A stretch of DNA of 33,624 nucleotides, from contig WTIP01000076.1 in the NCBI GenBank assembly GCA_011525195.1, positions 1 to 33,624 on the forward strand, given 5' to 3'. This stretch comes from Flavobacteriales bacterium (GTDB lineage Bacteria; Bacteroidota; Bacteroidia; Flavobacteriales; Flavobacteriaceae). The notes under the pieces are model-generated. The model saw nothing but the letters and a program-made list of their open reading frames with translations. It was not told the origin of the DNA and did no database searches. Shown here piece after piece: positions 1-33,624 of the stretch. The stretch's first letter is position 1, and the number at the start of each line of letters is the position of its first letter. Made by a program: the position numbers and the translations under genes.

Positions 1-705
1 CTTTATATAAAAGGGATGACTTGTCAAAACTGCAGAAAGGGAGTCATGGAAAAAATGAGTGCTCTTTCAGGGGTTTTCGCAGTTGAAGTTTCTTTAGAGA
101 CTGGAAAGGCCTTGATAGAAGCTGAAAATCAAATCCCTTTGGATAAAATTAGAGAACAATTAGGAACAAAATATACAGTAACTACAGCTCCTTTAGAATT
201 GCAAGCCCCTACGACTCAAGATTCAAAACTCAAAGCCCTATTTCCCCTATTTCTAATATTCGGATACCTTGTGGTGGCCACCTTCTATTTAAATTTTCTT
301 GTTGGTGGAAATTTGAATGATGCCCTTCGCCATTTTATGGGGCTATTTTTCATCACATTTAGTTTTTTCAAGTTTTTGGATTATAAAGGCTTCCCTTCCT
401 CTTTCGCCCGTTATGATCCTCTCGCTAAAAAAAGCCTTTTTTATGCGAAAATATACCCCTTTATTGAAGTGGGATTAGGGGTTGCCTTTCTTTTGTCCTG
501 GCAATTGCCTTTTGCCCTGTTCTTTACTTTGATTATTTTATCCATAACAACCTACGGGGTTATGCAATCCATTTTAAATAAATCCACAATTCAATGTGCC
601 TGTTTAGGAACGGCATTAAAGCTCCCCATGACAGAGGCCACACTTATTGAAAACGGCATCATGATTGTCATGTCGTGTACCATGCTTTTAGAATACATAT
701 TGTAA
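1..705 (+). CDS. HMA-domain plus MauE/DoxX-like membrane protein (5' partial)
   Basis: The reading frame is open to the left edge; the residues LYIKG precede the first ATG at 16. That matches the usual lead-in to a heavy-metal-associated domain, so the true start lies outside the window. Counting from the ATG at 16, a CxxC metal site (CQNC) is at residues 3-6 and the HMA fold covers about 1-58. A membrane part follows with about five hydrophobic segments (near 74-94, 104-120, 145-163, 165-185, 208-228). It has a CACLG motif at 194-198 and a following LPMT-type segment, both typical of MauE/DoxX-like proteins. The family is linked to thiol or metal handling at the inner membrane. The next three plus-strand genes also carry metal-type cysteine motifs, so I infer a metal delivery or redox role. 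The metal, perhaps copper, is not shown by the sequence. Confidence 0.8.
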   Translation, partial: LYIKGMTCQNCRKGVMEKMSALSGVFAVEVSLETGKALIEAENQIPLDKIREQLGTKYTVTTAPLELQAPTTQDSKLKALFPLFLIFGYLVVATFYLNFLVGGNLNDALRHFMGLFFITFSFFKFLDYKGFPSSFARYDPLAKKSLFYAKIYPFIEVGLGVAFLLSWQLPFALFFTLIILSITTYGVMQSILNKSTIQCACLGTALKLPMTEATLIENGIMIVMSCTMLLEYIL

Positions 706-712
706 AAAAAAG

Positions 713-720
713 TATATTTG
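713..720 (+). promoter_or_regulatory. -7 promoter box TATATTTG, nearly leaderless
   Basis: TATATTTG matches the Bacteroidetes -7 consensus TAnnTTTG exactly. It ends only four bases before the ATG at 725, so transcription would begin at or next to the start codon. There is no TTG at the usual -33 distance. It lies just after the stop codon of the preceding gene, so the downstream genes may have their own start site as well as read-through. Confidence 0.5.
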
Positions 721-724
721 CACC

Positions 725-1144
725 ATGAATAGAAAACAAGCCGTTAGTCTTTTTCTTGCCGTGCTTATAATTGGTACAAGGATCGGCTTTGCACTTAATA
801 TTCATTATTGTGGAACCCATATTGCAGAAATTTCATTGGCTTCCAGTCCTTCAGACTGTGGAATGGAAGACACTGCCAATAATCAATATCCAGAGAACCC
901 CAGCTTTGCTAAAGCCTCGTGTTGTGAAGATGAAACGGTTCTCTATCAAAACCAAGAACCACAAAAGCAGGAGGCCGAAAGTGTTTTACAGGTTTTTGAT
1001 GACTTTTTTGCCCTTGCTGATAAAAGTGAGCCAACTTTTAGCGCAAAAAGCCCAAACCTTAGCCCCCAAATTACAGGGTACCCCCCGCCTCTAAGGGATA
1101 TAAAAATTTATTTATTGAATCAATCAATTGTTGTTTACGAGTAG
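725..1144 (+). CDS. HYC_CC_PP family exported small protein
   Basis: A 139-residue protein with an N-terminal hydrophobic segment (about residues 6-24) that reads as a signal peptide or anchor. Its landmarks give the family its informal name: HYC at 27-29, a CC pair at 66-67 and a proline run (PPP) at 120-122 near the C-terminus; one more cysteine is at 45. Such proteins are found in Bacteroidetes next to TonB receptors and HMA proteins. No biochemical function is known to me. The HYC and CC positions suggest a periplasmic metal site, which is inference. It starts 19 bases after the upstream gene and sits 53 bases before the TonB receptor gene. A second frame at 771-1094 lies within it and is a shadow. 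Confidence 0.75.
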   Translation: MNRKQAVSLFLAVLIIGTRIGFALNIHYCGTHIAEISLASSPSDCGMEDTANNQYPENPSFAKASCCEDETVLYQNQEPQKQEAESVLQVFDDFFALADKSEPTFSAKSPNLSPQITGYPPPLRDIKIYLLNQSIVVYE

Positions 1145-1197
1145 TGAATTAGGTTTTCCCCTGATTCTTAATTTTTATTCACCTTAATAACAACAAA

Positions 1198-3426
1198 ATG
1201 AAAAATAACCTCTTTCACCTATTTATTCTAATTGGTTTCTTTGGAATGTCACAAGACACGCTTAAAGGAACCCTATTTACTCTTGAAGGAAATCAAGAAA
1301 TACCATTAACTGGAGCCAGTGTATATTGGATCGGTACACAAACTGGTACAACGACCAATGAGGAAGGAACCTTTAGTTTGCCTTTTGAAACGTCTACAAA
1401 TCAATTGGTAATTAGTTTTTTAGGATTTAAAACCGACACCTTATCTATCAAAGATCAAAAAATCATTACCCATTACTTAACCGCTGCTGAAGGAGAATCT
1501 TTAGAAGAAATTACCCTTACCCAAAGAAGAAAAGCAATTCAAAAATCCTATCTCCAAGCACAAAATATCGTGAATGTCAATAGCGCAGAACTGTTAAAGG
1601 CAGCCTGTTGTAATCTTTCCGAAAGTTTTGAAACCAATCCTTCGATTGATGTAAATTTTTCTGATGCTTTGACGGGAACCAAGCAAATTAGAATGTTGGG
1701 CTTAACCAGTCCTTACCTTTTGATAAGCGAAGAAAATATCCCCATGGTACGCGGCGCATCACAAGCTTATGGACTCACTTTTACACCCGGCACCTGGATT
1801 GAAAGCATTCAAATTACAAAAGGAACAGGAAGTATAGTAAACGGATTTGAAAGTATTGCAGGGCAGATTAATACTGAAATTAAAAAACCTTTCTCGGACG
1901 TCCCCTTTTTTCTAAATATTTTTACTTCAGGCAATGGGCGTCAGGAGATCAATATTCAAGGCAATCAAAAGTGGAATGATAAATGGAGTACGGGACTTTT
2001 TATCCATGGAAATCAACGTACCCAAAAGATGGATCAAAATGAAGATTCTTTTTTAGATGTTCCCTTATCTAAGCAGTTAAATCTTTTAAACCGCTGGCAG
2101 TATACTGATGCAGAAAAAGGATGGGTCGGATTTGGATCCCTGCGTTGGATGACAGATGATAAGCAAATTGGAGACTTAGGATTTAATCCTGCTGAAGACC
2201 GAAATTCTAATACAGTATGGGGGAGCGAAATTGATACCCAGCGATTAGATGCCTCGCTAAAAATAGGGTATGTCTTTCCTGAAATCCCATATCAAAGTTT
2301 TGGTTTTCAATCTGCCTACAGTAACCATAATCAAGCTGCTTATTACGGGAGGAGAATTTATGAAATTGATCAAGAGAGTTTCTATCTCAATTTATTGTTC
2401 AACTCTATAGTGGGAAATACAAAAAATAAATTTAAAGCAGGACTCAATATCGCCTATGATCGATATCTAGAGACGGTAGACCTACTTTACTTTAATAGAA
2501 CTGACCGTTCAGGTGGGGGATTTTTTGAATACAGCTATGACAATTTGGACAATTTTAGCTTAGTTGCGGGCATTCGAGCAGATGCACATAATAATCTGGG
2601 AAATTTCATCACTCCAAGACTTCATTTGAGGTATCTGCCTGACCCTAAAACAATTATAAGAGCTTCTGTAGGAAGCGGGCGAAAGGCAGCCAATATTTTT
2701 GCAGAAAACCAAACTCTTTTTGGAACCAACAGATTTATTTCTATCCAAGAAAATGGGGGCTCCATTTACGGACTAAATCCAGAAAAAGCCTGGAATTATG
2801 GCATTAGTCTTCGCCAACTTTTTACCCTTGGTAGTGGCAGTGGTGACGTGACAGCGGATTATTATATAACGAATTTTACAGATCAAGTTGTGGTGGATTG
2901 GGAGCAAAAAAATCAGATTTCTTTTTATAATTTAGAGGGACCGAGTCGTGCTAATAGTTTTCAATTGGCTCTAGATTATGCCCCTAGCGAGGTGCTGAGT
3001 TTCCGTTTTGCGTATAAGAATTATGATGTAAAAACAACCTATAATTCGGGGTTTTTACAAAGACCCTTACAAGCGCAAAACCGATTTTTTGCAAATATGG
3101 GTTGGGAAAGCGAACGCAATGTTAAAGGGGCTCAGTGGCGATGGGATTTGACTTATCACGCAGTAGGTGAGCAAAGATTGGTAACAACTGCGAGAGATTT
3201 GCAAGGGTCTTATTCTCCAGCATACGGCTTGTGGAATAGCCAACTTACACGTGCAGTGCAAACTAATTTCGAGATTTATGTCGGCCTTGAAAATTTAGGA
3301 AATTACAGACAAAATAATCCTATTATTGGGGCAGACAATCCCTTTGGAAATGATTTTGATACCGCGCAGATTTATGCCCCTATTTTTGGGCGAATGATCT
3401 ATGCCGGTTTACGTTGGAATTTGTAA
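1198..3426 (+). CDS. TonB-dependent receptor with CarboxypepD_reg-like domain
   Basis: This outer-membrane receptor of 742 residues would bring a ligand across the outer membrane using TonB energy. A short signal peptide ends near residue 19 (MSQ). A CarboxypepD_reg-like beta domain spans about 22-98, the plug about 115-230 with TKQIRMLGL at 161-169 and AGQINTEIK near 221-229, and the rest is the barrel, ending in RWNL. The distinctive feature is a CC pair (AACCNLSESFETN, cysteines 137-138) just before the plug core. This is seen in receptors located beside HMA-domain proteins and suggests metal or metal-thiol handling. It follows the HYC_CC_PP gene and precedes an exported HMA protein by 19 bases, so one operon is likely. 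It is not SusC-like: it is shorter and no SusD partner follows. The ligand is unknown; copper or another soft metal is a guess from context. Confidence 0.88.
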   Translation: MKNNLFHLFILIGFFGMSQDTLKGTLFTLEGNQEIPLTGASVYWIGTQTGTTTNEEGTFSLPFETSTNQLVISFLGFKTDTLSIKDQKIITHYLTAAEGESLEEITLTQRRKAIQKSYLQAQNIVNVNSAELLKAACCNLSESFETNPSIDVNFSDALTGTKQIRMLGLTSPYLLISEENIPMVRGASQAYGLTFTPGTWIESIQITKGTGSIVNGFESIAGQINTEIKKPFSDVPFFLNIFTSGNGRQEINIQGNQKWNDKWSTGLFIHGNQRTQKMDQNEDSFLDVPLSKQLNLLNRWQYTDAEKGWVGFGSLRWMTDDKQIGDLGFNPAEDRNSNTVWGSEIDTQRLDASLKIGYVFPEIPYQSFGFQSAYSNHNQAAYYGRRIYEIDQESFYLNLLFNSIVGNTKNKFKAGLNIAYDRYLETVDLLYFNRTDRSGGGFFEYSYDNLDNFSLVAGIRADAHNNLGNFITPRLHLRYLPDPKTIIRASVGSGRKAANIFAENQTLFGTNRFISIQENGGSIYGLNPEKAWNYGISLRQLFTLGSGSGDVTADYYITNFTDQVVVDWEQKNQISFYNLEGPSRANSFQLALDYAPSEVLSFRFAYKNYDVKTTYNSGFLQRPLQAQNRFFANMGWESERNVKGAQWRWDLTYHAVGEQRLVTTARDLQGSYSPAYGLWNSQLTRAVQTNFEIYVGLENLGNYRQNNPIIGADNPFGNDFDTAQIYAPIFGRMIYAGLRWNL

Positions 3427-3445
3427 TTTTAAAAAAAATAAAAAA

Positions 3446-3790
3446 ATGAAAAAATTAGCATTTATAATTTTAATCGCACTTCCCCTAGGGATTCTAGCTC
3501 AGGATAAAACCAGCAAGAATACAAAAAGCTCCTTTGAAGTAAGTGGAAACTGTGAGATGTGTCAAAAAAGAATTGAAAAAGCCGCTTATTCCGTTAAAGG
3601 AGTAAAAATGGCCAATTGGGATATCCCCACAAATATTATTTCAATTCTTCACGATTCCAATAAAGCCTCCGTTGCTTCTATACAACTCGCAATTGCTCAA
3701 GCGGGGCATGATACACCGCTTTCAAAAGCGCCAGATGCAGTTTACGAAAAGCTTCCCATGTGTTGTTTATACGATAGAAAAAAAGAGTAG
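3446..3790 (+). CDS. Exported heavy-metal-associated (HMA) domain protein
   Basis: I place the start at the ATG at 3446, because an upstream in-frame ATG at 3401 would run back into the receptor gene, while 3446 begins a clean signal peptide (cut near ILAQ, residue 19). The product has 114 residues. An HMA fold follows with CxxC at 36-39 (CEMC) and a valine/glycine pattern typical of the beta-alpha-beta-beta-alpha-beta ferredoxin-like fold. It ends in LPMCCLYDR with another CC pair at 106-107. The protein should act outside the cytoplasm as a metal carrier, probably handing metal to or from the TonB receptor or the HMA/MauE membrane protein. The terminator right after it closes the cluster. 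Confidence 0.82.
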   Translation: MKKLAFIILIALPLGILAQDKTSKNTKSSFEVSGNCEMCQKRIEKAAYSVKGVKMANWDIPTNIISILHDSNKASVASIQLAIAQAGHDTPLSKAPDAVYEKLPMCCLYDRKKE

Positions 3791-3793
3791 GAA

Positions 3794-3827
3794 TAAAAAA
3801 AGGCGGTTTTTAAACCGCATTTTTTAT
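3794..3827. terminator. Bidirectional intrinsic terminator
   Basis: The inverted repeat GCGGTTT (3803-3809) / AAACCGC (3812-3818) is preceded by eight A and followed by a T-rich run. It therefore works on both strands. It lies between the convergent stop codons of the HMA gene (plus) and the small membrane-protein gene (minus). Confidence 0.8.
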
Positions 3828-4195
3828 TAATCAATTTTACCGTTTACAAAAGCGACAACACCCGCTACAATTGCTGTCATGAGTGTTCCAATTACTACCT
3901 CTTGCAGGAACTCATTTAGGTCGAACTCCATATTCATAAAGAAATACCAGGATAGTACATAAAATAAACCAATTACTAAGCCTGCCGAAAAGCCCTCTTT
4001 AAAATGGGAAATGGCAGTAAGGCTTACAAATACATAAGAAAAAATAAAGCTAAAAAACAGACAGCCTAGAAAAATAAACAACATGGATTCTTCACCAGTT
4101 GTACTTTCAGTAAGAATGATTCCGTAGACAAGCCATCCCAAAAAGAAATAGACAATCGTGCCTACAAGTCCAGAAATTAAAATTTTTTTTGTCAT
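3827..4195 (-). CDS. Small four-helix membrane protein of unknown function
   Basis: A 122-residue protein with four hydrophobic segments near 5-26, 39-62, 72-92 and 100-118, and short loops. The first has a GxxGxxxY pattern and the last ends close to the C-terminus (VNGKID). I do not recognise a named family with certainty; it resembles the small DUF1761-like membrane proteins common in Flavobacteriia, but I see no catalytic motif. It stands alone between two terminators, downstream of groEL on the same strand, so it is probably expressed from a promoter in 4196-4240. I see no good TAnnTTTG box there. Confidence 0.6.
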   Translation of the reverse strand: MTKKILISGLVGTIVYFFLGWLVYGIILTESTTGEESMLFIFLGCLFFSFIFSYVFVSLTAISHFKEGFSAGLVIGLFYVLSWYFFMNMEFDLNEFLQEVVIGTLMTAIVAGVVAFVNGKID

Positions 4196-4241
4196 GAGTA
4201 TATGATTTAGGGTTTCTTAAAGGGACACTATTCTTTAGATA

Positions 4242-4280
4242 AAAAAAAGGCTGCCTTGAAAACAAAGGCAGCCTTTTTGT
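4242..4280 (-). terminator. groEL terminator
   Basis: On the minus strand a stem AAGGCTGCCTT / AAGGCAGCCTT (arms near 4247-4257 and 4265-4275) with a short A/C-rich loop is followed by a run of T. It begins about 20 bases after the groEL stop and ends the groES-groEL transcript. The flanking A and T runs would also let it act on the plus strand. Confidence 0.85.
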
Positions 4281-4300
4281 TTGTTTAAAGAGATTGATGA

Positions 4301-5932
4301 TTACATCATCCCAGGCATTCCACCGCCACCCATTGGGGGTGCTGCAGGAGCCTCTTCTTTAATATCAATCAATGCGCATTCAGTAGTAAGAATCATTCCT
4401 GAAACAGAAGCGGCATTTTCTAGTGCTACACGCGTTACTTTTTTAGGATCGATAATACCCTCTTTAAGCATGTCAACATAAGTACCTTCTTTGGCATTAT
4501 AACCAAAGTTGTCTTTGCCTTCATCTACTTTAGAAACCACTACAGAACCTTCACCTCCTGAATTTTCTACGATTGTTCTTAAAGGCGCTTCAACTGCTTT
4601 ATTGATGATTTGAATTCCGGTTGCTTCGTCTGCATTGTCTGCTTTGAGCTTATCAAGCGCTTTTTTAGCATTTAATAAGGCCACGCCCCCACCCGCAACA
4701 ATACCTTCTTCGACAGCTGCTCGAGTTGCATGAAGGGCATCATCTACACGGTCTTTCTTTTCTTTCATCTCTACTTCTGAAGGGGCTCCTACATAAAGTA
4801 CGGCGACACCTCCTGAAAGTTTTGCAAGGCGCTCTTGAAGCTTTTCTTTATCATAATCAGAAGTGGTAGTCTCAATCTGAGCTTTAATTTGATTTACTCG
4901 TGCTTGGATATCCGCTTTGGCACCACTTCCATTAACAACAGTAGTATTGTCTTTATCTATCGTTACTTTTTCTGCTGTTCCTAACATCTCTATTGTAGTA
5001 TTTTCAAGCGTAAACCCACGCTCTTCAGAGATTACCGTACCTCCAGTAAGGATGGCGATGTCTTCTAGCATGGCTTTTCTTCGATCTCCAAAACCGGGCG
5101 CTTTAACCGCTGCAATTTTTAGGGCACCTCGAAGTTTATTAACTACTAGGGTTGCTAGTGCTTCTCCGTCTACATCTTCAGCGATCACAACGAGCGGTTT
5201 ACCTGTTTGAGCAACGGGCTCTAATACAGGAAGTAAATCTTTCATTGTAGATATTTTTTTATCGTAAAGAAGGATATAAGGCGTTTCTAGGTCTGCTTCC
5301 ATTTTTTCAGAATCGGTAACAAAATAAGGAGAAAGGTATCCGCGATCAAATTGCATTCCTTCCACAACATCTACATAAGTATCTGTTCCTTTGGCCTCTT
5401 CTACTGTAATGACTCCTTCTTTACCTACTTTTTCAAAAGCTTCAGTAATGAGTGCACCTATAGTTGCATCATTATTTGCGGAAATACTCGCTACTTGGTT
5501 GATTTTTTCGGAAGAGTCACCCACAGCAACGGCTTGTTTACCGAGGGAAGCAACAATGGCTTCTACTGCTTTGTCAATTCCTCTTTTTAAATCCAGCGGA
5601 TTGGCACCTGCAGCCACATTTTTAAGTCCTTCTTTGACAATGGCTTGTGCTAATATTGTAGCCGTTGTGGTTCCATCACCAGCAAGGTCATTTGTTTTGG
5701 AAGCCACTTCTTTTACCATTTGTGCGCCCATATTCTCTAGGGCATCTTCCAATTCTATTTCTTTTGCTACAGTAACCCCGTCTTTTGTTACTTGAGGTGC
5801 ACCAAAGGCTTTACCAATAATAACATTTCTCCCTTTGGGACCTAAAGTTACTTTTACTGCATTGGCAAGAGCGTCAACACCGCGTTTGATGCCGTCTCTT
5901 GCTTCTATATCAAATTCTATTTTTTTTGCCAT
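4301..5932 (-). CDS. groEL: Chaperonin GroEL (60 kDa subunit)
   Basis: Full-length GroEL of 543 residues, close to the usual 540-550. The ATP-binding landmarks are present: GPKGRNV at 31-37, KDG at 50-52 and DGTTT at 86-90. The C-terminus is the expected glycine/methionine tail (GGGGMPGMM). It forms the two-ring ATP-driven folding cage in the cytoplasm and works with GroES, whose gene lies 21 bases upstream on the same strand. A strong hairpin terminator follows. There is no second groEL copy in the window. Long plus-strand frames opposite it are antisense shadows. Confidence 0.98.
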
Positions 5933-5953
5933 TCTATTTTCAGTTTAAATGAG

Positions 5954-6232
5954 TTAAACGATTGCGAGTATATCACTCTCTTTCATGATTAGGTACTCTT
6001 TGCCCTCGTGCTGTAATTCAGTACCGGCATATTTACCGTATAATACACTGTCACCTACAGCTACTGTTATCGGGTTCTCTTTTGTTCCTTTTCCAACAGC
6101 AACAACTGTTCCCTTCTGAGGTTTTTCTTTAGCTGTATCTGGGATGATTATTCCAGAAGCAGTTTTAGTTTCAGCAGCAGCAGGTTCTACAAGAACACGA
6201 TCCGCTAATGGTTTGATACTTATTTTACTCAT
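5954..6232 (-). CDS. groES: Co-chaperonin GroES
   Basis: A 92-residue GroES, the lid of the GroEL cage. The N-terminus [10 protein letters not shown] and the [12 protein letters not shown] mobile-loop region are clear, as is the later [14 protein letters not shown] strand. Translation starts at the ATG complement at 6230-6232. It sits 112 bases after secG and 21 bases before groEL, so the secG-groES gap carries the groESL control region. No CIRCE element is present, but that gap has TGTCAG repeats and a sigma-54-like box (listed separately). Confidence 0.97.
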
Positions 6233-6258
6233 GATTAATTTAATTTTTAAAATTTTTT

Positions 6259-6274
6259 TCAGAAATCATGCCAA
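6259..6274 (-). promoter_or_regulatory. Sigma-54-like -24/-12 element upstream of groES
   Basis: On the minus strand TTGGCATGATTTCTGA resembles the sigma-54 consensus TGGCACG-N4-TTGCA. The -24 half is good (TGGCATG) and GG is followed ten bases later by GA instead of the conserved GC. It lies 26 bases before the groES start. No TAnnTTTG box is found in this gap. The imperfect -12 half makes this only a candidate. Confidence 0.3.
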
Positions 6275-6283
6275 TAACAATAG

Positions 6284-6321
6284 GGCTGACAACTTGAACG
6301 ATACAATGTCAGCCTGTCAGT
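6284..6321. promoter_or_regulatory. Repeat element upstream of groES (three TGTCAG half-sites)
   Basis: An 8-bp perfect inverted repeat GGCTGACA (6284-6291) / TGTCAGCC (6307-6314) is separated by 15 bases. A further direct copy of TGTCAG is at 6315-6320. On the minus strand 6321-6307 reads ACTGACAGGCTGACA, which matches an element upstream of miaB (10754-10768) in the form ACTGACAnnnTGRCA. It could be an operator for chaperone control. The placement (secG stop to groES start) supports a regulatory role; the binding protein is unknown. Confidence 0.45.
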
Positions 6322-6344
6322 TTTTTTACTAAACACCTACTTAG

Positions 6345-6716
6345 TTAGTTTCCTTCTGGTGCTGGTATTTCCGGTATTTCTGGAATTTCTTCAGGAATAG
6401 CCTCTTGACTATCAGGTAGTGACTCTGGTATGCTTTGTTGTGGTACAGAATCCTCTAATAATTTAGAATCTTGAATGGTACTCCCAGAGCTGAGCGTTGC
6501 ATTAGAGATTAAGATAAGCACCAATAACAAACTGGCAAGAATCCATGTACTACGATCTAGAAAATCAGAAGTTTTTTGAACGCCACCCACTTGTTGCGAT
6601 CCGCCACCAAAAGAAGAAGATAACCCTCCCCCTTTAGGATTTTGAACCATAACAACTAAAACAAGTAAAAAACACACTATAATGATTAATGCGACAAATA
6701 TGGAAAAGGTACTCAT
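6345..6716 (-). CDS. secG: Preprotein translocase subunit SecG
   Basis: SecG of 123 residues. It has a first membrane helix at about 4-24, the conserved cytosolic loop with NPKGGGLSSSFGGG (near 26-39), and a second helix near 57-75. SecG assists the SecYE channel in exporting proteins across the inner membrane. The C-terminal 40 residues are a proline/glutamate-rich tail (repeats of IPE), longer than in E. coli SecG and common in Bacteroidetes. The gene follows the TPR-like gene by four bases, so it is the last gene of the miaB-lptE operon. Confidence 0.93.
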   Translation of the reverse strand: MSTFSIFVALIIIVCFLLVLVVMVQNPKGGGLSSSFGGGSQQVGGVQKTSDFLDRSTWILASLLLVLILISNATLSSGSTIQDSKLLEDSVPQQSIPESLPDSQEAIPEEIPEIPEIPAPEGN

Positions 6717-6720
6717 GCTT

Positions 6721-7446
6721 TTATTCTTTTAGCTTTTGCAAGCGTTTGATTTCTTTAATTTGGTCTGCAAAGAAACTATTTTTTTCTGGATATTTCAAAC
6801 TCAAAATTTGATAGGCTTGCAGGGCGTTTTCGTATTTCTTTTGTTTGACAAAAACTTTAGCCAGTGTTTCAGTCATTAATTCATCTGTTGCCGCTAGACT
6901 CTCTGCGCTTAGGTCTTCAGTATTTTTTTGCTCTTTATTGGGTCTCGTACTTTTTTGTTTGGTAATAAAGGTTTCAAATAATTCAAATTTTTCCGCGATT
7001 GGATCTGAAGAAGCTAGAGCCTCATTTGATTTCAAAAAGTGCGCCCATTCAGAAAAAGAACGCGTTTTTAAATCCTCTTTTTTACTTTCTTTTTCAGTAT
7101 TGGCTTTTTTCTTTTTCGATTTTTTTGGGGGCTTTACTCCTTCTTTTTCTTTTAGCCCTGAATTTTTAATTTGACCAGATTGGGCAGCTGATTTGGTTTC
7201 AAAGGTTTGATTTTCAAGAAATTCATATAACAGTTGCCGGTCAAAAGTTGCAATTGCAGTATGGGAAAGTACTGAATCATATTGAGTGGGATCATTTTGC
7301 TCTACGGCTTTCAGATAATAAGGTTTAATAAGATGAAAATGGGGATAAGCTTCAATCAGATCTTTTAATGCCTCATAATGAGCGGGGTTTGAAGCGTCAA
7401 ACTCCTTTAAAAAATTCATCAAGCCAGTAGGATTCTCAATTACCAT
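6721..7446 (-). CDS. TPR-like protein of unknown function
   Basis: A 241-residue, mostly helical, soluble protein with no signal peptide. The N-terminal 80 residues are rich in aromatic and acidic residues (about 25-45). A lysine-rich low-complexity stretch follows near 103-127. The last 60 residues have a tetratricopeptide-like helix pair with the pattern ETLAKVFVKQKKYENALQAY at about 191-210 and KYPEKNSFFADQI at 216-228. Its start overlaps the lptE stop by seven bases and it ends four bases before secG, so it is translationally coupled. It probably serves as a protein-protein adaptor in envelope biogenesis, inferred from its place between lptE and secG. Confidence 0.75.
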   Translation of the reverse strand: MVIENPTGLMNFLKEFDASNPAHYEALKDLIEAYPHFHLIKPYYLKAVEQNDPTQYDSVLSHTAIATFDRQLLYEFLENQTFETKSAAQSGQIKNSGLKEKEGVKPPKKSKKKKANTEKESKKEDLKTRSFSEWAHFLKSNEALASSDPIAEKFELFETFITKQKSTRPNKEQKNTEDLSAESLAATDELMTETLAKVFVKQKKYENALQAYQILSLKYPEKNSFFADQIKEIKRLQKLKE

Positions 7447-7970
7447 TTTGCTAAAGTATCATTAAAAATATCTTGGGTAATACGGTCAAAAATTTCTTTA
7501 TGTGCAGCGTCTTTTACATCATAGACTTGGAGTTCAGCAGGGAAGTCGTAAAAAAAGGAATATGTTTTGGAAAAATCATCTTCTTCGTTTTTTGTATTGA
7601 TAAAACGAAAGGCGACAGACATTTTTAATCGGTTTTGTGCGGCTGTTATTTCGGCTGTAGCAGACATTGGGGTTACGCTGTATTCTGTAATTTCCCCTTC
7701 ATAGATGAGCTGTCCGTCAGAAGTGACCAAGTCGAGATTGGTTTGATTCATGATGAGGTCCTGCAGTGCATTTGTAAATTCATTATCTAAACCTGGCTCT
7801 ACAGTAGAACCGGGTCTATTTCCTGCCTGGTTCTCAAAAAAATTAACCTGAAAAGTGGTGACTCCAGCAGGGATAGAGGCCCCGGTAAATGAGTAAATAC
7901 CACAGCCTTGAAGGCTTAGAAATATCAGTAGCACTATAGAAGTAAAAAAGTTATTCATCCTCTGTTTCAT
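7440..7970 (-). CDS. lptE: LptE-family LPS-assembly lipoprotein
   Basis: A 176-residue lipoprotein with a signal peptide ending in the lipobox LQGC (cysteine 23). I prefer the start at 7970 over an internal ATG at 7958 because only the former supplies basic residues (KQR) for the signal. The mature protein shows the LptE-like beginning GIYSFTGASIPAGVTTFQV, then a beta-rich body with GQLIYEGEITEYSV near 106-119. LptE plugs the LptD barrel that inserts lipopolysaccharide into the outer membrane. It overlaps the end of the sigma-54 activator gene by 20 bases and the next gene by seven, so translation is coupled. Confidence 0.85.
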   Translation of the reverse strand: MKQRMNNFFTSIVLLIFLSLQGCGIYSFTGASIPAGVTTFQVNFFENQAGNRPGSTVEPGLDNEFTNALQDLIMNQTNLDLVTSDGQLIYEGEITEYSVTPMSATAEITAAQNRLKMSVAFRFINTKNEEDDFSKTYSFFYDFPAELQVYDVKDAAHKEIFDRITQDIFNDTLAKW

Positions 7971-9231
7971 TCAAATCATATTGTTTAATTTTTCGGTAGA
8001 GCGTACGCTCAGAAATACCGAGTTCTTTAGCTGCTAATTTTCTTTTGCCTTTGCTTCGAATCAAGGCTTGTTTTATCATTTCTAACTCTTTGGCTTGAAG
8101 AGAGAGCGGCTCTTCTTCTTCAATGGTTTCGGCATAAGCGTATTTATCTACTGGCGTAGGTTCTGATAGTTGGGTAATATTGGCTTCATAGGGTCCTAAT
8201 TTATAGGATTCCTCTTGAGGCTGAGAAGTTTCCTCAGGGGATTCTTTGCCATAGATCTTTTCAATAAGGCCTTGATTTTTTTCTTGAACACTCTCTGAAA
8301 CCCCATTATTCATTAAATCAAGTGTTAATTTTTTCAGATCATTTAAATCACTTTTCATATCAAAGAGCACCTTATATAAAATTTCTCGCTCAGAGGAAAA
8401 GTCGCTTGCTTTTTCTTGCTTATTTATTAAGGCTGGAAGTTGTCTGTTTCGATCGGGTAAATACGACCTGATGGTAGCTGCATTGACTTTTCTTTCTTGC
8501 TCAAGAACAGACAATTGTTCTGCTACATTCCTCAGCTGACGAATATTTCCACTCCATCGGTATTCTGTGAGCAGGGCTTGGGCATGCGCATCAAGTTGTA
8601 AGGGAGGCATATGGTATTTTTGAGCAAAATCAGCTGCGAATTTTCGAAAAAGTAATACGATATCTTCTTTTCGATCGCGTAGGGGCGGTAAAGTGATTTC
8701 AACTGTACTTAAGCGGTAATAGAGGTCTTCTCTAAACCTGCCTTTTTCAATGGCCTCAATCATATTAACATTGGTAGCGGCCACAATTCGGGCGTTTGTT
8801 TTTTGAACTTTTGAAGACCCGACCTTAATAAATTCACCTGTTTCGAGTACACGCAGTAAACGCACCTGAGTGGGCAAGGGAAGTTCTCCTACTTCATCTA
8901 GAAAAATCGTTCCGCCGTCAGCCACTTCAAAATAACCAGAACGCGTTTGTGTCGCTCCCGTAAAGGCCCCTTTTTCATGACCAAATAACTCACTGTCAAT
9001 AGTGCCCTCAGGTATGGCTCCACAGTTTACCGCGATATACTTTGAATGTTTTCTGTGAGAATATTGATGAATGATTTTGGGGATATTTTCTTTTCCAACC
9101 CCACTTTCCCCTATTACCAGAACGGAGATATCAGTACTCGCAACTCTATGGGCTTTTTCCAAGGCCCTATTGAGTCCGATGTGATTTCCTATGATTCCAA
9201 AACGCTGTTTAATCCCTTGTAATGAGTCCAT
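7951..9231 (-). CDS. Sigma-54 interacting AAA+ transcriptional activator
   Basis: A 426-residue bacterial enhancer-binding protein. The AAA+ domain begins almost at the N-terminus: Walker A GESGVGKE at 41-48, the sigma-54-contacting GAFTGA loop at 88-93, Walker B IFLDE at 109-113, the arginine-bearing REDLYYRL at 167-174 and WSGNIRQLRN at 226-235. A variable linker of about 120 residues follows, then a Fis-type helix-turn-helix at 378-421. No receiver, GAF or PAS domain is present, so input must come from another protein or from its amount. The gene starts two bases after miaB ends and overlaps lptE. Its targets are not shown; a sigma-54-like box upstream of groES is one candidate. Confidence 0.92.
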   Translation of the reverse strand: MDSLQGIKQRFGIIGNHIGLNRALEKAHRVASTDISVLVIGESGVGKENIPKIIHQYSHRKHSKYIAVNCGAIPEGTIDSELFGHEKGAFTGATQTRSGYFEVADGGTIFLDEVGELPLPTQVRLLRVLETGEFIKVGSSKVQKTNARIVAATNVNMIEAIEKGRFREDLYYRLSTVEITLPPLRDRKEDIVLLFRKFAADFAQKYHMPPLQLDAHAQALLTEYRWSGNIRQLRNVAEQLSVLEQERKVNAATIRSYLPDRNRQLPALINKQEKASDFSSEREILYKVLFDMKSDLNDLKKLTLDLMNNGVSESVQEKNQGLIEKIYGKESPEETSQPQEESYKLGPYEANITQLSEPTPVDKYAYAETIEEEEPLSLQAKELEMIKQALIRSKGKRKLAAKELGISERTLYRKIKQYDLNETEDE

Positions 9232-9233
9232 AT

Positions 9234-10697
9234 TTACACGCTTTTTGAAATACCAACGGCTTCACCCAATAAAGTAGCCGAGGTACAATCAGTAATTTTT
9301 ACATCTACAAATTCACCCACTTTATATTCTTTTTTTGGGAAGACAGTGACTGTATTTTGTATGGTTCTCCCACTCCAGTAGGAGCTAGAACGTTTAGATT
9401 CTTTTTCGATTAAGACACAGACTGTCTTTCCTAAAAATGCTTTTGTTCTTTTGAGGCTGTGCTCTTGTTGTTTCTCAATAATTTCCTTTAGCCTTCTTTT
9501 TTTTACGGCTTCGGGAATATCATCTTCAATTTTTCGAGCGGCTAAAGTCCCAGGTCTTTCTGAATAGGCAAACATAAACCCAAAGTCGTATTCTACATAG
9601 TCCATAAGAGCAAGTGTGTCCTGATGATCTTTTTCCGTTTCGGTAGGAAATCCAGCTATCATGTCATGAGAAATACCACAATCTGGGAGCAACTTTTTTA
9701 TATTGTCGATGAGTACCATATACTCTTCCCTTGTATGCTGTCGGTTCATTTTCTTTAATATGGCATTACTTCCAGACTGAACGGGAAGGTGGATATAGTT
9801 ACAAATATTATCAAAGCGTTTCATTACCTGAAGCACTTCTAACGACATATCTTGAGGGTTAGAAGTGGAAAAACGGATTCTGATTTTTGGATGGGCTTCC
9901 GCGACAAGTGCCAAAAGTTTATCAAAGTGAATGGCTGTTTTCTGTTGTAATGGACTTGCTTTAGAAAAGTCTTTTTTAAGTCCTCCACCATACCAAAGAT
10001 AACTGTCTACATTTTGCCCTAATAATGTAATTTCTTTATAACCCTTTTCAGCTAAATCACGCACTTCTTCTAAAATACTTTTGGGGTCTCTACTTCGCTC
10101 TCTTCCTCTGGTAAAAGGGACGACGCAAAAAGTACACATATTATCACAACCCCTAGTGATAGAGACAAAAGCAGAAACACCATTTGAATTGAGACGGATG
10201 GGGGCAATATCTCCATAAGTTTCTTCTTTCGACAAAAGTACATTGACCGCCTCTCTTTCTTGGGCTACTTCTTGAAGTAAATGGGGCAGGTCTTTATAAG
10301 CATCGGGGCCCACAACTAGATCAACAATTTTTTCTTCCTCTAAAAATTGATGTTTTAAACGTTCTGCCATACACCCTAAAACGCCCACAGTCATTTGAGA
10401 CTGTTCTTTTTTAATGGATTTAAAATATTCCAAACGCTTTCTCACAGTCTGTTCCGCTTTTTCACGAATGGAACAAGTATTGACCAAAACAAGTGAGGCA
10501 TCATGTAACTGCTCCGTGATTTCATAGCCATCAGCAGCTAAAATTGAGGCGACTACCTCACTGTCTGCAAAATTCATTTGACAGCCATAACTTTCGATAT
10601 AAGCCTGTTTTTTATGACTTGACTTTACAGAATTTGAACCTTTTATCAGTGTTCCGTTGTGCTGGGAAGGATTTTTTTCTAATTCTTTTACACCCAT
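9234..10697 (-). CDS. miaB: tRNA-2-methylthio-N6-dimethylallyladenosine synthase MiaB
   Basis: A radical SAM methylthiotransferase of 487 residues that adds the 2-methylthio group to i6A37 of tRNAs reading UNN codons. The N-terminal MTTase domain has its three cluster cysteines at 39 (YGCQMN), 75 (NTCSIRE) and 109 (GCMAE). The radical SAM CxxxCxxC is at 184/188/191 (CDNMCTFC). A TRAM RNA-binding domain covers about 420-483. The family match to MiaB rather than RimO or MtaB rests on the SYGCQMN and NTCSIREKAEQ sequences. It leads the operon with the sigma-54 activator two bases downstream. The first 30 residues are variable, so the start is only likely. Confidence 0.95.
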   Translation of the reverse strand: MGVKELEKNPSQHNGTLIKGSNSVKSSHKKQAYIESYGCQMNFADSEVVASILAADGYEITEQLHDASLVLVNTCSIREKAEQTVRKRLEYFKSIKKEQSQMTVGVLGCMAERLKHQFLEEEKIVDLVVGPDAYKDLPHLLQEVAQEREAVNVLLSKEETYGDIAPIRLNSNGVSAFVSITRGCDNMCTFCVVPFTRGRERSRDPKSILEEVRDLAEKGYKEITLLGQNVDSYLWYGGGLKKDFSKASPLQQKTAIHFDKLLALVAEAHPKIRIRFSTSNPQDMSLEVLQVMKRFDNICNYIHLPVQSGSNAILKKMNRQHTREEYMVLIDNIKKLLPDCGISHDMIAGFPTETEKDHQDTLALMDYVEYDFGFMFAYSERPGTLAARKIEDDIPEAVKKRRLKEIIEKQQEHSLKRTKAFLGKTVCVLIEKESKRSSSYWSGRTIQNTVTVFPKKEYKVGEFVDVKITDCTSATLLGEAVGISKSV

Positions 10698-10727
10698 TGG
10701 CTTTTAGCTCGATTATTTAATGCAAGG

Positions 10728-10735
10728 CAAAATTA
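10728..10735 (-). promoter_or_regulatory. miaB promoter -7 box TAATTTTG
   Basis: On the minus strand TAATTTTG fits TAnnTTTG and ends 30 bases before the miaB start. A convincing -33 TTG is missing; instead the element ACTGACAAAATGGCA lies 19-33 bases upstream of the box. Confidence 0.5.
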
Positions 10736-10753
10736 CAAAAATCCTATCGATAT

Positions 10754-10768
10754 TGCCATTTTGTCAGT
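10754..10768 (-). promoter_or_regulatory. Candidate operator ACTGACAnnnTGRCA upstream of miaB
   Basis: The minus strand reads ACTGACAAAATGGCA. It has two TGRCA repeats eight bases apart, the same layout as 6321-6307 upstream of groES. It sits where the -33 element and an activator or repressor would be. A regulatory role is inferred from having two matching copies at two promoters. Confidence 0.35.
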
Positions 10769-10814
10769 CTGTAAAACCGCTTTAAAGTATAGGGCCAAGA
10801 AAGATAACTTCTGA

Positions 10815-11228
10815 TTAATGCGGGAGTTTGTCAGCGATAAGCCCATAGACCCATGTTCCCAGTACAGCAAAAAAGAGAACAATCAAAATGGGGTAAAAGC
10901 CAGCGCCAATTAATGTAAAAATAGGACCTGGACAAGCACCTGCAAGCCCCCAGCCTAAACCAAAGATGATCCCTCCGTAAGCGTATCTATAAAAACTTTT
11001 TGCTTTATCCGGGATTTCAATGGGTTCGCCAAAAGCTGATTTGATTTTATAACGTTTTATCAGTTGAATCATGAGTACCCCTAGGGCTAGCGCAGATCCA
11101 ATAATTCCATACATGTGAAAGGATTTGAATTGAAACATTTCATAGATACGAAACCAAGAAGCAGCTTCTGATTTGTACATGGTAATTCCGAATACAATTC
11201 CGATAAATAAAAAACTAAGTTGTCTCAT
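10815..11228 (-). CDS. YeeE/YedE-type (DUF6691-like) membrane protein, second half-transporter
   Basis: A 137-residue membrane protein with four hydrophobic helices. It has the conserved loop GACPGPIFTLIGAG in its C-terminal half, which carries the cysteine characteristic of the YeeE/YedE (TsuA-like) thiosulfate or sulfur-moiety transporter family. In TsuA both halves are in one chain; here this protein and the 185-residue neighbour appear to be the two halves. The genes are five bases apart, read from one transcript, and lie downstream of a persulfide dioxygenase-rhodanese gene, so movement of thiosulfate or another sulfane-sulfur species is likely. It is the last gene of the sulfur module; no clear terminator follows before miaB. 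Confidence 0.8.
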   Translation of the reverse strand: MRQLSFLFIGIVFGITMYKSEAASWFRIYEMFQFKSFHMYGIIGSALALGVLMIQLIKRYKIKSAFGEPIEIPDKAKSFYRYAYGGIIFGLGWGLAGACPGPIFTLIGAGFYPILIVLFFAVLGTWVYGLIADKLPH

Positions 11229-11233
11229 GAGGT

Positions 11234-11791
11234 TTATAGTATATAAGGAAGTAAAAGATGATTCATAAATAATCCGCCAATAAAAAAGCCTATTACAGCA
11301 TAGAGAGAAACCAATTGTAAATTGCTCAATCCTGATATGGCATGTCCTGAAGTACAGCCTCCCGCATAGCGAGCCCCAAAACCAACTAAGAATCCTCCTA
11401 CAGCCAAGACAAGAATCACTTTGGGATCCATAAGGGCCTCTAGGCTAAACAATTCTGTAGGGAGGTAAGCCGTTCCGGCACTTTCAATTTGAAACTCCTT
11501 CAACTTAGTAACAGTATCTGGATGAATAGCTACAGCGTCGTCACTAGTCATATATTGAGTGGCAAGAGCTCCTCCTATTATAGCACCCAAAGAGACCAGC
11601 AAATTCCATTGTTGTTTTTTCCAATCAAAATTGAAGAAGGCGGTAGTTTTCCCAGCGCCACAAATAGTACAGAGTGTTCGCAAATTGGAAGACATACCAA
11701 AGCTTTTTCCAAAAAAAAGCAATAAAAAAAGAACCAGAGCAATCATAGGTCCACCGATATACCAGGGCCAAGGGTTATAAATCCATTCCAT
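11234..11791 (-). CDS. YeeE/YedE-type (TsuA-like) membrane protein, first half-transporter
   Basis: A 185-residue protein with four to five membrane segments. Cysteine motifs LCTICGAGK (near 40-48) and GGCTSGHAISG (near 144-154) match the sulfur-transport YeeE/YedE family, where such cysteines are proposed to relay thiosulfate by hydrogen bonding. It begins nine bases after the CstB-like gene ends and is five bases from the second half-transporter. The start MEWIYNPWPWYIGG is typical of this subfamily in Bacteroidetes. The substrate and direction of transport are inferred from the family and context. Confidence 0.85.
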   Translation of the reverse strand: MEWIYNPWPWYIGGPMIALVLFLLLFFGKSFGMSSNLRTLCTICGAGKTTAFFNFDWKKQQWNLLVSLGAIIGGALATQYMTSDDAVAIHPDTVTKLKEFQIESAGTAYLPTELFSLEALMDPKVILVLAVGGFLVGFGARYAGGCTSGHAISGLSNLQLVSLYAVIGFFIGGLFMNHLLLPYIL

Positions 11792-11800
11792 ATTTAATAA

Positions 11801-13210
11801 TTAAAGTGTTGAGGGACAAACGTAATCAGAAACCTTAATTCCCGCTTTTTTAATACTGGCAAAGCCTCCTTTGACATCAATTAGATTATGAATTCCTCTG
11901 CTCTTTAAAATTGAGGCTGCAATCATACTGCGATATCCTCCAGCACAATGGATATAAAAGGGCGCAGCGGTGGGAAATTCACTCATGTGATCATTTAGAT
12001 AATCTAAGGGGGTATTCGTAGCATCAAGAAGGTGCTCTGACAGGTATTCCCCAGGCTTTCTGACATCAAAAACAAGATTTTTTTCATCTTTCAATAGGGG
12101 ATCCAGTTCAGCTGCCTCTATACCGTCAACAGTATCTACTGCTTTATTTGCCTTTTTCCAAGCCTCAATGCCACCCTCTAAATAGCCCAAGGTATTATCA
12201 AAACCAACACGTGCCAATCGGGTAACAGTTTCTTCTTCCCTCCCTTCTGGAGTGATGAGTAGAAGGGGTTGTTGTACATCTCCAATCAGGGCACCAACCC
12301 AAGGAGCAAAACCTCCATCAATCCCAATAAAAATAGATTGAGGTATATGGGCTCTCGCAAAATCATCTTGATGACGAACATCTAGAATAATGGAGCCTGT
12401 TTCATTGGCTGCCACCTCAAAGGCTTCAGGCGAAAGGGGACGTGTTCCGGATGCTAAAACCGTCTGAATATCTTCATAGCCTTCTTTATTCATTTTAACA
12501 TTTAATGGGAAGTACTGTGGAGGAGGAAGTAATCCATCTGTTACTTCTTTGATAAACTCTTCTTTGGTCATGTCAGCCCGAAGGGCGTAATTGGTTTTCT
12601 TCTGTTCTCCTAAGGTACCCACTGTTTCTTTACTCAAATTTTTACCACAAGCTGAGCCGGCACCGTGGGCAGGATAGACCAAAACATCATCTGCTAAAGG
12701 CATAATTTTTTTTCTAAGACTGTCATAAAGGATTCCTGCCAGGTCCTCCTGGGTTAGATCTGCTGCTTTTTGAGCTAAATCTGGACGGCCTACATCTCCC
12801 AGAAATAAAGTGTCACCACTGAAAATAGCAATGTCTTTGTTTTTTTCATTTCTCAAGAGGTAAGTTGTACTTTCCATAGTATGACCAGGAGTATGGAGTA
12901 CGGTAAGTGTAACAGCTCCAATCTTAAACTCTTGCTGATCTTTGGCGATTAAAGCATCAAAACCTGTTTTCGCCTGTGGACCATATACTATAGTAGCGCC
13001 CGTTTCTTTTGCAAGGGTTACGTGACCACTTACAAAGTCAGCATGAAAATGGGTTTCAAAAATATATTTTATAGTTGCCTTACTTTTTTTTGCCTTTTCA
13101 ATATATGGGGTTACTTCTCTCAAAGGATCAATAATGGCAGCTTCACCATTACTTTCAATATAATAGGCACCTTGTGAAAGGCATCCTGTGTAAATTTGTT
13201 CAACTTTCAT
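11801..13210 (-). CDS. CstB-like persulfide dioxygenase with two rhodanese domains
   Basis: The chosen start at 13210 gives 469 residues; an in-frame ATG at 13231 overlaps the -7 box at 13229-13236 and so is unlikely. The metallo-beta-lactamase part (1-230) has HFHADF at 54-59, HTPGH at 106-110, SGD at 131-133 and AHG at 181-183, the non-heme iron ligands of ETHE1-type persulfide dioxygenases. A GSACG cysteine is at 188. The first rhodanese domain (about 270-355) lacks its active cysteine (LLITPEGREE), so it is a pseudo-rhodanese. The second (about 375-465) has Cys422 in IHCAGGYRS. This order matches Staphylococcus CstB, which oxidises persulfide to sulfite and makes thiosulfate. It is followed by thiosulfate-type transporter halves. 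No sulfide:quinone oxidoreductase is in the window. Confidence 0.9.
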   Translation of the reverse strand: MKVEQIYTGCLSQGAYYIESNGEAAIIDPLREVTPYIEKAKKSKATIKYIFETHFHADFVSGHVTLAKETGATIVYGPQAKTGFDALIAKDQQEFKIGAVTLTVLHTPGHTMESTTYLLRNEKNKDIAIFSGDTLFLGDVGRPDLAQKAADLTQEDLAGILYDSLRKKIMPLADDVLVYPAHGAGSACGKNLSKETVGTLGEQKKTNYALRADMTKEEFIKEVTDGLLPPPQYFPLNVKMNKEGYEDIQTVLASGTRPLSPEAFEVAANETGSIILDVRHQDDFARAHIPQSIFIGIDGGFAPWVGALIGDVQQPLLLITPEGREEETVTRLARVGFDNTLGYLEGGIEAWKKANKAVDTVDGIEAAELDPLLKDEKNLVFDVRKPGEYLSEHLLDATNTPLDYLNDHMSEFPTAAPFYIHCAGGYRSMIAASILKSRGIHNLIDVKGGFASIKKAGIKVSDYVCPSTL

Positions 13211-13228
13211 GGTCTGATTTATATTTTT

Positions 13229-13236
13229 CAAAATTA
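13229..13236 (-). promoter_or_regulatory. -7 box TAATTTTG for the CstB-like gene
   Basis: On the minus strand TAATTTTG fits TAnnTTTG and ends 18 bases before the ATG at 13210. No TTG stands at -33; a Crp-like palindrome lies in its place. It fixes the translation start downstream of 13229. Confidence 0.55.
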
Positions 13237-13256
13237 AAAAAAGATCTAATCATCTT

Positions 13257-13274
13257 ATGTTATCTGGGTTACAA
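13257..13274. promoter_or_regulatory. Crp/Fnr-like operator upstream of the CstB-like gene
   Basis: ATGTTAT-CTGG-GTTACAA has arms matching the perfect palindrome at 15048-15065 at 11 of 14 positions, with the same 4-base spacer. Its centre is 29.5 bp upstream of the -7 box, hence about 40 bp from the expected transcription start. Confidence 0.5.
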
Positions 13275-13282
13275 TTACCTTT

Positions 13283-15004
13283 TTAAGGGTTACTTTGTCG
13301 ACTCAGTTTTTTTTGGAGTTTGGTTTTTTTTGTGATGCCGTCAAAATCATCAGTGGCGTCACCAGAAGTAATAAACAGATTTTGACGTTTTAAAATTTTG
13401 ATAATCTTACTTCGAATGATCAAGTCTCTTGCGGGTCCTATAGCACCCACAATCATAACTCGAATTCCTCTTTGCTGAAGCGCTAAGATCAATTCGTATA
13501 ATTGTTCTGAAGCAGTGCTGTCTATATAATTTATAGCCCGCGCATTAATAATAAATCCTTTAAGCTTACCTTGTTTTTCTTCTACTGCTTTATATACCAA
13601 TTCTTTGAAGTATTGAATATTACCAAAGAAAAGTTGGGCGTCAAAACGAAGAATAATCAAATCGTCTCTCTGTACCGTTTCTTCTGGAAAGCGGGCGATG
13701 TTTTTAAAATAATTTGTTTTTCCAATTCTTCCTAAAAAGGCATAATGAGGCTTAGAGGTTCTGTAGAGTAGAATTAAAATGGAGAGCACGATACCTATTA
13801 ATATACCCTCAGTAATTCCTAAAAACAAAGTGCTTAAAAAAGTAATTAATAAAAGGACAAATTCATCTTTGCGTTTTTTGTAAAGTCGAATAGGAAATTT
13901 AAAATCTATTAAATTAATTACGGCGACAAGGATAATTGCACCCAGAACGGCTTTAGGTAAATAATAGAACCAATGCGTAAAAAAAGCGAGAATTAGCGCC
14001 ACCAATAGCGCAGATACTAATGCGGCAATTCCTGTTTTTGCCCCCGCCTCATTATTGACTGCGGTTCTTGAAAATCCGCCTGTAGTAGGATAGGATTGAA
14101 AAAAAGAACCTACTATATTGGCTCCACCTAAAGCAATGAGTTCTTGATTGGGGTCTACTTTGTAATCATCGTGTTTTTCTTCAATTGCTTTGGCTACAGA
14201 AATCGCTTCCATAAAGGCAACTAAAGCGAGAGTAAGTGCAATAGGAAATAAGGGTTTAATTAATGTACTGTCAAAATTGAGCAGTTCAAAGGAGGGTAAG
14301 CCTTCTGGGATGACACCCACAACAGCCACTCCTTTTTCTTCTAGATTAAAAAAGGAAACTGCTAAAATGCCAATTGTCACAGCAATAATTGCGGAAGGTA
14401 TTTTACGGTTCCATTTTTTTATGAATACAATAAATAGAATACTTACTGTGCTGATGATTACAGTAATGAGATGTATGGGCTCTTTTACTTCAAATAAAGC
14501 AAGTATTACCTTATGCAGCTGATTACTTTGCGGCAGAGAGAGTCCTATTAAATTTTTCAATTGACTCAAACCGATAATAATCGCTGCGGCTGAAGTAAAA
14601 CCGCTAATGACGGGTTTTGAGAGAAAAGAAACAATAAATCCCATTCGAAAAAACCCTAATAGCAATTGAATGGCGCCCATAAGAAAGGCCAATAAAATGG
14701 CCATCTGTATATATTGTGTGGGTTGGACGAGGGTCAGTGTACCAAGTCCAGCAGCCACCAATAGAGAGTCCATTGCTACAGGCCCCACCGCCAGCTGTCT
14801 AGAGGTTCCTAAAAAAGCATAGATAATTTGAGGAGTAAGTGCTGCATACAGACCATAAATAGGGGGAAGCCCCGCAATCAATGCATAAGCCATGCCTTGA
14901 GGAATAAGCAGAACCGCAACGGTAATCCCAGCCAAAAGATCCTGCTTGAGATCGCTTGTGCGGTAGCGGGTAATCCAATCTAAAAAGGGAAAAAATGTTT
15001 TCAG
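13283..15004 (-). CDS. SulP-family anion transporter (CTG start)
   Basis: The upstream in-frame stop is at 15029-15031 and no ATG lies between it and the conserved N-terminal region. The sequence KTFFPFLDWITRYRTSDLKQDLLAGIT runs on from a CTG at 15002-15004, where family members have their initiating Met, giving 573 residues, the normal SulP length. A TTG at 14935 would remove the conserved leader. SulP landmarks are AVLLIPQGMAYA and a proline-rich loop, about 10-12 membrane segments to residue 425, SYPTTGGFSRTAVN in the middle, and a C-terminal STAS domain (about 440-560). SulP proteins carry sulfate or other anions, some with sodium or bicarbonate. Its place between a Crp regulator and a persulfide dioxygenase suggests sulfite or sulfate export or uptake. 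Confidence 0.85.
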   Translation of the reverse strand: MKTFFPFLDWITRYRTSDLKQDLLAGITVAVLLIPQGMAYALIAGLPPIYGLYAALTPQIIYAFLGTSRQLAVGPVAMDSLLVAAGLGTLTLVQPTQYIQMAILLAFLMGAIQLLLGFFRMGFIVSFLSKPVISGFTSAAAIIIGLSQLKNLIGLSLPQSNQLHKVILALFEVKEPIHLITVIISTVSILFIVFIKKWNRKIPSAIIAVTIGILAVSFFNLEEKGVAVVGVIPEGLPSFELLNFDSTLIKPLFPIALTLALVAFMEAISVAKAIEEKHDDYKVDPNQELIALGGANIVGSFFQSYPTTGGFSRTAVNNEAGAKTGIAALVSALLVALILAFFTHWFYYLPKAVLGAIILVAVINLIDFKFPIRLYKKRKDEFVLLLITFLSTLFLGITEGILIGIVLSILILLYRTSKPHYAFLGRIGKTNYFKNIARFPEETVQRDDLIILRFDAQLFFGNIQYFKELVYKAVEEKQGKLKGFIINARAINYIDSTASEQLYELILALQQRGIRVMIVGAIGPARDLIIRSKIIKILKRQNLFITSGDATDDFDGITKKTKLQKKLSRQSNP

Positions 15005-15020
15005 AATCTGTAATTTATAC

Positions 15021-15028
15021 CAAAAATA
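15021..15028 (-). promoter_or_regulatory. -7 box TATTTTTG for the SulP gene
   Basis: On the minus strand TATTTTTG fits TAnnTTTG and ends 16 bases before the proposed CTG start. The -33 position is occupied by an arm of the palindrome at 15048-15065 and no TTG is present, which suggests an activator-dependent promoter. Confidence 0.55.
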
Positions 15029-15047
15029 CTACAGTAGAATTGAATAG

Positions 15048-15065
15048 ATGTAACTTCAGTTACAT
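15048..15065. promoter_or_regulatory. Crp/Fnr-type operator palindrome
   Basis: A perfect 7-bp inverted repeat ATGTAAC-N4-GTTACAT lies between the regulator gene's stop (15079) and the SulP gene. Arms of this form (TGTAAC/GTTACA, 4-base spacer) resemble Fnr/HcpR-type sites. Its centre (15056.5) is 28.5 bp upstream of the -7 box, so about 40 bp from the expected start. This is the class II position for Crp-type activation. Confidence 0.7.
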
Positions 15066-15078
15066 GGATTATCTCAGG

Positions 15079-15747
15079 CTACATTTTAAGGGTAATTGTA
15101 TTTCTACCCAAAACGAGCTGCCCTTGCTTTTCCATTTTCTTCAGCAAACGGGAGATTACTACCCTAGAGGAATTTAAATCTGTAGCAATCTCAAGATGGG
15201 TAACGGATAGCTGATTAGACTGGATCACATTACTTTTATCTAAAAGGTATTTTTCTAGTCGCTCATCCAGTCTTAGAAATGTGAGTGCATCAATTGCTTT
15301 TAACATTTCATTTAAGCGATTTTGATAATTGTCAAAAACAAACTTTCTCCATGAAAAGTAGTTAGACAACCATTGATCCATAAACTTCACTGGCACCATT
15401 ATCAAAGAGGTGTCGGCTTCACAAATTGCCCTTATTTCGCTTGCTGTATTTTCCAAACAACAATTAAGTGTCATGGCACAGGTATTTCCAAATTCAACAA
15501 AATATAACAAGAGTTCTTCTCCTGAATCATCTTCACGCACCACCTTTATTGCTCCTTCTAATAAGAGGGGGATATAAGAAATAGCCTCACCTAAATCAAT
15601 CATAATATCTCCTTTGGGTACTTTTTTTAGTTGACCCACTTTTTGAATTTCATCAAGTAAGTCCTGTTCAAAAAGGAAATCTATTGTAGCTAAATCTTCT
15701 TTGCTTATCAAATCTGTAACTATTAATCTAAGCCCAAAAATAAGCAT
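15079..15747 (-). CDS. Crp/Fnr-family regulator with cysteine cluster
   Basis: A 222-residue regulator with an N-terminal cyclic-nucleotide-binding-like beta barrel (about 20-125), a dimerisation helix (about 135-160) and a Crp-type winged helix at 181-215 with SSRVVISRLLKKME as recognition helix. The barrel carries cysteines at 90, 96 and 97 (TCAMTLNCC) plus 109. The usual cAMP-binding RxS phosphate site is not seen. This subfamily occurs next to rhodanese and persulfide genes in Bacteroidetes, so persulfide or thiol redox sensing is my inference. It probably activates the SulP and CstB-like promoters below it. The start is uncertain: the ATG at 15747 is used here, but a TATTTTTG box at 15735-15742 would favour a TTG start at 15711 (210 residues), which also fits the length of relatives. 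Confidence 0.85.
   Translation of the reverse strand: MLIFGLRLIVTDLISKEDLATIDFLFEQDLLDEIQKVGQLKKVPKGDIMIDLGEAISYIPLLLEGAIKVVREDDSGEELLLYFVEFGNTCAMTLNCCLENTASEIRAICEADTSLIMVPVKFMDQWLSNYFSWRKFVFDNYQNRLNEMLKAIDALTFLRLDERLEKYLLDKSNVIQSNQLSVTHLEIATDLNSSRVVISRLLKKMEKQGQLVLGRNTITLKM
15735..15742 (-). promoter_or_regulatory. Possible -7 box TATTTTTG of the Crp-like gene, with upstream inverted repeat
   Basis: TATTTTTG on the minus strand matches TAnnTTTG but overlaps the first codons of the longest frame. An inverted repeat GCTTT-N3-AAAGC at 15765-15777 is centred 29 bp upstream, the same spacing as the two operators in this cluster, although its sequence differs. If used, translation would start at TTG 15711. 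Confidence 0.35.
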
Positions 15748-15796
15748 TTTAAAGCAGTCATTTTGCTTTTGTAAAGCGAGAACAAGAGTTCAAAAT

Positions 15797-15828
15797 TTGA
15801 AAGTTCCAAAAAAACTTAACTACTTTTG
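15797..15828 (+). promoter_or_regulatory. topA promoter (TTG-N21-TACTTTTG)
   Basis: TTG at 15797-15799 and TACTTTTG at 15821-15828 make a good Bacteroidetes-type promoter (-33 TTG and -7 TAnnTTTG). The box ends 17 bases before the topA ATG. It faces away from the Crp-like gene. Confidence 0.6.
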
Positions 15829-15845
15829 CAAGCAAATCAAATCCC

Positions 15846-18323
15846 ATGGCTCAAAATTTAGTAATCGTAGAATCTCCAGCAAAAGCGAAAACCATAGAAA
15901 AGTTTTTAGGCAAGGATTATAAAGTGGCATCCAGTTTTGGACATATCGCAGACTTGCCTGCTAAAGAACTTGGGGTTGATGTAAAGGGAGATTTTTCAGT
16001 GGATTATAAAGTGAGTTCAGACAAGAAAAAAGTAGTAAGTGAACTTAAAAAATTAGCCAAAAAATCTCAAACTGTTTGGTTAGCGAGTGATGAGGATCGA
16101 GAGGGAGAAGCCATTGCCTGGCATTTAGCGAATACACTAGAACTGGATGAAAATAATTCGAAAAGAATAGTTTTTTCTGAAATCACCAAGAATGCAATTC
16201 TCAAAGCGATCGAAAAACCCAGAACAATAGACTATAATTTAGTCAATGCACAGCAAGCCAGAAGAATACTCGATCGCTTGGTAGGATATGAATTGTCCCC
16301 TGTACTTTGGAGAAAAGTAAAAGGAGGTTTATCAGCGGGGAGAGTGCAGTCTGTAGCTGTGCGTTTAATTGTCGAGCGCGAACGCGAGATTAGAGATTTT
16401 CAACCCGCCCAGCATTATAAAACCCAAGCCACTTTTCAGACTGAGCATAATAAAATAATTCCAGCCCAGCTTACTAAACTATTTTCAGACCATGATAAAG
16501 CCAAAGAATTTTTAAATCAGAATAGAGAAGCCAGGTTTCAAATTGAGGAGGTAAATAAAAAACCGGCAAAGAAAAGCCCTACCGCGCCCTTTACTACTTC
16601 AACACTTCAACAAGAGGCTTCAAGAAAACTCTTTTTCTCAGTTTCTAAAACAATGACACTGGCTCAACGGCTTTATGAAGCAGGACATATTACCTATATG
16701 CGAACGGATAGCGTTAACCTTTCTAAAGAGGCGCAAAATCAAATTGCTTCTGAAATTAAATCCAGTTATGGAGAAGACTACCTACAGCCAAGAAAATTTA
16801 AAACAAGAAACAAAGGAGCCCAAGAAGCTCATGAAGCAATTCGACCCACTAATTTTTCTAATCAAAAGCTAAATACTGATAACGATCAAAGTAGATTGTA
16901 TGATTTGATCTGGAGGCGAACAGTAGCCTCTCAAATGAGCGAGGCACAACTTGAAAGAACACAATTTAAAATTGGAACCTCAGCCCATAACGAGTCTTTT
17001 ATAGCTAAGGGAGAAGTAATCACTTTTGATGGCTTTTTAAAACTTTATCTGGAAGGGATGGATGACAGTGACGAAGAGGAAAACGGAATGCTTCCAAAAG
17101 TTAGAGTTGGGGAGTCATTGAGTCTTCAAAAATTGGTTTCCACACAACGGTTTACCCGTCCGCCCTATCGTTATTCAGAAGCATCCTTAGTTAAAAAAAT
17201 GGAAGAATTAGGAATTGGAAGACCCTCAACCTACGCCCCTACAATTTCTACCATACAAAATCGAAATTATATTGAAAAAGGGACTTCTGAAGGCAGCTTG
17301 AGAAAATTCGAACAACTCACCTTTGAACAGGATCAACTATCTGATAAACTAATAAAAGAAAGAGTAGGCGCTGATAAGGGGAAGTTAATACCAACAGATA
17401 TAGGAATGATTGTCAATGATTTTCTTGTTGAAAATTTTGAAGAAATTCTCGATTTTAACTTTACAGCCGAAGTAGAACAAGGTTTTGATGACATCGCCAA
17501 AGGAGGTAAGGATTGGACAGAAATGATCAAAACCTTTTACAGCCAGTTTCACTCTACTGTAGAACATGTAAAAGAAAATGCACAGCGCGAATCAGGAGAA
17601 CGGATATTAGGAGTAGATCCCAAATCGGGTAGAACAGTAAAAGTACGCCTCGGAAAATTTGGTCCTATGGCACAAATCGGAGAACCTGATGAGGAAGAAA
17701 AACCAATCTATGCGAGTTTAGGCCCTAACCAACAACTCGAGAATATTACCTTTGAGGAAGTGCTCCAACTTTTTGAAATGCCCAAAAGCCTCGGATTTTA
17801 TGAGGACGAAGAGATAATAGTTAATAATGGACGTTATGGTCCTTATATCAAGCACAACGAGGTATTTATATCGCTGCCCAAAGGAATGCTTCCTACGGAT
17901 ATAGAGCTAGATACTGCTATTCAACTAATTACCGAAAAACAAAAAGCTGACGCCCCTATTTACACCTATAATAATCTTCCCGTAACAAAAGGAGTAGGTC
18001 GATTTGGTCCCTTCTTAAAGTGGAGCGGTATGTTTATTAATGTCAATAAAAAATATGATTTTGATCATTTGACAGAGACAGATATCGTCAGCTTAATAGA
18101 AGAAAAAATCCAAAAAGAAAAAGAGAAACTAGTTCACGATTGGAGTGAAGCGGGCATTCGCGTAGAAAAGGCACGTTGGGGCAGACATCATATAATCCGA
18201 GGAAAACAAAAAGTGGAGATTGGAAAAGAGGTAGATGCAGCTAAGCTGACCCTAGAAGAGGCAGAAAACTACCTCGGAAAACCAAAAGCCACACCCAAAA
18301 AGAAAACAGCTAAAAAGCGATGA
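15846..18323 (+). CDS. topA: DNA topoisomerase I
   Basis: A type IA topoisomerase of 825 residues that relaxes negative supercoils by cutting one strand. The Toprim domain starts at once with VIVESPAKAKTIEKFLG (6-22) and has the metal motif DEDREGEAIAWH near 82-93. The catalytic tyrosine is Tyr284 in YMRTDS. The C-terminus does not contain four-cysteine zinc ribbons as in E. coli; it has repeated TopoI C-terminal modules (GRYGPYIK, VGRFGPFLKW, GRHHII) and a lysine-rich tail. This is the usual form in Bacteroidetes. Its stop overlaps the next ATG by four bases (ATGA), so the arginase-like gene is translationally coupled. Confidence 0.97.
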   Translation: MAQNLVIVESPAKAKTIEKFLGKDYKVASSFGHIADLPAKELGVDVKGDFSVDYKVSSDKKKVVSELKKLAKKSQTVWLASDEDREGEAIAWHLANTLELDENNSKRIVFSEITKNAILKAIEKPRTIDYNLVNAQQARRILDRLVGYELSPVLWRKVKGGLSAGRVQSVAVRLIVEREREIRDFQPAQHYKTQATFQTEHNKIIPAQLTKLFSDHDKAKEFLNQNREARFQIEEVNKKPAKKSPTAPFTTSTLQQEASRKLFFSVSKTMTLAQRLYEAGHITYMRTDSVNLSKEAQNQIASEIKSSYGEDYLQPRKFKTRNKGAQEAHEAIRPTNFSNQKLNTDNDQSRLYDLIWRRTVASQMSEAQLERTQFKIGTSAHNESFIAKGEVITFDGFLKLYLEGMDDSDEEENGMLPKVRVGESLSLQKLVSTQRFTRPPYRYSEASLVKKMEELGIGRPSTYAPTISTIQNRNYIEKGTSEGSLRKFEQLTFEQDQLSDKLIKERVGADKGKLIPTDIGMIVNDFLVENFEEILDFNFTAEVEQGFDDIAKGGKDWTEMIKTFYSQFHSTVEHVKENAQRESGERILGVDPKSGRTVKVRLGKFGPMAQIGEPDEEEKPIYASLGPNQQLENITFEEVLQLFEMPKSLGFYEDEEIIVNNGRYGPYIKHNEVFISLPKGMLPTDIELDTAIQLITEKQKADAPIYTYNNLPVTKGVGRFGPFLKWSGMFINVNKKYDFDHLTETDIVSLIEEKIQKEKEKLVHDWSEAGIRVEKARWGRHHIIRGKQKVEIGKEVDAAKLTLEEAENYLGKPKATPKKKTAKKR

Positions 18324-19471
18324 GTCTTGAACTGCTTGTTCCAATAGACAATGAAGCCCTCCTTGGCATGTCTCTTTTGCCGAAGCAAGTGATAGGGAAA
18401 AATATTCAGTTGCATACAACTTCTTCAGGCTTACCCGAGCTTCAAGGATTGCATATTGCCCTTATCGGTTTAAATGAATACCGCAATAGTTTTTTTGCAA
18501 CACCGCAGTATACAATTAATTCGTTTCGGAAGAAATTTTATGAACTCTATCCGGGGAATTGGAAATTAAAAATTGCAGATTTAGGTGATTTGCCCAACGG
18601 ATCAAGCGTAAATGATACCTATTACGCCATTAAAGAAATTGGCTACCACCTTAAGCAAATGAATATTATTCCCATTTTTATAGGCGGGAGTCATGACCTT
18701 ATTTTCCCGATGTATCAGGTATATCAGGAATTTAATCAATTAGTCAATATTGTAGCTGTAGACCGTTCTTTTGACTTTTCACAGGAAGAAGAGCTGATTT
18801 CGGGGAGGTCTTATATGAGTAAAATTATAATGGACAAACCCAATGTCTTATATAATTACACCAATTTAGGCTTTCAAAATTACTATTGCGCTACTGAGGA
18901 AAAAGATTTAATGAGAAAACTCTTTTTTGACAGTATGCGCCTGGGCAATATTTTAGATGCTGTAAGTGATACAGAGCCCGTTTTTAGAGACGCTGATATT
19001 GTTGGAATTGATATGAAATGTTTGTCTTGGCAAGCGGCTGCAGACCCTTTAAAAGGAAATCCCAACGGCATCGATGCCAGAACCATATGTGCAATGACGC
19101 GTTATGCTGGGATCAGTGATCGGGTGAGTTTTTTGGGCATACACGAGCTGCCTTCTACTCCTATGATGGATGAGTTATTAGCTCAAATGATTTGGTATTT
19201 TATTGAAGGGTATGCGCTGCGTTTTGAAGAATACCCAGTAGCCGTAAATCAAGGATTTTTAAAATACAGTGTGCAATTATCAGATCAAATGATGGTCTTT
19301 TATAAAAGCGAGAAAAGCCAAAGATGGTGGATTGAATTAATAAATAAGTCACAATTAGATAATAAAACTAAAAATGTTACGTTATTAGCTTGCACAGAAA
19401 AAGACTATGAGTCTTCATTACGAGATTATATTCCTGAGAGATGGTATAATGCCATTAGAAGAATGAGTTGA
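18320..19471 (+). CDS. Arginase/formimidoylglutamase-fold protein, likely pseudoenzyme
   Basis: A 383-residue protein of the ureohydrolase fold, often annotated formimidoylglutamase in Flavobacteriia. GGSHD at 122-126 keeps one metal-binding histidine. The DxHxD motif reads DRSFD at 148-152, so the histidine is a serine. The SxDxD motif reads GIDMK at 229-233, so its second aspartate is a lysine. Two of the six expected manganese ligands are therefore changed, and an active binuclear centre is doubtful. It overlaps topA by four bases and lies 145 bases before gldK. This position between topA and gldK is, to my knowledge, common in Flavobacteriia, which suggests a conserved non-catalytic role, perhaps with gliding or T9SS. 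No hut genes are nearby. Confidence 0.75.
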   Translation: MSLELLVPIDNEALLGMSLLPKQVIGKNIQLHTTSSGLPELQGLHIALIGLNEYRNSFFATPQYTINSFRKKFYELYPGNWKLKIADLGDLPNGSSVNDTYYAIKEIGYHLKQMNIIPIFIGGSHDLIFPMYQVYQEFNQLVNIVAVDRSFDFSQEEELISGRSYMSKIIMDKPNVLYNYTNLGFQNYYCATEEKDLMRKLFFDSMRLGNILDAVSDTEPVFRDADIVGIDMKCLSWQAAADPLKGNPNGIDARTICAMTRYAGISDRVSFLGIHELPSTPMMDELLAQMIWYFIEGYALRFEEYPVAVNQGFLKYSVQLSDQMMVFYKSEKSQRWWIELINKSQLDNKTKNVTLLACTEKDYESSLRDYIPERWYNAIRRMS

Positions 19472-19479
19472 TAATTCTA

Positions 19480-19519
19480 AGTAATTTGAAGTAATTTGTA
19501 GTTATTTTTAGTTAATTAA
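19480..19519 (+). repeat. Four imperfect tandem decamers (AGTAATTTGA type)
   Basis: AGTAATTTGA, AGTAATTTGT, AGTTATTTTT and AGTTAATTAA follow one another at exact 10-base steps, starting nine bases after the upstream stop codon. The first two differ at one base; the third and fourth are more diverged. The repeat period equals one DNA turn. It sits about 60-100 bases upstream of the gldK -7 box. Confidence 0.6.
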
Positions 19520-19577
19520 TACATAAAAGAAAAAACAAAAGAGGTAAAAATTTAGTAACATAACTAGAATTAAGTCA

Positions 19578-19585
19578 TATATTTG
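19578..19585 (+). promoter_or_regulatory. gldK promoter -7 box TATATTTG
   Basis: TATATTTG fits TAnnTTTG exactly and ends 31 bases before the gldK ATG. There is no clear TTG at -33. This suggests that gldKLMN has its own promoter, separate from topA. Confidence 0.55.
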
Positions 19586-19616
19586 ATTATGAAGGTCTGG
19601 TTTAATCCAAAAATTA

Positions 19617-20993
19617 ATGAGGACATATTTAGTTTTTTTTTCACTTATAATTTTAATGACCTCTTGTAGCATAAAAAATAGAGGTGAGCTTATAGGTGTA
19701 AGACAAAAAAAATGGTTTGGGGAAAAGCCTTACGGGATGACCCTGATAGAAGGCGGTGCTTACATTATGGGTAAATCTGACGAGGATAATGCTCAACTTC
19801 AAAATGCTCAAGCAAGAACCGTGACTGTTCCTTCCTTTTATATGGATGAAACTGAAATCACAAATAGTGAGTATAAACAGTTTGTCTATTGGGTTAAAGA
19901 TTCTATAGCTCTAGCAATGCTAGCTAGAAAAGCAGATGAGTTAGAATTATCTGAAGATAATAAAGACGGTATTGGTGAATTTGCTTTTAAAGATAGCGAT
20001 ACAGCTAAATATACCGAGTTTCAAAAATATATGCGCCAAAATTATTATGACCTAAGCGAAGATCTTTATGCTGGGCGGGCATTAAATTGGGACTCTGATA
20101 TAATTTGGGATACAGAAGATTATTTAGATCAGAATTATGCTGAAGTTATGGATTCCTTATATCTTCCGCCTGAACTGTGGTATGACGGGCTACCCAAGTT
20201 AGATGTTTCAAAACTAGTTTATACCTACACCTGGTTTGATGCTGATGCAGCTGCAGCTGAATCTAAAAGAACAAAAAAGCAATTTATTGATAGGGCGCCC
20301 TATATCAAAAAGGAAGAAGTGCAAATCTATCCTGATACAACAGTATGGATTAAAGATTTTGTTTATTCATATAATGAACCCATGCATAACGATTATTTCT
20401 CTCATCCTGCCTATCAAGATTATCCTGTAGTTGGGGTTTCCTGGACTCAAGCAGTAGCATTTTGTAATTGGAGAACGAATTTTAAAAACAGCTATCAAAG
20501 AAAAAAAGGTGAACCTAATGTGAGCCGTTTTAGACTGCCAAACGAAGCCGAGTGGGAATACGCAGCACGAGGCGGAATTCCATCAGGAACATATCCTTGG
20601 GGGTCACCTTACTTGTTAAATGATAGGGCTTGTTTTTTAGCTAACTTTAAACCTCTGAGGGGAGACTATGCTGTTGATCAAGCAGTTTATACTGTTGAGG
20701 CAAAATCATATTATCCAAATGATTATAATTTATATAATATGTCAGGAAACGTAGCTGAATGGACAAATTCATCATACAATAGTGAATCTTATGAATATGT
20801 TGCATCATTAAATCCTAATATGTCTTTTCCAAATGAAAAAAGAAAAGTAGTTAGAGGGGGCTCATGGAAAGATGTAGCTTATTTTCTGAGGGTAAGTTCT
20901 AGAGACTATGAATATTCAGACACATCAAGAAGCTTTATCGGTTTTAGAACTGTACAAGATTATTTAGGAACGCCTAAAGTTAAAATGAGATAG
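19617..20993 (+). CDS. gldK: T9SS ring lipoprotein GldK
   Basis: GldK is an outer-membrane lipoprotein that forms the periplasmic ring of the type IX secretion system with GldN. The 458-residue product has a signal peptide with lipobox MTSC (Cys17). The body is an FGE/sulfatase-modifying-factor (SUMF1) domain from about 38 to 446, with MTLIEGGAYIMGKSDED at its start, PVVGVSWTQAVAFCNWRT in the middle, and GNVAEWTNSSYN and RKVVRGGSW near the end. It contains a GldK-specific insert (about 85-250) that other SUMF1 proteins lack. It is the first of four genes in the usual gldK-L-M-N order. It is unlikely to be an enzyme. Confidence 0.96.
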   Translation: MRTYLVFFSLIILMTSCSIKNRGELIGVRQKKWFGEKPYGMTLIEGGAYIMGKSDEDNAQLQNAQARTVTVPSFYMDETEITNSEYKQFVYWVKDSIALAMLARKADELELSEDNKDGIGEFAFKDSDTAKYTEFQKYMRQNYYDLSEDLYAGRALNWDSDIIWDTEDYLDQNYAEVMDSLYLPPELWYDGLPKLDVSKLVYTYTWFDADAAAAESKRTKKQFIDRAPYIKKEEVQIYPDTTVWIKDFVYSYNEPMHNDYFSHPAYQDYPVVGVSWTQAVAFCNWRTNFKNSYQRKKGEPNVSRFRLPNEAEWEYAARGGIPSGTYPWGSPYLLNDRACFLANFKPLRGDYAVDQAVYTVEAKSYYPNDYNLYNMSGNVAEWTNSSYNSESYEYVASLNPNMSFPNEKRKVVRGGSWKDVAYFLRVSSRDYEYSDTSRSFIGFRTVQDYLGTPKVKMR

Positions 20994-21036
20994 TAAATAT
21001 TAATAATAAATATTAAATTAGTTAAAAATTATAAAT

Positions 21037-21678
21037 ATGACTGATAAATTATTAAACAAACGACTTAGAAGTAAAGTGGCCATGCACATGCTCTTTGGAT
21101 TAGGGGGAGCTGTTGTAATTATAGGGGCACTATTTAAAATCTTACATTTAGAAATAGGACCAATAACAGGGGGTCTCGTACTTGGATTAGGACTTGGAAC
21201 AGAAGCATTAATATTTACAGTTTCAGCTCTTAACACAGGTGAAATAAAAGAAGAGCACGAAGATTTTGTTAAAAAAGTAAAAGGTGGTTCAAATTCACCT
21301 GGTGGTTCTAATCAAGGATTATCTTCAAAAATCGATGCTCTTATGCAGGAGGCCAAATTGGATGTGCAATTAATGAATTCACTTGCTCAGAGTATCAAAG
21401 GTCTTGAAAGCTCAGCCAAAGCACTAGCACCAGCTTCAGAGGCAGCTTCTGCTTCTCAAAATTATACTCAAGAGCTTGCCAAGGCAGCAGGTCAACTAGA
21501 ACAACTGAATGCCAACTATCAAAAGCAAATTAAAGACGCGCAAGGAAATGCAGAGTTCAATGCTAAAGTGGGTGAAAATGCAGAACAATTAAAAGCGCAA
21601 ATGGAAAGTCTTTCTGCTAATTTGGCAGCCCTTAATAGTGTCTATGGAGGAATGCTCAATGCAATGACAAAAAAATAA
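21037..21678 (+). CDS. gldL: T9SS motor protein GldL
   Basis: GldL forms, with GldM, the proton-driven rotary motor that powers type IX secretion and gliding. The 213-residue protein has two N-terminal membrane helices (about 16-36 and 42-65). An acidic residue in the second helix, Glu57 within GTEALIF, matches the glutamate known to be essential in Flavobacterium johnsoniae GldL. The rest is a soluble, helical, alanine/glutamine-rich domain expected to be cytoplasmic. It follows gldK by 43 bases and precedes gldM by six. Confidence 0.95.
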   Translation: MTDKLLNKRLRSKVAMHMLFGLGGAVVIIGALFKILHLEIGPITGGLVLGLGLGTEALIFTVSALNTGEIKEEHEDFVKKVKGGSNSPGGSNQGLSSKIDALMQEAKLDVQLMNSLAQSIKGLESSAKALAPASEAASASQNYTQELAKAAGQLEQLNANYQKQIKDAQGNAEFNAKVGENAEQLKAQMESLSANLAALNSVYGGMLNAMTKK

Positions 21679-21684
21679 GAAGAC

Positions 21685-23262
21685 ATGGCTGGAGCTAAAG
21701 AAACCCCCAGGCAGAAACTGATCAGCTTGATGTATCTGGTCTTTATCACTATGCTTGCACTTAATGTAAGTAAAGAGGTATTAGATGGTTTTGGACAAAT
21801 GTTTGTTAAAATCAAAGATGCCAACGAACGTATATCCGAAAGTAATGCTTTATTATATGAAAATATAAATGTAAATGCGGAAGAAAAAGGTGGAAAATGG
21901 GTTGGCCACAAGCGAACTGCTGAAGAAATTAAAAAGGAGTCCGATGGTTTTTTTAATGAAATTCAAAGAATAAAAAACGTTATTACAGAGAAACAAAAAG
22001 AAAAAGATCCTGAATTAAAAGAATATGCACAAATGGACAAGGGAGAAGCCCTTGATGTAATATGGTTTAAGGAGGGGAGTGATCAAGCTAAAAACGAATT
22101 TATCGAAATGATCCAAAACTATCGAGGTCGTGTAATTCAGGTTTTTGGTAGTCAATATCCTGAATACATAGAAATGGTGGAAGCACGATTTTTTACCGGA
22201 GATATGAATAACAATATCAAAAACCGAGATAATATAGATGAACCTTGGCTTAACGCTAGTTATCAAGGTTTCCCATTAATATCTTCTTTGGCAAAACTTA
22301 CTTTGATGCAAAACGACATTCGTCAAACAGAGCATGATGTGCTTACGACACTAATGGGTAAAGAGCTTAAAATGTCTTCTAAAGTTAATTCAAATAACTA
22401 TTCGAGTATGTTATTAACTGAGAAGGGTGCTTATTACCCAGGGGAGGTATTCGACGGAAGTGTAATTCTTGGAAGAAAAGGAGGTGCTCAAAATCCTAAC
22501 TCTGTAGAATTGAAATTAGACGGAAGAAATCTTACTGAAAAAGATTACGAGCTAATACCAGGCGGAATTAAACTCAAAGTTAATTCAGGAAATCCCGGAG
22601 ACCACACAATAAGTGGAGATTTAGTATTTTTAAACGAGGGTGAAGAATCACGTATCCAAGTAAATCAAACTTATACTGTTATTTCAAAACCTAATTCTGC
22701 GGTTATTTCTGCTGATAAAATGAATGTAGTATACAGAGGCGTTCAAAACCCAATAACTATTTCTATACCAGGCATTCAAGATTCTAAGGTACGAGCTTCA
22801 GCCCCAGGATTAAAGAGAGTAAGAGGAAGCAAATACAACCTTTTTCCTGGAAAAGGGCGTGAAGTAAAAATAAATGTTTCTGGAACTCTTCCAGATGGAA
22901 ACAGAGTTTCCTCAGTATCAACTTTTAGAATCAAAGATATACCAAAACCAGCAGGTTACTTTAGGGGACAGTCTGGGTCCTTTACAATACCTAAATCTAG
23001 TTTAGAAAGAGGAACAGTAGAAGCGCGGTTAGAAGATTTTGATTTTGACTTACCATTAGAAACTAAATCTTTTCGTTTTAGAGCACCGGGACAACCTAGT
23101 ATGGTTATTAAAGGTAATAGATTAGATAGAAAAGCGATAAATACACTCAGTCGTATAAAAAATGGACAAACTGTTATTATTTCTGATATAGAAGTAATAA
23201 TTCCAACTAATCCAAGTTATAAGTTAAAACAGACCTCACCAATCTCGATTACAATTAATTAA
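21685..23262 (+). CDS. gldM: T9SS motor/shaft protein GldM
   Basis: GldM is the periplasm-spanning shaft of the T9SS motor. The 525-residue protein has one N-terminal membrane helix (about 12-28, LISLMYLVFITMLALNV) with Arg9 just before it, a residue thought to pair with the GldL glutamate. The long periplasmic part is made of four tandem domains (D1-D4): helical to about 220, then beta-rich domains including GGAQNPNSVELKLDGR near 268-283 and a final domain ending in ISITIN. It starts six bases after gldL and ends 11 bases before gldN, so the genes are co-transcribed. Confidence 0.96.
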   Translation: MAGAKETPRQKLISLMYLVFITMLALNVSKEVLDGFGQMFVKIKDANERISESNALLYENINVNAEEKGGKWVGHKRTAEEIKKESDGFFNEIQRIKNVITEKQKEKDPELKEYAQMDKGEALDVIWFKEGSDQAKNEFIEMIQNYRGRVIQVFGSQYPEYIEMVEARFFTGDMNNNIKNRDNIDEPWLNASYQGFPLISSLAKLTLMQNDIRQTEHDVLTTLMGKELKMSSKVNSNNYSSMLLTEKGAYYPGEVFDGSVILGRKGGAQNPNSVELKLDGRNLTEKDYELIPGGIKLKVNSGNPGDHTISGDLVFLNEGEESRIQVNQTYTVISKPNSAVISADKMNVVYRGVQNPITISIPGIQDSKVRASAPGLKRVRGSKYNLFPGKGREVKINVSGTLPDGNRVSSVSTFRIKDIPKPAGYFRGQSGSFTIPKSSLERGTVEARLEDFDFDLPLETKSFRFRAPGQPSMVIKGNRLDRKAINTLSRIKNGQTVIISDIEVIIPTNPSYKLKQTSPISITIN

Positions 23263-23273
23263 CTCATTCAGCA

Positions 23274-24170
23274 ATGAAAAAAGGATTTTTTATACTACTC
23301 TTGCTTCTGGCTTTGTATTCTAATAATAGCTGGTCACAAGTCAATTTGCTCAATGCAAAAGTACCACAGGAAGTAGGTTTGGAACAGGAAGAAAAATCAA
23401 ACCCAATTGCTTATGGCTATATTGATGACAGAGATGTTCTTTGGTCAAAAACTGTATGGGAAATTATTGATCTTAATGAACGAATTAACTTTCCGTTATA
23501 CTATCCCACAATAAATAACGGCTTATTATCTAGTAGCAGAAAGTCCTTATATCGAATATTGTATGATCATATTGTGGATGGTTCAATTACAGAAATCTAT
23601 TCTACTTCTTATTTTAATGATAGTGAAAAGTTAACCTTTGAGGACTTAACAGATATTTTAGAGTCAAAGAATTTATCACCAGAAGGGATTTCCAAGGCCA
23701 ATGCTGGAGAACAAATTACTGATGATGACTATGACATTTATAGAATAGCAACTGATAAGATTGCACAATATAGAATTAAGGGGACATGGTATTTTAATAA
23801 ACGTTTAGGGGAATTAAAATACAGACTTCTAGGAATCGCTCCTGTAGCACCAGATGTATCTACTTTAAGTCAAGGCCCCGAAGCGATGCAAGATGCCTTA
23901 GTTCCACTTTTTTGGATTTGGTTTCCAGACGCCCGTGAAGTCCTAGCAAATAATCTAGTATTCAATCCGAGAAATTCCTCTCAAGGAATTTCTTTTGACC
24001 ACTTGCTCAATTCAAGACGTTTTAATGCTACAATTTATAAAGAAGAAAATGTATATGAAGACCGTCAGGTAAATGAATATATATATGAAGATGCGCTTCG
24101 CCAATTATTAGAATCTGAACGAATTAAAGCAGAGATTAGAGATTTTGAGCTTGATATGTGGAATAACTAA
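23274..24170 (+). CDS. gldN: T9SS ring protein GldN
   Basis: GldN is a periplasmic partner of GldK in the T9SS ring (PorN in Porphyromonas). The 298-residue protein starts with a signal peptide cut near SWSQ (residue 22). The mature part has DDRDVLWSKTVWEIIDLNERIN at about 51-72, a strongly conserved GldN/PorN signature, and a helical middle with IKGTWYFNKRLGELKYRLLGIAP. The C-terminus (EIRDFELDMWNN) is complete. A strong terminator 20 bases later closes the operon, so gldK-gldN is a self-contained unit. No second gldN-like gene (gldO) is present. Confidence 0.95.
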   Translation: MKKGFFILLLLLALYSNNSWSQVNLLNAKVPQEVGLEQEEKSNPIAYGYIDDRDVLWSKTVWEIIDLNERINFPLYYPTINNGLLSSSRKSLYRILYDHIVDGSITEIYSTSYFNDSEKLTFEDLTDILESKNLSPEGISKANAGEQITDDDYDIYRIATDKIAQYRIKGTWYFNKRLGELKYRLLGIAPVAPDVSTLSQGPEAMQDALVPLFWIWFPDAREVLANNLVFNPRNSSQGISFDHLLNSRRFNATIYKEENVYEDRQVNEYIYEDALRQLLESERIKAEIRDFELDMWNN

Positions 24171-24190
24171 TTTAAAATAAATTGAATTAT

Positions 24191-24222
24191 AAACGCTATT
24201 GGAAACAGTGGCGTTTTTTTTT
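24191..24222 (+). terminator. gldKLMN terminator with GAAA tetraloop
   Basis: AAACGCTATTG (24191-24201) pairs with CAGTGGCGTTT (24206-24216) with two G-T wobbles. The loop is GAAA, a stable GNRA tetraloop closed by G-C. A run of nine T (24214-24222) follows. It lies 20 bases after the gldN stop. Confidence 0.85.
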
Positions 24223-24236
24223 ATTCTTTTTTGCCA

Positions 24237-25307
24237 ATGTTGGATACTTTAATTGTCGGTTATGGTTTGGCTGGATTTCAACTTGCCTGGCAACTTAAGA
24301 CCCACAATAAAAATTTTTTAATTTTTTCTGACCCTTATATAGAAGGGGCAAGCCGAAATGCCGCAGGCGTTTGTAATCCTACGGTACTAAAGCGATATAC
24401 TTTAGCATGGCAAGGGCTAGCGTTTTCCAATTATGCAGAAGAGCATTATGCTAATTTGGAGCAACAATTAAATCATAATTTTTTCCAGAAGCTACCCATC
24501 CATCGTTATTTCTTTTCAACAGCAGAGCAAAATGAGTGGTATACGGCTTCACAAAAGCCAGGTTTAATTCATTTTTTAAATTCTGAAATAGCCCATGAAG
24601 CTGAACCCACTATGAAAAGACAATTGGGATACGGTATCGTAGAGCAAGTAGGTAGATTAGATATTAAGGGGTTATTGGACCACTTTAAGCAAAAAATAGC
24701 CCCCAGCAGTTTTAGGGAAGCTTCATTTGATTATAACGCCCTACAGCTAACTCCAGAGCAGATTAGCTATCAAGGTTTGACCGCCAAACGAATTGTATTT
24801 TGTGAGGGCTTTGGCTTAAAAACAAATCCTTGGTTTAATTACCTCCCCTTACTCGGTTCCAAAGGCGAGTACCTAATAATTAAAGCGCCGCATTTAATAC
24901 CTGATTATTTGATTAAAGGAGGGGTTTTTATCGTCCCACTTAAGGCAGATTTGTATTGGGTAGGAGCTACTTTTTCTCCCCAGGATAAAACCTTGCATCC
25001 TACAGAAAAAGGAAAAAATTGGCTCAGACAAAAACTGGAAGACCTCATTAATGTACCCTACGAAATTCATACCCACGGTGCTGCTATTCGTCCTACCGTG
25101 ATAGACCGAAGACCTTTATTGGGGGCGCATCCTCAGGCGCCTAATATTTTTGTTTTTAATGGCTTGGGTACCCGAGGGGCACTAATGGCACCCCTACTTT
25201 CAAAATGGCTTTATGAATTTATAGAAAATGGAAAACAACTTCCAGAAGAAGTAGCAATTGACCGATTTGAAAACTATTTTAGCACAAGATTAGAACCTTA
25301 TGCTTAA
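24237..25307 (+). CDS. FAD-dependent oxidoreductase (DAO family)
   Basis: I start at the ATG at 24237, because the residues LDTLIVGYGLAGF that follow form the FAD-binding Rossmann motif GxGxxG at the N-terminus, as in D-amino-acid oxidase-like proteins; an earlier in-frame TTG at 24231 adds two residues only. The product has 356 residues. A DAO-type pattern is seen in RNAAGVCNPT near 40-49 and in the C-terminal IRPTVIDRRPLLGAHP and GLGTRGALMAPLLSKWL, which close the flavin pocket. The substrate is unknown; MnmC-like, amino-acid or sarcosine oxidation are possibilities. Its stop overlaps the ABC-F start by eight bases, so the two are coupled. It follows the gld terminator, so it belongs to a separate transcript. 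Confidence 0.85.
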   Translation: MLDTLIVGYGLAGFQLAWQLKTHNKNFLIFSDPYIEGASRNAAGVCNPTVLKRYTLAWQGLAFSNYAEEHYANLEQQLNHNFFQKLPIHRYFFSTAEQNEWYTASQKPGLIHFLNSEIAHEAEPTMKRQLGYGIVEQVGRLDIKGLLDHFKQKIAPSSFREASFDYNALQLTPEQISYQGLTAKRIVFCEGFGLKTNPWFNYLPLLGSKGEYLIIKAPHLIPDYLIKGGVFIVPLKADLYWVGATFSPQDKTLHPTEKGKNWLRQKLEDLINVPYEIHTHGAAIRPTVIDRRPLLGAHPQAPNIFVFNGLGTRGALMAPLLSKWLYEFIENGKQLPEEVAIDRFENYFSTRLEPYA

Positions 25308-27186
25308 CGCACATCAGATAACAGTTAGTTTTGGAGGGGAAACTCTTTTTGATGAGATTTCATTTCGACTGGGTAAGGGCGATCGGGTAGGGCTGATAGG
25401 TAAAAATGGAGCAGGAAAATCTACGCTCCTTCGTTTACTTGCTCAAGAAAATACACCAACTTCTGGCACTTTTGCCTTTGAAAAAAATTGTAAAGTAGGC
25501 TACCTACCCCAAGATTTAGATTTTGAAATGGGAAGGACTGTTCTAGAAGAAGCGTACCTCGCCTTTGAAGAAATAAAAGCCATCGAGCAGCGTCAAGAAG
25601 AAATCCATACTTTCCTCGCTTCTTCACAAGATTACCAAAGCCCAACCTATTTAGAAGTGTTAGATGAATTAACAGAGTTAACTTCACGCTATGAATTGCT
25701 GGGAGGATATACCTATCAAGTGGAGACAGAAAAAGTATTATTAGGCTTAGGTTTTACGATGAAAGAGTTAAATGCCTCTACCGCGACTTTTTCGGGGGGC
25801 TGGAGGATGCGCATTGAATTGGCAAAATTATTACTTCAGGAAAATGACATTCTTTTATTAGATGAGCCCACCAATCACTTGGATATTGAATCTATCATTT
25901 GGTTGGAACAATTTTTAAAGAAATTTCCAGGAGCCATTGTCTTAGTTTCCCATGATCGAATGTTTTTAGATCAAGTGACCAATCGAACAATTGAAATTGT
26001 TCAACAGCGCATTTTTGATTTTAAAAAGTCTTATTCTAAGTATATGTTGCTTAGAAAAGAGCTGAGGGCACAACAGCTAGCAGCCCAAAAAAATCAAGAA
26101 AAAGAAATTCAACAAACTGAAAAATTAATCGAGCGATTCCGCGCCAAAGCGTCCAAAGCCAGTATGGCCCAATCCTTGATAAAAAAATTAGATAAAATTG
26201 AGCGGATTGAGATCGATCCTGAAGAACACAGGTCTATTAAATTCGAATTTAAAATTTCTCATCAGCCAGGAAAGATAATTTTACAAACCAATGAGGTAAG
26301 TAAATCTTATGAAGAAAAAGAGGTATTAAAAAATATAAACCTTGAGATTGAAAGAGGAGAGAAAATAGCATTTGTTGGGCAAAATGGTCAAGGCAAGTCA
26401 ACTTTGGCAAAAATCATTGTTTCTGAATTAGATTATGAGGGAGAAGTCATCTTGGGACATAATGTACAATTGGGTTATTTTGCTCAAAATCAGTCGGCTT
26501 ATTTGAATGGCGAGCAATCGGTTCTTGAGTCTGCAGAAGAATCGGCAACCCCAGAAAACAGAACAAAAGTGAGAGACCTTTTAGGGGCTTTTCTCTTTCC
26601 TGGAACTGAGGTAGAAAAAAAGGTTAAAGTACTTTCTGGGGGAGAACGAAATCGACTTGCTTTGTGTAAACTACTCCTTCAGCCCTTTAATGTTTTGGTG
26701 ATGGATGAACCCACAAACCATTTAGATATTGCCTCTAAAGCAATCCTCAAAGAGGCCTTATTAAAATTTCAAGGGACTTTAATTTTGGTTTCTCATGATC
26801 GTGATTTTGTTCAAGGGCTTTGTGAAAAAGTAATCTCTTTTAAAGACAAAGAGGTAAAGGCTTTCTTAGGAGATATTAATGCTTATTTAGAAGAAAAAAA
26901 ATTAAGCTCACTTAAAGAATTAGAAAAAAAGGCTAAGAAAAAAAATGAGACTCAAAAAAAGGGGGATGCTTATGAAAAACAGAAAAAAGACCGCTCAAAA
27001 GCACAAAAACTCTTTAAAGTAGAACAGCAAATTACCCGACTAGAAAAAGAAATAAAAGCGATTGACTTAGAGCTCGAAATTAATTACGATACCACAATCG
27101 CAACACCCAATTTTTTTGACACCTATCAGCAAAAAAAGAAAAAGCTTGAACGCCTTATGGAAGAATGGGAAAACCTGCAATATTAG
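25300..27186 (+). CDS. ABC-F family ATPase
   Basis: A soluble tandem ABC ATPase of 628 residues with no membrane domain. Domain one has Walker A GKNGAGKST near 38-46, signature FSGGWRMR and Walker B LLLDEPTNHLDI. Domain two has GQNGQGKST near 363-371, signature LSGGERNR and VMDEPTNHLDI. Between them is the helical linker (P-site tRNA-interaction region) of ABC-F proteins. The C-terminal 90 residues are a lysine-rich coiled coil, as in Uup and some EttA/Uup relatives. ABC-F proteins act on the ribosome; the tail suggests Uup-like DNA or rRNA binding. It overlaps the FAD oxidoreductase gene by eight bases and converges with trxB, sharing four bases at the stops. Confidence 0.92.
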   Translation: MLNAHQITVSFGGETLFDEISFRLGKGDRVGLIGKNGAGKSTLLRLLAQENTPTSGTFAFEKNCKVGYLPQDLDFEMGRTVLEEAYLAFEEIKAIEQRQEEIHTFLASSQDYQSPTYLEVLDELTELTSRYELLGGYTYQVETEKVLLGLGFTMKELNASTATFSGGWRMRIELAKLLLQENDILLLDEPTNHLDIESIIWLEQFLKKFPGAIVLVSHDRMFLDQVTNRTIEIVQQRIFDFKKSYSKYMLLRKELRAQQLAAQKNQEKEIQQTEKLIERFRAKASKASMAQSLIKKLDKIERIEIDPEEHRSIKFEFKISHQPGKIILQTNEVSKSYEEKEVLKNINLEIERGEKIAFVGQNGQGKSTLAKIIVSELDYEGEVILGHNVQLGYFAQNQSAYLNGEQSVLESAEESATPENRTKVRDLLGAFLFPGTEVEKKVKVLSGGERNRLALCKLLLQPFNVLVMDEPTNHLDIASKAILKEALLKFQGTLILVSHDRDFVQGLCEKVISFKDKEVKAFLGDINAYLEEKKLSSLKELEKKAKKKNETQKKGDAYEKQKKDRSKAQKLFKVEQQITRLEKEIKAIDLELEINYDTTIATPNFFDTYQQKKKKLERLMEEWENLQY

Positions 27187-28121
27187 TCTTCGATATGCTG
27201 CAGATAACGTTCAGCATCTAGAGCCGCCATACATCCAGTGCCCGCTGCAGTCACCGCTTGGCGGTATTCTTTATCTTGCACATCACCAGAAGCAAAAACA
27301 CCTGGCAGATTTGTCTTGGTAGACTTTCCTTTCGTAATTATATAGCCTGAGTCATCCATATCCAATTGTCCCTTAAATAATTCTGTATTGGGTTTATGCC
27401 CTATAGCAATAAAGAGCCCTGTAATTAGAATTTCTTCTGTTTCTTGTGTTTGGTTGTTTATGATCCTAATTCCTTCTACTACTTGATCACCCAGCACTTC
27501 ATCAATTTCACTGTTGTAGCGCAAATCGATATTTGGGGTATTATTTACTCGATGCTGCATGGCTTTAGAGGCTCTCATTTCTCCTTTTCTTACCAGCATC
27601 GTCACTTTGGTACAAATATTGGCAAGATAAGTGGCTTCTTCAGCTGCTGTATCTCCTCCTCCTACTATCGCAACTTCTTGGCCTTTGTAGAAAAATCCAT
27701 CACAGACTGCGCAGGCAGAAACGCCCCCTCCTCTGAGACGTTGCTCACTAGGAAGGCCTAAATATTTTGCTGTTGCTCCTGTACTTATAATGATGGTTTT
27801 AGCCTGTAGTTCAGTACCACTTGCTGTAAAGGCTTTATGCACCCCTCCTTCTGTTTTTGAAAGAACCACTTTCTCAATCATTTCTAATCTCACTTCGGTT
27901 CCAAAACGCTCTGCTTGTTGTTGTAATTGGACCATCATGGTCGGTCCGTCAACCCCTTCTGGATAGCCTGGGAAATTATCAACCTCTGTAGTCGTTGTAA
28001 GTTGCCCTCCTGGCTCCATTCCGGTATATAATACAGGTTTTAAATCTGCCCTTGCTGCATAGATTGCTGCAGTATATCCAGCTGGTCCACTTCCTATAAT
28101 TAATGTTTTTAAAACTTCCAT
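27183..28121 (-). CDS. trxB: Thioredoxin-disulfide reductase TrxB
   Basis: An NADPH- and FAD-dependent enzyme that reduces thioredoxin. At 312 residues it is normal size. I prefer the ATG at 28121 over that at 28130, because the -7 box at 28140-28147 leaves 18 bases before it, and MEVLKTLIIGSGPAGYTAA begins like homologues. The FAD motif GSGPAG, the redox centre CAVC in SACAVCDGFF, the NADP-binding VGGGDTAAEEA and the GDVQDKEYRQA end motif are all present. Its stop overlaps the convergent ABC-F stop (TTAG). Confidence 0.96.
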   Translation of the reverse strand: MEVLKTLIIGSGPAGYTAAIYAARADLKPVLYTGMEPGGQLTTTTEVDNFPGYPEGVDGPTMMVQLQQQAERFGTEVRLEMIEKVVLSKTEGGVHKAFTASGTELQAKTIIISTGATAKYLGLPSEQRLRGGGVSACAVCDGFFYKGQEVAIVGGGDTAAEEATYLANICTKVTMLVRKGEMRASKAMQHRVNNTPNIDLRYNSEIDEVLGDQVVEGIRIINNQTQETEEILITGLFIAIGHKPNTELFKGQLDMDDSGYIITKGKSTKTNLPGVFASGDVQDKEYRQAVTAAGTGCMAALDAERYLQHIED

Positions 28122-28139
28122 AAGCCTCATAATTTGTTT

Positions 28140-28147
28140 CAAAAATA
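28140..28147 (-). promoter_or_regulatory. trxB -7 box TATTTTTG
   Basis: On the minus strand TATTTTTG fits TAnnTTTG. It lies 18 bases before the preferred trxB start at 28121 and nine before the alternative at 28130. There is no TTG at -33. Confidence 0.45.
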
Positions 28148-28165
28148 AAGCATATCTTTTAGTTG

Positions 28166-28173
28166 TATCTTCG
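28166..28173 (+). promoter_or_regulatory. -7 box TATCTTCG for the DUF6503-like gene
   Basis: TATCTTCG differs from TAnnTTTG at one base. It points away from the trxB box, which lies 19 bases to the left. It ends 31 bases before the ATG at 28205. Confidence 0.35.
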
Positions 28174-28204
28174 TTTTAGATTAGAATTATTAATAAACTT
28201 ATCA

Positions 28205-28948
28205 ATGATTACTTTCAAAAACCCCTACCTTCTTTTTATCCCTCTTTTTTGGGCTTGTAATACATCAACTAAGACTACTGCTAAAGAAATCATACAACAG
28301 GCAGTTGCGGTCTCTGGGTTTCATTCTAGCGCCCATCAAATTGATTTTAAATTCAGGGACTACTACTACAGTTTAGAGCGGGAAGCGGACTACTATTCTT
28401 ATTCTCGCCAGCGCACCCTCAATCAAAAAACCTACTTAGATGTGATGACTTCCAATGACAGGTTGAAACGTTATGTAAATGATTCCCTAATTGTTTTGCA
28501 GGATAGTCTTCAAAAAGCCTATTCGAATTCACTTAATTCGGTGATGTATTTTTTTCAGTTGCCCAAAACACTTCAAGACCCTGCAGTAAACCCAAAGCTT
28601 CTGAATCCCATCACTATTGAAGGAAAACAGTATTGGACACTACAAATTACTTTTGATCAAGAGGGAGGCGGAGAGGATTATCAAGATGAATTCCGGTATT
28701 GGATCAATAAGGAAACATTTCAAATTGATTATTTGGCCTATAATTATTTGACTGATGGCGGGGGGACCCGTTTTAGAAAAGCACAAAACAAGAGAAATAT
28801 AGAGGGATTTTGGTTTCAAGATTATCTCAATTTCAAACCCCTTCTACCCTTTCCTGCTTTGGACAGTCTTCCAATCTATTTTGAACAAGGCAAACTTCAA
28901 AAGGTTTCCCAGATCGAGAACAAAAATATTACTGTTTCGTTTCCTTAA
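28205..28948 (+). CDS. DUF6503-like lipoprotein
   Basis: The start at 28205 begins a lipoprotein signal peptide (MITFKNPYLLFIPLFWAC, lipobox FWAC, Cys18); an earlier in-frame ATG at 28163 would add 14 residues without a better signal. The 247-residue mature part is beta-rich and matches the Bacteroidetes family DUF6503, seen in KFRDYYYSLER, FRYWINKETFQIDYLAYNYLTDGGGTRFR and the following GFWFQDYLNFKP. The fold likely resembles LolA or LppX-type lipid- or ligand-binding domains, which is a guess from the alternating strands. No partner gene adjoins it; trxB is divergent from it. Confidence 0.7.
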   Translation: MITFKNPYLLFIPLFWACNTSTKTTAKEIIQQAVAVSGFHSSAHQIDFKFRDYYYSLEREADYYSYSRQRTLNQKTYLDVMTSNDRLKRYVNDSLIVLQDSLQKAYSNSLNSVMYFFQLPKTLQDPAVNPKLLNPITIEGKQYWTLQITFDQEGGGEDYQDEFRYWINKETFQIDYLAYNYLTDGGGTRFRKAQNKRNIEGFWFQDYLNFKPLLPFPALDSLPIYFEQGKLQKVSQIENKNITVSFP

Positions 28949-29278
28949 AGGGAATCTAATAACAAAACACCCTTCTACTAAAAAGCAAAAGGGCGAATTT
29001 AAAGAAAGGGATACTGATTTAGGCTTTAATTTTAGCTTGTTTTGAAATGACAAAAGATTTACAATCGTTAAAACGCTCAAAGATATTTTCTTCAGGGATC
29101 AGTTTTCCTATTATACCGATGGTTTTCTCAAACTCTTCTTCCTCCAAATCAAGCTCTTTTTCATTTTTTTAATAATTAAATAAATATACGGTTTTTGACT
29201 CCTCAAAAAAAGTTAAAAAAGAAAATCTATTATGAGCAAGAAGTCTTAAATTTGACATTCACGTTTATTTTTCTTGAC
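28949..29278. other. 330-base intergenic region before nagB
   Basis: It holds the broken short gene at 29019-29164 on the minus strand. At 28970-28996 a weak hairpin (CACCCTT / AAGGGCG, 13-base loop) could end the DUF6503-like transcript. The right part (29165-29278) is AT-rich and has TATTTTTC at 29266-29273, too close to the nagB ATG to be a sure promoter. I see no RNA gene or riboswitch in it. Confidence 0.5.
29019..29164 (-). pseudogene. Short gene interrupted by a one-base deletion in an A run
   Basis: On the minus strand an ATG at 29162-29164 is followed by five A and then GAGCTTGAT. As written the frame stops after 17 residues. With one more A in the run it reads MKKELDLEEEEFEKTIG, then IIGKLIPEENIFERFNDC and KSFVISKQAKIKA, ending in TAA at 29019-29021. 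That is 48 residues of ordinary amphipathic composition. The 146-base length is one short of a multiple of three. I do not recognise the family. It may be a real frameshift or a homopolymer sequencing error. Confidence 0.5.
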
Positions 29279-31213
29279 ATGCAACCACCGCTCCCCCCTA
29301 GTCTGAGTTACAAAGCTCCAGGCAGTTTTGAAGAAACTCGATATGAAAAACTTCACAATGTAATTTGTGAGAGTTCTTCCGAAGGCTCAATTTTAATTGC
29401 GCATGAAATTGCGGCGTTGATAAAAGAAAAGCAAAAAAACAATCAAAACTGTATTTTAGGGTTGGCTACAGGTTCAAGCCCAATTAGTGTATATCGAGAA
29501 TTGGTAAGATTACACAAAGAAGAAGGGCTGAGTTTTAAAAATGTAATCAGTTTTAATTTGGATGAATATTATCCCCTTGCAAAAGAAGATGTACAAAGTT
29601 ACCACTCCTTTATGTACGCGCAATTATTTAATCATGTAGACATTCTACCAGAAAATATCCATATTCCTGATGGGGAAGTTGCTTTAGATGAAGTGAGGCC
29701 TTTTTGTATCGCCTACGAAGAAAAAATTAAAGCGGCAGGGGGAATCGATTTGCAAATTTTAGGGATAGGGCGTACGGGGCATATCGGATTTAACGAGCCC
29801 GGTTCCCATGAAAATTCTCAGACGCGGACCATTACCTTAGATCATCTTACTCGATTTGATGCAGCCCCTTCATTTCAAGGGATAGAAAATGTTCCCAGAA
29901 AAGCGATTACTATGGGGATACAAACTATTTTATCCGCAAAACGCGTATTATTGATGGCTTGGGGGACCAATAAAGCCGAAATTATTCAAAAAGCCATTGA
30001 AGGACCCATTTCTTCAATGATTCCAACCACCTATCTTCAATTACACAAAAACACCACTTTAGTCCTTGACCAGGAGGCCGCTTCTGAATTGACTCGAATT
30101 AAAACCCCTTGGTTGGTCGGCTCTTGTCTATGGGATGAAGCACTCCGATCAAAAGCAATTGCTTGGCTGTGCGGGGTGACAGGAAAATCAATTTTAAAAC
30201 TGACGGATGAAGATTATAACCAAAACGGAATGTCTGATCTTCTGGCATCTAACGGCTCAGCGTATGATTTGAATATTGAAATGTTTAATCGATTGCAGCG
30301 TTCCATTACGGGATGGCCTGGGGGGAAACCTAATTCTGATGACACTTACCGCCCAGAGCGTGCTGAACCCAAAAAGAAAAGGATACTCCTTTTCAGCCCG
30401 CACCCAGACGACGATGTGATCTCTATGGGAGGTACCTTTGATCGCTTGGTAGAGCAAGGTCATGAAGTACATATCGCCTACCAAACTTCTGGGAATATTG
30501 CAGTTTCCAATCAAGATGCACGACGTTTTCTGGAGGTTACTCAAGATCTATTGGAAGTTGACAATGCCTACCCTAAAGTAGCTCAATTGATAAAAGAACT
30601 TGAGGAGTATAATCCCCAACTCCCAGCAACCAGAGGTTTATGTGCCCTCAAAGGGAGTATCAGAAAAAGAGAATCTTTAGGAGCCACTCGTTATTTGGGG
30701 ATTCCTGATGAACAAGTTCATTTTATTAATTTACCTTTTTATGAAACAGGCTTAATAGATAAAAAACCCCTTTCTCAAGAAGATATAGATCTAACAAAAC
30801 AATTGATAGAAAAAATTAAGCCCCATCAAATTTATGCAGCGGGGGATTTAGCTGATCCCCATGGGACACATCGGGTTTGCTTAGACGTTATTTTTGAGGC
30901 ACTTGAACAATTAAAAACAAAAGCCTATATGAAGGATTGTTGGGTTTGGTTATACCGAGGGGCTTGGCATGAGTGGGAAATTCATGAAATAGAAATGGCT
31001 GTTCCCATGAGTCCAGATCAAGTGTTAAGAAAACGAAAGGCGATTTTTTATCATCAATCACAAAAAGATGGAGTCATGTTTCAAGGAAATGACCACCGAG
31101 AGTTTTGGATTCGAGCTGAAGAAAGAAATGCAGCAACAGCCAAAAAATATAAAGACATGGGATTGGCCGAATATGCAGCTATAGAAGCTTTTAAACGCTA
31201 TCATTTTCTATAA
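29279..31213 (+). CDS. nagB: Glucosamine-6-phosphate deaminase/PIG-L deacetylase fusion
   Basis: I start at the ATG at 29279; the frame is open to a TTG at 29195, but the residues between look non-coding and homologues begin about 15-20 residues before FEETRYEKLH. The 644-residue protein has a NagB domain (about 15-275) with LGLATGSSP, FNLDEYYP and GIGRTGHIGFNEPGS. It continues into a PIG-L/LmbE domain with SPHPDDDVISMGG (near 373-385) and DLADPHGTHR. NagB turns glucosamine-6-phosphate into fructose-6-phosphate and ammonia. PIG-L domains remove N-acetyl groups, so one chain may do both steps of GlcNAc-6-P use. The DGH catalytic motif of E. coli NagB reads TGH (Thr166, His168). Confidence 0.9.
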   Translation: MQPPLPPSLSYKAPGSFEETRYEKLHNVICESSSEGSILIAHEIAALIKEKQKNNQNCILGLATGSSPISVYRELVRLHKEEGLSFKNVISFNLDEYYPLAKEDVQSYHSFMYAQLFNHVDILPENIHIPDGEVALDEVRPFCIAYEEKIKAAGGIDLQILGIGRTGHIGFNEPGSHENSQTRTITLDHLTRFDAAPSFQGIENVPRKAITMGIQTILSAKRVLLMAWGTNKAEIIQKAIEGPISSMIPTTYLQLHKNTTLVLDQEAASELTRIKTPWLVGSCLWDEALRSKAIAWLCGVTGKSILKLTDEDYNQNGMSDLLASNGSAYDLNIEMFNRLQRSITGWPGGKPNSDDTYRPERAEPKKKRILLFSPHPDDDVISMGGTFDRLVEQGHEVHIAYQTSGNIAVSNQDARRFLEVTQDLLEVDNAYPKVAQLIKELEEYNPQLPATRGLCALKGSIRKRESLGATRYLGIPDEQVHFINLPFYETGLIDKKPLSQEDIDLTKQLIEKIKPHQIYAAGDLADPHGTHRVCLDVIFEALEQLKTKAYMKDCWVWLYRGAWHEWEIHEIEMAVPMSPDQVLRKRKAIFYHQSQKDGVMFQGNDHREFWIRAEERNAATAKKYKDMGLAEYAAIEAFKRYHFL

Positions 31214-31298
31214 AGCCCCCTTTTTTTAAATTTTAATGGATAAAAAAGCTTAGCGTAAAGCATTTGTTAATTTGTATTTTTAGTAAAAGAATAAAATT

Positions 31299-32894
31299 AT
31301 GAGAACTACAGTATTACTAGTAACTGCCCTATTCTTCCAATTTATAATGAATCCTGCTCAAGGACAACAAATTTCAAAAAGACAACTACAAAAAATAAAG
31401 TCTGCCACCCAAGAAGAAGTTGAAAGTCGTCATAAAGAAACTCAAGTGATGATTGATAAAGTTTTCAGCTTTGCGGAATTGGGTTTTCAGGAATATGAAA
31501 CTTCTAAATATTTAACCTCCCTATTAACAGCGGCGGGCTTTGAAATTGAATATGGGGTCGCGGGTATTCCCACAGCTTGGATGGCCCGTTGGCGCTTTGG
31601 CGAAGGTCCAACAATAGCCTTGGGGAGTGATGTAGATTGTATTCCTAAAGCTTCTCAATATCCTGGGGTTGCTTATCACAAGCCTATGGTTAAAGGGGCA
31701 CCAGGTCATGGTGAGGGTCATAACTCAGGATTACCTGTAATCATTACAGCAGCACTCAGTCTGCAAAATCAAATGCAAGCGCATAATTTAGGAGGGACGC
31801 TTATCGTTTGGCCAGGAATAGCGGAAGAATTAGTTGCCTCTAAAGCTTGGTATGTTCGCGATGGTTACTTTGACAAAATAGACCTTTGTATTTTTACCCA
31901 TGTAAGTAGCAATCTTTCTGTTTCTTATGGTCAAGCTACTGGAACAGGCTTGATTTCTGTAGAGTATACTTTTGAAGGAGAAGCGGCCCATTCTGCAGGG
32001 GCTCCTTGGAGAGGTCGGAGTGCTCTTGATGCAGCCGAGCTTATGAATATTGGCTGGAATTATAAAAGAGAACACCTGCATCCACTCAAACGCTCTCATT
32101 CTATCTTTACCGATGCGGGAGATCAACCCAATGTAGTACCTTCAAAAGCTTCTATCTGGTATTATTTTAGAGACATTACCTATGATGGCATTATGAAAAT
32201 GTATAATGATGCAAATAATATTGCGCAGGGAGCAGCCATGATGACAGATACCAAAGTGACCTCTAAAATTGTAGGTACGGCATGGCCACGGCATTTTAAT
32301 AAAGTAATCGCTGAAACCATGTACCAAAATATCCAAACAGTTGGCCTACCTAGCTGGTCGGCAGAGGATCAAACTTTGGCTCAGGCTGTGCAAAAAGAAG
32401 TAAATTCTGATAATACAGCGGGTTTAGCAACTGAACTTTCGGAACTTGGCAAGCCACTTGACCGACCCATAAGTGGAGGTTCAGACGATATAGGAGATAT
32501 TTCATGGGCAGTCCCGACTGTAACACTTCGTTTTCCTTCAAATATTCCTGGACTACAAGGGCACCATTGGTCTAATGCAATTGCCATGGCAACACCTATT
32601 GCCCATAAAGGGGGAACTGCTGGGGCTAAAGTCGTGGCTATGACGGTTATAGATTTTTTAGCACAACCTAGTTTAGTTCAGCAAGCCAAGGATTATTTTA
32701 ATAATGTACAGACTAAGGAGACGCGCTATCAGCCTATGATAACTGAAAAAGACCCACCGCCCATTTATTTAAATAAAGGGATAATGGAAACATACAGACC
32801 GGCTTTAGAGTCATTTTATTATGATGAATCCAAGTATGATACATATTTAGAGCAATTAAATATCAGTTATCCAGAACTCAAGAAGTCGGAATGA
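31299..32894 (+). CDS. Exported M20-family amidohydrolase (AbgB-like)
   Basis: A 531-residue protein with a signal peptide cut near AQGQ (residue 22-23), so it acts in the periplasm. The M20 metal site is outlined by GSDVD (109-113), GHGEGHN with His141, GIAEE with Glu176-177, FTHVS with His201, and a late histidine in QGHHWSNA. The dimerisation domain fills about 215-330. Closest named relatives are the AbgB subunit of p-aminobenzoyl-glutamate hydrolase and indole-acetyl-amino-acid hydrolases, which cleave acyl-amino-acid amides. Its stop overlaps the next ATG by four bases (ATGA). The gene leads an operon with an NTF2-like protein and a sodium/anion symporter. Confidence 0.88.
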   Translation: MRTTVLLVTALFFQFIMNPAQGQQISKRQLQKIKSATQEEVESRHKETQVMIDKVFSFAELGFQEYETSKYLTSLLTAAGFEIEYGVAGIPTAWMARWRFGEGPTIALGSDVDCIPKASQYPGVAYHKPMVKGAPGHGEGHNSGLPVIITAALSLQNQMQAHNLGGTLIVWPGIAEELVASKAWYVRDGYFDKIDLCIFTHVSSNLSVSYGQATGTGLISVEYTFEGEAAHSAGAPWRGRSALDAAELMNIGWNYKREHLHPLKRSHSIFTDAGDQPNVVPSKASIWYYFRDITYDGIMKMYNDANNIAQGAAMMTDTKVTSKIVGTAWPRHFNKVIAETMYQNIQTVGLPSWSAEDQTLAQAVQKEVNSDNTAGLATELSELGKPLDRPISGGSDDIGDISWAVPTVTLRFPSNIPGLQGHHWSNAIAMATPIAHKGGTAGAKVVAMTVIDFLAQPSLVQQAKDYFNNVQTKETRYQPMITEKDPPPIYLNKGIMETYRPALESFYYDESKYDTYLEQLNISYPELKKSE

Positions 32895-33340
32895 AATTTT
32901 CTATTTATAGTTGTTTTCTTGTTTTGTGCTCTGGATTACTATTTTCACAGCAACCCATTAACGAGAAAGATTCACTTGCTATAACCGCTATTTTATTTCA
33001 GCAACAAGAAGATTGGAATAAGGGTGCTATAGATGCTTTTATGGAAGGCTATTTGAATTCGAATGAATTGGTTTTCTCCGGCGCTTCAGGTCCCATTTAT
33101 GGTTGGGAAGCTACTCGTGAACGCTATAAAAGAGTCTATTCAGACCGTCAAAAAATGGGAAAACTAAAATTTGATATACTGCATATGCTCGCTCTAAGCC
33201 CCACAGTGATTCAAATGCAAGGAAAATTTTATTTAACACGAACAATTGAAGATGCGCAAGGATATTTTACACTAAATTGGATCAAAATTAATGACCAATG
33301 GTTTATTATCTCTGACCATACTTCAGCTTCAGAGCTTTAA
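32891..33340 (+). CDS. Exported NTF2-like (DUF4440/SnoaL-type) protein
   Basis: A 149-residue protein with a signal peptide (cut near LFSQ, residue 20). The mature domain has the cone fold pattern of NTF2-like DUF4440 proteins: an AITAILFQQQEDWNKGAIDAF helix, GPIYGWEATRERYKRVY, and a final pair of strands YFTLNWIKINDQWFIISDH. It is coupled to the amidohydrolase by ATGA overlap. It might bind a small ligand or stabilise the peptidase; I see no catalytic residues. It ends three bases before the symporter gene. Confidence 0.82.
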   Translation: MKFSIYSCFLVLCSGLLFSQQPINEKDSLAITAILFQQQEDWNKGAIDAFMEGYLNSNELVFSGASGPIYGWEATRERYKRVYSDRQKMGKLKFDILHMLALSPTVIQMQGKFYLTRTIEDAQGYFTLNWIKINDQWFIISDHTSASEL

Positions 33341-33343
33341 GCA

Positions 33344-33624
33344 ATGCAAAAACGCCTCGGACTCATAATTGGGCCATTACTTCTTTTAATTATTCTCCTT
33401 TTAACGCCCTTTGAAGGATTATCTGAACAGGGGCATGCTGTCCTTGCTACCACAATTTGGATTGCGGTGTGGTGGGTTACTGAAGCCATACCTATAGCTG
33501 CTACAGCCCTCTTACCCATTGTTTTATTTCCACTTACAGGGGGGATGAATTTGGCGTCAACTACCGCCTCTTTTGGTCATAAATATGTTTTTCTTTATCT
33601 CGGAGGGTTTTTAATTGCAATTGG
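33344..33624 (+). CDS. DASS-type sodium/anion symporter (3' cut)
   Basis: The frame starts at the ATG at 33344, three bases after the previous stop, and is open to the window edge (93 codons). The sequence MQKRLGLIIGPLLLLIILLL begins a membrane helix, followed by TTIWIAVWWVTEAIPIAATALLPIVLFP, the hallmark N-terminal helix pair of the DASS/SLC13 family that carries dicarboxylates or sulfate with sodium. HKYVFLYLGGFLIA is the next helix. Together with the exported amidohydrolase this suggests uptake of a carboxylate released outside the inner membrane. Only the N-terminal part is visible, so the substrate cannot be read. Confidence 0.85.
   Translation, partial: MQKRLGLIIGPLLLLIILLLTPFEGLSEQGHAVLATTIWIAVWWVTEAIPIAATALLPIVLFPLTGGMNLASTTASFGHKYVFLYLGGFLIAI

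Follow-up and report, generated by a model that had tools for sequence, protein, structure and literature searches.

In Staphylococcus, CstR, the regulator of the cst system, belongs to the CsoR family, and other sensors of sulfane sulfur include MarR-type proteins and OxyR. Operons with a linked regulator have been reported as the bigR operon of Xylella and Agrobacterium and the BigR-controlled yeeE-yedE-pdo2 operon of Acinetobacter and Serratia (PMC5823870, PMC7315123). According to the available parts of these sources, each has, like the locus described below, a linked regulator and a persulfide dioxygenase to which a sulfur transferase or rhodanese part is joined, accompanied by the sulfite exporter TauE, a YeeE/YedE pair, or both. 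In Cupriavidus, FisR is reported to activate sulfide-oxidation genes and to sense reactive sulfur by cross-links among three cysteines (PMC9774590). The Crp of Acinetobacter baumannii, approximately 50% identical to E. coli CRP, is reported to be highly persulfidated under sulfide (PMC7315123). Within the YeeE family, reported functions are thiosulfate uptake for TsuA and signalling to a sulfur regulator, for which the YeeE-type transporter SoxT1B of Hyphomicrobium is required (PMC11582611). PmpA/PmpB of Serratia and YedE1E2 of Cupriavidus are described as separate short YeeE halves encoded together, with a key cysteine in each half (PMC11582611; PMC10812762); YedE1E2, homologous to PmpA/PmpB, is reported to transport zero-valent sulfur (PMC10812762).

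The window analysed here (the whole stretch of 33,624 nucleotides from a Flavobacteriales bacterium) contained five open reading frames in series on the minus strand, in the order Crp, SulP, CstB, PmpA-like, and PmpB-like; strand and gene order agree with the earlier note. The intergenic gaps were 74 nt (Crp–SulP) and 72 nt (SulP–CstB), followed by 9 and 5 nt, the last two values being exactly those given before. Sulfur-related motifs had been ascribed to all five genes; this did not hold for Crp, which has just a cysteine cluster. Confinement of the order to this place, which the earlier note had named as a refuting outcome, was not observed: all five genes were present in 13 of the 17 Crp-bearing loci of the genus (three of the remaining ones ended at a contig edge, and one had the YeeE pair on a separate contig), and the complete order recurred in two genomes from other families. 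The locus is quite probably a regulated operon of sulfane-sulfur oxidation and transport under a Crp-family activator in Flavobacteriia. Compared with the bigR-type operons, as far as these are described in the available sources, it has a probable Crp-family activator instead of an ArsR-type repressor, a CstB-type protein instead of Blh (DUF442-ETHE1), and SulP in the place of TauE.

The first gene (15079..15747, minus strand) encodes a regulator of 222 aa. In profile searches, HTH_Crp_2 scored 30.2 bits, above the cut-off of 27, and cNMP_binding scored 25.9 bits, slightly below the cut-off of 27.5. The predicted structure (14 sequences, mean pLDDT 83, pTM 0.61) matched Crp/Fnr structures, and the closest solved chain, both by sequence and by fold, was 3dv8. 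These data agree with the previous assignment of the linked regulator to the Crp/Fnr type.

Between the Crp and SulP genes lies a putative Crp operator, the exact palindrome TGTAAC-N4-GTTACA (TGTAACTTCAGTTACA, 15049..15064), at 28 nt from a TAnnTTTG element, the putative −7 promoter element of the SulP operon (TATTTTTG, 15021..15028, minus strand). Besides the window, all 17 Crp-bearing loci of the genus had the operator with 0–1 mismatch. In 13 of the 14 Crp-less loci, where SulP and CstB were still there, the best match had 4–5 mismatches; the exception was G001, which kept the site with one mismatch. The −7 element stood 28 nt from the operator centre in the window, as it did in 16 loci of the genus, and 29 nt away in G013, with a relaxed element, and in G050. 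The regulator, the operator, and the promoter element are conserved together. With the gene order conserved and the operator kept with Crp and mostly lost without it, the proposal of one linked module was borne out. A possible second, weaker operator precedes CstB (13258..13273), with two mismatches in the window; this position had 1–3 mismatches in 12 of the 17 genus loci and 5–6 in the other five. As a genome-wide marker, the operator alone (≤1 mismatch, without the promoter element) was rejected, since its six sites in the own genome were no excess over the five of the reversed pattern. The conserved block upstream of Crp (15792–15829) was set aside as a Crp promoter: its opposite strand reads TTTG and then TAnnTTTG, which we take to be the promoter of TopA.

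For comparison outside the genus, the 80 Crp relatives most similar to the query were taken out of at least 578 confirmed ones; because five of their loci (L134–L138) belong to the genus of the window, the counts use 75 loci. The palindrome was found 138 times around these 75 Crp orthologues, while permuted controls gave a mean of 3.3 and a maximum of 14. It usually stood 29 nt from a promoter-like element. In a count of 48 sites, the spacing was 29 nt in all 31 that had TAnnTTTG within 45 nt; one apparent 27-nt spacing in a second count (L201) was an offset at the region edge. The operator–promoter distance is fixed, as in class II geometry, at 28–29 nt here and 29 nt elsewhere. Constant spacing without overlap between operator and promoter element is the geometry of an activator.

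The genes downstream of the promoter-like sites were mainly CstB, TauE, Crp, SulP, and rhodanese-type. The CstB label, given by best match, covers 37 proteins, 28 of them aligned over at least 300 aa and nine being shorter rhodanese or dioxygenase parts; the TauE label was confirmed on two proteins. Some genes after these sites had no evident sulfur role. Among the 63 genomes of the order with both Crp and CstB, the pair was located within 12 kb on the same strand in 41 and unlinked in 22; opposite strands were found in none.

Crp and the YeeE protein were jointly present or jointly absent in 36 of the 37 genus genomes. Both were missing from 18 genomes, three of which (G002, G024, and G027, 54–58% complete) also had no full CstB. 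The joint loss comprises just two independent pairs on well-supported branches, too few for a sign test. It parallels the role of SoxT1B, needed for the signal to its regulator; SoxR in that system is an ArsR-type repressor, whereas the regulator here is of the Crp family.

The cysteine cluster of Crp consists of C90, C96, C97, and C109. When the protein was aligned with CRP chains of E. coli, the phosphate-binding cassette GELG...RS of cAMP-responsive CRP was not kept, and C90, C96, and C97 would be placed where cAMP-binding CRP has it. The C-x5-C-C motif scored in 77 of the best 80 of at least 578 Crp relatives; one had C-x5-C-G, and two were incompletely covered. As a strict marker of module linkage, the cysteines were rejected. 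In G050, module and operator are present, yet Crp has C90 alone; the linked Crp orthologues of G040 and G053 also have C90 alone, with the operator absent from the stretch examined, and the Crp of G059 has all three cysteines, with neither linked module nor operator in its stretch.

Crp probably senses sulfane sulfur via C90 together with C96 and C97, which is the least certain step of our explanation. There is perhaps an even chance that it represents an undescribed class of sulfane-sulfur sensor in Flavobacteriia, a Crp/Fnr-family activator in which Cys-x5-Cys-Cys replaces the cAMP-phosphate cassette; its sites would be TGTAAC-N4-GTTACA in promoters of class II type, and its regulon would comprise the genes for CstB, PmpA/PmpB, TauE or SulP, rhodanese-thioredoxin, and SQR-like proteins. 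Such a sensor would resemble FisR as an activator of sulfide-oxidation genes, whereas FisR, according to the available text, is a sigma-54 activator with a fold unrelated to Crp. With the persulfidated A. baumannii protein it would share the family, although the accessible part of that source describes no linked sulfur module. C90 was present in all 43 aligned Crp relatives, including paralogues without sulfur linkage, and is therefore no specific marker; C96 was present in 26 and C97 in 23. This distribution leaves some room for another, less probable reading, in which the signal that makes Crp activate the operon is a different one (for example the thiol-disulfide state, nitric oxide, oxygen, or a bound thiol such as glutathione) and the response is broader, with sulfur oxidation among its outputs. 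The downstream genes of no evident sulfur role would fit it, as would the reported action of glutathione on PrfA and Vfr (PMC7315123). However, the majority of annotated genes after the sites were, besides Crp, CstB, TauE, SulP, YeeE, or rhodanese-type, and the loss of Crp together with YeeE also speaks against this reading.

The third gene (11801..13210, minus strand) encodes a protein of 469 aa, a CstB-type persulfide dioxygenase followed by a degenerate rhodanese and a rhodanese. Its start is probably ATG 13210, where relatives align, and not TTG 13231. The protein has Lactamase_B and two rhodanese stretches and matched 3r2u, presumably S. aureus CstB, and 3tp9 over the full length. The first rhodanese loop is devoid of cysteine; the metal-ligand and two catalytic cysteine motifs are intact (THFHADF, TPGHT, SGDTLF, PAHGAGSACGK, and HCAGGYRS align with 3r2u), and the CstB-like identity suggested earlier was thus confirmed. 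The architecture and catalytic motifs are the same as in the cst system of S. aureus, which has a CsoR-family regulator and no Crp control. The Blh equivalog NF040641 gave 60.8 bits against a cut-off of 625. The sulfide:quinone oxidoreductase that the earlier note placed elsewhere was not located: with the SQR-like protein of the Robertkochia module as query, neither the own genome nor any of 36 genus genomes, which are incomplete and were queried with this one SQR type, gave a match at E ≤ 1e-20; the query itself was under the NCBIfam SQR cut-off (214.7 vs. 525 bits). The own genome had 15 Pyr_redox_2 matches.

SulP (13283..15004, minus strand) is an anion transporter with a STAS domain, as proposed: TIGR00815 sulP scored 502 bits (cut-off 380), STAS 54.7 bits, and Sulfate_transp was matched. 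No ATG, GTG, or TTG was found at the aligned start; the first aligned codon, CTG at 15004, is the probable start. Among the 75 loci outside the genus, the 55 that hold CstB had TauE (38), SulP (15), or neither (2), and never both. Three PF01925 (TauE) matches were present in the own genome, each on another contig.

The two small minus-strand proteins match the C-terminal part (11234..11791, 185 aa, Sulf_transp 249–309 of 310) and then the N-terminal part (10815..11228, 137 aa, DUF6691, Sulf_transp 11–104 of 310) of a YeeE transporter. The earlier note had named them a split TsuA-type transporter; the split YeeE-family pair stands, but not TsuA, as the equivalog NF052577 gave 19.5 and 42.1 bits on the two chains against a cut-off of 400. 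With two separate short halves and one key cysteine each, the pair is like PmpA/PmpB of Serratia and YedE1E2 of Cupriavidus, an assignment set by these features. Among aligned relatives, C146 of the PmpA-like protein was present in 17 of 17, C41 in 19 of 19, and C44 in 17 of 19; C99 of the PmpB-like protein was present in 17 of 17. The PmpA-like protein is larger, with the extra C41 and C44, than its Serratia/Cupriavidus counterpart, given as approximately 130 aa in the available text.

In the mechanism that we propose from sequence comparison, the Crp-family protein would bind the palindrome, 28–29 nt from the −7 element, and from there activate SulP-CstB-PmpA-PmpB in the manner of a class II activator. 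PmpA/PmpB may import zero-valent or thiosulfate sulfur, the persulfides formed in this way would be oxidised by the CstB-type enzyme, giving sulfite and/or thiosulfate, and SulP would export the oxidised anion, in the place held by TauE in most related operons. SulP proteins are often uptake carriers, and together with the thiosulfate uptake by TsuA this could indicate an operon that mainly gains sulfur for growth, PmpA/PmpB and SulP importing thiosulfate and sulfate and CstB with its rhodanese passing sulfur on. We regard this as unlikely, since SulP alternates at the same position with TauE, which is reported to export sulfite in the bigR system (PMC5823870), and a persulfide-destroying dioxygenase suits oxidation better. 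It is very improbable that Crp works in the way of BigR or CstR, as a repressor that persulfide releases: although BigR is reported as the repressor of a similar operon (PMC5823870), the operator decays after Crp loss, and a class II-type activator is favoured because the operator is clear of the −7 element, at a fixed 28–29 nt from it.

What is new in this system is its regulation: the DNA comparisons point to activation by a Crp-family protein, and regulators of this kind are seldom connected with reactive-sulfur handling. Our literature search (titles and abstract starts, with subscription journals mostly outside) found no Crp/Fnr-type sulfane-sulfur sensor of Bacteroidota and no mention of this operator. 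The papers found say little on how Flavobacteriia sense and handle reactive sulfur, and in their available parts the linked regulators of such operons belong to the ArsR, CsoR, and sigma-54 activator families. Because the operator of the proposed Crp activator and its spacing from the promoter are defined, the predicted regulon can be tested directly in named strains, among them Kordia jejudonensis, Robertkochia marina, Flaviramulus multivorans, and Tamlana species. Whether YeeE-type transporters supply the sensor, as the available text reports for SoxT1B, is a question to which the joint loss of Crp and YeeE is relevant, and the operator/promoter pattern would allow sulfur-responsive genes to be read from sequence.

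The five genes that the earlier note had described were all found: Crp (15079..15747), SulP, a CstB-type gene (11801..13210), and two small membrane-protein genes, all on the minus strand, with gaps of 74 nt (Crp–SulP), 72 nt (SulP–CstB), 9 nt, and 5 nt. The CstB-like protein combined a dioxygenase domain with two rhodanese-type parts, the first lacking the catalytic cysteine and the second carrying HCAGGYRS; motifs for its metal ligands and cysteines aligned with those of solved chain 3r2u. The first gene of the membrane pair matched the Sulf_transp profile best at positions 249–309 of 310 and the second at 11–104 of 310. Opposite parts of this profile in two proteins are also the arrangement of PmpA/PmpB, as described in PMC11582611. 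The transporter is split as proposed; its assignment to the TsuA type was not retained, the pair scoring below the TsuA cut-off. The aligned SulP start in the window had no standard start codon, and translation seems to begin, judging from the alignment, at CTG (15004); across 31 genus loci, the apparent first codon was CTG in 25, TTG in 4, and ATG in 2.

The genome of the window (1.82 Mb, 85% complete) was compared with 36 genus relatives, and 60 stretches surrounding matches to Crp and CstB were taken from relatives. Besides the window, 17 genus genomes carried Crp at the same locus. A gene order found only here would have spoken against the module; the complete five-gene order recurred in 13 of the 17 and in two genomes of other families, G049 and G050. 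Three of the 17 loci were interrupted by contig ends, and genome G013 had Crp-SulP-CstB at the locus and a YeeE protein on a separate contig. TopA adjoined the module in 16/17, and MiaB came next after it wherever the contig extended that far, with a longer gap in G017. At the same site, fourteen other genus loci had TopA, SulP, CstB, and MiaB but neither Crp nor YeeE; a fifteenth such locus (G029) was cut on the TopA side. Genome-wide, 18 of 37 genus genomes had both Crp and YeeE, 18 had neither, and one (G005), in which the contig stops inside SulP, was discordant. This distribution required five changes on the TopA tree (two forced by well-supported branches) and five on the CstB tree (all forced). 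Since G049 and G050 have the full order, these comparisons are most simply explained by loss within the genus; regain by transfer may also have produced the pattern. A sign test of joint loss over independent pairs was underpowered.

Catalytic motifs were intact in all 15 aligned CstB sequences of Crp-less genomes; two of these sequences (G006, G016) and one from a Crp-bearing genome (G012) nonetheless had an in-frame stop. With the topology fixed to that of TopA and 26 to 31 rows per gene, the Crp-less/Crp-bearing branch-length ratio was 1.57 for CstB vs. 0.76 for TopA, 0.77 for the arginase-like gene, and 0.85 for SulP; MiaB and the sigma-54 activator gave 1.01 and 1.06. This would fit a CstB role that changed or relaxed without the transporter.

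An inverted-repeat search, open to any sequence, covered 160 nt upstream of Crp in 75 orthologue loci outside the genus (from the best 80 of at least 578 relatives). The most frequent repeat was GTAAC-N4-GTTAC, in 9/75 loci vs. none in ten shuffles, and the window has an exact copy of this palindrome between Crp and SulP (15049–15064). This putative operator was exact in nine and had one mismatch in eight of the other 17 Crp-bearing genus loci; of the 14 Crp-less loci, 13 had a best match with 4–5 mismatches and G001 had one with a single mismatch. From the centre of the operator to a putative promoter element, TAnnTTTG, there were 28 nt in the window and in 16 loci; G013, where the element is relaxed, and G050 had 29 nt. 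With at most one mismatch allowed, sites turned up in 14 of the 75 outside loci in the 260 nt preceding the Crp match and in 32 of them in the 140 nt following Crp; a composition-matched control palindrome had no sites in these regions. TAnnTTTG lay within 45 nt of 31 of the 48 sites in the 200 nt after Crp, always at 29 nt. Over the whole 1.16 Mb of outside loci, whose sites are not independent because the loci are related by ancestry, there were 138 operator sites vs. a mean of 3.3 (maximum 14) for 100 permuted half-sites, and 101 of the 138 had a -7-like element exactly 29 nt away (permuted mean 0.06, maximum 5). Other spacers of 0–8 nt gave 0–4 sites each.

G049 had a one-mismatch operator before the YeeE pair (L098, 11322), with an element at 29 nt, and a site with three mismatches before SulP. 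Upstream of SulP in a Crp-less clade (G031, G028, G016, G018, and G010; L093–L097), there was a different palindrome, TCTAAAACATTTTAGA, exact in 3/5 and with one change in 2/5; the three exact copies sat 19 nt from TACTTTTG. It may be bound by another regulator. A block at 15792–15829, conserved in 17/17 compared sequences, was read as the plus-strand TopA promoter.

In whole genomes, the operator combined with the element, with no more than one mismatch allowed, was found in 22 of 60, and the reversed pattern in three. The pattern occurred in 17/18 Crp-bearing vs. 1/19 Crp-less genus genomes (G001), and in four genomes outside the genus (G037, G047, G052, and G058); the 12 matches in G047 resembled a single repeated sequence. 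The gene following 116 promoter-like sites of the 75 outside loci was CstB in 37 by best match (28 full-length), TauE in 26, Crp in 14, SulP in 7, a DUF983 protein in 4, YeeE in 3, rhodanese in 1, and other or no frame found in 24. The others included three (L166, L171, L190) like the SQR-like protein of the Robertkochia module, an NrfD/4Fe-4S protein, a 5'-nucleotidase-type protein, and a cytochrome-like protein. In Christiangramia, a 5'-nucleotidase-type protein (L204:13989–15605) follows an exact operator; SoxB is a member of the 5'-nucleotidase superfamily.

Apart from sites before SulP, the genus had 14 matches, all in Crp-bearing genomes; lead genes were read for eight of them, with G012:C6, directly before a rhodanese match, as a ninth. 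Two of the eight led rhodanese then thioredoxin, one a sulfatase-like protein starting 175 nt past an exact operator and element (L249, G032:C46), one was ambiguous, and four led a fatty-acid-hydroxylase-type membrane protein (L259, L260, L263, L265; Pfam on one). One of the two rhodanese-thioredoxin pairs, on contig C155 of the window's own genome (L261), stood under a one-mismatch operator with the element. A protein of the hydroxylase type, under the same promoter in those four genus genomes, also lies within the Flaviramulus module (L168:11331–12215; NCBIfam OlsE match under cut-off).

Crp was also linked to CstB at a broader scale. Among 148 genomes of the order, CstB (E ≤ 1e-100) was present in 96, Crp (E ≤ 1e-35) in 69, and both in 63; of these 63, 41 had the two genes on one strand and at most 12 kb apart, and none had them on opposite strands. 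In 55/75 outside loci, CstB and Crp shared a strand and were no more than 9 kb apart, with TauE in 38, SulP in 15, both in none, and neither in two; the exporter was between Crp and CstB in 51 of the 53 loci having one. In the bigR operon, TauE serves as the sulfite exporter (PMC5823870). Since SulP alternates with TauE, SulP most likely exports the oxidised product.

Across aligned Crp relatives, C90 was present in 43/43, C96 in 26, C97 in 23, and C109 in 18. Several genus genomes had a second Crp paralogue, 31–38% identical (L122–L128), with C90 and without C96 and C97. In alignment with E. coli CRP, C90 adjoined the start of the phosphate-binding cassette, the GELG...RS residues of which were not conserved in the window's Crp. 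FisR of Cupriavidus senses reactive sulfur via cross-links among three cysteines, according to PMC9774590, and Crp would act similarly, by cross-linking among three cysteines. Against this model, C90 stands alone in the Crp of G050, whose locus has both module and operator, and in the linked orthologues of G040 and G053, which lack an operator close by; the Crp of G059 has the cysteines without a linked module or operator.

No report of a Crp-family regulator for such an operon was found in the literature searched. We infer the signal, chemistry, and fluxes of the module. The operon is of a known kind, its regulator family is one not previously reported for it in that literature, and the link between regulator and operator is well supported by comparison of genomes.
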